Source: Nitrospinaceae bacterium (GTDB taxonomy: Bacteria; Nitrospinota; Nitrospinia; Nitrospinales; VA-1). Taken from it: a DNA stretch of 39,241 nt. The notes beneath the pieces were generated by a model, which saw only the letters and a program-made list of their open reading frames with translations, was not told where the DNA came from and ran no database searches. Below are positions 1 through 39,241 of the stretch, piece by piece; within the stretch, counting starts at the first letter, position 1; every line of letters begins with the position of its first letter. The translations under genes and the position numbers were made by a program. Location: NCBI GenBank assembly GCA_020343535.1, contig CP070799.1:2297318-2336558 (forward strand). The letters run 5' to 3'.

Positions 1-509
1 AGAACGGGGATGTGAACACTGCCGGTCACTTGGGCCAGGTTATCCAGACCCTGGGGCGGCCCGTACTTTTTCTTGGAAGGGGTCTCGAAGATGGGACTGA
101 AGGTGATGAAATCGGCCCCTTCTTTTTCCGCCCGCCGGGCGCCTTCCAGGTCATGCGTTGAAACCCCGATCAGAAGATGGGGAAATGCTTTCACCACGTC
201 TGATGCGGAAACACTTTTTTCCGTCAGGTGAACGCCGTCGGCGCCACTCATCGCGGCGATATCCGCCCGGTCGTTGATGAACAGCAGCGCGTCATGTTTG
301 CGGGTCAAAGACCGCAACCTCTTCGCTAGCTGGAGCAGATCCGCCGGAGCGAGATCCTTTTCTCTTAACTGTAGCGCCCGCACGCCGCCTTCCAAGGCTG
401 CCCTCACGGCGCTCAGGAATTTTCCCTGGGAAAACCGCTCGCGATCGGTGATCAGGTACAGCCTGAGCCGTTCAAGATCCGTGGCGGCCCGTTCCGGGTT
501 GTGAATCAG
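1..509 (-). CDS. thiE: Thiamine-phosphate synthase ThiE, partial (runs off left edge)
   Basis: ThiE joins HMP-PP and the thiazole phosphate to make thiamine phosphate in the cytoplasm. Translating the minus strand gives LRLYLITDRE near the N-terminus, then GGVRALQLREKDL, FINDRADIA, GADGVHL and GVSTHDLEGA, which follow the TIM-barrel thiamine phosphate synthase family in order. The C-terminal end lies beyond base 1. The frame is the same as thiG and opens right after the thiG stop (540-542), yet there is no ATG, GTG or TTG before the conserved region. A perfect GGAGG (about 517-521 on the minus strand) sits 7 nt before CTG (507-509) and 10 nt before ATT (504-506), so one of these is the likely start. 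Third gene of the thiS-thiG-thiE operon. The family call is firm; the start is not. Confidence 0.9.
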   Translation of the reverse strand, partial: MIHNPERAATDLERLRLYLITDRERFSQGKFLSAVRAALEGGVRALQLREKDLAPADLLQLAKRLRSLTRKHDALLFINDRADIAAMSGADGVHLTEKSVSASDVVKAFPHLLIGVSTHDLEGARRAEKEGADFITFSPIFETPSKKKYGPPQGLDNLAQVTGSVHIPV

Positions 510-539
510 ATGCGCACCTCCGACAAAACGAAGCTGTCT

Positions 540-1316
540 TTAAAGGTCGATCAGGCCCTCCATGGGGCTCGAGGCCGACGCGTATAGTTTCTTCGGGATT
601 CGCCCCGCCTCGTAAGCCAGGCGACCGCTTTCGACGGCGAGCTTCATGGCCTGCGCCATCTTAAGCGGCTCGCCCGCACCGGCGATAGCGGTGTTCATGA
701 GCAGCCCCGCGACGCCGAGTTCCATGGCGCGGCTAGCGTCGGAGGCGGTGCCGACGCCGGCGTCGATGATCACCGGCACCTTCACCGCTTCCAGGATCAG
801 TTTGATGTTGTACGGGTTTCGTATGCCGAGGCCGGAGCCGATGGGCGCCGCCAGCGGCATCACGGCGACGCAACCCAGATCCTCCAGCTTCTTGCACAAC
901 ACGACGTCGTCCCCGCAGTAGGGCAGGACCTGAAAACCATCCTGCACCAGCAGCCGGGATGCCTCGAGGGTGGCTTCGTTGTCGGGGAAAAGGGTTTTCT
1001 CGTCGCCGATGACTTCGACCTTCACCAGGTTGCCAAGACCTGCCTCCCGCGCGAGCTGGCAGGTCATCACGGCGTCCTTGACCGTGTAGCAGCCGGCGGT
1101 GTTGGGCAGGAAGGTGTAGCGTTTGGGATCGAGGTGGTTTAAGAGCGAATCCTTGCTCTTGTCGAGTTCGATGCGGCGGACGGCGACGGTCACCATCTCG
1201 GCGCCGGAAATTTCGATCGCCATGCGCGTCTCTTCGAAGGATTTATATTTTCCCGTGCCGACAATGAGGCGCGACTTGAATGTTTTGTCTCCGATTTTAA
1301 ATTCTGAGGATTGCAT
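540..1316 (-). CDS. thiG: Thiazole synthase ThiG
   Basis: ThiG builds the thiazole phosphate ring of thiamine from deoxyxylulose phosphate, dehydroglycine and the sulfur of ThiS thiocarboxylate. The 258-residue length is normal for the family. Visible landmarks are LIVGTGKY near the N-terminus, the lysine-containing [15 protein letters not shown] stretch that carries the Schiff-base lysine, the phosphate-binding PIGSGLGI loop, [11 protein letters not shown] and NTAIAGA. The ATG at 1316 has only a weak AAAGG ribosome site. It lies 131 bp after thiS and is followed directly by thiE in the same frame, so the three are probably one transcript under the upstream TPP riboswitch. No oddity in the sequence itself. 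Confidence 0.97.
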
Positions 1317-1447
1317 TGTTGCCTTTCGTGTTATCTGTGTCCGGCCTGCAAAAAAGTGTCTCCGTTGCTGTTAGGCGGCGGTTTAAAACGAGAGGTGGCC
1401 GGCCGCCCGCCGTCGTTCCCGGGGACCCCTTCCGCTAATCTCGTGCA

Positions 1448-1648
1448 TCAGCTGCCGCCCCCCACCGCATGAACGATCTCGATCTTATCCCCCTCCTCGA
1501 CGGAGGTGGATTCGTATTTCGAGCGCGGGACGACCTGCTGATTGATGGCCACGGCAAAATGCGGAAAGGCGACCTTCAGTTCGCCCAGGAGCTCGCTAAG
1601 TTTTTGCGAGTGAACCTCCCGTTCTTCGCCGTTGATAATCAATCGCAC
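1448..1648 (-). CDS. thiS: Sulfur carrier protein ThiS
   Basis: ThiS is the ubiquitin-fold sulfur carrier whose C-terminal Gly-Gly is adenylated and converted to thiocarboxylate to feed ThiG. The 66-residue protein shows the family pattern: MRLIINGEERE start, a central FAVAINQQVVPRS segment and EGDKIEIVHAVGGG at the end. The start is GTG (1646-1648) with an excellent GGAGGT ribosome site just upstream. The product ends GGGS, one residue beyond the usual glycine terminus, which would block the normal chemistry unless the serine is removed. First gene of the operon, immediately downstream of the riboswitch leader. Identification is secure from fold pattern and neighbours. Confidence 0.93.
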   Translation of the reverse strand: MRLIINGEEREVHSQKLSELLGELKVAFPHFAVAINQQVVPRSKYESTSVEEGDKIEIVHAVGGGS

Positions 1649-1804
1649 GTGTACCTCCGGCCAGCTCGCGGATGAGATGAAACAGCCTTACGGCAAGGCC
1701 GCCGGGACTGGGGGTGGCTCATCCCGGGCCGCCGCGACCTGCGTCTTGCAATGAGGCCGTAAACATGGTTAATTAATCACAGGGAGGAGTCTCCAGGATC
1801 GCCC

Positions 1805-1838
1805 AAAAAAAAATGCAATTCCTGCTAGGGAATTGCAT
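1805..1838 (-). terminator. Intrinsic attenuator terminator of the TPP riboswitch
   Basis: On the minus strand a perfect 10-bp inverted repeat (ATGCAATTCC / GGAATTGCAT, 1813-1822 with 1829-1838, 6-nt loop) is followed by an unbroken run of nine T (1805-1813, the last overlapping the stem edge). It lies just after the TPP aptamer and before thiS, the expected position for riboswitch-controlled premature termination. Confidence 0.92.
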
Positions 1839-1854
1839 CACATCCGGTCAAGAT

Positions 1855-1949
1855 GGAGTCACTTCCCTTCGCTGGTATAAGCCAGATCAGGTTCAAAGGG
1901 TTATCCTTGCGGGATTCTCAGTTTGGAGAAACACCCCTAGTGAAGCTCC
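1855..1949 (-). promoter_or_regulatory. TPP (THI-box) riboswitch aptamer controlling thiS-thiG-thiE
   Basis: The minus strand carries the conserved THI-box landmarks in order: TAGGGGTG, CTGAGA, then ACCCTTTGAACCTGATCTGG, ATACCAGCG and AGGGAAGTGA. The outer P1 helix can form between TCACT (1939-1943) and AGTGA (1859-1863). Family knowledge: thiamine pyrophosphate binding represses the downstream thi genes. With the terminator at 1805-1838 this reads as transcriptional attenuation of the operon. Bases 1649-1804 between terminator and thiS hold no gene. Confidence 0.97.
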
Positions 1950-1950
1950 T

Positions 1951-1979
1951 AGCATTCGTTATTTTTGCTGGTAAGTCAA
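1951..1979 (-). promoter_or_regulatory. Candidate sigma-70 promoter of the thi operon
   Basis: On the minus strand TTGACT (1974-1979) is separated by 17 nt from AATGCT (1951-1956). The -35 is near consensus, the -10 is weak. The predicted transcription start would fall at the 5' edge of the riboswitch, which supports the placement. Confidence 0.5.
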
Positions 1980-2002
1980 GAGTTATTGACGTCCCCCTAA
2001 AA

Positions 2003-2773
2003 ATGAGTACTATTAAGCCTATGACATATCGCGGTCTGTTTATTTTATGCGGCTTGTTCGCGCTGGGCGGTTTGTTCGGCTGCCAGTCCAGTCCTTCGAT
2101 CAAGGAAGCTTTTGTCGAGAAAGCCTACTTCGAAGTGCCGCCCCCGGGAATTCCCCCGATGGACGCAGCGCTGTTCGAGCGGGGGGTGGGTTATCAGGAA
2201 AAACGGCAAAGCCTTTCCGCCATCGAAACGTGGAAGGAATTTCTTAAGATTTATCCGAGTTCCTATGAAGCGCACAACAACCTGGGCATGGCCTATTACA
2301 CCAACGATCAGGTCGGTGCTGCCATAAAGCAACTGGAGGTCGCCCATTCCTTGGAGCCTTCCGAAAGGAAGATCAAAAAAAACCTCGTCGATGCGCTCAA
2401 GTTCCAGGCCCGCATGTTGAAGGAAACCCGCGACTACCATGGTGCCATAGCCTATTTGCGGCGTATCGGCAAGCTTTCAGGCCTGGAAGAGAGGCGGCTG
2501 ATGCAGTTGCGCATCGAAGCGCTCCAGGGGCAGATTTTTGAGGAAGTGAAGAGGACCAACAGCCTGTCCTCCTACCAGGAGTTTATCCGCCTTTATCCGG
2601 AAAACGTTGAGAAGGTGAAGGAGGCGAAACTGAGGATGCAGGTGCTCCAACAGCAGGAACCGGTGGTGGATTTTCCCGACCTCGGCTTGGACGAACCCGA
2701 CCAGGCGGGGGGTATTCCCGACATGGTTGAGGAGGAAACCTTGATTTACGAAGAAACGGTGACTCTACCCTAG
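2003..2773 (+). CDS. TPR-containing lipoprotein
   Basis: Unassigned outer-membrane or periplasmic lipoprotein. The N-terminus has a hydrophobic signal segment (TYRGLFILCGLFALGGLFGC) ending in a lipobox-like LFGC; the cysteine would be lipidated. Two or more tetratricopeptide repeats follow, e.g. ERGVGYQEKRQSLSAIETW and NNLGMAYYTNDQVGAAIKQL, then a helical region and an acidic tail rich in Glu and Asp. TPR lipoproteins usually scaffold envelope complexes; the partner is not evident here. The frame stays open back to 1853, but that would place the start inside the riboswitch, so I take ATG 2003 (256 aa) with ATG 2021 (250 aa) as alternative; neither has a good ribosome site. Divergent from the thi operon. 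Confidence 0.8.
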   Translation: MSTIKPMTYRGLFILCGLFALGGLFGCQSSPSIKEAFVEKAYFEVPPPGIPPMDAALFERGVGYQEKRQSLSAIETWKEFLKIYPSSYEAHNNLGMAYYTNDQVGAAIKQLEVAHSLEPSERKIKKNLVDALKFQARMLKETRDYHGAIAYLRRIGKLSGLEERRLMQLRIEALQGQIFEEVKRTNSLSSYQEFIRLYPENVEKVKEAKLRMQVLQQQEPVVDFPDLGLDEPDQAGGIPDMVEEETLIYEETVTLP

Positions 2774-2777
2774 TGAA

Positions 2778-2803
2778 ACGCCCGGCCCCGGGTGTTTTTA
2801 TTA
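2778..2803 (+). terminator. Probable intrinsic terminator after the TPR lipoprotein
   Basis: ACGCCC (2778-2783) pairs with GGGTGT (2790-2795) across a GC-rich loop and is followed by a T-rich run (2795-2799 and on). It starts five bases after the lipoprotein stop. Short stem with one G-T pair, so moderate certainty. Confidence 0.5.
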
Positions 2804-2833
2804 TCCATCGTTGCAGTAAATAAATAAAAAACT

Positions 2834-3802
2834 ATGACCGCTATCGTTAAGGATGAGCTCGATCACCTGATCGACAAGGAGTGGGAGTACCTGGAATCGC
2901 GAAAATCCGAATGGAGCCTGCTGGAAGGTGAGCAGGACATGGAAGTGCTCGAACATATTCTGCGGTGCATTCTCCATATGGGCCGCACGACCGAGTACGC
3001 CGCCGATTTTCAGGCCTGCGCCGGGGTTCAGAATAAGGATGGTGGCTGGTCGAAGCAATCGCACGAGAACCGGACCTCGATGTGGATCACCACGTTTGTC
3101 GCGCTCAAGCTGTGCCGCGGCAACATGATCCTCAAGGACTCCGCCATCGCGGCGGCCATCGACCGTGCCCTCGCTTACGTTCTCTCGACGCAGGAAAAGG
3201 AAGGGCACTGGGTGGACCCGGAGTGGTCCCACCTCGACACCACCTGTTCGGTGACGTCCTTTTTGACCATCTACCAGGTCACTCACGACCGGCAAAAAGA
3301 GGAGCGGATCAATCAGGCCCGGCGGCGGGGCTATGAATACATCATCCAGTGGCAGCGCGACCAGGGATTGTGGAAGGACGACACGTTTCATCCCGCCGGC
3401 ATTGAAACCACCGCGCACTTGATGCAGTACACCCTGGTGCCGGCGTATTTCATGGACGGCATCGGCTACGCGGAAAAAATCTGCCTGGAAGCCGCCGAAT
3501 CGCTGGCGGGGGAGCAGGAAGAAGGCGGGTCGTGGGACAACGAGAACATGGACCATACCATGGACGCGTGCCGCAATCTGATGCTGGTTTCCGACACCTT
3601 CGGCAAAAAGGAGCGGTTCGCCCCGGTGATCGAGAAGGGCGTCCAGTGGCTCATCGCAAACAAGAACCCGCAGGGCTGGGGCGACTTCAGAGATGAACCG
3701 AGCAACGTGGAGCGCACCGGCGACGGCCTCGACACCCTGCTCAAGCACCGGCGGTACACCGCGGGCCTGCCCATGTCGCATTTCTGGGCCTACAGCAAAT
3801 AG
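2834..3802 (+). CDS. Prenyltransferase/squalene-cyclase-like alpha/alpha-toroid repeat protein
   Basis: The 322-residue protein consists of repeats typical of the terpenoid cyclase/protein prenyltransferase toroid: QW-like motifs NKDGGWSKQ (about residue 71), EKEGHWVDPEW, QRDQGLWKDD, EEGGSWDNEN and NPQGWGDF. It is about half the length of squalene-hopene cyclase and I do not find the catalytic DxDD of that enzyme, so cyclase activity is doubtful. No signal peptide or membrane segment is visible; probably cytoplasmic. The ATG at 2834 lies in an A-rich stretch without a recognisable Shine-Dalgarno site. A nucleotidyltransferase follows after 85 bp. Substrate unknown; the fold call is good, the function open. 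Confidence 0.8.
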   Translation: MTAIVKDELDHLIDKEWEYLESRKSEWSLLEGEQDMEVLEHILRCILHMGRTTEYAADFQACAGVQNKDGGWSKQSHENRTSMWITTFVALKLCRGNMILKDSAIAAAIDRALAYVLSTQEKEGHWVDPEWSHLDTTCSVTSFLTIYQVTHDRQKEERINQARRRGYEYIIQWQRDQGLWKDDTFHPAGIETTAHLMQYTLVPAYFMDGIGYAEKICLEAAESLAGEQEEGGSWDNENMDHTMDACRNLMLVSDTFGKKERFAPVIEKGVQWLIANKNPQGWGDFRDEPSNVERTGDGLDTLLKHRRYTAGLPMSHFWAYSK

Positions 3803-3887
3803 GGCCGGGGCTTAGGGACCCCTCGCCATTCAACGCACCTCCCCGGCATCCCCTGGTTGGGGTATCACGATATGAAGGAATGACTGC

Positions 3888-4637
3888 ATGCACGCCGTGA
3901 TTCTGCTGGCCGGGTACGGGTCCCGCTTAAGCCGCGACGACCTGGCGCATAAGTCGCTGTTGCCCTTCGGTGGCGAAACGCTGCTCTCCCGTCATTTGGC
4001 GGCCCTCCACGCCCTCGGCATCGAGAAGGCCGAACTCGTTCTCGGGCACAATGCGGGAAAGGTGATGGACTATGTCGAATCCCTTTCCGTGAAGCCGCAG
4101 GTCCACTACATCGATAATACGCTCTACCGCACCACGGGAAATACCCTGTCGATGGTGCTCGGCCTTGAGCGCTGTCCGGGCGACGTCCTGGTGCTCGACG
4201 GCGATGTGCTCTACCCGCATTCGCTGTTTCTCGATTACGTCCGGCGTTCGCAGCCCACCTCGTTCGCCCTGGTGCCGGTGGATATCGGCAATACCGAGGC
4301 GACGAAGGTTCTCATCAATTCATCGGGAACCATCCACGCGTTCGTCACCAAGCGGCTCCTGACCGAGGAAGAGAAAACCGGCTTCCGTTTCGGCGGCGAG
4401 GCCATCGGCTTTTTCAAGCTCTCCGCCGGGGACGTGCAAGGCTTTTTAAAGCTGTACAAGGAGCGCGAGGCGGAATACGCAAAACTGCTCTGGGAGATCC
4501 CACTCACCGAGTTTGCCACGCGGGCGGACATCTTCCCCTGGACGATGGAGGGCGATGGTTGTTTCGAGATCGACACCCCCGAGGATTACGTCCGCGCCCG
4601 CGAAACTTACGAGAAGAACCCCGGCCGTTACGCCTGA
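3888..4637 (+). CDS. LicC-like sugar/choline-phosphate nucleotidyltransferase
   Basis: A 249-residue NTP-transferase (Rossmann-like) protein that would activate a phosphorylated small molecule with CTP or another NTP. The signature loop is AVILLAGYGSRLSRDD at the N-terminus, followed by HKSLLPFGGETLLSR with the substrate lysine, GHNAGKVMDYV, and the metal-binding VLVLDGDVLY around residue 103. The C-terminal FEIDTPEDYVRARE is typical of the COG1213/LicC group. The usual LAAGxG is LAGYGS here. A good ribosome site (AAGGA) precedes ATG 3888. Together with the HAD hydrolase downstream it may serve polar head-group or surface-glycan metabolism, but this is inference; the substrate cannot be read from the sequence. 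Confidence 0.8.
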   Translation: MHAVILLAGYGSRLSRDDLAHKSLLPFGGETLLSRHLAALHALGIEKAELVLGHNAGKVMDYVESLSVKPQVHYIDNTLYRTTGNTLSMVLGLERCPGDVLVLDGDVLYPHSLFLDYVRRSQPTSFALVPVDIGNTEATKVLINSSGTIHAFVTKRLLTEEEKTGFRFGGEAIGFFKLSAGDVQGFLKLYKEREAEYAKLLWEIPLTEFATRADIFPWTMEGDGCFEIDTPEDYVRARETYEKNPGRYA

Positions 4638-4750
4638 TGACCCCCGCCCGGGCGAAATGTTAAGCCCTTTTGCCCGCCCCGCCATCCTAACCATGAACCC
4701 AATTTCATGCGGGACCCGCAGGGATTCCCCCGGGCCGGAGGTGATTTACG

Positions 4751-5458
4751 ATGCCATTGTCCAGATACAGAGCGGTTTTCTTCGATGTGGGGGGAACCCT
4801 GCTCAAGGTTCATCCCTCGGTGGGGACGGTGTACGCCGGGGAGGCCCGGGCGTTTGGATACACCGGCAGCGCCGAGGCGCTAGATGCCGGGTTTCGAGCC
4901 CAGTGGAAGGCGACCGGCGGTATCGAATCGCTGGATGGACAAAGCGGCAGGGCGGTGGAAAAGCGGTTCTGGAAGGACCTGGTCGAAAAGGTGTTCGAGC
5001 CTTCCGGCGGGCTTGAAAATTTCGACGAGTACTTCGACCGGGTCTACAGCCTGTTTCAAAAAAAGGACAGCTGGCGGGTGTTCGAGGATGTTGCGCGTTC
5101 AAGAATTTTCGAGCGGCTGAAAGCCCGCGGGGTGGTGCTCGGCGTCATTTCCAACTGGGATTCCAGGCTTCCCGAGACGCTGAAAAACCTCGGGCTCGCT
5201 GATCATTTCGATTTCATTCTGGCGTCCACCGTAGTGGGTTCGGCCAAACCGAATCCGAGGATATTTGCTCAGGCGATCGCGATGAGCCGGGTGCAACCCG
5301 GGGAGGCCTGTCATATTGGCGACGAGGTGGCCACCGATATCGAGGGCGCGGCCGCGGCGGGCATCGACGCCATACTGGTGGACCGGGACAACCGCCACCC
5401 GGTGGCCCAGGCGCCCCGCGTCCGCTCGTTCATGGACCTGGTGGACGGTAGCCCTTGA
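4751..5458 (+). CDS. HAD-superfamily (subfamily IA) phosphohydrolase
   Basis: Phosphatase-type haloacid dehalogenase of 235 residues, probably cytoplasmic. Motif I is FFDVGGTLLKV, with GG in place of the common DxDGT, as in the HDHD3-like branch where the second acid is often absent. Motif II is VISNWDSRL, motif III the lysine in SAKPNPRIFAQAI, motif IV HIGDEVATDIEGAAAAGI. A helical cap lies between residues about 15 and 90. ATG 4751 has a strong GGAGGTGA 6 nt upstream. The loss of the second acid of motif I hints at altered or non-phosphatase chemistry. The 3' end overlaps the convergent pentapeptide gene by 29 bp. Substrate unknown. Confidence 0.88.
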   Translation: MPLSRYRAVFFDVGGTLLKVHPSVGTVYAGEARAFGYTGSAEALDAGFRAQWKATGGIESLDGQSGRAVEKRFWKDLVEKVFEPSGGLENFDEYFDRVYSLFQKKDSWRVFEDVARSRIFERLKARGVVLGVISNWDSRLPETLKNLGLADHFDFILASTVVGSAKPNPRIFAQAIAMSRVQPGEACHIGDEVATDIEGAAAAGIDAILVDRDNRHPVAQAPRVRSFMDLVDGSP

Positions 5459-5957
5459 CGCCCTTCAGGTTGGCCCGGGTCAGACTCATACCCGCCAGGG
5501 CAGCGCGCGTGAGATCGGCGTTTGTCAGATTGGCGCCGAACAGCGAGGCATGGGCGAGATCGCTTTCGGTGAGGTTGCAGCTCTCCAGCGTGGCGAAACT
5601 CAGGCTGGCCTTTGCCAGTTTTGCGCCCCAGAAATTGGCGCCGCGTAGATCCGCCCGGCTAAACGCCGCTCCCATCAGGCTGGCGTAGGAGAAATTGGCC
5701 TTTTCGAGTCGAGCCTCCTCAAAATTAGCGCCGACCAGATGCGCCCCGTAGAAATTGGATTGCGGCAGAAACGCCCGGAGAAAGCGCGTGTTTTCCAGCT
5801 TCGTGTTGCTGAAGTTGGAATTGATGAGGGTGGAATCGCTGAAATCCAGGCCCGACAGATCCAGCCCGGAAAAATTGGTCCCGGACAGGTGCACGTGCGA
5901 TTTTTCCTTTAGCAGGTTTTTTATTCGGTTTACCGTAATATTCGCCACCGCTGGCAT
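5430..5957 (-). CDS. Pentapeptide-repeat protein
   Basis: After a short N-terminal helix (about residues 1-22) the whole 175-residue protein is a run of A(D/N)LxX-like pentapeptides, for example SGLDLSGLDF, SNTKLENTRF, GANFEEARLEKANF, RADLRGANFWGAKL and GANLTNADLTRA. Such repeats fold into a right-handed quadrilateral beta-helix. Some family members mimic DNA or regulate enzymes, but most have no known role and nothing here decides. No signal peptide is visible, so likely cytoplasmic. It has its own candidate promoter at 6008-6036 and overlaps the convergent HAD gene by 29 bp at the 3' end. Confidence 0.92.
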   Translation of the reverse strand: MPAVANITVNRIKNLLKEKSHVHLSGTNFSGLDLSGLDFSDSTLINSNFSNTKLENTRFLRAFLPQSNFYGAHLVGANFEEARLEKANFSYASLMGAAFSRADLRGANFWGAKLAKASLSFATLESCNLTESDLAHASLFGANLTNADLTRAALAGMSLTRANLKGVKGYRPPGP

Positions 5958-6007
5958 CTCATTCCGCTATATTTTGTGGCAACTTATCAATGAAGTTGGC
6001 ATGTGTA

Positions 6008-6036
6008 ATAATATCCGATAACCAAATTTATTGCAA
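6008..6036 (-). promoter_or_regulatory. Candidate sigma-70 promoter of the pentapeptide-repeat gene
   Basis: Minus strand: TTGCAA (6031-6036), 17-nt spacer, TATTAT (6008-6013). The predicted start lies about 45 nt before the ATG at 5957. The surrounding 90 bases are AT-rich compared with the GC-rich genes on both sides. Confidence 0.5.
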
Positions 6037-6049
6037 GGCGAAAGCGGGT

Positions 6050-7645
6050 TCAGGCGGGAGGTGCGGAGGGGGCATCTCTTTCGGCCAGGCGTCTGGTGCG
6101 CCATTTCCGGCCGATGTCCCAGGCCAAAAGGAGGTAAAACGGCGTGTATTCCAGCCAGGATGTCCACGCGCTCAGGGCCGCGATGTCCTGGTAATCGAAA
6201 TAAAAGTCCAGGTAATAGAGCCCGACCAGTCCGGTGAGCAGAATCCAGGCGCGTTCAGGGAAAACGCACAGAAAGGGAACGAGCCAGCAGAGATACCAGG
6301 GGTTTTGCACGGGGCTCAAAACGAAAACCAGCGCCATCATCACGAACAGGGGGCGGATGCCTTCGGTGGTATCGCCGCCGGCCCGCGGGCGAAGCAGGAA
6401 CCAGGCCAGGCTGACCACGAGAACACAGAGCACCGTGACCTTGGCGGCGACGGTGGGCAGGCTCTGCGACAGGAAGGTCTGCCCTTCGGCTCCGACCCCG
6501 AGGATACCGCCGAAAAAATACTCCAGCAGGGTGAACAGGCTGTCGTTGCTCTGCCAGTAAATGGAGAAGGTCTTGAGGCCCTCGAAGGTTTTAAGTCCGG
6601 TGCTGGCAAAAGGCAGATAACCGAGGATCACCACCGCCGTGAATACCAGGACGAGAGTCAATAGGCGGCGGGCGATTTGACCACGCGTTGCCGCCGGAGA
6701 CGCATGGACCGCCTGCTGCAGATAGAGGGGCATTAAAATGACTGGGTAGAGCTTGCCGAGAACGCTCAGGCCGAGAAATGCGCTGGCCAGAACATGGCGG
6801 CGGCCGACAAGAAAATAAATCGAGCTGGTCAAAAGGGCGATGCCGATGATGTCGAGGTGGGTGGAGTTGAAGGTTTCCTTGATGACCAGCGGCGACCAGA
6901 AGTAGATCAGGCACAGATTGCGATTTTTTCCCATCGTCTTGAGCAACAGCACGATAAACCCCAGGGTGATGAGGTCGAAGATTAAAAACGCCAGCCGCAT
7001 GGCGCCGATGCTGTCGGCCTTGATTTTTGCGACCGAGGCGAAAACGAACTGTGCAAGGGGCGGGTAAATCGTCGGCACGTCGGGATGGTTCACCCGGTCA
7101 AGGATGGTGAGCGCCTGCCGGTTTTCCCATTTCAGGCGGTGGAGCCGTTCCAGTTCCTGCTGTTCCTTTGCGTCGTAGGTGGCCTGAAATCGTTCCGGCT
7201 CGGCGATCTTGAACTCCTGGTATTGCTGCACCTCGGCGGGGGCGTAGGCGTAGGGGTTGACGCTGTGGGCGAAGACCTTGCCGTCCCACAGGTAGCGGTA
7301 GATGTCATCTTCCTGGATCTGATGGGCCGGAAATAGAAGGGCGCGAAAGAGCAAGCCGAAGGCGACGAGGACGATGAAGGTTCTCCGGTCGTCGAGCTTT
7401 CTTCCGGACACCAGCCACGCGGCCGACGCATAGAGCGCGAACAGGGAGAAATACACAAGGAGGTAAGCGAGGATGGGGCGCTCGGCGTAGCCTTCTCCCC
7501 AGTTGAACTGGTGCGAGAGGAGAGTCATCCCCTCATAAAGAAGACTGCTTAAAACCCCCAAACCGGCAAGCAGCCTCCCCGGAGGGATTTTTTTCAAGAG
7601 AGCGTGAGCCGATGCAGGGCCTGGAGCGGAAGAAATTTTTTTCAC
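6050..7645 (-). CDS. GT-C fold polytopic membrane glycosyltransferase (GT87/mannosyltransferase-like)
   Basis: A 531-residue protein with roughly ten hydrophobic membrane segments. The first lumenal loop contains QEDDIYRYLWDGKVF and SVNPYAYAP, the acidic/DG and NPY pattern of GT-C glycosyltransferases that use polyprenyl-phosphate sugars on the periplasmic side of the inner membrane. YPPLAQFVFA and HLDIIGIALL follow, as in GT87/DUF2029-like members. The sugar and acceptor are not deducible. The frame starts at GTG 7645 without a clear ribosome site; an in-frame TTG a little downstream is an alternative. It is not clearly in an operon with its neighbours; the next gene upstream is divergent. 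Confidence 0.85.
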   Translation of the reverse strand: MKKISSAPGPASAHALLKKIPPGRLLAGLGVLSSLLYEGMTLLSHQFNWGEGYAERPILAYLLVYFSLFALYASAAWLVSGRKLDDRRTFIVLVAFGLLFRALLFPAHQIQEDDIYRYLWDGKVFAHSVNPYAYAPAEVQQYQEFKIAEPERFQATYDAKEQQELERLHRLKWENRQALTILDRVNHPDVPTIYPPLAQFVFASVAKIKADSIGAMRLAFLIFDLITLGFIVLLLKTMGKNRNLCLIYFWSPLVIKETFNSTHLDIIGIALLTSSIYFLVGRRHVLASAFLGLSVLGKLYPVILMPLYLQQAVHASPAATRGQIARRLLTLVLVFTAVVILGYLPFASTGLKTFEGLKTFSIYWQSNDSLFTLLEYFFGGILGVGAEGQTFLSQSLPTVAAKVTVLCVLVVSLAWFLLRPRAGGDTTEGIRPLFVMMALVFVLSPVQNPWYLCWLVPFLCVFPERAWILLTGLVGLYYLDFYFDYQDIAALSAWTSWLEYTPFYLLLAWDIGRKWRTRRLAERDAPSAPPA

Positions 7646-7904
7646 CGTTGGGGTTTAAGGGCGATGGGGTTTCCTGGGCGGCAGGGAGGACGGGCCTGTC
7701 ATCCCGCGGGGCTCCGCCGCGGGGCTCCGACATGGTCAAATGTTAACACATCGCCTGGGGGAACTGCTTCGAAAAGACCCCGGTGCAACCTGGCCCGGGG
7801 GGTTGGGCCGATGCCGGGGGCGGGAGGAAAATAGGGCTTTATATAGTCCGGCAAGACAGATAAAATATAAGTGCATCAATTCTTTTATCTTTCTGAAATG
7901 ATTC

Positions 7905-10175
7905 ATGGGCAATCGACAAGACCGGACGGGCTCCTGGGCCAGGATTCGAACTGTTCTACCTCAATCGGTCGCGGGCCTTCAACCCGATTCCCCGGACAAT
8001 CCAGACAATATGGAATGGTTGACGTTCCATTGGTGCCTGACGGTGGGCCAGGATCTCGCTGCGATTTCCAGGATCGAAGGCTTTTCCGGCCAAACCCTCC
8101 GCGTTGCGGTTTCTGGGAAGGAGTGGATGACGCCGCTTAAATCCCTGCGGCAAAAAATTATCGCTGAAATGAGACGTCAGACAGGGGCGGATTCCTTGCA
8201 GCGCATCGTATTCAAACTGGATCCCGATTTTCCGCCGCCTGGCCTCGGGCGGCCCGAACGGGTCGTGTCCGCGAAGCCGCCGGTTCCCGGTTTAAAGCGG
8301 GAGCTTGTATCAATAGACGACGTGGAAGGAAATATAAACATGATCAAAGATCAAGAATTGAAAGAAATCCTGACCCGCTTGTCGGCCAAGATTGCCGGGA
8401 TCGCTCTCATCCTGGCGGGGAGTCTTCTTATTTCCAATTGCACCATCGCCCGGGATGCCGAGTTTTCTCCGCCGTCGACCATTGATCTGTCGTCGTCGTA
8501 TGCCATCCGCGAAATGCGGATACAGGAGAAAGGCCCTGGAGCCGGATCGCGGGACCCGCGCTCTTACTACCACTACCTGATGGCGCTCAATGCCGAACGC
8601 GATTACCAGTTTGAACAAGCCACGGACAATTACCGGCAGGCCGTCGCCTATGATCCGAAGGCGGAGGGCTTGCGTGAGAAGCTCGCCATCCACCTTTTGC
8701 GGGAAGGGGAGATCGAAGAGTTGATCGAGGTGTGCGAAAAGGGCTTGGAGTATTTTCCGAAAAACATGACGTTGAACATGATTCTCGCCGATGTGCTTGC
8801 CGCCCGCGGCGAATACGTGCGCGCCCACCGTCATTACGAAAACGTGACCGAGACCGACCCCGGCGGGTCGCGGGCGTTTCTTCTTCGCGGCACCCTTTAC
8901 GTGGAACAGGGGGAGTACGAAAAGGCGCATAAAATGTTTGAGCAGGTGGTGCTCGTTGAACCGTCCAACCCCCTCGGCCACCATTACCTTGGGCGCGAGG
9001 ATCTGCGCAGCGGGCAACTGAGCGACGCGGAAAAGCAATTCAGGAAAAGCGTTTCCCTCAAGCCGAATTTTGTGGCGGCGAGAGAACACCTGGCCTGGGT
9101 GTTGGAGAAGCTCGGCAAAGTCGACGAGGCGGTCAAGGAATACAATCTGCTGTTGAAGCTCGAACCGGGCAACCGGCGCGTCCGCGATCATCTGGAGGCG
9201 ATCCGGCAATGGGGCGCCCCCTCCCCCCCGGCGGAAAACCAGGGCATTCCCCAGGAACTTCTGGACCAGCCGAGGGCGCACCTCGAGATCGCGTCGATCT
9301 ATTATGAGCAGGCGATGTATCTGAAATCCCTGGAAGAGTTTCAACTGCTCCTCGTGCGCAAGGACAGCCAGGAACCGCATGTGCTGATGGCGCGCATCTA
9401 CGAAATTCTGGGTCGGCTGGACAAGGCCATCGAGGAATTCGAAACGCTGCGTAAAATGAAGCCGGAATCCATCGAGGTCATCACCTACATGGCCCGGCTC
9501 CACAGCCTGAATGGCGACACTGAAACGGCGATCCCCCTGATCCAGGAAGCCATCTCCATCGAACCTGGTAACGACAGCCTGTATCACTCGCTGGCGCTTG
9601 CTCACATGGCGCTCGAAAATTACGAGCCGGCGATTGAGGCGATGCGCCAGGCCATCACCCTGAACGCGAACAAGGATTCCTATTATTTCGAGCTCGGCGC
9701 GCTCCTGGAACGGGCCGGCGAGTTCAATGGCGCGATCGAGAACATGCAGCGCGCCATAGAGCTCAACCCCATGCACTCCAACGCGCATAATTTTCTCGGC
9801 TACATGTACGCGCTCGAGGGGCAGTACCTCGACAAGGCCCTCGACCACCTCAAGAAAGCCCTGGCGATCCAGCCGCGCAACGGTTATTTCCTCGACAGCC
9901 TCGGCTGGATCTACTTCAAAAAGGGGGAGCCGAAAAAAGCCCTGAACGAAATCCAGAAGGCCATGGTCTACACGCCTCCCGATCCTGTTCTGTACGACCA
10001 CCTGGGAGACATCCATTTTTCCCTGCAAAATTATTCCGAGGCCAGTGGAGCGTGGCGGATGAGCCTGTCGCTCACGCGCATGAAAAAGGACGATTTTGAG
10101 GGAGAAATGCCCGACCCGAAAGACCTGCAGGAAAAAATCGACAAGGTCGACAAAATCCTGCAAAAGGGTTTGTGA
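7905..10175 (+). CDS. DUF721 (DciA-like) domain fused in frame to a TPR lipoprotein
   Basis: One open frame of 756 codons holds two unlike parts. Residues about 12-105 match DUF721/DciA: ARIRTVLPQSVAGL, WLTFHWCLTVGQDLA, TLRVAVSGKEWMTPL and QRIVFKLDPDF; DciA family members load replicative helicase or are uncharacterised cytoplasmic proteins. At residue 146 a methionine (8340) has its own ribosome site and begins a signal-like segment ending LLISNC (Cys179), followed by at least twelve tetratricopeptide repeats (YYHYLMALNAERDYQFEQA through NEIQKAMVYTPP). A cytoplasmic domain before a lipoprotein signal is contradictory, so two products from one frame are likely, or a membrane-anchored fusion. 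Downstream LolB-like lipoprotein and ispE suggest that the TPR part belongs to the envelope. Confidence 0.75.
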   Translation: MGNRQDRTGSWARIRTVLPQSVAGLQPDSPDNPDNMEWLTFHWCLTVGQDLAAISRIEGFSGQTLRVAVSGKEWMTPLKSLRQKIIAEMRRQTGADSLQRIVFKLDPDFPPPGLGRPERVVSAKPPVPGLKRELVSIDDVEGNINMIKDQELKEILTRLSAKIAGIALILAGSLLISNCTIARDAEFSPPSTIDLSSSYAIREMRIQEKGPGAGSRDPRSYYHYLMALNAERDYQFEQATDNYRQAVAYDPKAEGLREKLAIHLLREGEIEELIEVCEKGLEYFPKNMTLNMILADVLAARGEYVRAHRHYENVTETDPGGSRAFLLRGTLYVEQGEYEKAHKMFEQVVLVEPSNPLGHHYLGREDLRSGQLSDAEKQFRKSVSLKPNFVAAREHLAWVLEKLGKVDEAVKEYNLLLKLEPGNRRVRDHLEAIRQWGAPSPPAENQGIPQELLDQPRAHLEIASIYYEQAMYLKSLEEFQLLLVRKDSQEPHVLMARIYEILGRLDKAIEEFETLRKMKPESIEVITYMARLHSLNGDTETAIPLIQEAISIEPGNDSLYHSLALAHMALENYEPAIEAMRQAITLNANKDSYYFELGALLERAGEFNGAIENMQRAIELNPMHSNAHNFLGYMYALEGQYLDKALDHLKKALAIQPRNGYFLDSLGWIYFKKGEPKKALNEIQKAMVYTPPDPVLYDHLGDIHFSLQNYSEASGAWRMSLSLTRMKKDDFEGEMPDPKDLQEKIDKVDKILQKGL
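8325..8342 (+). promoter_or_regulatory. Internal ribosome site and ATG for the TPR lipoprotein
   Basis: GGAAGGA lies about 9 nt before ATG 8340-8342, which opens a basic/hydrophobic segment ending in LLISNC. This would start a separate 610-residue TPR lipoprotein (8340-10175) inside the longer DUF721 frame. Confidence 0.55.
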
Positions 10176-10195
10176 CGCCGTTCTTCCGACAGGTG

Positions 10196-10978
10196 ATGCC
10201 CGTGCGAAATACCCACCCCCTCGCCCTGGGGCTTGTGCTGCTCGCGTTTTGTTTAATCGCAGCCTGCCAGACCTTTCCCGGCGGAAAGCCGGAGACCATC
10301 ACCACCGAAATTTTGCGTGACCGGCTCCTTGCGCGGCAAAATGGTGTGAAGGAGCTAAAGTCTTTTGTCAGAACAACCGTGGAGGGTAAGCGCCGGGTGA
10401 CGTTCAACCAGGTGCTCCTGGTCCAGGCCGGCTCGTCGATCCGCATGGATACGCTCAACATGTTCGGGCAGACCCTGGGCGTCTTCATCCATTCGCCCGC
10501 CAGGACCCTTCTGTATGAGCCGGCGCGTAACCGGGCCATCGAGGGGGAAGCGGTCTGGAACGCGATGGAACGGACCGTCGGGATGCGCATTGACTTCAGG
10601 CGGTATGCCGGGGTTTTCTTGGGTGGCATTCCGCATCTGGACGAGCTCACCATCGACCGAGCGCGCCTGAGCGCCGACAAGAAGCGATACGAGATCGAAA
10701 CCACGCACGCCGCAAGCGGAGAACATCTGAACATCGAGGTCGATGCCTACACCCTCCTGCCCCTGATTCTAAGGCGGCAAGATGGCGAGTACGTAGTGAG
10801 GTGGGAAGAATACAAAAAAATCGGCGATCGGGATTTCCCGCACCGCCTCGTCATCCGGTTCCCCGCCCGGCGGGAGACGGTGACGCTGGAATACAGCAAT
10901 CCCTCCATCAACGGCGGGCTGCCCGCCGACGCGTTCGACTCCCCCGTCCCTTCCGGGGCGCATACCCGGGATGGATGA
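10196..10978 (+). CDS. LolB-like/DUF4292 outer-membrane lipoprotein
   Basis: The N-terminus is a lipoprotein signal with a textbook lipobox (LIAAC, Cys24 from ATG 10196). The remainder resembles the LolA/LolB beta-sheet fold: VKELKSFVRTTVEGKRRV, QAGSSIRMDTLNMFGQ, LLYEPARNRAIEG and YTLLPLILRRQDGEYVVRWEEY. LolB accepts lipoproteins from LolA and inserts them in the outer membrane; a position directly before ispE matches the lolB-ispE-prs order of gammaproteobacteria. Similarity is distant, so true LolB function is inference. A GTG at 10172 overlapping the TPR stop would add eight residues, but ATG 10196 gives the better signal peptide. The 3' end overlaps the ispE start by 8 bp. Confidence 0.75.
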   Translation: MPVRNTHPLALGLVLLAFCLIAACQTFPGGKPETITTEILRDRLLARQNGVKELKSFVRTTVEGKRRVTFNQVLLVQAGSSIRMDTLNMFGQTLGVFIHSPARTLLYEPARNRAIEGEAVWNAMERTVGMRIDFRRYAGVFLGGIPHLDELTIDRARLSADKKRYEIETTHAASGEHLNIEVDAYTLLPLILRRQDGEYVVRWEEYKKIGDRDFPHRLVIRFPARRETVTLEYSNPSINGGLPADAFDSPVPSGAHTRDG

Positions 10979-11885
10979 AAAGGTGACGCATCTCAAACTC
11001 AAATCTCCCGCGAAGATCAATCTCGGTCTGAAAGTCTTGCGCAAACGCGAGGACGGTTTTCATGAGCTTGAGACGCTCTTCCAGATGGTCGCCCTATACG
11101 ATGACATTGAACTCGAACTCCGGCCTTCGGGCATCGAGCTTGCCGGCCATGCGCCGGGCATCCCGCTTGATGCGTCGAACCTCGCATGGCGCGCCGCCAA
11201 TCTGCTTCTGCAACAGGTGCCTGCTGGGAGCCGCCAGGGGGTTCGAATCCGGCTGACAAAACGGATTCCCGCCGGGGCGGGTCTCGGGGGAGGCAGCGGC
11301 AACGCGGCGATGGTGCTCCTTGGCCTGAACGTGCTCTGGGACCTTAAGATGCCACGTGAAATATTGCTGTCCCTGGCCGCCGAACTGGGCTCGGATGTGC
11401 CCTTTTTCCTGACGTCGCCCGCCGCCATCGGGCGCGGCCGGGGAGAAATTCTTGAAAGCGTTCAACCCTCTGAAAAATTTTACGTTTTACTGGTTTTTCC
11501 AGGGTTCTCCATTGCCACCGCCTGGGTTTACCAGAACCTAAATTTGAAGTTGACAAAGGGCGAAAATAATATTAGCATTTTGCACAAATTCTTATCGGAA
11601 TCGAGGATAGCGGACCTAGGGACCAGCTTGTTCAATGACTTGGAACCAATTGTTATTGAAAGATATAGCGTAATCCAGGTTATCAAGCAAGCGCTCCTGG
11701 CCCTTGGGGCAAAAGGGGTTCTTCTGTCTGGCAGCGGTTCCACGGTTTTCGGCCTATTTGACAACCCTGAACAAGCGAAAATCGCGTACGCCAAGTATGA
11801 AAGTGGGGATGGAGGGTTGTTTTTAGCGGAAACAGTTACCCGTTTTTCCGAGTTTTTGCCCAGGGAAATGCTGTCTTATCCTTGA
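10971..11885 (+). CDS. ispE: 4-diphosphocytidyl-2-C-methyl-D-erythritol kinase IspE
   Basis: IspE phosphorylates CDP-methylerythritol in the non-mevalonate isoprenoid pathway. The GHMP-kinase signatures are all present: SPAKINLGLKVLRKREDGFH at the N-terminus, the ATP loop PAGAGLGGGSGNAA around residue 100, LGSDVPFFL and the C-terminal LLSGSGSTVFGLF. At 304 residues it has the usual length. ATG 10971 overlaps the end of the LolB-like gene. The last third (from about 11520) is visibly richer in A and T and uses more AT-ending codons than the first part and all neighbours, which may reflect recombination with a foreign allele. Confident identification. Confidence 0.96.
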   Translation: MDEKVTHLKLKSPAKINLGLKVLRKREDGFHELETLFQMVALYDDIELELRPSGIELAGHAPGIPLDASNLAWRAANLLLQQVPAGSRQGVRIRLTKRIPAGAGLGGGSGNAAMVLLGLNVLWDLKMPREILLSLAAELGSDVPFFLTSPAAIGRGRGEILESVQPSEKFYVLLVFPGFSIATAWVYQNLNLKLTKGENNISILHKFLSESRIADLGTSLFNDLEPIVIERYSVIQVIKQALLALGAKGVLLSGSGSTVFGLFDNPEQAKIAYAKYESGDGGLFLAETVTRFSEFLPREMLSYP

Positions 11886-12097
11886 ATCAGCGGACAAGTC
11901 GGCGTGTGTGCAATCCGGAGGGTGGCGCACGTTTCCGGCTTCCCTCCCCGCGAGTTACCGATCCATACCCATATCAGGAAGGATATCAACCCGGCGGCTG
12001 CGGCGCGGTCCCTGTTGCCCTTGATGTGCGGTTTCCCCGGGTCGCGCCATGAGAGAATGGCCCGCCGCAAGGGCGGGCTCATATCGAATATAAGCTT

Positions 12098-12170
12098 TGG
12101 GGCGTCGACAAGCGGTTAAGTCACAGGATTTTGATTCCTGCATTCGGAGGTTCGAATCCTCCCGCCCCAG
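12098..12170 (+). tRNA. tRNA-Gln (anticodon TTG)
   Basis: A full cloverleaf can be drawn: 7-bp acceptor stem TGGGGCG/CGCCCCA, anticodon stem CAGGA/TCCTG with loop TTTTGAT (anticodon TTG at 12131-12133), and T arm GGAGG-TTCGAAT-CCTCC. Discriminator G at 12170; CCA is not encoded. It lies 36 bp before prs and may be on the same transcript. The 212 bp between ispE and this tRNA hold no gene. Confidence 0.96.
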
Positions 12171-12205
12171 TTCAATCTGGTTTGAAAGGCGAAGTTAATA
12201 ATTTC

Positions 12206-13159
12206 ATGGATAAAAACGGCAACGGAAAGGTACTGGTGTTCTCCGGGCGGGCGAATCCCCAGCTTGCAGAGGATATTTGCCGTTACATGAACGTCGAGCT
12301 CGGCAGAACCGTCATCAAGGACTTCTCCGACAAGGAAATCTACGTCAAGATCGAGGAAAACGTTCGTGGCGGCGACGTGTTCGTGATCCAGTCCACCTGC
12401 TACCCCGGCAACACCAACTTGATGGAGATGCTCATCATGATCGATGCGCTCAGGCGCTCGTCGGCCAAGCGCATCACCGCGGTTTTGCCCTATTACGGGT
12501 ATGCCAGGCAGGACCGGAAATGCGAGCCCCGCGTCCCTATCACCTCCAAATTGGTGGCGGACCTGTTGCAAACGGCGGGCACCGACCGGGTGCTCACCGT
12601 CGACCTGCACGCCGGTCAGATCCAGGGTTTTTTTAACATCCCTGTCGATCATTTGTTTGCAATGAACGTTTTAATACAATACATTAAGAGTCTTAATCTG
12701 CCGAACCTGATTGTCATCTCCCCCGATGCGGGCGGGGTGGAGCGCGCCCGGGCGTTCGCCAAACGGCTGGGGGCTTCGCTGGCGATCATCGACAAGCGCA
12801 GGGAAGTGGCCAATGTGGCGAAGGCCATGAACATCATCGGTGACGTGAAGGACAAGGTGGCCTTCATTGTGGACGACATGATCGACACGGCGGGAACCCT
12901 GATGGAAGCCACCGACGCCCTGCTCGCCGCGGGCGCGCGCGAGGTTCACGCGTGCTGCACGCACCCGGTCTTGTCCGGTCCGGCGGCGGACAGGATCACC
13001 CAGTCGCCCATCGATTCAGTTGTGGCGACCAACACCATCCCGCTGCATAACGGGCTGGAAAAGAACCCGAAGGTAAAAATTCTGTCCGTGGCGCCCTTGT
13101 TGGGCGAGGCGATTCTCAGGATTCACCGCGAAACCTCGGTCAGTTCATTATTCGATTGA
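12206..13159 (+). CDS. prs: Ribose-phosphate pyrophosphokinase (PRPP synthetase)
   Basis: Prs makes PRPP from ribose 5-phosphate and ATP for nucleotide, His and Trp synthesis. From ATG 12206 it has 317 residues, close to the E. coli enzyme. Visible motifs: VFSGRANPQLAEDI at the N-terminus, NTNLMEMLIMIDALRR, VLPYYGYARQDRK, the divalent-metal and catalytic region TVDLHAGQIQGFF, and the PRPP-binding loop VDDMIDTAGT. The frame is open back through the tRNA-Gln gene, so any earlier start is impossible. Its stop overlaps a TTG that precedes rplY; it is followed closely by rplY and pth, a widely conserved trio. Confidence 0.97.
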   Translation: MDKNGNGKVLVFSGRANPQLAEDICRYMNVELGRTVIKDFSDKEIYVKIEENVRGGDVFVIQSTCYPGNTNLMEMLIMIDALRRSSAKRITAVLPYYGYARQDRKCEPRVPITSKLVADLLQTAGTDRVLTVDLHAGQIQGFFNIPVDHLFAMNVLIQYIKSLNLPNLIVISPDAGGVERARAFAKRLGASLAIIDKRREVANVAKAMNIIGDVKDKVAFIVDDMIDTAGTLMEATDALLAAGAREVHACCTHPVLSGPAADRITQSPIDSVVATNTIPLHNGLEKNPKVKILSVAPLLGEAILRIHRETSVSSLFD

Positions 13160-13173
13160 AGGAGCTCAACATC

Positions 13174-13812
13174 ATGTCATTGGTATTGAATGGAGTGGTC
13201 AGGCAGACGAAGGGAAAGTCCGCCGCAAGGCAGGATCGCCGTGAGGAATACTTGCCTGGCGTGCTTTACGGATTGAAGGATAATGTCCCTCTGAAAGTCC
13301 GCCCCAAGGAACTCAAAAAGCTTCTTGCCGAGGAAGGCCGAAACGCTTTGATCGACCTCAAGCTCGAAGGTGACAGCCAGGACCGGCGCAAGGTTTTGCT
13401 CAAGGATCATCAGGAGCACCCGCTCAAGGAAGGTTGGGTGCATGTCGATTTTATCGAACTGGACATGAGCAAGCCGATTAAGGCCGAGGTTCCCATCCGG
13501 CTGGAAGGCCATTCTCCGGGTGAGAAACTCGGGGGCCTGGTCAATCATCTGGTCCACACCTTGGATGTCGAGTGCCTCCCCGGCGACATTCCCCGGGAAT
13601 TCGTGATCAACATGGCAGAGGTGCAACTGGATCAGGTGGTGCATGTTTCCGACCTCAAGGTGGGTGATAGCGTTCATGTCCTGAACAGGCCCGGAGACGC
13701 GGTGGTCACCGTGCACATCGAAAAAGTGATAGAGGAGAAACCCGAAGGCGAGGTGGCTGCCGAAGGTGAGGCCGCCGCGGCCGCCGAACCGGCCAAAAAA
13801 GAGGAATCCTGA
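13174..13812 (+). CDS. rplY: 50S ribosomal protein L25 / general stress protein Ctc
   Basis: L25/Ctc binds 5S rRNA in the large subunit. The 212-residue product from ATG 13174 is the long (TL5/Ctc) form: an N-terminal 5S-binding domain (LNGVVRQTKGKSAARQDRREE, VLYGLKDNVPLKVRPKEL, HPLKEGWVHVDFIEL) and the C-terminal beta domain (VPIRLEGHSPGEKLGG, DVECLPGDIP, VSDLKVGDSVHVL). A Glu/Ala-rich tail with a basic end follows, common in this form. The start is chosen for AAGGAG nine bases upstream; a TTG at 13156 that overlaps the prs stop is less likely. Sits between prs and pth. Confidence 0.95.
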   Translation: MSLVLNGVVRQTKGKSAARQDRREEYLPGVLYGLKDNVPLKVRPKELKKLLAEEGRNALIDLKLEGDSQDRRKVLLKDHQEHPLKEGWVHVDFIELDMSKPIKAEVPIRLEGHSPGEKLGGLVNHLVHTLDVECLPGDIPREFVINMAEVQLDQVVHVSDLKVGDSVHVLNRPGDAVVTVHIEKVIEEKPEGEVAAEGEAAAAAEPAKKEES

Positions 13813-13820
13813 CCTTCGCC

Positions 13821-14390
13821 GTGTTTCTCCTTCTGGGTCTTGGAAATCCCGGGCCGCGTTATGAGCTGACCCGTCACAACGTCGGCTTTCTGGTTCTGGA
13901 CAACTTGTCCGAAAAGCATCGCATCAAGCTCGACCAGCACAGGTATCAAAGCAATTACGGCCTGGGGGAGGTGGACGGCCTTAAGGTCGTAGCGGCGAAG
14001 CCCTTGGCCTACATGAACCGTAGCGGGCCACCTGTCCGGTCCATTCTCGCCGCATTAGACATTCCGCCGGAAAATATCATCGTCATCCACGATGATATTG
14101 ACCTTCCGCTCGGAAAAATAAAAAAGAAAAACAAGGGCGGCGACAGCGGTCAGCGCGGGGTGCGTTCGTTGATCCAAACCTTGGGGACTGATCGGTTTTC
14201 GCGCGTCCGCGTCGGCGTGGGCCGGCCCGAGGAACGGGAAGACATCGTCGATTATGTCCTGTCCCCCTTCGAGGATGCGGAAATGGATGCGCTCAGCGAG
14301 GTGATCGATCAGGCGGTACGAATGGTGGAAGCGACGCTCAAGGAACTCAACAATCCAATCAATAAAACGGAGGATCAGACGGGATGCTAA
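13821..14390 (+). CDS. pth: Peptidyl-tRNA hydrolase
   Basis: Pth recycles tRNA from drop-off peptidyl-tRNA. The family signature is complete: [20 protein letters not shown] with the catalytic histidine, [13 protein letters not shown] with the substrate asparagine, [13 protein letters not shown] with the catalytic aspartate, and [20 protein letters not shown]. The length of 189 residues is normal. The start is GTG 13821, eight bases after the rplY stop; the ribosome site probably lies in the end of rplY. The stop overlaps the hppA start by 7 bp, so translational coupling is likely. Confidence 0.96.
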
Positions 14391-16459
14391 AGGAAAATAA
14401 AGGGGAGCTGATATTCATCGGTCTTTCCATGATCGTGTATGTGGTGCTGGCCACATTCGACGCATCGCAAAAGTTTGCCTATCTGGGAGCGGTGTTCGGC
14501 CTGTTTGGGCTGATCATCGCGTGGAAGATATTTGAAAGCGTGGACGACGAGCCGGAAGGCAACGAGAAGATGATGGAAATCGCCGAATCCATCCATGAAG
14601 GCGCGATGGTCTTTCTCAGCAGGGAATACAAAATCCTGGCTTATTTCGTCGGCGGAGTTTTCGTGGTTCTGGTTCTCATCATTTCCGCCCAGAAGGGGAT
14701 TTGGATCGGCTTCTGGACTGGCGTCTCCTATGTCGTCGGCGCCGCTTGTTCGATGCTCGCGGGGTATTTCGGCATGAACGCCGCCACCACCGCGAACGTG
14801 CGCACGTCGCAGGCGGCGAGCGATGGCGGCCAGGCCAAAGCCCTCAACATCGCGTTCAACGGCGGCGCCGTCATGGGTCTTTGCGTCGCCAGTCTGGGTC
14901 TTGTCGGCGTGGGCGGCCTGTTCCTTCTGTTTGCGCGGGGTGACTCCATCAGCGTCATCAGCGGTTTCGCCATGGGCGCAAGCTCTATAGCCCTGTTCGC
15001 GCGTGTGGGCGGCGGCATTTACACGAAGACTGCCGACGTCGGCTCCGATCTGGTGGGCAAGGTGGAGGCGGGCATTCCTGAGGATGATCCGCGAAACCCC
15101 GGCGTTATCGCCGACAACGTCGGTGACTGCGTGGGCGATACGGCGGGGCTCGGCGCCGATATCTTCGAATCTTATGTCGGATCGATGATCGCCACCATCG
15201 CCATCGGCGCCGGCATGGCGACCATGGCCTTCGAGTACATGGCGCTTCCCGTCATCGTGGCCATGGTGGGCCTCGTGGCCTCCATCATCGGCATCCGCTC
15301 GATGAACGCGCTTAGCAGCATGGACCCGGCCTCGGCGCTTAGAAACTGCACGTTTATCAGCGCCGGCGCGATGCTTCTGGTTTCCTTCTTTATCATCAAA
15401 ATCATGGGCCTGCCGAGCGGCGTCTTCGTGGCGCTGGTGTTCGGCTGCCTGGCGGGCATCGGCATTGGGCTCATCACCGAATACTACACGGCAGGGAGAC
15501 CGGTGGTGAAGATCGCCGAGTCGAGTAAAACCGGCGTCGCTACCGTCATGATCACCGGGCTTGCCGTGGCGATGGAGAGTACCGTGGCGCCCATCTTCAT
15601 CATCGCGGTGGCCATTTTCACCGGTGCGAACTTTGCCGGCCTCTATGGCGTGGCCCTTGCCGCGGTGGGCATGCTCGCCACCGTGGGCATCACCATGTCG
15701 GTCGACGCATACGGCCCCATCGCCGACAACGCGGGCGGAATTTCCGAGATGGCGGGGCTGGGGGAAGAAACCCGGAAAATCACGGATGGCCTGGACCAGG
15801 TCGGCAACACCACCGCGGCCATCGGCAAGGGTTTCGCTATTGGATCGGCAGCGCTCACCGCGCTCGCCCTGTTCTCGGCCTACACCCAGGCGGCGAACAT
15901 CGAATCTATCGACATCACCAAGACCCTGGTGGTCATCGGCGTGTTCATCGGCGGCGCGGTTCCCTTCTTCGTCGCGTCGCTCACCATGACCTCGGTGGGA
16001 AAGGCCGCGTTCCTGATGGTCGAGGAAATCCGCCGCCAGTTCCGCGAGATTCCCGGCCTCATGGAAGGCACCGGCAAGCCCGATAGCGCCCGCTGCATCG
16101 ACATCAGCACGCAGGCCGCTCTCAGGGAAATGATCGCCCCCGGTGTGGTCGCCATTCTCATGCCGATTATCATTGGCTTTCTGCTCGGCAAGGATGCCTT
16201 GGGCGGCATGCTCATGGGCGCGACACTTTCGGGGGTTCTGCTCGCCCTACTCATGTCCAACGGCGGCGGCGCGTGGGATAACGCCAAGAAGTACGTCGAG
16301 TCCGGACATCTGGGAGGCAAAGGCTCCGATGCGCACCGCGCTACCGTGGTCGGTGACACGGTCGGCGATCCGCTGAAGGACACCTCGGGACCCGCGATGA
16401 ACATCCTCATCAAGCTGATGTCGATTGTCTCTTTGGTGCTGGCCCCGCTGTTTGCGTGA
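14384..16459 (+). CDS. hppA: K+-dependent membrane-bound pyrophosphatase (probably Na+ pumping)
   Basis: Integral membrane pyrophosphatase of 691 residues and about 16 helices that couples PPi hydrolysis to ion transport. The substrate site is seen in [36 protein letters not shown], and near the C-terminus [17 protein letters not shown] and [19 protein letters not shown]. The GNTTAA sequence (about residues 474-479) has alanine where K+-independent enzymes have lysine, indicating K+ dependence. The DIFESY segment (residues 259-264) has the glutamate position known from Na+-pumping enzymes, so Na+ transport is inferred rather than proven. ATG 14384 overlaps pth and has GGAGG ten bases upstream. 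A strong terminator follows. Confidence 0.97.
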
Positions 16460-16485
16460 TCGACGCTTCATTTTTCCACTTAAAG

Positions 16486-16519
16486 ACCGGGATGGACGCA
16501 GGTTCCATCCCGGTTTTTT
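16486..16519 (+). terminator. Strong intrinsic terminator after hppA
   Basis: ACCGGGATGGA (16486-16496) and TCCATCCCGGT (16504-16514) form a perfect 11-bp stem with a 7-nt loop, followed by a run of T (16514-16519). It ends the lolB-ispE-prs-rplY-pth-hppA block. Confidence 0.93.
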
Positions 16520-16534
16520 ATTTGTGATCCCCGC

Positions 16535-17353
16535 ATGATGGCCCAGATTCTCCTGAAGTTCGGTTTTCACAATTTCCTGAATGCGCAGCCGGTTGTGGTT
16601 CCGCTATGCCGCAGGGCACGCGACGCAGGGTTCGCCATGGTGTTCGATGTACCCGGGGCGCTGGCGGAAAGGCTTGCGGCGGGGGTGCTCGATCTCGCCA
16701 TGATTCCTGCCATCGAATACCTCAAGCGGGCGCAGGAATACCGCCTCGTGCCCGGTCTCAGTATCGCCTCGCGGGGCCCCGTGGGCACCGTGCTTCTGGT
16801 GTCGGGCAAGCCGCTCGGGGAGGCCGCCCGCGTGGCGGTGGATGAACGGTCCCGAACTTCAGTGGCGCTGCTTAAAATCCTCTTTGGGGACCTGTTTCCA
16901 CCGGGGGTTCACTTCTCCCCTCTGCCACCCGATGTCTCCAGCATGTTCGACGCGCATGATGCCGCGCTTATCATCGGCGACCAGGCGCTTCGGATTGACC
17001 GGAACGATCCGGCGCTCAGGGTGTGGGACTTGAGCGAGGAGTGGTTTGCCCGCACTGAAAAAACCTTCGTGCATGCGGTGGTGGCGGTCCGGCCGGAGGT
17101 GAAGCTCACCCGGCGGATGCTCGAAACTATCGAAGAAGCCAAAGCCCAGCGGGGCGACGGCTTGAAGGACATTGTTCGGGTGAGGGCGGAACAGATGGAC
17201 CTTCCTGCAGGGACGATCCGCGACTATCTCGAACACAAGATCATTTACGATCTGGGCGAGGAAGAACTAGCCGGGCTCAGGCTCTTTCAACAAATCGCCA
17301 ACGAGTGCGGGTTGGTGGACCGGGCTTTTCCCCTGCGCTTCATCGGTGAGTGA
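16535..17353 (+). CDS. mqnA: Chorismate dehydratase MqnA (futalosine menaquinone pathway)
   Basis: MqnA dehydrates chorismate to 3-enolpyruvyl-benzoate, the first step of the futalosine route to menaquinone. The 272-residue protein shows the family's periplasmic-binding-like fold: FHNFLNAQPVVVPL, DLAMIPAIEYL, GLSIASRGPVGTVLLVSG, VAVDERSRTSVALLKIL and ALIIGDQAL. No signal peptide, so cytoplasmic. The related MqnD differs and lacks the SRGPV-type segment, so MqnA is preferred. It lies alone on the plus strand between the hppA terminator and a minus-strand gene; the other mqn genes are not in this window. Start ATG 16535 or the adjacent ATG 16538. Confidence 0.88.
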   Translation: MMAQILLKFGFHNFLNAQPVVVPLCRRARDAGFAMVFDVPGALAERLAAGVLDLAMIPAIEYLKRAQEYRLVPGLSIASRGPVGTVLLVSGKPLGEAARVAVDERSRTSVALLKILFGDLFPPGVHFSPLPPDVSSMFDAHDAALIIGDQALRIDRNDPALRVWDLSEEWFARTEKTFVHAVVAVRPEVKLTRRMLETIEEAKAQRGDGLKDIVRVRAEQMDLPAGTIRDYLEHKIIYDLGEEELAGLRLFQQIANECGLVDRAFPLRFIGE

Positions 17354-17395
17354 GATTTTAATCGGTCGCTGAGGGGATGAGAGGCGGCTACCGGG

Positions 17396-18510
17396 CTAGC
17401 CGGAAAAGGCATCGCGGATTTTGCCAAAACTCTTTTCGAGCAGACCGGCGAATTTGCGAAATGTATCCTCGATGAAACTCAAATAATCCTGCACCACCGG
17501 CGTACGTTCGACGGCGGGTTCATCCTCAGCGTGTGCCGCCTCCTCAGGAACGGTCGCCCGCGTTTTTGCAGCTTCGCCTTCAACTTCGCCGACGGGTTCA
17601 GTGGATGCGGGAGCCTTCTCATCTTCGTCGTTGGCTTCCTGATCGAGTTCAGATTCCGCTTCGTCATCCTCCGATGGCAGCGGTTCGGCGATTGCGGCGA
17701 CTTCGGCTTCGGGGGTTTCCTCCACCGTCTCCGGTTCCTCGCCCGGCGCTTCAGCTTCTTCCTCCACAGCGGAGCCTGTAGCCAAAATGCGCGGATCCAC
17801 CGCGATTTCAGAATCTGGCACTTCCCCAGGGAGGGTTTCGGTGGGGGCCTCGGCGATTTCGGTTTCTGGCATTTCTTCCGCCGTTTCCGGTTCCTCGCCC
17901 GCGCTTCCGCGGCCTTGAGCACCGGGGCTTCTTGCGGAGACATCGCCATCGATGCGGTGCCTTCCTTGAGGGCGCGCATCTCTTCTTTCAAGCTTTTAAT
18001 GGTTTGCGCGATCAGGACGCCGGATTTTTCGTCCATCTTGCTTGTTTCGATGGCCTCGATCTGCGCTTCCATTTTGGCGAGTTGGTCCTGCAGCTTACGG
18101 GCGGTCCGAGTGGTTTCCCGGTTCTGGTAGAACAACAGGGCGCCGAGGCCGAGAATCACGAGAATGAATAGGAAGGTTCCGGCCCGGCCCCGGTGTTTCT
18201 TGTTCGCCGGCGTCTTCATGTCGTAAGGGGGCATGACGGCCTCGGCGATTTCCGGTTCCGGTTCAGTTTCCTCTTTTACCGTGAAGCCGGCGGGCTCGTC
18301 CTGGGGCTCGGAATGTTCTTCGGCGGCAGGAGCGTCTGAAGCTTCTTCCCGCGTGGAGAGGTCTTCGCTGGAAGATGGGGCTTCATCCGCCGCAAGGGGT
18401 TCAGAGGCACCCTCTTCCTGAGCCTTGGGGGTCGTGTCTTCGGGGTGAGAATCGGCGGGTGGCCGCTCGTCATCGGATCGGGGTTTGCTTTTTTTGCTTT
18501 TTCGTACCAT
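17396..18510 (-). pseudogene. Acidic, coiled-coil, single-span membrane protein, frameshifted
   Basis: Unrecognised. The intact first part has a basic start (MVRKSKKSKPRSDDE), a Glu/Pro/Ala-rich cytoplasmic region, one membrane span (about residues 111-128, TFLFILVILGLGALLFYQN) and a coiled coil (131-185). After residue 203 the frame turns abnormally Arg/Lys rich, while the -1 frame continues the acidic composition with EEPETAEEMPE and ends KFAGLLEKSFGKIRDAFSG. Inserting one base between 17900 and 17901 restores a single 371-residue frame. An internal repeat supports it: at about 17741-17768 the same stretch encodes EAPGEEPET and has the extra base. Either a one-base deletion or a consensus error. 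A divisome or envelope role is possible but unsupported. Confidence 0.75.
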
Positions 18511-18576
18511 GGCCGAAGGGGCTCGCAGGACAATTCCGCTGCTTGCGGGTGGGCGCGGCTTACCGCAGGATCGCGA

Positions 18577-19455
18577 TCAGTGGATGATCTTGTTGAGAGG
18601 ATATTCAACGATATCCTCTGCGCCCGCCTGTTTCAGGTCGGGAGCTATATCCCGAACCGTTTTCTCTTCCAGAATGACTGAAAGGTCCACCCAGTCCTTG
18701 TCGCTGAGTTCCGCGATGGTGGGTTTTTTGCCCGTCGGCAGGATCGTCATGATCTTGTCCAGGCTCGCTTTCGGGACATTCATCATGAGGCCCACCTTGC
18801 CATTGGCGGCCATGGCGCTCTTTAACATCAGGACCAGGCGGTTGGCCTTGTTTTCCTTCCATGGGTCCTTGTGTGAGTCCTTGTTCATGATAAACTTGGT
18901 GGTGGATTCCATCAGCGTGTCGATGATCCTCAGGTTGTTGGCGCGCAGCGAGCTGCCGGTCTCGGTGATCTCGACGATGGCGTCGACGAGCTTGGGCGGC
19001 TTCACCTCAGTGGCGCCCCAGGAAAACTCCACATGGGCGGTGACGCCGTGTTTCTTAAGGTAGTCGACGGTCATGTTGACGGCTTCGGTGGCGATGCGCT
19101 TGCCCTGAAGATCCTTCACCGTCTTGATGGAAGAATCGTTGGGGACGGCGAGAACCCACCGCACCGGCCGCGACGATTGCTTGGAGTAAACCAGGTCGGC
19201 GATTTCGACGACATCGGCGCGGTTTTCCATCACCCAGTCCTTGCCGGTGAGCCCGGCGTCGAGCACGCCGTCGGCCACGTAGCGCGCAATCTCCTGCGCG
19301 CGGATGAGCATGCACTCGATTTCTTCGTCGTCGATGCTCGGGAAATAGGAGCGGGATTTGATGCGCACCTCGTATCCCGCCTTGGCAAACAGTTTGACCG
19401 TTGCTTCTTCCAGACTGCCCTTGGGAATGCCCAGTTTCAATACTTTGCTGCTCAT
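18577..19455 (-). CDS. hisG: ATP phosphoribosyltransferase, long form with regulatory domain
   Basis: HisG condenses ATP and PRPP in the first step of histidine synthesis. The 292-residue length and a C-terminal ACT-like domain (from about residue 220: [27 protein letters not shown]) mark the long, HisZ-independent form. The catalytic region has [42 protein letters not shown] and the PRPP loop [18 protein letters not shown]. Feedback inhibition by histidine through the C-terminal domain is family knowledge. It follows hisI after 74 bp on the same strand, so a small hisI-hisG operon is likely; other his genes are not in the window. Confidence 0.96.
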
Positions 19456-19529
19456 TGAATATCCTAGTTCGCTTGAGGGGTTTGATCGGCGTCAGAATTT
19501 ATAAAAAACCAACCGCAGGGTAAATTGCG

Positions 19530-19904
19530 TCAGGATTTTTTGTAGACCTTGTCGGGATCGAAAACTTTCTTATCGACAACGGTGAGCTCGCCGTTGAGCT
19601 TGCGGAAAAAACAGCTGACGTAGCCCTTGTGGCAGGCGGCATCCCCCACCTGTTCCACTTTCAGCAGCACGGTATCGTCGTCGCAGTCGACAAAGATTTC
19701 CTTGACGATCTGCACATTGCCGCTTTCCTCGCCTTTCATCCATTGTTTGTCGCGCGAGCGGCTATAAAACCAAGCCCGGCCGGTTTCCAGGGTCATTTCC
19801 CAGGCGATGGGATTCATGTAGGCCAGCATGAGGACCTGACCCGTCTTCGCGTCCTGAATGATTGCGGGAACCAGCCCGCCCATCTTATCAAAATCCAGTT
19901 TCAT
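19530..19904 (-). CDS. hisI: Phosphoribosyl-AMP cyclohydrolase
   Basis: HisI opens the purine ring of PR-AMP, the third step of histidine synthesis, using zinc. The 124-residue product has [44 protein letters not shown], the metal-binding [13 protein letters not shown] and the [11 protein letters not shown] cysteines. This is the single-domain form without the HisE pyrophosphohydrolase. Start ATG 19904 is chosen for the GGAGAGGAA site; an upstream in-frame start at 20015 would add 37 unconserved residues. First gene of the pair with hisG. Confidence 0.96.
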
Positions 19905-20078
19905 GCGTTCCTCTCCGGTGAAACTTGGCAATCTAAAATAATATTGATTTTCTGTCAACCTTATAATAGCCTGAATGCTTCTGGTGGGAAAAGATCGGTT
20001 GATATTTAAACCCAAAACCCCGCTGCAACCCCTAAATGGGTCGGCCGGTGGGGGTAGCTATAAGGACGCGCATTTTCC

Positions 20079-20699
20079 ATGCCCTCGATAAGCCATTTTG
20101 AGATCTACAAACCCGCCGAGCCCTGCAACCTGACCGGGGATAAGCTCAAGGTCACGATGGAGAAGGCCCTCCAGGAGGCCCTGTCGGAGGATGGCCGGGA
20201 ACTCAACTTCAAGGGCTACTGCATCGGCCAAAATGGCCTGAGCGCCATCGTCGGCGACGAGCGCCTGGCCCGCGTCAAGCGGCTCAACCTCGGCGGCAAC
20301 CGCATCGGCGATCAGGGGTTGAAAATGCTCAGTGATTCGCCGGTATTCTCCAAGATCCAGTGGATGGAACTCGGCGGCAACGACATCGGGCCGGAGGGCC
20401 TGGTCGCCCTGATCGGTTCGCGGGTTTTTTCCAAACTCAAGACGTTGAATCTGTACCGCAACTACCTCAGGGATGAGGGGGCGGTCGTTTTTGCCCGGGA
20501 CAACCGTCTGGAAAAACTGGAGGAGGTCGACCTGGCTCAAAATGAGATCGGTGACAAGGGCCTTCTGGCTCTCGCCAGTTCAAAAGCGTTTCCCAACCTG
20601 GTCGCCATGTACCTGGACAACAATTTCGCCTCGGCGGAAGCCAAGGAAGAGGCGAAGGGCGGCGCCAACTTCAGGAAACTCCAGTCCCTGAATCTTTGA
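20079..20699 (+). CDS. Leucine-rich-repeat protein (ribonuclease-inhibitor-like)
   Basis: The 206-residue protein consists of about five LRR units of the ribonuclease-inhibitor type: VKRLNLGGNRIGDQGLKML, IQWMELGGNDIGPEGLVAL, LKTLNLYRNYLRDEGAVVF, LEEVDLAQNEIGDKGLLAL and LVAMYLDNNFAS. No signal peptide or membrane segment is seen, so probably cytoplasmic. LRR proteins of this kind bind proteins; no partner is evident. ATG 20079 has AAGGA 11 bases upstream. yqgE follows closely and may share the transcript. Function unknown. Confidence 0.88.
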   Translation: MPSISHFEIYKPAEPCNLTGDKLKVTMEKALQEALSEDGRELNFKGYCIGQNGLSAIVGDERLARVKRLNLGGNRIGDQGLKMLSDSPVFSKIQWMELGGNDIGPEGLVALIGSRVFSKLKTLNLYRNYLRDEGAVVFARDNRLEKLEEVDLAQNEIGDKGLLALASSKAFPNLVAMYLDNNFASAEAKEEAKGGANFRKLQSLNL

Positions 20700-20753
20700 C
20701 CGGCTTTGCTCCGGGCGGATATCGTTTCCTCAGGTTTTTCGGACCCGAAACTT

Positions 20754-21320
20754 ATGAATTATTCAGCCTATGGAAAAGGGTCGTTTCTCATCGCCAACCC
20801 TGTGCTGCCGGACCCGAATTTTTCCCGCACCGTGGTCCTCCTCTGCAACCACGATGACGAAGGTTCCTTCGGGCTGGTGATCAACAAGCCCGCCGACGTC
20901 CCGGCCGCGGAAATTTTTCGCCAGATCGACCTGCTCGATTCCTACGACAACAAGGTGTTTGTCGGAGGCCCGGTTGCGCCTTCGCAATTGTTTTACCTTT
21001 GCCGGTCGGAGAACCCGATTCCCGATCTCGACCGGGTGTGCGACGGCGTTTATCTTGGCATGAGCTGGGAGGCTCTGGAGACGGCCCTGCCGCACATCCC
21101 CGACCCTGAACGCAACCTCCGGTTCTACCTGGGTTATTCCGGATGGGCCGCCGGGCAGCTCGCCGGTGAAATGGGTCAGCGCAGCTGGCTCACCTGCGAC
21201 GCCAAGAGGGCGTTCGTTTTTGAGACGGATGAAGCTTCCATCTGGGCGCGCACCGTGAAATCCATGGGCAAGGATTACGAATACCTCCTGAACGCACCGG
21301 TCAACCCGCAGTGGAACTGA
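20754..21320 (+). CDS. yqgE: YqgE/AlgH family protein (DUF179)
   Basis: The 188-residue product from ATG 20754 has the same length as E. coli YqgE. Family motifs are SFLIANPVLPDPNFSRTVV, GSFGLVINKPADV, VFVGGPVAPSQLFYL and FYLGYSGWAAGQLAGEM. Its molecular role is not established; it has been linked to regulation (AlgH) in pseudomonads. The open frame extends back to 20706, but residues before MNYSAYGKGSF are not family-like. Cytoplasmic. Lies between the LRR gene and an RNA-modification pair. Confidence 0.94.
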   Translation: MNYSAYGKGSFLIANPVLPDPNFSRTVVLLCNHDDEGSFGLVINKPADVPAAEIFRQIDLLDSYDNKVFVGGPVAPSQLFYLCRSENPIPDLDRVCDGVYLGMSWEALETALPHIPDPERNLRFYLGYSGWAAGQLAGEMGQRSWLTCDAKRAFVFETDEASIWARTVKSMGKDYEYLLNAPVNPQWN

Positions 21321-21376
21321 GCGCGCCCGTACGAGGGGCGGCGCGTCCTTCCCCGTCCCGTTAAATTTTTCGAGCC

Positions 21377-22294
21377 ATGGCCATCATGTCACCGGGGCCT
21401 TCGTCGCCCGCCGAGCAGGTTTACGAATCGTTCGTTCCCGGGCGCTACATCGGCTTTCCTTTGGTTAAATATTTCGCCGCCCGTTTCACTTATCTGCCCG
21501 AAAGCGGCTGGGAACGGATGATTCGCGAAGGTAAAATCACCGTCAATGGCCGGCGGACCTCGCCGGACTATCTGCTCGGCGACAGGGACCGCACCCAAAC
21601 CCGCATGCCCGCACGCATGGAACCGCCGGCGAACCGGACTCTCGACGTGGTCTATCAGGACAGGCGCCTGCGCATTTTCAACAAGTCCGCGCCGATTCCC
21701 ATCCACCCTTCCGGCCGCTATTTTAAAAACAGCATGACCGAACTCCTCAAGGAGGTTTATCCGGAAGAAATTCCGCGCCCGGTGCAAAGGCTCGACGCCA
21801 CCACCACGGGCCTCATCATCTTCGCCCGCACGCGGGAGGCGGCCGCCGCCCTCATGCACGAATTTCAGCAGAACCGGGTGGAGAAGGAATACCTTGCTCT
21901 GGTGGATGGCGAGCCACGGGAGAAGCGGTTTGTCATCGATCGGCCGATTGGTAAAATCCAGGGTTCGCTCCGCGGCAGCGGGGAGAAGGCCCAAAACCCC
22001 AAATCCGCCGTCACCGAATTCGAATGGCTCGCGTCGATGGCGGGGCGCAGCCTGCTTAGGGTGACGCCGCGCTCCGGGCGCACCAACCAGATCCGCGTCC
22101 ACCTTTCGGAACGGGGACTGCCTGTCATCAACGACGCCGTCTACGGCCGGGCGAGTGGCGAGGACGGGGTCTTCGGCCTGCACGCAAGCCGCCTGCGCTT
22201 CGCGATCCCGGCGTTGATGCTGGATGTTACGTGTCCCTGCCCGGCCCACTTTGTGCCTTTTATCGAGGTGGCCCGGCGGGAGGGCCGCGCATGA
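21377..22294 (+). CDS. RluA-type pseudouridine synthase with S4-like domain
   Basis: Converts uridine to pseudouridine in rRNA or tRNA. Residues about 45-75 form an S4-like RNA-binding segment (WERMIREGKITVNGRRTSP). The catalytic domain has FNKSAPIPIHPSGRYFKNSM, the motif VQRLDATTTGLIIFAR with the catalytic aspartate, EKEYLALVDGEP, and RVTPRSGRTNQIRVHL. The usual HRLD is QRLD here. Which nucleotide is modified cannot be told, so no symbol is given. Its TGA overlaps the ATG of the dihydrouridine synthase gene (ATGA at 22291-22294), indicating translational coupling of two RNA-modifying enzymes. Confidence 0.92.
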   Translation: MAIMSPGPSSPAEQVYESFVPGRYIGFPLVKYFAARFTYLPESGWERMIREGKITVNGRRTSPDYLLGDRDRTQTRMPARMEPPANRTLDVVYQDRRLRIFNKSAPIPIHPSGRYFKNSMTELLKEVYPEEIPRPVQRLDATTTGLIIFARTREAAAALMHEFQQNRVEKEYLALVDGEPREKRFVIDRPIGKIQGSLRGSGEKAQNPKSAVTEFEWLASMAGRSLLRVTPRSGRTNQIRVHLSERGLPVINDAVYGRASGEDGVFGLHASRLRFAIPALMLDVTCPCPAHFVPFIEVARREGRA

Positions 22295-23349
22295 ACTCTT
22301 TCGCTCCCATCCCCCGCGCGGGCGCGGCCCAGCCGGAAGTGAATGGCCGCAGGGATTTATTCGCCCGTGCCCGCAATCCCTTCTGGCTCGCGCCCATGGC
22401 CGGCATCACCGACGTGGTTTTTCGCCGCCTGATGGACGAGATGCAGGCAGGGGTGCTGGTCTCCGAACTGGTGTCGGCCAAAGGCCTGTTGTTCAATTCC
22501 ACAAAAACCCGCACGATGACCGAGGTGCACGAGAACCCGGGCGCGCCGGTGGGAGTGCAGCTGTTCGGCGAATCGGCGGAGGATATCATCACCGCTGCGT
22601 GCGGCCTCAGCCGGGAAGCCGTCGACTTCATCGACATCAATCTTGGTTGTCCGGTCAAGAAAGTGGTGAAGAAGGGCTCCGGCGCCGCTCTCATGCGCGA
22701 CCCGGCCCACCTGGAAAAATATCTCACGCGCATCCGGCGGAGCATCGACCATCCGCTGACGGTGAAGATGCGCACCGGCTGGAGCGACGACGAACTCACC
22801 ATCCACGAATGTGTGGCGGCCGCCGAGAGCGCCGGCTGCGAATGGGTGGCGATCCACGGCCGTACCCGGGCCCAGGGCTACGAGGGCCGGGCCGACTGGG
22901 ACCTGATCGCTGACGTGGCCCGAAAAGCGCATATTCCCATCATTGGCAACGGCGACATCCGCAGCGCCCGGCAGGCCAGGGACCGCCTGCTGGAATCGGG
23001 CGTCGATGCGGTGATGATCGGCCGAGCGGCGCTCAGAAATCCCTGGCTGTTCAGGGAATGCCTGGGGCAAGATACTGGGCACCGCTCCCCCTTCACCTTG
23101 CTTTCCCGCTACCGCGAACTTCTTGCCGACTTTTACGATGCGCGCAATACCCTGCTTCGCGTGCGCAAGTATGCCACCTGGCTGGCGTTCGGCTACCCGG
23201 GGGCGGCGGCGTTTCGGCGCGGCATGTTCGAATGCCATACGCAAGCGGCGGTGATGGACCTGGCCCGGGAATTCTTTCGCCGCGCCGAGCAATTTCCCCC
23301 ACCCACGTTCGAGGATTCGGAAGCGTTCATGATGGGCGGGCACGGCTGA
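22291..23349 (+). CDS. tRNA-dihydrouridine synthase
   Basis: Flavoenzyme that reduces uridines in tRNA D-loops. The 352-residue product has LAPMAGITDVVFRRLMDEM, QLFGESAEDI, the signature DINLGCPVKKVVKKGSGAAL with the catalytic cysteine, VKMRTGWSD, HGRTRAQGYEGRADWDLI and GNGDIRSARQA with the FMN-phosphate site. It resembles DusB-type enzymes, but subtype is not certain. ATG 22291 is chosen because it overlaps the upstream TGA; an earlier in-frame start at 22231 would lie inside the pseudouridine synthase gene. The 211 bp after it hold no gene. Confidence 0.94.
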   Translation: MNSFAPIPRAGAAQPEVNGRRDLFARARNPFWLAPMAGITDVVFRRLMDEMQAGVLVSELVSAKGLLFNSTKTRTMTEVHENPGAPVGVQLFGESAEDIITAACGLSREAVDFIDINLGCPVKKVVKKGSGAALMRDPAHLEKYLTRIRRSIDHPLTVKMRTGWSDDELTIHECVAAAESAGCEWVAIHGRTRAQGYEGRADWDLIADVARKAHIPIIGNGDIRSARQARDRLLESGVDAVMIGRAALRNPWLFRECLGQDTGHRSPFTLLSRYRELLADFYDARNTLLRVRKYATWLAFGYPGAAAFRRGMFECHTQAAVMDLAREFFRRAEQFPPPTFEDSEAFMMGGHG

Positions 23350-23560
23350 GTCGGTCCGTTGCTCCCGCGCGGGCTTTTCCCGCCTTGTTAGCGCTTCAAA
23401 AATGAGGCTCTCCTTTCCTCATAGTCATGCCTGTAAGGGTTGCCATAATTAACGAGCCAGGCCGGGGGTTATTTGCTATCATAAGCATTAAGGGTCGCAG
23501 GGGTGCGAGTCGATCGTTTGCCCCCGCCCCGCGTGATTTTTGTTGAGAAGGAGAAAGCGG

Positions 23561-24007
23561 TTGGAATTTGAAAAAGCGCTTGCGCTTATTAAGGAAATCT
23601 CATTTTTCAACAAGCTCAATCTGGAAGAAAAGAAATTTCTCGCCACGCTGGATTGCAACCGCCTCACTTTTCCAAAATCCCGCACGATCATCACTCAGGG
23701 GCAAGTGGAGAGTTCATTATTCATTCTGCTCGAGGGCTCCCTGAAGGTGGTTCGGGAACCTCACTCGAAAGTCACTCTCGCGGTGCTAAAACCCGGCGAC
23801 GTTTTCGGCGAGGTTTCGTTCATCGAACATAGGCCGCGCACCACCAGTGTGATCGCTCTCGAAGAGTCGACGGTTCTTAAAATGGACGGCCAGATGATCC
23901 AGCGGCTCAACCCGGCGTTGCTCAACAAGATAAAAGACCAGTTGATCGACCTGCTCCTCCAGCGGCTGGATGCGATGAACGAGCGCATGGCCGGCGGCGA
24001 TTCCTAA
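23561..24007 (+). CDS. Cyclic-nucleotide-binding-domain protein, stand-alone
   Basis: A 148-residue protein composed of one CRP-type beta-barrel: FFNKLNLEEKKFLATL, IITQGQVESSLFILLEGSL, LKPGDVFGEVSFIEHRPRTT with the phosphate-binding-cassette glutamate and arginine, and a C-terminal helix. There is no helix-turn-helix, so it is not a direct transcription factor; it may regulate a partner protein. The start is taken as TTG 23561 because AAGGAG lies seven bases upstream; TTG 23540 and 23543 are in frame but would place the ribosome site inside the gene. A SPOUT methyltransferase follows after 19 bp. Confidence 0.82.
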   Translation: MEFEKALALIKEISFFNKLNLEEKKFLATLDCNRLTFPKSRTIITQGQVESSLFILLEGSLKVVREPHSKVTLAVLKPGDVFGEVSFIEHRPRTTSVIALEESTVLKMDGQMIQRLNPALLNKIKDQLIDLLLQRLDAMNERMAGGDS

Positions 24008-24026
24008 GCCGGACCCAACCCAGACC

Positions 24027-24989
24027 ATGGCGGCAGTGATAAAAAAAAGACAGGGGACCTCCCGCCCAAGGCCCGCCGGGGGGGGCTCCCGGTCACCCGC
24101 CCGCCGACCGGAAGGCGAAAAACCTTCTGGGCGCCGGGGAGATGCCAAGCCCGGACCCGGCGGCAGAGCCCGAACCCGGGCGGCGGTCGGAAAAATAACC
24201 GACGCCAATTCCCGGCCCTCTCTGGAAAAAAAACGCCCCCGGCTCAAGGATGAAGAGTTCGTGGTTTACGGCTTGAACGCATGCAGGAGCGTGTTCAAAA
24301 ACCGGCCGGGGGATTTGTTGCGGGTCTTTTTTCATGAAAGCCGCCGCCGCGATCTCATGGAGGTCAAAAAGTGGTGCAGCACGCACAAGCTGCCATACCG
24401 TAAGCTCGATGATGAATCGCTGAACAAGGTTGCAGCCAGCGTGCACCACGAAGGCGTGGTCATGGTGGTCCGCCCCATGAGGATTGCGCCGGTACGTTCC
24501 CTGATTCGCCAGGGGTTGCCCGAGGGGGAGGTGGCGCTGGCGCTCGACCGGGTGGAAAACCCGCACAACTTAGGCGCGATCCTCCGTTCGGCCGCGTATT
24601 TCGGCGCGGCGGGGGTGATTCTCGAGGCGGCGGAAGGTGAGCGCGTGTTTTCGCCCTCGGCAGTGCGCATGGCCGAAGGCGGCTTGGAGTGCGTGCCGTG
24701 CTACCAGGCCGGCGACCTGCCCTCGGCGCTCAGGGATATCCGCGGCCGGGGCCTGTTTGTTTTGGGCGCCGATATCCGGTCCAGCCTTTCGATCTACGAC
24801 GCGCCGCTGAAATTCCCTTGTGTGGTGGTGTTTGGCAATGAGCGCGAGGGGTTGTCGGAACGGGCGCGGAAGCGCTGCGACGCCATCGTGCATGTGCCGG
24901 GCCGCGGCCATGTGGAATCGCTCAATGTGTCGGTGGCGGCGGGGGTGATTCTCGCCGAGTTGTTCCGCCGCCGGACGGGCGCCGGCTGA
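24027..24989 (+). CDS. SPOUT (TrmH/RlmB-like) RNA 2'-O-methyltransferase
   Basis: Transfers a methyl group from SAM to a ribose in rRNA or tRNA. The substrate-binding domain (about residues 75-150: VVYGLNACRSVFKN, HHEGVVMVVRP) precedes the knotted SPOUT domain with motif 1 DRVENPHNLGAILRSAAYFG, motif 2 VVFGNEREGLS and motif 3 VPGRGHVESLNVSVAAGVIL. The first 70 residues form a disordered Arg/Lys/Pro/Gly-rich tail, not usual in RlmB, likely an RNA-binding extension. The target nucleotide cannot be told. Downstream DUF2231 gene begins four bases after the stop. Confidence 0.92.
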   Translation: MAAVIKKRQGTSRPRPAGGGSRSPARRPEGEKPSGRRGDAKPGPGGRARTRAAVGKITDANSRPSLEKKRPRLKDEEFVVYGLNACRSVFKNRPGDLLRVFFHESRRRDLMEVKKWCSTHKLPYRKLDDESLNKVAASVHHEGVVMVVRPMRIAPVRSLIRQGLPEGEVALALDRVENPHNLGAILRSAAYFGAAGVILEAAEGERVFSPSAVRMAEGGLECVPCYQAGDLPSALRDIRGRGLFVLGADIRSSLSIYDAPLKFPCVVVFGNEREGLSERARKRCDAIVHVPGRGHVESLNVSVAAGVILAELFRRRTGAG

Positions 24990-24993
24990 TTCG

Positions 24994-25437
24994 ATGTTTT
25001 TCGCCGAACTGCATCCCCTTCTCGTGCACTTTCCCGTCGGGCTCCTGGTGAGCGGCGCGCTGTTCGAGCTTTATGGCGGACTGAGAGGGGATGAGGTGGT
25101 GAAAACCGCGGGTGCGTTCAATGTGCGCCTGGGATTCTGGTGTGCGTGGCCGGTGCTGGCGGTGGGCTTGCTGGGGGTGATGCACCTTGAGGTGCCGGCA
25201 CGGGCCAAGCCGATTTTGGGTTATCATATCCTCGGTGCGTTTTTAAGCGTCGGGCTGTTTCTCGCGGTGATGCTCCTTGGCCGGTTCGGCAAGCGGCCGG
25301 CGATGAAGGTACTTCGCGGCCTGTTTCTGGCTACGGGGCTTGCGAGCGTTCTGGTCACCGGCTACATGGGCGGCGAGCTCGTGCACCGCCACGGTCTGCC
25401 CGCGTTTCAGGAGGGAGCTGAAAACACGAGCAGGTAG
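24994..25437 (+). CDS. DUF2231 family membrane protein (first of a pair)
   Basis: A 147-residue inner-membrane protein with four hydrophobic segments. The family start is FFAELHPLLVHFPVGLLVSG, and LGYHILGAFLSVGLF and TGYMGGELVHRHG follow; the histidines could bind haem or metal, though this is not shown. Function unknown. It begins four bases after the methyltransferase stop and overlaps a convergent second DUF2231-like gene by 31 bp. Confidence 0.85.
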   Translation: MFFAELHPLLVHFPVGLLVSGALFELYGGLRGDEVVKTAGAFNVRLGFWCAWPVLAVGLLGVMHLEVPARAKPILGYHILGAFLSVGLFLAVMLLGRFGKRPAMKVLRGLFLATGLASVLVTGYMGGELVHRHGLPAFQEGAENTSR

Positions 25438-25799
25438 CCCGAATAGATGCATGCGGTCAGGGCGATGCCGGCGAGCGAATAGGTGACCAGGGCTGTGCGG
25501 GAAAAGGCGCGGGTGTAGGAATAACCGACGGCGAACCCGAGAAGCAGGGTGAATAGGAACGAGTAGCCCTGGTGACCCTCGACTTCCACAGTGGTTTTCA
25601 GGTTCAGGTCAGTGGACACCATACCGGTGAAATCGGCCAGCACCGCCGCGAGTAGGCCGAGGCTCAGGTTGAAGCGGGCCGCGCCCAGCAGGCCGGGGCG
25701 GTCTTTTCGGCGCGCGGCGTAAAGCAGCGCCACTCCTGCGGTGAACAGCGCAACGGGAAAATGGGAAAGGAAAGGGTGGAAACTGACGGTGCTCAGCAT
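25407..25799 (-). CDS. DUF2231-like membrane protein (second of a pair)
   Basis: 130 residues with four membrane segments. It starts VSFHPFLSHFPVALFTAGVAL, similar to the HPLLVHFP start of the convergent partner, and has EGHQGYSFLFTLLLGFAVGY and YSGYLLVF, so the two are distant homologues. The histidines of HPFLSHFP and GHQG are shared features. Function unknown. The 3' ends of the two genes overlap by 31 bp. The ATG at 25799 is the first in-frame start before the conserved segment. Confidence 0.8.
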   Translation of the reverse strand: MLSTVSFHPFLSHFPVALFTAGVALLYAARRKDRPGLLGAARFNLSLGLLAAVLADFTGMVSTDLNLKTTVEVEGHQGYSFLFTLLLGFAVGYSYTRAFSRTALVTYSLAGIALTACIYSGYLLVFSAPS

Positions 25800-25888
25800 G
25801 GGGCTCGCCAGATTAATCCCGATGAGGGAACGGGGATGCGGATCGCAACAAGCCCTTGCGCCCCGGGCGGCTCAAAAAAACTTCTTGC

Positions 25889-25904
25889 AACCGTCTGGAC
25901 GGTT
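25889..25904 (-). terminator. Hairpin with downstream T run, possible tatB terminator
   Basis: AACCGTC and GACGGTT form a perfect stem (loop must be enlarged to four bases). On the minus strand seven T follow about nine bases later (25874-25880), so the geometry is poor. It lies between tatB and the DUF2231 gene. Confidence 0.3.
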
Positions 25905-26035
25905 TCAGGGAAAGAGCGCCCGGAACGCGGTCATTGATTGTTGCTAGTGGAATTGCCAATGTTCTTGGCGATGTCCACGGTTTCCTGGAGGTCAAGATTC
26001 ACGTCGACATCGACCTTGGTGGCGTTGACGACGTC

Positions 26036-26239
26036 TTATTCCAGGTGCTCCATGTTGACCGTTTGCTTGAGGCCTTCGGCCTCGTCCATGACTTCCTGCT
26101 TGAGGCTGTTGAACGTCGATTGAAATTCGCCCCAGCCTTTGCCGATCGCCTTGGCGAGCTTGGGCAGATTCTGCGGACCGATCACCACCACGGCAATGGC
26201 CATGATGACCATTAATTCGAAAAACCCGATATCAAACAT
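26036..26239 (-). CDS. tatB: Twin-arginine translocase subunit TatB (possibly truncated)
   Basis: Tat subunit in the inner membrane that recognises folded substrates with TatC. The start MFDIGFFELMVIMAIAVVVI is the TatB type (MFDIGF, Glu at position 8), followed by the hinge GPQNLPKLAKAIGKG and an amphipathic helix. The ATG is preceded by GGAGT. The product ends at residue 67 at TAA (26036-26038), short for TatB. The same frame continues open for 34 codons to TGA 25931-25933, encoding DVVNATKVDVDVNLDLQETV and more, in a composition that looks like a natural TatB tail. A nonsense change from a longer protein is therefore likely; the core region that TatB needs is still present. No tatC nearby. 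Confidence 0.85.
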   Translation of the reverse strand: MFDIGFFELMVIMAIAVVVIGPQNLPKLAKAIGKGWGEFQSTFNSLKQEVMDEAEGLKQTVNMEHLE

Positions 26240-26357
26240 ATGAGCGGACTCCGGTGTTCTGAATGGTTACGAGTTTAACAGACTATTCCATGGTTTTCCA
26301 GTCCGATCCCGCGTCCCCGGGGGGTCGGAAAAGCGCGGCCATCAGGGAGGCTGGGGC

Positions 26358-27290
26358 ATGAAAATCGTCCGCGGGGTAAAAAACCTGGAAAGCCCGCCGC
26401 CCTACCCGGTGGTGGCGATTGGCAATTTCGACGGGGTGCACATCGGCCATCAGATGATTTTCCGCCAGGCGGCGGCCCTTGCCCGGGAACATAACGGCAC
26501 GTCCATGGCTTTCACCTTCGAGCCGCACCCGCTAAAAATCATTGCTCCCAGCCGGATGCCGCCCCTGTTGACGACCTTTCGCAAGAAAATGGAACTGATC
26601 GAATCGTGCGGGATCGACCGGGTGATCTGCGCCGATTTCGACCGCCAGTTTGCCGACCAGTGCCCGAGGGAATTCGCAAGCGATGTTCTGGTCGGGAGGA
26701 TAGGCGCGCGCGAGGTGGTGGTGGGGTTCGACTACGCCTTCGGCCGCGGCCGCGAGGGAACGGTGCCTTATCTGAGAAAAATGGGAGATCAGTTCGGTTT
26801 CAAGGTCAACGTTGTCGAGCCGATCCGCCACGAAGGTCAGCTAGTCAGCAGCTCGTACGTCCGCGAACTCATCGAGGACGGCGAGGTGAAATCCGCGGCG
26901 GGGTTTCTCGGCCGGAATTATTCCATCGAGGGCCCCGTGGTGCATGGTTACAAGACCGGCGGCGCCATCGGGTTTCCGACGGCGAACATCGGCACGAGCA
27001 AAATGCAGGTTCCCGGAACCGGCGTCTATGCCGTACGCGTCCGCCACCGCGAGGCGAAGCACGGCGGAGTGGCCAACATCGGATTCAACCCCACCTTCAA
27101 TCGCGACCGTTTGAGCGTGGAAGTGCACATCTTCGATTTCGCGGAAAAAATCTACGGGGAAGATATCGAGGTGGAGTTCATCGACCGCATTCGCAGCGAA
27201 ATGGAATTCGCCTGCGCTGAGGAGCTGGTCGGGCAGATCGAGAAAGACATCGAGCGCGCTCGCGTCCTTCTGGCTGATACGCAACGATGA
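26358..27290 (+). CDS. ribF: Bifunctional riboflavin kinase / FAD synthetase
   Basis: RibF phosphorylates riboflavin to FMN and adenylates FMN to FAD. The N-terminal nucleotidyltransferase domain shows VVAIGNFDGVHIGHQMI, TFEPHPLKI and VVVGFDYAFGRGREG plus SSSYVRELIEDG. The C-terminal kinase domain has GPVVHGYKTGGAIGFPTANI, GVYAVRV, NIGFNPTF and VHIFDF. The 310-residue length is standard. A GGAGG lies about ten bases before ATG 26358. The stop overlaps the ATG of the next gene (ATGA at 27287-27290). Confidence 0.96.
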   Translation: MKIVRGVKNLESPPPYPVVAIGNFDGVHIGHQMIFRQAAALAREHNGTSMAFTFEPHPLKIIAPSRMPPLLTTFRKKMELIESCGIDRVICADFDRQFADQCPREFASDVLVGRIGAREVVVGFDYAFGRGREGTVPYLRKMGDQFGFKVNVVEPIRHEGQLVSSSYVRELIEDGEVKSAAGFLGRNYSIEGPVVHGYKTGGAIGFPTANIGTSKMQVPGTGVYAVRVRHREAKHGGVANIGFNPTFNRDRLSVEVHIFDFAEKIYGEDIEVEFIDRIRSEMEFACAEELVGQIEKDIERARVLLADTQR

Positions 27291-28333
27291 ATTATAAGCA
27301 GCTCTTCATTGGCGTTATCATAGCGTTCGCCGCCCTCGGCTACACTTTGTGGAACGTTTCCCTCGCCGATCTTTTCGCTTCGTTCAAAACAGTGAAATAC
27401 GGCTACATCGTTCCGGCGATCGCCTTCATCGTGCTGAGCTATCTGGGTCGCGCATGGCGCTGGCGGGAGCTGCTCAGGCCGATCAAGGACGTCGGTTCGC
27501 GCGAGTTGTATGCGCCGCTCATGGTCGGGTTCATGGGCAACATCCTGCCGGCGCGCGCCGGCGAGTTCCTGCGCGCTTACCTGCTGAGCAAAAAACACCA
27601 CCTCACCTTTTCCAGCGCCTTCGCCTCCATCGTGGTTGAACGGCTGTTCGATCTGTTGATGCTCTTTGCCCTGTTTGCCTGGGTCTTCTATTACCACGCG
27701 GAGGTCTTCGAGACCGATACCAATGTCAAAGGTATCGCCATCGCGGATCTGGCGACGGTTTTCGGCCGCCTGTCTGTGGGGATGGTGGGTTTTCTGATCT
27801 TGTTTATCTACCTCATGGTTAGCCACCGGGAGTGGGTCATCCGGTGGGTTCTGCGGCTCATCGCGCCCTTGCCGAAGAAGTGGCACGACAAGGTGGAATA
27901 CCTGATCGAGGAATTTTCCCTGGGTCTTGAGGTGGCGAGGCAACCGGCGGTCCTCCTCCGGGTGGCTCTGTATTCAGTCGTGGTGTGGGTGGCGATCGTG
28001 CTCAGCTATTACCCCTTTTATTGGGCCTTCGACTTGAACGACAAGTCCGCCGGTTCTCTTTTGGTCCTGGTGGTCGCGGTGTGCGTGCTCATCACGGCGG
28101 TCCCCACGCCGGCGTTTCTCGGTTCGTTCAATGCCGGAGTTCTCATCGCCTTGCACGAGGTCATGCACGAGGCCGAAATCACGGCGGTGAGCTTCGGCAT
28201 GGTGGCGTGGGTGGTGAATTTCCTCGTTCTCTTCGTTCTCGGGATGTATTTCATTGTTCACGAGCATTATTCGGTGCGCGCCCTCATCGAGGCGGAGGAA
28301 AGGGGTGTGCCGGAACGGGGCGGGAAAGCGTGA
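27287..28333 (+). CDS. YbhN/UPF0104-like integral membrane protein (LPG synthase TM domain)
   Basis: 348 residues with about eight membrane segments, of the family related to the flippase part of lysylphosphatidylglycerol synthase. Landmarks are YLGRAWRWRELLRPI, APLMVGFMGNILPARAGEFL and SIVVERLFDLLMLF, characteristic of this group. It may move a lipid across the inner membrane, but no substrate is known. It has no aminoacyl-transferase domain. Coupled to ribF by a 4-bp overlap. Confidence 0.86.
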   Translation: MNYKQLFIGVIIAFAALGYTLWNVSLADLFASFKTVKYGYIVPAIAFIVLSYLGRAWRWRELLRPIKDVGSRELYAPLMVGFMGNILPARAGEFLRAYLLSKKHHLTFSSAFASIVVERLFDLLMLFALFAWVFYYHAEVFETDTNVKGIAIADLATVFGRLSVGMVGFLILFIYLMVSHREWVIRWVLRLIAPLPKKWHDKVEYLIEEFSLGLEVARQPAVLLRVALYSVVVWVAIVLSYYPFYWAFDLNDKSAGSLLVLVVAVCVLITAVPTPAFLGSFNAGVLIALHEVMHEAEITAVSFGMVAWVVNFLVLFVLGMYFIVHEHYSVRALIEAEERGVPERGGKA

Positions 28334-28344
28334 TTAAATACGGC

Positions 28345-28373
28345 TTGAAATTGTTCGAGATAAAATCCATAAT
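28345..28373 (+). promoter_or_regulatory. Candidate promoter of tRNA-Leu
   Basis: TTGAAA (28345-28350), 17-nt spacer, CATAAT (28368-28373), both near the sigma-70 consensus. It lies about 20 bp before the tRNA. Confidence 0.6.
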
Positions 28374-28394
28374 AGGCTTTCCGGTTTTTGCAGT

Positions 28395-28481
28395 GCCGAA
28401 GTGGCGGAATTGGTAGACGCGCATGATTCAGGATCATGTGCCGGTAACGGCGTGGAGGTTCAAATCCTCTCTTCGGCACCA
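28395..28481 (+). tRNA. tRNA-Leu (anticodon CAG)
   Basis: Class II tRNA with 7-bp acceptor stem GCCGAAG/CTTCGGC, anticodon stem CATGA/TCATG with loop TTCAGGA (anticodon CAG at 28439-28441), a variable arm TGCCGGTAACGGCG and T arm GAGG-TTCAAAT-CCTC. CCA is encoded (28479-28481), unlike the tRNA-Gln in this window. The following 236 bp to mnmG contain no gene. Confidence 0.96.
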
Positions 28482-28717
28482 TTCTTACCCCCCCTGGCGG
28501 ATCTATCTTAGCCTCAGGCCGGTGGTTGGGCGACCCGGCTCCCTTTTTATCCTTCAAAATCCAGGTTCAGGCGAGGCGCGGGGTAGCGTGCTTTGGCCCT
28601 GTTTTAGGGCAGGCCGCGCGGGCCCGCGGCCTCTTTTTACGCGTTTTGCCTGTTTTACCTTTGCGGGGTTGTTGTATCATAAAACTTTCAGGTGATTTAC
28701 CGGAGGCTCCTTAAGCC

Positions 28718-30610
28718 ATGATTTCCTACGATGTCATCGTCATCGGCGGCGGCCACGCGGGTTGCGAGGCGGCGCTTGCCGCCGCGCGCATGGGCTGCCG
28801 AACGGCGCTCGTCACTCTCGATCTCGACAAGGTCGCCCTCATGCCGTGCAACCCGGCGATTGGCGGTGTGGGCAAGGGGCATATCGTGCGCGAGATCGAC
28901 GCCCTTGGCGGCGAGATGGCGAAATGCATCGACCGCACCGGCATCCAGTTCCGTGTGCTCAACGCGTCGAAAGGTCCCGCTGTGCGCGGCAGCCGCGCCC
29001 AGGCCGACAAGCACCTCTACAAACAGGAAATGCGCCGGGTTCTCGAAAGCCAGCCCGGCCTTGATCTGTTGCAGGAGGAAGCGGATGAACTGGTCATCGA
29101 AGACCGGTGCATTCGCGGCGTCGTCACCGCCGGCGGGAGGGAGTTAAAGGCGGGCGCGGTGGTCATCACCACCGGCACGTTTTTGAACGGCGTCGTGCAC
29201 GTGGGGTTGACGCATCGGCCGGCGGGCCGGGCGGATGAAAAACCCTCCACGCGTTTGTCGCGTTCCTTTCTGGCGGCAGGGTTCCGGGTCGGCCGGCTGA
29301 AGACCGGCACCCCGCCAAGGCTCCTCGCCGGGTCTATCGATTTTTCCCGCTGCCAAGTGCAGGCCGGTGACGCCCTGCCCAAGCCGTTTTCATTTGCCAC
29401 CGAACGCATCGACCGGCCGCAGGTGCCCTGTCATCTGACCGCCACCACCGAACAGACCCGGCGGGTGATTCAGGACAATCTGCACCTCTCGCCGCTTTAC
29501 AGCGGCGTGATCGAGAGCATCGGTCCGCGCTACTGCCCGTCCATCGAGGACAAGGTGGTCAAGTTTCCCGACAAGGTGTCGCACAATATTTTCCTCGAAC
29601 CCGAAGGGCTGAGTACCGACTGGATCTATCCCAACGGCATCTCTACCAGCCTCGCCGAGGAGGTGCAGCGGCAGGTGGTGCGGAGCATTCCGGGCCTGGA
29701 GGAGGCGAGGATCGTGCAACCCGGTTATGCGGTGGAGTACGACTTCGTTCCCCCCACTCAGCTTCACCCGACGCTTGAGACCAAGCTCGTGGCCGGGCTG
29801 TTTCACGCCGGGCAGATCAACGGGACTTCGGGTTACGAGGAGGCTGCGGGGCAAGGCCTGATGTCCGGGATCAACGCGGCGCTCAAGGTGCAGAAGCGGC
29901 CGCCGCTGGTGCTCACGCGTATGGAGGGTTACATCGGTGTGCTGATCGACGACCTGGTGACCAAGGGTACGGAGGAGCCCTACCGCATGTTCACTTCCCG
30001 CGCCGAGTACCGCCTGATTCTCAGGGAAGACAACGCGGACCAGCGGTTGATGGTGCGCGGCCACGCGCTCGGCCTGGTCTCCGATGAGGCTCACGCGCGC
30101 TGCGTTGAGAAATACCGCTCGGTGGAGCGGGAAATCGGGCGGCTCAAGGCAACAAGGGTGCTGCCCTCGCCGGGCGATCTTGAACGATTGTCCACCATGG
30201 GCATCATGGAACTGAGATCGCCCACCACGCTCGAAGGCCTTCTCAAGCGGCCCGAGGTGACCTACGATCGGCTGGCGCAGGCTTTCAATGGCGATTGCGC
30301 GGTGCAGGAGCTCGTGGCGGAGCAGGTTGAAATTCAGGTCAAGTACGACGGTTTCATCGCCCGGCAGAACCAGATGGTGGCGCGGCAGAAAAAACTTGAA
30401 GGGGTGGTCATCCCGCCCGATTTTGTCTACGCGGGGGTTCCGGGTCTTTCCCGGGAGGTGGTGCAGAAGCTCGAGGAGGTGCGCCCGGCGACCCTCGGGC
30501 AGGCCGCTAGGATATCCGGGGTCACGCCGTCGGCGGTGGCGCTACTCATGGTGCTCATCGAAGGACGCCGCCCCGCCGCGGATGGCGAGCGGCAGGCCGC
30601 CCGCGCCTGA
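28718..30610 (+). CDS. mnmG: tRNA uridine-5-carboxymethylaminomethyl modification enzyme MnmG (GidA)
   Basis: MnmG works with MnmE and FAD to modify wobble uridine 34 of certain tRNAs. The 630-residue length is typical. The N-terminal FAD site is VIVIGGGHAGCEAALAAARMG, followed by MPCNPAIGGVGKGHIVREID, the RLKTGTPPRL segment, PRYCPSIEDKVVKFPDK, QINGTSGYEEAAGQGL and TSRAEYRLILREDNAD. The C-terminal helical domain ends in GVTPSAVALLMVLIEGRR. ATG 28718 has CCGGAGG 11 bases upstream. Its stop overlaps the ATG of the DUF4911 gene (TGATG). Confidence 0.97.
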   Translation: MISYDVIVIGGGHAGCEAALAAARMGCRTALVTLDLDKVALMPCNPAIGGVGKGHIVREIDALGGEMAKCIDRTGIQFRVLNASKGPAVRGSRAQADKHLYKQEMRRVLESQPGLDLLQEEADELVIEDRCIRGVVTAGGRELKAGAVVITTGTFLNGVVHVGLTHRPAGRADEKPSTRLSRSFLAAGFRVGRLKTGTPPRLLAGSIDFSRCQVQAGDALPKPFSFATERIDRPQVPCHLTATTEQTRRVIQDNLHLSPLYSGVIESIGPRYCPSIEDKVVKFPDKVSHNIFLEPEGLSTDWIYPNGISTSLAEEVQRQVVRSIPGLEEARIVQPGYAVEYDFVPPTQLHPTLETKLVAGLFHAGQINGTSGYEEAAGQGLMSGINAALKVQKRPPLVLTRMEGYIGVLIDDLVTKGTEEPYRMFTSRAEYRLILREDNADQRLMVRGHALGLVSDEAHARCVEKYRSVEREIGRLKATRVLPSPGDLERLSTMGIMELRSPTTLEGLLKRPEVTYDRLAQAFNGDCAVQELVAEQVEIQVKYDGFIARQNQMVARQKKLEGVVIPPDFVYAGVPGLSREVVQKLEEVRPATLGQAARISGVTPSAVALLMVLIEGRRPAADGERQAARA

Positions 30611-30828
30611 TGCACGACGACACCGTTCAGATTCGGATAGAGATTCCGAAGGAAGAAATCGCCTACCTTGTGAGCCTGTTCGAGGGGTACGACAACCTCG
30701 CGGTGGTGCGCACGCTCGACAACAAGCGCGGCCTCATCGAGCTTATGGTCGCCCCCGATTACCTGGACGACACCCGCCGCCTGCTCGAAGCCCTCAAGGA
30801 TGAGATTCCGCTGCGGCTGCTCGCTTGA
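30610..30828 (+). CDS. DUF4911 domain protein
   Basis: 72 residues matching the DUF4911 pattern: VQIRIEIPKEEIAYLVSLFE, NLAVVRTLDNKRGLIELMV and a DTRRLLEALKDEIPL end. No membrane segment. Such small proteins sit beside RNA-modification or NIF-like genes, but their role is unknown. ATG 30610 shares its first base with the TGA of mnmG, so translation is coupled. It ends six bases before the convergent apt gene. Confidence 0.8.
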   Translation: MHDDTVQIRIEIPKEEIAYLVSLFEGYDNLAVVRTLDNKRGLIELMVAPDYLDDTRRLLEALKDEIPLRLLA

Positions 30829-30834
30829 ACCCCT

Positions 30835-31371
30835 TCAGTATTGGATCAGCGAGAACACCGGCAATCCTTCCAGCTTTTGCCGTCCGTTCAAAAACCCAAG
30901 TTCCATTAAAAACGCCGCCTCGACGATCTCCACCTTGGGGAAATAGCTGCTGATGAGCAACGCGGTGGCGGCCAGGGTGCCGCCGGTGGCCAGAACGTCG
31001 TCGATGACGAGGATTTTCTGATCCGGTTTCAGCGCGTCCTGGTGAATTTCAAGGGCATCGGTGCCGTATTCGAGGGCGTAGGTCTGCTTGTAGGTCTTGT
31101 GCGGCAGCTTGTCGGGTTTGCGCACCAGGGTCACCCCGGCGCCCAGGGCGTAGGCCAGGGGCGCGGCGAAAACGAAGCCGCGCGCCTCGATGCCGACCAC
31201 CTGATCGATGCCTTTTCCCTGGTAGCGCGCCTTGAATGCTTCCACCATTTGTTGAAAGGCCGCGCTGTCGGCGAGCAAGGGCGTGATGTCTTTGAAGATG
31301 ATCCCCTTTTTGGGAAAGTCGGGTATGTCCCGGATAATCGATTTGAGTGCTTCCCTGAGTCCCCCCGTAAT
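30835..31371 (-). CDS. apt: Adenine phosphoribosyltransferase, non-canonical start
   Basis: Apt salvages adenine with PRPP to AMP. Family motifs follow the normal order: [83 protein letters not shown] and the PRPP loop [14 protein letters not shown]. Conserved sequence extends well upstream of the first usable TTG (31278), to about 31360. No ATG, GTG or TTG lies before it; in-frame TAG-TAA stops lie just upstream. ATT 31369-31371 would give a 178-residue protein with normal length. Alternatively ATG 31391 is in another frame and would join if one base were added to a run of six C (31361-31366). Convergent with the DUF4911 gene. Confidence 0.87.
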
Positions 31372-31553
31372 GTAGGCCGTCCGAGCCCCATTGTTTTACT
31401 ACGGATGATGTTTCAGGACAATTGTCTTTTGCGGTGTGCGGCGATGGGGGCCGGTGTTATTCAGGAAGGGGCTTTATCGCCTGGCGGAAATAGAATCGGG
31501 TGTGGGCATCGCGGTGCTGTCCGGTATCCCGAATGGGCGATCCGTACGGTCCC

Positions 31554-32279
31554 TCATCTTCTTGCGGGCAGGAACTTGAGGGGGTTTTTCGGGTGGGTGT
31601 GGTTGCGGACCTCGAAGTGGAGGTGTGGTCCGGAGGAGCGGCCTGTCGTGCCCACCGAGGCGATGCGCTGGCCTTGTTTGACTGTTTCGTTTTTCTTCAC
31701 CCAATTTTTTGAGTTGTGTGCGTAGACGGTGGTCAGGTGGTTCGGGTGCTTGATGATGACCATGAGGCCGTAACCCTTGGGGCCCCAGTCGCTGAACACC
31801 ACCCGCCCCTCCGCCGCGGCGACCACGGAGGCGCCTCTCTTGGCGCCGATGTCGATGCCGTCGTGGTGGCCGTTTCCACGCGACCCGAAGGTGGATGTCA
31901 AGGTGCCCTTGAGCGGCCAGATCAGATAACCCTTGAGGGGCGGCAGGCTGGCTTCCTCGACGGGCCTGGAAAACCTTTTCGGGGCGGGCGTCTCTTTCTT
32001 CAATGCGGTGGCGGGCACCTGGCGAATCGTCCTCGCGCCAGGAATCCAGATTTTGCGGCCAACCTGAATCTGGCTCGCGTCGCTGATGTTGTTGAGCCGC
32101 ATGAGGGTGACGACGCTGACGTCATAGGTTTTGGCGATGCGATAGAGGGTTTGCCCCGGACGCACGGAGTGGTAGACGCCGGTGTAATGCCGTTCCTTGG
32201 GCAGGCTCTGGCAGCTTAGGAGCGGGCCGAAAAGCACAAGCGCCAACAGGATTTGCGGCAGAAATTTTTTCTGGGGCAT
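31554..32279 (-). CDS. LysM and M23 peptidase lipoprotein (NlpD/EnvC-like)
   Basis: Cell-wall protein of 241 residues. A lipoprotein signal ends LLSC (Cys23). A LysM domain follows (YHSVRPGQTLYRIAKTYDVS, VTLMRLNNI, IQVGRKIWIP), then an M23 domain (from about residue 120) with GSRGNGHHDGIDIGAKRGA, YGLMVIIKHPNHLTTVYAHN and HLHFEVRN. The zinc ligands of active LytM proteins (H-x3-D and HxH) are present in HHDGID and HLH, so it may be an active endopeptidase rather than only an amidase activator. Promoter at 32316-32343. Divergent from the FG-GAP lipoprotein gene. Confidence 0.92.
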   Translation of the reverse strand: MPQKKFLPQILLALVLFGPLLSCQSLPKERHYTGVYHSVRPGQTLYRIAKTYDVSVVTLMRLNNISDASQIQVGRKIWIPGARTIRQVPATALKKETPAPKRFSRPVEEASLPPLKGYLIWPLKGTLTSTFGSRGNGHHDGIDIGAKRGASVVAAAEGRVVFSDWGPKGYGLMVIIKHPNHLTTVYAHNSKNWVKKNETVKQGQRIASVGTTGRSSGPHLHFEVRNHTHPKNPLKFLPARR

Positions 32280-32315
32280 CGGTGGGTAGCCGGGTCTGTT
32301 TATAACCTATTGAAA

Positions 32316-32343
32316 ATTGTAGCATTAGGAGCGTTCCTGTCAA
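32316..32343 (-). promoter_or_regulatory. Sigma-70 promoter of the M23 lipoprotein gene
   Basis: Minus strand: TTGACA (32338-32343), 16-nt spacer, TACAAT (32316-32321), an almost perfect consensus. The predicted start is about 30 nt before the ATG at 32279. Confidence 0.65.
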
Positions 32344-32433
32344 GCTTGAACGGGCTGCGGGCAGAGCGCTTTACATCGCCATTGCCATACGGTATAACCA
32401 ACAGATTCCGCCAACTTCTGGAGCCTGTCGTCG

Positions 32434-33567
32434 TTGCAGAAAATTTTGTTTTCCCTGTTGCTGTTGATACTGGCCGCGGGCTGCGGCACGGATGCGCCGG
32501 CGCCCGATCTGTTTTCTCTCCCTGTCACCTACCCGGTGGGAAAGAAGCCCGCCGCGGTGGTGGCCCAGGATATGAACGATGACGGCTACCCCGACCTCTT
32601 GGTTTCCAATTCCGAGAGCAACACGCTGAACTACCTTGAAGGGCTGGGCAACGGCACGTTCAAGAATCCGCTGACGCTCAAGACCGGGCGAGAACCGGTG
32701 GCCATGGCCGCCGCCGATTTCAATGGCGACCGGATTGCCGATATCGCCCTTGCCAATTATGGCGATGGCAACGTGTCCATCATCCTCAGCCAGAAAGACG
32801 GCCTGTTCAAGCACAAGCAGAATATCAAGGTGGGGAGGCTGCCCATCGCCATAGCGACGGGGGACTTCAACAATGACGAGCATCTGGACATCGCCGTCAC
32901 ACTGCGCTTCGACAAGATGGTGATCCTGCTGGGTGTGGGCGACGGCACCTTCAAGGTGGGCGAGGCCTACAAGGCATCGGGTACACCGGCGATGCTGGTG
33001 GTGGGCGATTACAACGACGACAAGAACCTCGATATCGCCATGGTGTTCAACGCGGTGGAGGTGAACTTCATCCGCATCTTCGACGGCCTGGGCGACGGCA
33101 CCTTCAAGAGCCCGCGGCGTGTTCCCGGCGGCCATCAATCCTCGTTCATCATCCAGCACGACATGAATCAGGACGGCATCGCCGACCTCATCGCATCGAG
33201 CACCATGAAGGACAGCGTCACGCTGTTTGTCGGCCGCGGCAAGGGCGAGTTCGAAGCCACGCCCGACTTCGCCGGCGAAAAGGGGCCGGAGCACATGGTG
33301 GCCGGAGAGTTCACCGGCGACAACAAGCCCGACCTTGCGGTCTGCAACAGGCGCGACAATTCGATCTCGATTCTCGAGGGCCGTGGCGACGGCAGCTTCG
33401 TCTTTCCGCATTTCAACTACCCGGTGGGAAGGAACCCACGCGCCATGGCCGCCGCCGATTTCAATGGCGACACCATGCTGGATCTCGCCGTGGTCCTCTA
33501 CGACGCGCAGAGGGTGGTGGTGCTCATGCGCAAGGTGGAAGGCCCGCCCGGAGTCGAGGATTCTTAA
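32434..33567 (+). CDS. FG-GAP/VCBS repeat lipoprotein
   Basis: Secreted lipoprotein of 377 residues. The signal ends ILAAGC (Cys17, ideal lipobox). The rest is a seven-bladed beta-propeller built from FG-GAP repeats with calcium-type loops such as DMNDDGYPDLLVSN, DFNGDRIADIALANY, DFNNDEHLDIAV, DYNDDKNLDIAM, DMNQDGIADLI and DFNGDTMLDLAV. Function is likely adhesion or a surface scaffold, not deducible here. The start is TTG 32434 with no strong ribosome site. It ends in TAA that shares TTAA with the stop of the convergent yacG gene. Confidence 0.9.
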   Translation: MQKILFSLLLLILAAGCGTDAPAPDLFSLPVTYPVGKKPAAVVAQDMNDDGYPDLLVSNSESNTLNYLEGLGNGTFKNPLTLKTGREPVAMAAADFNGDRIADIALANYGDGNVSIILSQKDGLFKHKQNIKVGRLPIAIATGDFNNDEHLDIAVTLRFDKMVILLGVGDGTFKVGEAYKASGTPAMLVVGDYNDDKNLDIAMVFNAVEVNFIRIFDGLGDGTFKSPRRVPGGHQSSFIIQHDMNQDGIADLIASSTMKDSVTLFVGRGKGEFEATPDFAGEKGPEHMVAGEFTGDNKPDLAVCNRRDNSISILEGRGDGSFVFPHFNYPVGRNPRAMAAADFNGDTMLDLAVVLYDAQRVVVLMRKVEGPPGVEDS

Positions 33568-33767
33568 GGGGTTTCGTCTTCGCCGTCATCGCTTTGGGCG
33601 AGCGGTTCGTTGCTTTCGATGCGGTAACCCCCTTGTAGCCACTGGCCAAGGTCGACCATCTGGCATCGCTCCGAGCAGAACGGATAGTGACCGTTTTGAT
33701 TCTTATCGACGTGTTTTCCGCAGATCGGGCAAGTGACTTTTCGGGGAAGTGCGGGGCTCATGACCAT
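33564..33767 (-). CDS. yacG: DNA gyrase inhibitor YacG, zinc-binding
   Basis: Small zinc protein that binds GyrB. From ATG 33767 it has 67 residues. The zinc motif is CPICG (Cys13, Cys16) and FCSERC (Cys31, Cys35), followed by QMVDLGQWLQGGYRIES, close to the YacG consensus, and an acidic tail. ATG 33761 is an alternative; the upstream in-frame segment to 33806 is not family-like. Convergent with the FG-GAP gene and overlapping it by four bases. Confidence 0.92.
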   Translation of the reverse strand: MVMSPALPRKVTCPICGKHVDKNQNGHYPFCSERCQMVDLGQWLQGGYRIESNEPLAQSDDGEDETP

Positions 33768-33841
33768 CTGCCGGTTCCAAGGGGTTGATGTTTCATGGTA
33801 GCACAAGCCGCGGGCCGCGAACCAGGGCCGGCTTATTTTTG

Positions 33842-33870
33842 TTTACAAGCGGTTGAACTCCTTGTATAAA
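33842..33870 (+). promoter_or_regulatory. Sigma-70 promoter of gspA-gspB
   Basis: TTTACA (33842-33847), 17-nt spacer, TATAAA (33865-33870). The predicted start leaves a leader of about 110 nt before the ATG at 33990. Confidence 0.6.
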
Positions 33871-33989
33871 TTGGGTTAGTTTCCCCCATCAGGCGGCCCC
33901 CAGCGGGCATTTTTCCGAGCAGGTTTTCACCGCCCGGCCGTGTCTTAAGCGTTCGCCGGGGGGCTTGTGCCACTCAGGGCAAGGTAACC

Positions 33990-36020
33990 ATGATCAGCGA
34001 TGTTAAACAGCGCGATTATTACCGGGTGCTCGGCATTCGCCCCGACGCGACCCAGACCGAGGTGAACCACGCGTATCAACGCATGGTGGGCCGGTTCGAC
34101 CTTTCGCTTTCACGGCAATCGCCGGCCAACCCGCCGACGCTGAAAAACAAGATCGCCCTCCTGCAGGAAGCGTACGACACCCTGTCCGACAAGCAGAAAC
34201 GGGAAGCGCACGACCGGCTGATTCAGGGACGCAAGGTGGCCGCCTCCTTCACCCCCGGCGTGGCCCAGGAAGCCCCCTCCCCCGTTGCCGGGAAAAAGAA
34301 AAAAGGCCAAAACGTTTACCGGGATTATTTCGGATTTTCCGAAAAGCCTTTCGACCTTACGCCCGATCCCAAATACCTTTACTTGAGCCCCAAGCACAAG
34401 GAAGTGCTCGCGCACCTGGTTTACGGGTTGCAGGAAAACAACGGTTTCTTGAAGATCATCGGCGAGGTGGGCACTGGCAAGACGACCATATGCAGGAGCT
34501 TCCTGAGGGAGCTCAAAACCGATTTTAATATCGCCTACATCTTCAACCCATGCATCAACGAGCTCGAGCTTTTGCAGACCATCAACACCGAGCTTGGGCT
34601 GCCCGCCACAAGCACCAGCAAAAAGATCCTGATCGATATTCTCAACCGGTTTCTGCTCGAGGAACGGAAGAAGGGCAACCGCGTGGTGGTGATCATCGAC
34701 GAGGCGCAGGACCTCGGGGCCGAGGTGCTCGAACAGCTGCGCCTGCTCTCCAACCTGGAAACCGAGACCGAAAAACTGATCCAGATCGTGCTCATCGGCC
34801 AGCCGGAGCTCGATCGGATTCTTGAAAGATCCGAACTCCGCCAGCTCGAGCAGCGCATCACCATTCAGTGGGAGTTGTTGCCGCTCAACCAGGAGGAAAC
34901 CCGCGGTTACATCCAGCACCGCCTGAACGTCGCCTTGGGGAAGGGCAAGGTACGGTTCTTACCCTCGGCGATGGATCTGGTTTTCAAATTCTCCCAGGGC
35001 ATTCCGCGGATGATCAACGTGGTGGCCGACCGCGCCCTGCTCATCGCCTACACCAACAACACGCGCCGTATCACCCCCCGCATCGTTCGCCAGGCGATCG
35101 CGGATGTGGCGCGCACATCGCCTCTTTCCAGCGAGGGCTCCTTCGGCTGGAAGTCGTGGGCCTTAGCGCTTGTTGCCCTGGGGCTAGTGTTGCTGGCCGT
35201 CTGGCGCTTTGCCCTGCCCGATTTTAACGCCGGACCCGGCGACGAGGCCGTGCTGGTGGAGCCGGTTGCGCCCGCGCCCTCATCCACCGCCGCCGCTCCC
35301 GCACCGGCCCCCGCCGATGAGGCCCCGGTTCCGGCGGAAGCCGCTACGCCGCTTGCTTGGAGCAGCCCCGGGCCCCTGGTCATCTCAGGCACCGAGCCTC
35401 TGGTGACCTACCTTTCCAGCCTCACCCTGAACGGCAGCCGCATGGAGGCGGTGAAATGGGTGCTCGAAAGCTGGGGCATCGATCGCCAGGAAGCCAGCAC
35501 CCTGGAAGAAAGCGACCTCGAACACTTGCAGGACGATTTCGATCTCATGACCTACGAGCTGAACGCCGACTGGAAAAAGCTCACCACGCTAAACCAGCCG
35601 GCGATCCTCGAACTGGTACTGCCGAGCGCCCAGGGTACCAAGTTCATCGCCTTGATTAAGTTGGAGGAGGGGCGGGGGTTGTTCGGCTCGGTGGATTCCA
35701 TCCGGATTCCTCTTGCGGCGCTTGATTCGTTGTGGAGCCGGAAGGCGCTGATCCTGTGGCGGGATTTTGAAGGCTTGCCGGAGCCCTTCGGGAAGGGTTA
35801 TCGCGGCAAGGAGGCCATTTGGCTGCAGAAAAACCTCCGCCTGCTGGGATTTTTCAGCGGCGGCGAGGCACCGTTCTACGGCGTCAAGACCGAGGACGCC
35901 GTGAGGCAATTCCAGCGCCGATACGGCATCCGGGACGACGGCCGATTCAGTGCCGAAAGCCGGATCATGTTGTACAACCAGCTCAGCATTTATCCGACCC
36001 CGCATCTGGTGACAGAATGA
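33990..36020 (+). CDS. GspA/ExeA-type AAA ATPase with N-terminal J-like domain and peptidoglycan-binding domain
   Basis: Secretion-assembly ATPase of 676 residues. Residues about 8-68 form a J-like domain (DYYRVLGIRPDATQTEV, LLQEAYDTLSDKQKREAHDR) in which the DnaK-activating HPD is replaced by RFD. The ExeA ATPase begins with YFGFSEKPFDLTPDPKYLYL; Walker A is GEVGTGKTT (about residue 158) and Walker B VVVIIDEAQDL (about 233). A membrane span lies at about 390-408, then an Ala/Pro linker, an unassigned domain and a C-terminal PG_binding_1 domain (AIWLQKNLRLLGFFSG, DAVRQFQRRYGI). In Aeromonas ExeAB such proteins help insert the GspD secretin through peptidoglycan. gspB follows with overlapping start. 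Confidence 0.9.
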   Translation: MISDVKQRDYYRVLGIRPDATQTEVNHAYQRMVGRFDLSLSRQSPANPPTLKNKIALLQEAYDTLSDKQKREAHDRLIQGRKVAASFTPGVAQEAPSPVAGKKKKGQNVYRDYFGFSEKPFDLTPDPKYLYLSPKHKEVLAHLVYGLQENNGFLKIIGEVGTGKTTICRSFLRELKTDFNIAYIFNPCINELELLQTINTELGLPATSTSKKILIDILNRFLLEERKKGNRVVVIIDEAQDLGAEVLEQLRLLSNLETETEKLIQIVLIGQPELDRILERSELRQLEQRITIQWELLPLNQEETRGYIQHRLNVALGKGKVRFLPSAMDLVFKFSQGIPRMINVVADRALLIAYTNNTRRITPRIVRQAIADVARTSPLSSEGSFGWKSWALALVALGLVLLAVWRFALPDFNAGPGDEAVLVEPVAPAPSSTAAAPAPAPADEAPVPAEAATPLAWSSPGPLVISGTEPLVTYLSSLTLNGSRMEAVKWVLESWGIDRQEASTLEESDLEHLQDDFDLMTYELNADWKKLTTLNQPAILELVLPSAQGTKFIALIKLEEGRGLFGSVDSIRIPLAALDSLWSRKALILWRDFEGLPEPFGKGYRGKEAIWLQKNLRLLGFFSGGEAPFYGVKTEDAVRQFQRRYGIRDDGRFSAESRIMLYNQLSIYPTPHLVTE

Positions 36021-36859
36021 GCACCATCCTTAAGACGCTGAAAAAGCTGGAGGAGGAGAAAAGCGTTCTCGACCGCAATGTCGACCTCAAGGAGCTGGTG
36101 TTGAAGGACGACCTGGCGGGAGTGCTGGAGGAGGAGACCGGCGAAAGGCCCTGGCTTGTGAGCGCTCTTTTCTTTTTGAGTTTCCTTCTCGGCGGCCTCG
36201 GCGTGTATCTGTGGCTCGACAAGGCGCTGCCGCAGAAGGAGCCGGTGGCCTCCATGCCGCAAAAGGCGCAAAGGTCGATAGAGAAAACGCCCGCGAGCCC
36301 GTCGCCAACGAAAAAGGCGGCCCTCCCCGTCCCCGCGCCCACCGGCATTCCACTGGCCAACATTCCCGGCAGCGAAACCGGGGAGGAGATCTTGCCGGAC
36401 GAGGAGTTCCTCTGGGAAGAGGAGGAGCTGGAGATCGAATTTGAAAGCGGGCCGGAGCAAGCCGCCCTGGTCGAGGCCCCCATGCCGCCGGCCTCTGAGG
36501 TGCCTCCCGCGGCGGAGGCGGAAGCAGGAGAAAACGCTATTCCCGTTCCGGCGGAGGTCCAGGAAATCGACGCCATTATAAAGAACGCGACCCAGGCCGC
36601 GCTCGAGACCCCTTCCGAACCACTGCCCCGCCCCACAGCCGCCGCAAACGAAGCACCGCGCGACCTGAAAGTGAAGGCCATTATCTTTTTTGACGACGGC
36701 AATCCCGCCAACCACATCTTCGTTTCCACGCCGAAGGCCGGCAGTTTGAAAATGAAAGTCGGCGACGAGGTGGAAGGCGCCCGCCTCACTGCCATCGCAC
36801 CCAACCGCGTGGTGTTCGATAACCTGGGGAAACCGGTGGAAATAAGAATCGGTCATTGA
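36017..36859 (+). CDS. GspB-type secretion system assembly protein
   Basis: 280 residues from ATG 36017, which overlaps the gspA TGA by four bases. A short cytoplasmic N-terminus (STILKTLKKLEEEKSVLDR) precedes a membrane span (about residues 47-66, WLVSALFFLSFLLGGLGVYL). A long Pro/Ala/Glu periplasmic linker leads to a C-terminal beta domain (LKVKAIIFFDDGNPANHIFV, LKMKVGDEVEGARLTAI, VVFDNLG) as in GspB/ExeB. It should pair with GspA to build the type II secretin. The core gsp genes are not in this window. The N-terminal motif and the coupling are strong support; overall similarity is low. Confidence 0.82.
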   Translation: MSTILKTLKKLEEEKSVLDRNVDLKELVLKDDLAGVLEEETGERPWLVSALFFLSFLLGGLGVYLWLDKALPQKEPVASMPQKAQRSIEKTPASPSPTKKAALPVPAPTGIPLANIPGSETGEEILPDEEFLWEEEELEIEFESGPEQAALVEAPMPPASEVPPAAEAEAGENAIPVPAEVQEIDAIIKNATQAALETPSEPLPRPTAAANEAPRDLKVKAIIFFDDGNPANHIFVSTPKAGSLKMKVGDEVEGARLTAIAPNRVVFDNLGKPVEIRIGH

Positions 36860-36884
36860 GCCCCGCCTCACTGCACCGACTCGT

Positions 36885-38202
36885 TCACTCTAGACATTTT
36901 TTTAGAGCCGCCAAGAGCCTGAGCCTGCGGGTGAGCAGGGCAGGCAGAACTGGGCGTTCGCCCCGTGCGATGGCCAGCCAGGTTTTGGCATCGGTGTCGA
37001 GGGTCAGATCGGCCGTGCCCACGAGCCCGGGATGGACCTTCAATTTCCCCCCGGCCACCGCCAGCGTCGCCTCGGCCGGGACCCCACCGTGCATCCGGAA
37101 ATGGTACACCGCGCTCAGGCTTCCGGCTTTGAGCGGATTGAACGCGAGCGGCGCGCCGCGCAAAAATCCTTGAAAGGTTGTCGGCTTTGGAAAGGTTTTC
37201 AAATGGCGGATTGCCTTGCGGGCATTCTTTCGTGCCGCTTTTTCCGCCGGGGTACCGGCCTTGACGTAGACCGGTTCGCGGCGATTTCTCAAGGGAACCA
37301 CCACGTCCTCGATGTAGTGCTTGCGGTCCTCGGTAAACAGCGGCAGCACGTCCTCCCCCGCCGGACAGACGGCCATGCAGTAGGCCGACTTGTAGTTGGG
37401 GCCGAAGGCGAGCGATTGCCACATCGACACTGTTTCCTCGTCGCGGAACCGTTCCCTCATAGGCCTGCGGGTTGCCGTCGCTTATGAGGCTGTCCACCCA
37501 ATCCTGAAATCCGCCCATGAACTCGCGGTAATTGTGGGTCATGCAGGCGGCAAAATCGAAATCGCCGCCGGAGCCGATAGCCCCCACCGGGCAGGCGGCG
37601 ACACACAGGTTGCAGGTGAGGCAAGGGTTGAGGGCGAGAGGCTCGCCGGTCCGGTCGATGGCGCGGTCTATGAGAATGGTTTCGAGCAGGATAAAGTTGC
37701 CGAAGCGGGGATGAATTACGTTGCGGTTTTTCCCCATGCGCCCGAGGCCCGCTGCTTCGGCGATGATCTTATGGCTGACATCCCAGATTTTAAAGTTGCC
37801 CCAGCGGTCCATGTCCATGGGGAAGCCCACCGTCGGCACTACGCCGCGCACGCCGTGCCGATTGAGTTTCTTGAGAATGCGGCGCGCAGTCTCAGTGACC
37901 TGGTCGATGGTGCGGTGAAATTCATCGTTGGCGGGGTAGCGTTCGGGACTTTGCAGATTTTCGCGGTTCATCACCTGAACGATGGAGATGAGCGACTTCA
38001 CGCGCGGATAGATTTTTAGCAGGCCGGGTTTTTCCACGGCCAGGCTTTCGCGGCCGATGTCGACGAATCCGGCATCGTCGGCGCCGGCTTCCAGGCACAG
38101 AGACAATAGGTCCTCGGCGGACAGGGGCCCGGAGGCCGGAAAAACGCGGGCGTCGCCCGGCCCGCTTGCCTGAGCGGTGGAGGTTGCTGTGGATGAGTTC
38201 AT
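36885..38202 (-). pseudogene. 4Fe-4S/QueG-like protein with C-terminal SCP2 domain, frameshifted
   Basis: The first 248 residues resemble the corrinoid-independent epoxyqueuosine-reductase-like ferredoxin family, with GADDAGFVDIG, VPTVGFPMDMDRWG, GLGRMGKNRNVIHPRFGNFI and a 4Fe-4S motif CLTCNLCVAACP (Cys194, 197, 200, 204). After SDGNPQAY the frame is lost. Removing one base (about 37458) continues with RERFRDEETVSMWQSLAFG, a second cluster segment CMAVCPAGED, and an SCP2-like lipid-binding end (ATLAVAGGKLKVHPGL, LTLDTDAKTWLAIARGE) to a stop at 36885; the restored length is 438. Redox function on a hydrophobic substrate is inference. ATG 38202 has AGGGGAA upstream. Next to marR and probably controlled by it. 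Confidence 0.8.
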
Positions 38203-38218
38203 GACATTCCCCTATTTT

Positions 38219-38237
38219 AGTGTATATGCATATTTTA
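38219..38237 (-). promoter_or_regulatory. Candidate MarR operator before the 4Fe-4S/SCP2 gene
   Basis: AGTGTATATGCATATTTTA contains the palindrome ATATGCATAT and shares GTGTATAT with the motif upstream of marR. It lies about 18-35 bp before the ATG at 38202, between the 4Fe-4S gene and marR. Confidence 0.4.
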
Positions 38238-38248
38238 GGAGGAAAAAA

Positions 38249-38683
38249 TCATTCTCCCGCCGCCGTCACCGCGTGTTCGAGGTCTTTTTCCATCCGCCGC
38301 CAGCGCGCGGGGGTGAGGCGGCCAATCACTTGTTCCTGAACCGCCTGCCAGTGGGGCAGCGCGGCCTTGAGCGCCTTGCCGCCTTTGACCGTCAGCAAGA
38401 CGCAGCGCCTGCGGCGGTCCTCCTCGCCGGGCTGGATGGCGATGAGCCCCTGACCGACTAGGGGTTTCAGGTTGCGGGTGAGCGTGGTGCGGTCCATGAC
38501 CAGCACTTGGGACAAGTGGGCGACGGGCGCGGGCGTCAATTTGGACAGCACCGCGAGGATTGAAAACTGCGTCGCTCGCAGGCCGGAGGGCTTGAGAGCT
38601 TCGTCGTAATGCTGGGTGATGGCGCGCGCCGCCTTGCGCAGATTGAAACAGGCGCAGGATGCGGGATCGCTGAAATGCTTCAT
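38249..38683 (-). CDS. MarR-family transcriptional regulator
   Basis: 144-residue dimeric winged-helix repressor. The N-terminus SDPASCACFNLRKAARAITQ contains two close cysteines (ASCACF) that could sense oxidants. The DNA-binding region is LRATQFSILAVLSKL, LSQVLVMDRTTLTRNLKPLV with the recognition helix, then the wing PGEEDRRRRCVLLTVKGG and C-terminal dimerisation helices. It is upstream of the 4Fe-4S/SCP2 gene on the same strand, separated by 46 bp with a motif shared with its own promoter, so it likely represses both. Signal unknown. Confidence 0.94.
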   Translation of the reverse strand: MKHFSDPASCACFNLRKAARAITQHYDEALKPSGLRATQFSILAVLSKLTPAPVAHLSQVLVMDRTTLTRNLKPLVGQGLIAIQPGEEDRRRRCVLLTVKGGKALKAALPHWQAVQEQVIGRLTPARWRRMEKDLEHAVTAAGE

Positions 38684-38695
38684 GGCAGCCTTTCT

Positions 38696-38720
38696 GTGTA
38701 TTATTTATGAGTATATACAC
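38696..38720 (-). promoter_or_regulatory. Candidate MarR operator before marR
   Basis: An inverted repeat with 6-bp arms GTGTAT (38696-38701) and ATACAC (38715-38720), 13-nt spacer, lies 13-37 bp upstream of the marR start. The reverse strand reads GTGTATATAC, close to GTGTATATGC before the next gene. Confidence 0.45.
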
Positions 38721-38773
38721 CTATTTGCCGGCCGTCAAGGCTTTTATGGAGTAAATAAACCGTGGGACCGGGG

Positions 38774-39145
38774 TCAGCCGCGCACGGCGGGCAGGTCCTG
38801 AAACGCGATGGTGTTGCCGGGAAACCCGGCCTGAAGCAAAAGGTCGATGACTTGTTTGATGGCGGTGACGTGCCGCCTGCGGGATGAAGCGCCTTCGTGG
38901 TGCGGGTCTTCTTCTTCGATGGAGATCACCCCGGGGCCGCTGTAGTTCAGGTAAAATGCGCCGAGGGGCCGCATTTTGTCGCGCGGGCCCGATTCGGAAC
39001 AGGAATTGACGATCACCATCACGAGGCCGCCCTCCGGGCCGGGATACACTTCGAACAGGCCGCCGTTTTTGACGTTGTGGTGGCTGCAATAAGCGATGAT
39101 GCGATCCACATCGCCGGGTGCGACGGTTTTATAGATCACGTGCAT
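38774..39145 (-). CDS. Hypothetical protein, unrecognised
   Basis: 123 residues, soluble, no signal or membrane segment. Visible features: KTVAPGDVDRIIAYCSHHNV at the N-terminus, a beta-rich centre (GGLVMVIVNSCSESG, GAFYLNYSGPGVISIEEED) and a C-terminal helix AIKQVIDLLLQAGFPGN. I do not recognise a family. The start ATG 39145 has GGAGTGAAG upstream, and the composition matches the neighbours, so it is likely a real gene. It lies upstream of marR on the same strand, separated by 90 bp with the candidate operator, hence probably a separate unit. The last 96 bases of the window hold no gene that I can see. Confidence 0.65.
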   Translation of the reverse strand: MHVIYKTVAPGDVDRIIAYCSHHNVKNGGLFEVYPGPEGGLVMVIVNSCSESGPRDKMRPLGAFYLNYSGPGVISIEEEDPHHEGASSRRRHVTAIKQVIDLLLQAGFPGNTIAFQDLPAVRG

Positions 39146-39241
39146 CGGTCTTCACTCCTCATCGGACATTCACCCGGAGCCCCATTTCCCGGGCCGGATG
39201 CGTGTGAAAGGCCGCGCCGTCCGTGGTTCGGGGAGCGGGCC

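Follow-up and report, generated by a model that had tools for sequence, protein, structure and literature searches.

The fused frame and its parts

We analysed a window of 39,241 nucleotides from a Nitrospinaceae bacterium (contig CP070799.1; host genome of 2.53 Mb, single contig), in which one reading frame at 7905-10175, open throughout its 756 codons in the ORF list, joins a domain of the helicase loader DciA to a TPR lipoprotein. The parts of this frame and the genes that adjoin it are the following.

7905..8012, + strand: ATG start at 7905 and N-terminal extension of DciA (ORF list; Shine-Dalgarno absent at 7905)
8013..8213, + strand: DciA/DUF721 KH-like domain, residues 37-103 (Pfam PF05258; AF2 and Foldseek match to 8a3v and 7ykm)
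8214..8339, + strand: linker, mostly disordered by prediction, relaxed yet coding (pooled pN/pS of 0.58 from 8 fused pairs)
8325..8330, + strand: GAAGGA, Shine-Dalgarno of the internal start (sequence and duplex energy)
8340..8342, + strand: internal ATG, codon 146, with the lipobox Cys 33 residues downstream
8343..8393, + strand: DciA C-terminal helix IKDQELKEILTRLSAKI, residues 147-163 (motif score, conservation, literature)
8394..8438, + strand: hydrophobic region of the lipoprotein signal peptide, last residues ISN, then Cys
8439..10172, + strand: lipobox Cys179 and TPR lipoprotein, LbcA/PA4667-like (TPR matches; PDB 8sxe collinear; AF2 superhelix)
10172..10978, + strand: LolB-like/DUF4292 gene, whose GTG start overlaps the TPR stop codon as GTGA (10172-10175)
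10971..11885, + strand: GHMP kinase, ispE-like, a neighbouring gene

Residues 37-103 matched the Pfam DciA family (PF05258) at 33.7 bits in the full ORF and at 36.7 bits when the 145-aa N-terminal part was searched alone (cut-off 24 in each case), and a profile search of the 2.53-Mb genome returned no other PF05258 match. The KH-like part was predicted with a pLDDT of about 94 (AF2), and its best Foldseek matches in the PDB were to DciA of Vibrio cholerae (8a3v) and of D. radiodurans (7ykm, TM 0.78 on target), which supplied the only three rows at E ≤ 0.001. With the N-terminal part as query, phmmer against the PDB found nothing relevant and tblastn against plasmids gave no match. In the portions of the literature available to us, DciA is reported as the helicase loader of most bacteria, and the cases described there are separate cytoplasmic proteins. 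As in DciA of Caulobacter crescentus and V. cholerae, the protein of the window has a KH-like domain, a flexible linker, and a C-terminal helix with spaced leucines.

The lipoprotein signal peptide reported in the preliminary description was recovered in frame, ending in ISN-C179, and all 21 fused proteins in the alignment keep C179. The residue at lipobox position −1 (window 8436-8441) is Asn in all 26 fused proteins of the window's order, the Nitrospinales, which is unusual by E. coli rules; it is Gly in G069, a fused protein from outside the order, and Asn, Ser, Ala, or Gly in split relatives. Beyond the lipobox, a TPR superhelix was predicted (AF2, pLDDT mostly over 90), and 8sxe (PA4667/LbcA) aligned collinearly and nearly end to end (residues 16-523, E 9.2e-10), making this part similar to LbcA/PA4667 in being a lipoprotein with a TPR superhelix of like length; generic TPR proteins nonetheless outscored LbcA, and, unlike in LbcA, the signal peptide here is internal to a longer frame. 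The section of the source available describes LbcA/PA4667 as an activator of the protease CtpA and as an outer-membrane lipoprotein with TPRs (PMC8764530). LolB-like, ispE-like, prs, and L25 genes lie downstream of the TPR lipoprotein of the window. PA4667 has LolB-like and ispE-like neighbours as well. Genes for DnaB and LspA are present. An antisense open frame also runs over the TPR gene (window 8310-10163, minus strand, 617 aa), and is probably a shadow of codon use.

Fused and split loci across the phylum

We surveyed 77 genomes of the phylum Nitrospinota, 68 of which had one PF05258 match each and nine none, and read all 68 loci. The frame was continuous in 27 of them, 26 within the order (26/57) and one outside it (G069). 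By family, fused loci made up 11/42 in f1, 11/11 in f2, 1/1 in f3, and 3/3 in f4 within the order, while G069 belongs to family f8, in which its two sisters are split; two of the 26 (G035 and G053) run off the contig beyond the lipobox. The initial claim that a DUF721 domain and a TPR lipoprotein follow each other without an intervening stop was therefore confirmed in the window and in these relatives, and its suggested refutation, a stop between the two parts in all relatives, fails.

Over the linkers of the 27 fused loci (1,045 codons), we counted no in-frame stops, a zero that is a selection effect, and 62 and 67 stops in the other two forward frames, which show only that the stretch is not stop-poor. 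A frame open by chance was rejected on the basis of the relatives and the stop counts in the other frames. An assembly or sequencing artefact that deleted a stop codon is close to inconceivable: the relatives found by name were, with few exceptions, Nitrospinota MAGs (SZUA-350, which bears the title Nitrospirae, was the closest, at 79% protein identity), and a lone frameshift in G029 (g6) may itself be an error, but the 26 order loci that keep the frame come from separate genomes, including two single-contig ones (G000 and G037), and refute it. One MAG labelled Emcibacteraceae (L117, JAJFIR010000028.1) held a Nitrospinaceae-type TPR contig together with two different DciA matches, and is probably contaminated.

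The 41 split loci comprised 31 in f1 and 10 outside the order, and in 39 of them a TPR frame of at least 200 aa followed dciA; a different gene follows it in G059, G066 has no long TPR frame, and in G061, because of masked bases, the TPR frame can be read only from 505 bases onward. In family f9, outside the order, the codons of dciA and the TPR gene overlap as ATGA in 5/5 loci. Given this overlap and the adjacency in split loci, an adjacent and probably coupled pair looks ancestral, and the two genes were probably translationally coupled before they fused. The frame of the window is best read as a fusion of two neighbours, dciA with its docking helix and an LbcA-like TPR lipoprotein gene.

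A 66-row tree built from the TPR part recovered the order as a single, fully supported clade, within which f2 to f4 were wholly fused and fused and split loci were interleaved in f1. Parsimony on this tree gave a fused state for the root of the order and required 7 changes in total, or 5 without G003, which is partly masked, and G029. Fusion thus looks like the ancestral condition of the order; on the simplest reading, it arose once at the base, was later undone several times (in g2/g3, in g5+g8, in g7, and perhaps in G029), and happened again in G069. The split forms in f1 are broken upstream of the helix, and the DciA tail is lost. The continuous frame is thus real and old, and we think that it is selected.

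Outside the phylum, we searched 200 genomes from that of G077 (presumably Pseudomonadota), of which at least 171 matched PF05258. Among the matches listed, 11 had open frames longer than 300 aa, and none of the 10 that were read (G222 was left out) was a fusion: the frames were long only upstream, DciA ended 55-70 residues past the domain in all 10, and the helix motif scored at p ≤ 0.05 in six. Unlike these DciA proteins, the protein of the window continues from its helix into a signal peptide and 578 more residues. Among the matches listed from a search of open-licence PMC papers, no fused or membrane-bound DciA was found, which is not proof.

The docking helix, the internal start, and DnaB

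Most stand-alone DciA proteins from outside the order terminate in a IKDADLKKTIQRIISK-type helix. Using a matrix made from seven outgroup DciA C-tails, which stand for nine genomes and leave out the fused proteins, we obtained a score of 21.4 (shuffle p 0.002) for the helix of the window, the leucines of which (L152-x3-L156-x2-L159) have the same spacing as L163, L167, and L170 of Caulobacter DciA. According to the available portions of two reports, the L-x3-L-x2-L helix of Caulobacter DciA binds DnaB and is needed in vivo, and changing each of its three leucines reduced DnaB binding and complementation, with L163S also lowering the protein level (PMC9825169, PMC12547741); similarly excerpted, another describes the C-terminal part of V. 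cholerae DciA as a hairpin that docks on the LH-DH module of DnaB (PMC9912922). Judged from its sequence, the segment directly before the signal peptide is the C-terminal helix of DciA.

This helix was found at p ≤ 0.01 in 25 of the 26 fused proteins of the order, every time beginning 31-32 residues before the lipobox Cys, and the lone exception, G038, keeps two of the three leucines by eye. It is also present in G069, at −50, where helix and lipobox lie 18 residues further apart. By comparison, it was detected at p ≤ 0.01 in 0/31 of the split DciA tails of f1, 22 being too short to hold it and the nine scored giving a best p of 0.028 (G003, which is partly masked), and G057, outside the order, is likewise without it. 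Among the TPR n-regions of the 31 split loci in f1, where the rows of G061 and G066 were uninformative, it appeared in two, both from g7 and eroded in appearance, and weakly in G029 (p 0.056). A reading of the motif as a mere signal-peptide n-region is unlikely, as the split lipoproteins of the order are without it except for the eroded g7 and weak G029 cases. Because splits with loss of the docking helix have been tolerated several times, the helix is not indispensable. Pooled over the 8 fused pairs, pN/pS was 0.23 in the helix (144 codons) as against 0.58 in the linker, and 0.32 in the KH domain; two pairs showed no contrast between helix and linker (G012/G032, pN 0.07 and pS 0; G044/G053, 0.20/0.20). 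AF2 drew the helix motif and the hydrophobic region as a single helix (residues 150-177/178), at a low-confidence pLDDT of about 60.

The lipoprotein part was also said to have a ribosome site of its own, and this was upheld: GAAGGA lies 9 bases ahead of ATG 8340, with a duplex energy of −5.7 kcal/mol, as compared with +0.4 at ATG 7905. The putative start at 8340 stands, whereas the placing of the boundary between the two parts at that point does not, because DciA extends by homology to about residue 163, and the internal start, one codon upstream of the helix, consequently sits within DciA. An ATG at −33/−32 whose duplex energy is at least as good as −4.6 occurs in 12 of the 27 fused loci and in 8/12 fused genera. 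The best ATG reached −4 or lower in 13 of the 25 fused loci having an ATG in range, versus 14% of 376 in-frame control ATGs, a comparison that favours the observed side in that the best ATG was picked per locus. In split g7, the best start of the separate TPR gene is an ATG at the same −33 place and of equal energy in 5/5 genomes. The internal site is absent or poor in G017 (no ATG), G038, G043, and G069, while in G012, G032, G035, and seven g14 genomes the ATGs are weak at best (none in G054), several of these having GTG or TTG alternatives.

The signal peptide is N-terminal in the product started at 8340 and not in that started at 7905. The presence of a Shine-Dalgarno sequence at the internal ATG but not at 7905 suggests that the lipoprotein would probably be in excess over DciA in many species, and, since many lineages preserve the internal site well, they can produce the lipoprotein free of DciA. 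In G017, G038, and G069, which lack a good internal site, the full-length chain should be the lone source of lipoprotein. The second refuting case named in the preliminary description, initiation at 8340 alone with the DUF721 part silent, is unlikely: the DciA helix is encoded beyond 8340, it is under purifying selection, and within the order it is kept almost only where the frame is continuous.

We also compared the docking helix of DnaB in 32 proteins (loci L164 and L170-L201); in four further genomes searched, no DnaB was found. Position W+4 was His in 7/7 DnaBs from the split, tail-less g2, g3, g5, and g8, and Thr or Ser in 13/13 from fused genomes and in 7/7 from outgroup genomes with the tail. 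Thr/Ser was found too in split g7 (2/2, which keeps Thr) and in the tail-less outgroup G057 (Thr), and the two genomes without a DciA match had Thr (G055) and Ala (G071). The neighbouring W+3 aligns with VcDnaB Ile294, a position that, in the excerpt available, matches ccDnaB residues needed for DciA binding. A 29-row tree that joined the TPR part to DnaB, minus the docking-helix columns of the latter, did not unite the seven tail-less genomes in one clade (p-AU 0.008), and therefore the T/S-to-H change seems to have occurred twice; the DnaB tree alone placed g2+g3, g5+g8, and g6+g9 in one unresolved clade, with which a single origin of His is compatible. A T/S-to-H change next to the putative DciA docking site thus appears to track the loss of the tail, which, with two events at most, is suggestive and not proof. 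Position W+5 had been considered as a marker of loader type and was left aside, the exact Ser/Gly position not being settled in the part of the source available.

Proposed fate of the fused chain and rival explanations

We consider it somewhat probable that the full-length chain is made and used, such that DciA residues 1-178 serve as an inner-membrane-anchored loader that LspA parts from the lipoprotein, with the internal start adding lipoprotein. The full-length chain would be translated, the N-terminal part of DciA and the docking helix staying in the cytoplasm and the signal peptide spanning the inner membrane. Lgt and LspA would be expected to modify Cys179 and then to cut ahead of it, leaving residues 1-178 as the anchored helicase loader, perhaps to be clipped off later, and allowing the TPR lipoprotein to be sent onward. 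In 8/12 fused genera, the internal ribosome site would supply extra TPR lipoprotein without DciA. The preliminary description had offered two proteins from one frame or a DciA tethered through the TPR part as alternatives; our data support both two products and a tether, which are not exclusive, but the probable tether would be the signal peptide helix rather than the TPR part, because the two should be severed from each other by lipoprotein signal peptidase.

The fbcH polyprotein of Bradyrhizobium comprises cytochromes b and c1 and is cut by signal peptidase. The fused chain would resemble it in carrying two functions that are parted at an internal signal peptide, and would differ from it in that fbcH yields two membrane respiratory subunits, whereas the present frame includes a cytoplasmic replication factor and LspA is the protease expected to act. 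Signal peptidase II would thus be the processing enzyme of this candidate bacterial polyprotein. More tentatively, and with appreciably less confidence than in the anchored loader as such, we suggest that the only DciA of the Nitrospinales could be a membrane-anchored loader derived from an LspA-cut polyprotein, tying helicase loading to the export of an envelope lipoprotein. The host group consists mostly of marine bacteria, in which the conservation of this arrangement hints that a replication factor is synthesised on the membrane or attached to it. If so, DnaB would dock at the membrane, the output of the loader and part of that of the lipoprotein would be coupled, and loading would be linked to envelope biogenesis; the protease that LbcA serves in Pseudomonas degrades cell wall hydrolases. 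The repeated natural splits, in which the docking helix was lost and DnaB changed to match, offer ready-made comparisons for the role of the helix.

The strongest rival is a same-frame overlap that became locked without any membrane role, the lipoprotein start having moved upstream into the DciA tail so that the helix codons are shared; we regard this as rather unlikely. The frame would then stay open by geometry, because a stop after the helix kills the lipoprotein and a stop before it costs the DciA tail, while DciA would act once cut or clipped free and the anchor would be incidental. Such an origin fits the abutting dciA and TPR genes outside the order, with their overlap in f9, the position of the internal ATG immediately ahead of the helix together with the Shine-Dalgarno kept in most fused genera, and the breakage of f1 splits upstream of the helix with the tail gone. 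It is harder to reconcile with G069, G017, and G038, which keep the frame without a good internal site, and the independent fusion in G069, with its longer distance from helix to lipobox, suits the geometry less well. Moreover, a locked overlap still requires full-length translation plus a way to free DciA.

The other rival concerns a DnaC/DnaI-like AAA+ ATPase with a cysteine-rich N-terminal part, which is encoded in the same genome (L167:1267-2307, minus strand; G000:C1:1964209-1965246) and was found at E ≤ 1e-15 in 51/64 order genomes and 0/13 others. In the portion of the source available, dciA is reported lost upon the arrival of dna[CI] (PMC5109545), and DciA may therefore share the loading role or have lost it. 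This order-specific ATPase, gained at about the same node as the fusion, may have relieved DciA of loading; PF05258 scores run from 30 to 54 bits inside the order and from 59 to 74 bits outside it, a difference that would be expected of a DciA partly relieved of that function. Taken further, DciA would be a fading relic, the ATPase having taken over loading, with only the internally started lipoprotein of consequence, and the loss of the tail in split lineages would agree with this. We find so complete a displacement improbable, and more so than the locked overlap. The ATPase scores under every curated NCBIfam cut-off listed, making its loader role putative, and a mere relic is disfavoured by the constraint on the KH domain and helix and by the retention of DciA, with one match each, in 57/64 order genomes, several of them incomplete. 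The DnaB docking helix, in addition, changed along with the loss of the DciA tail in 7/7 DnaBs.
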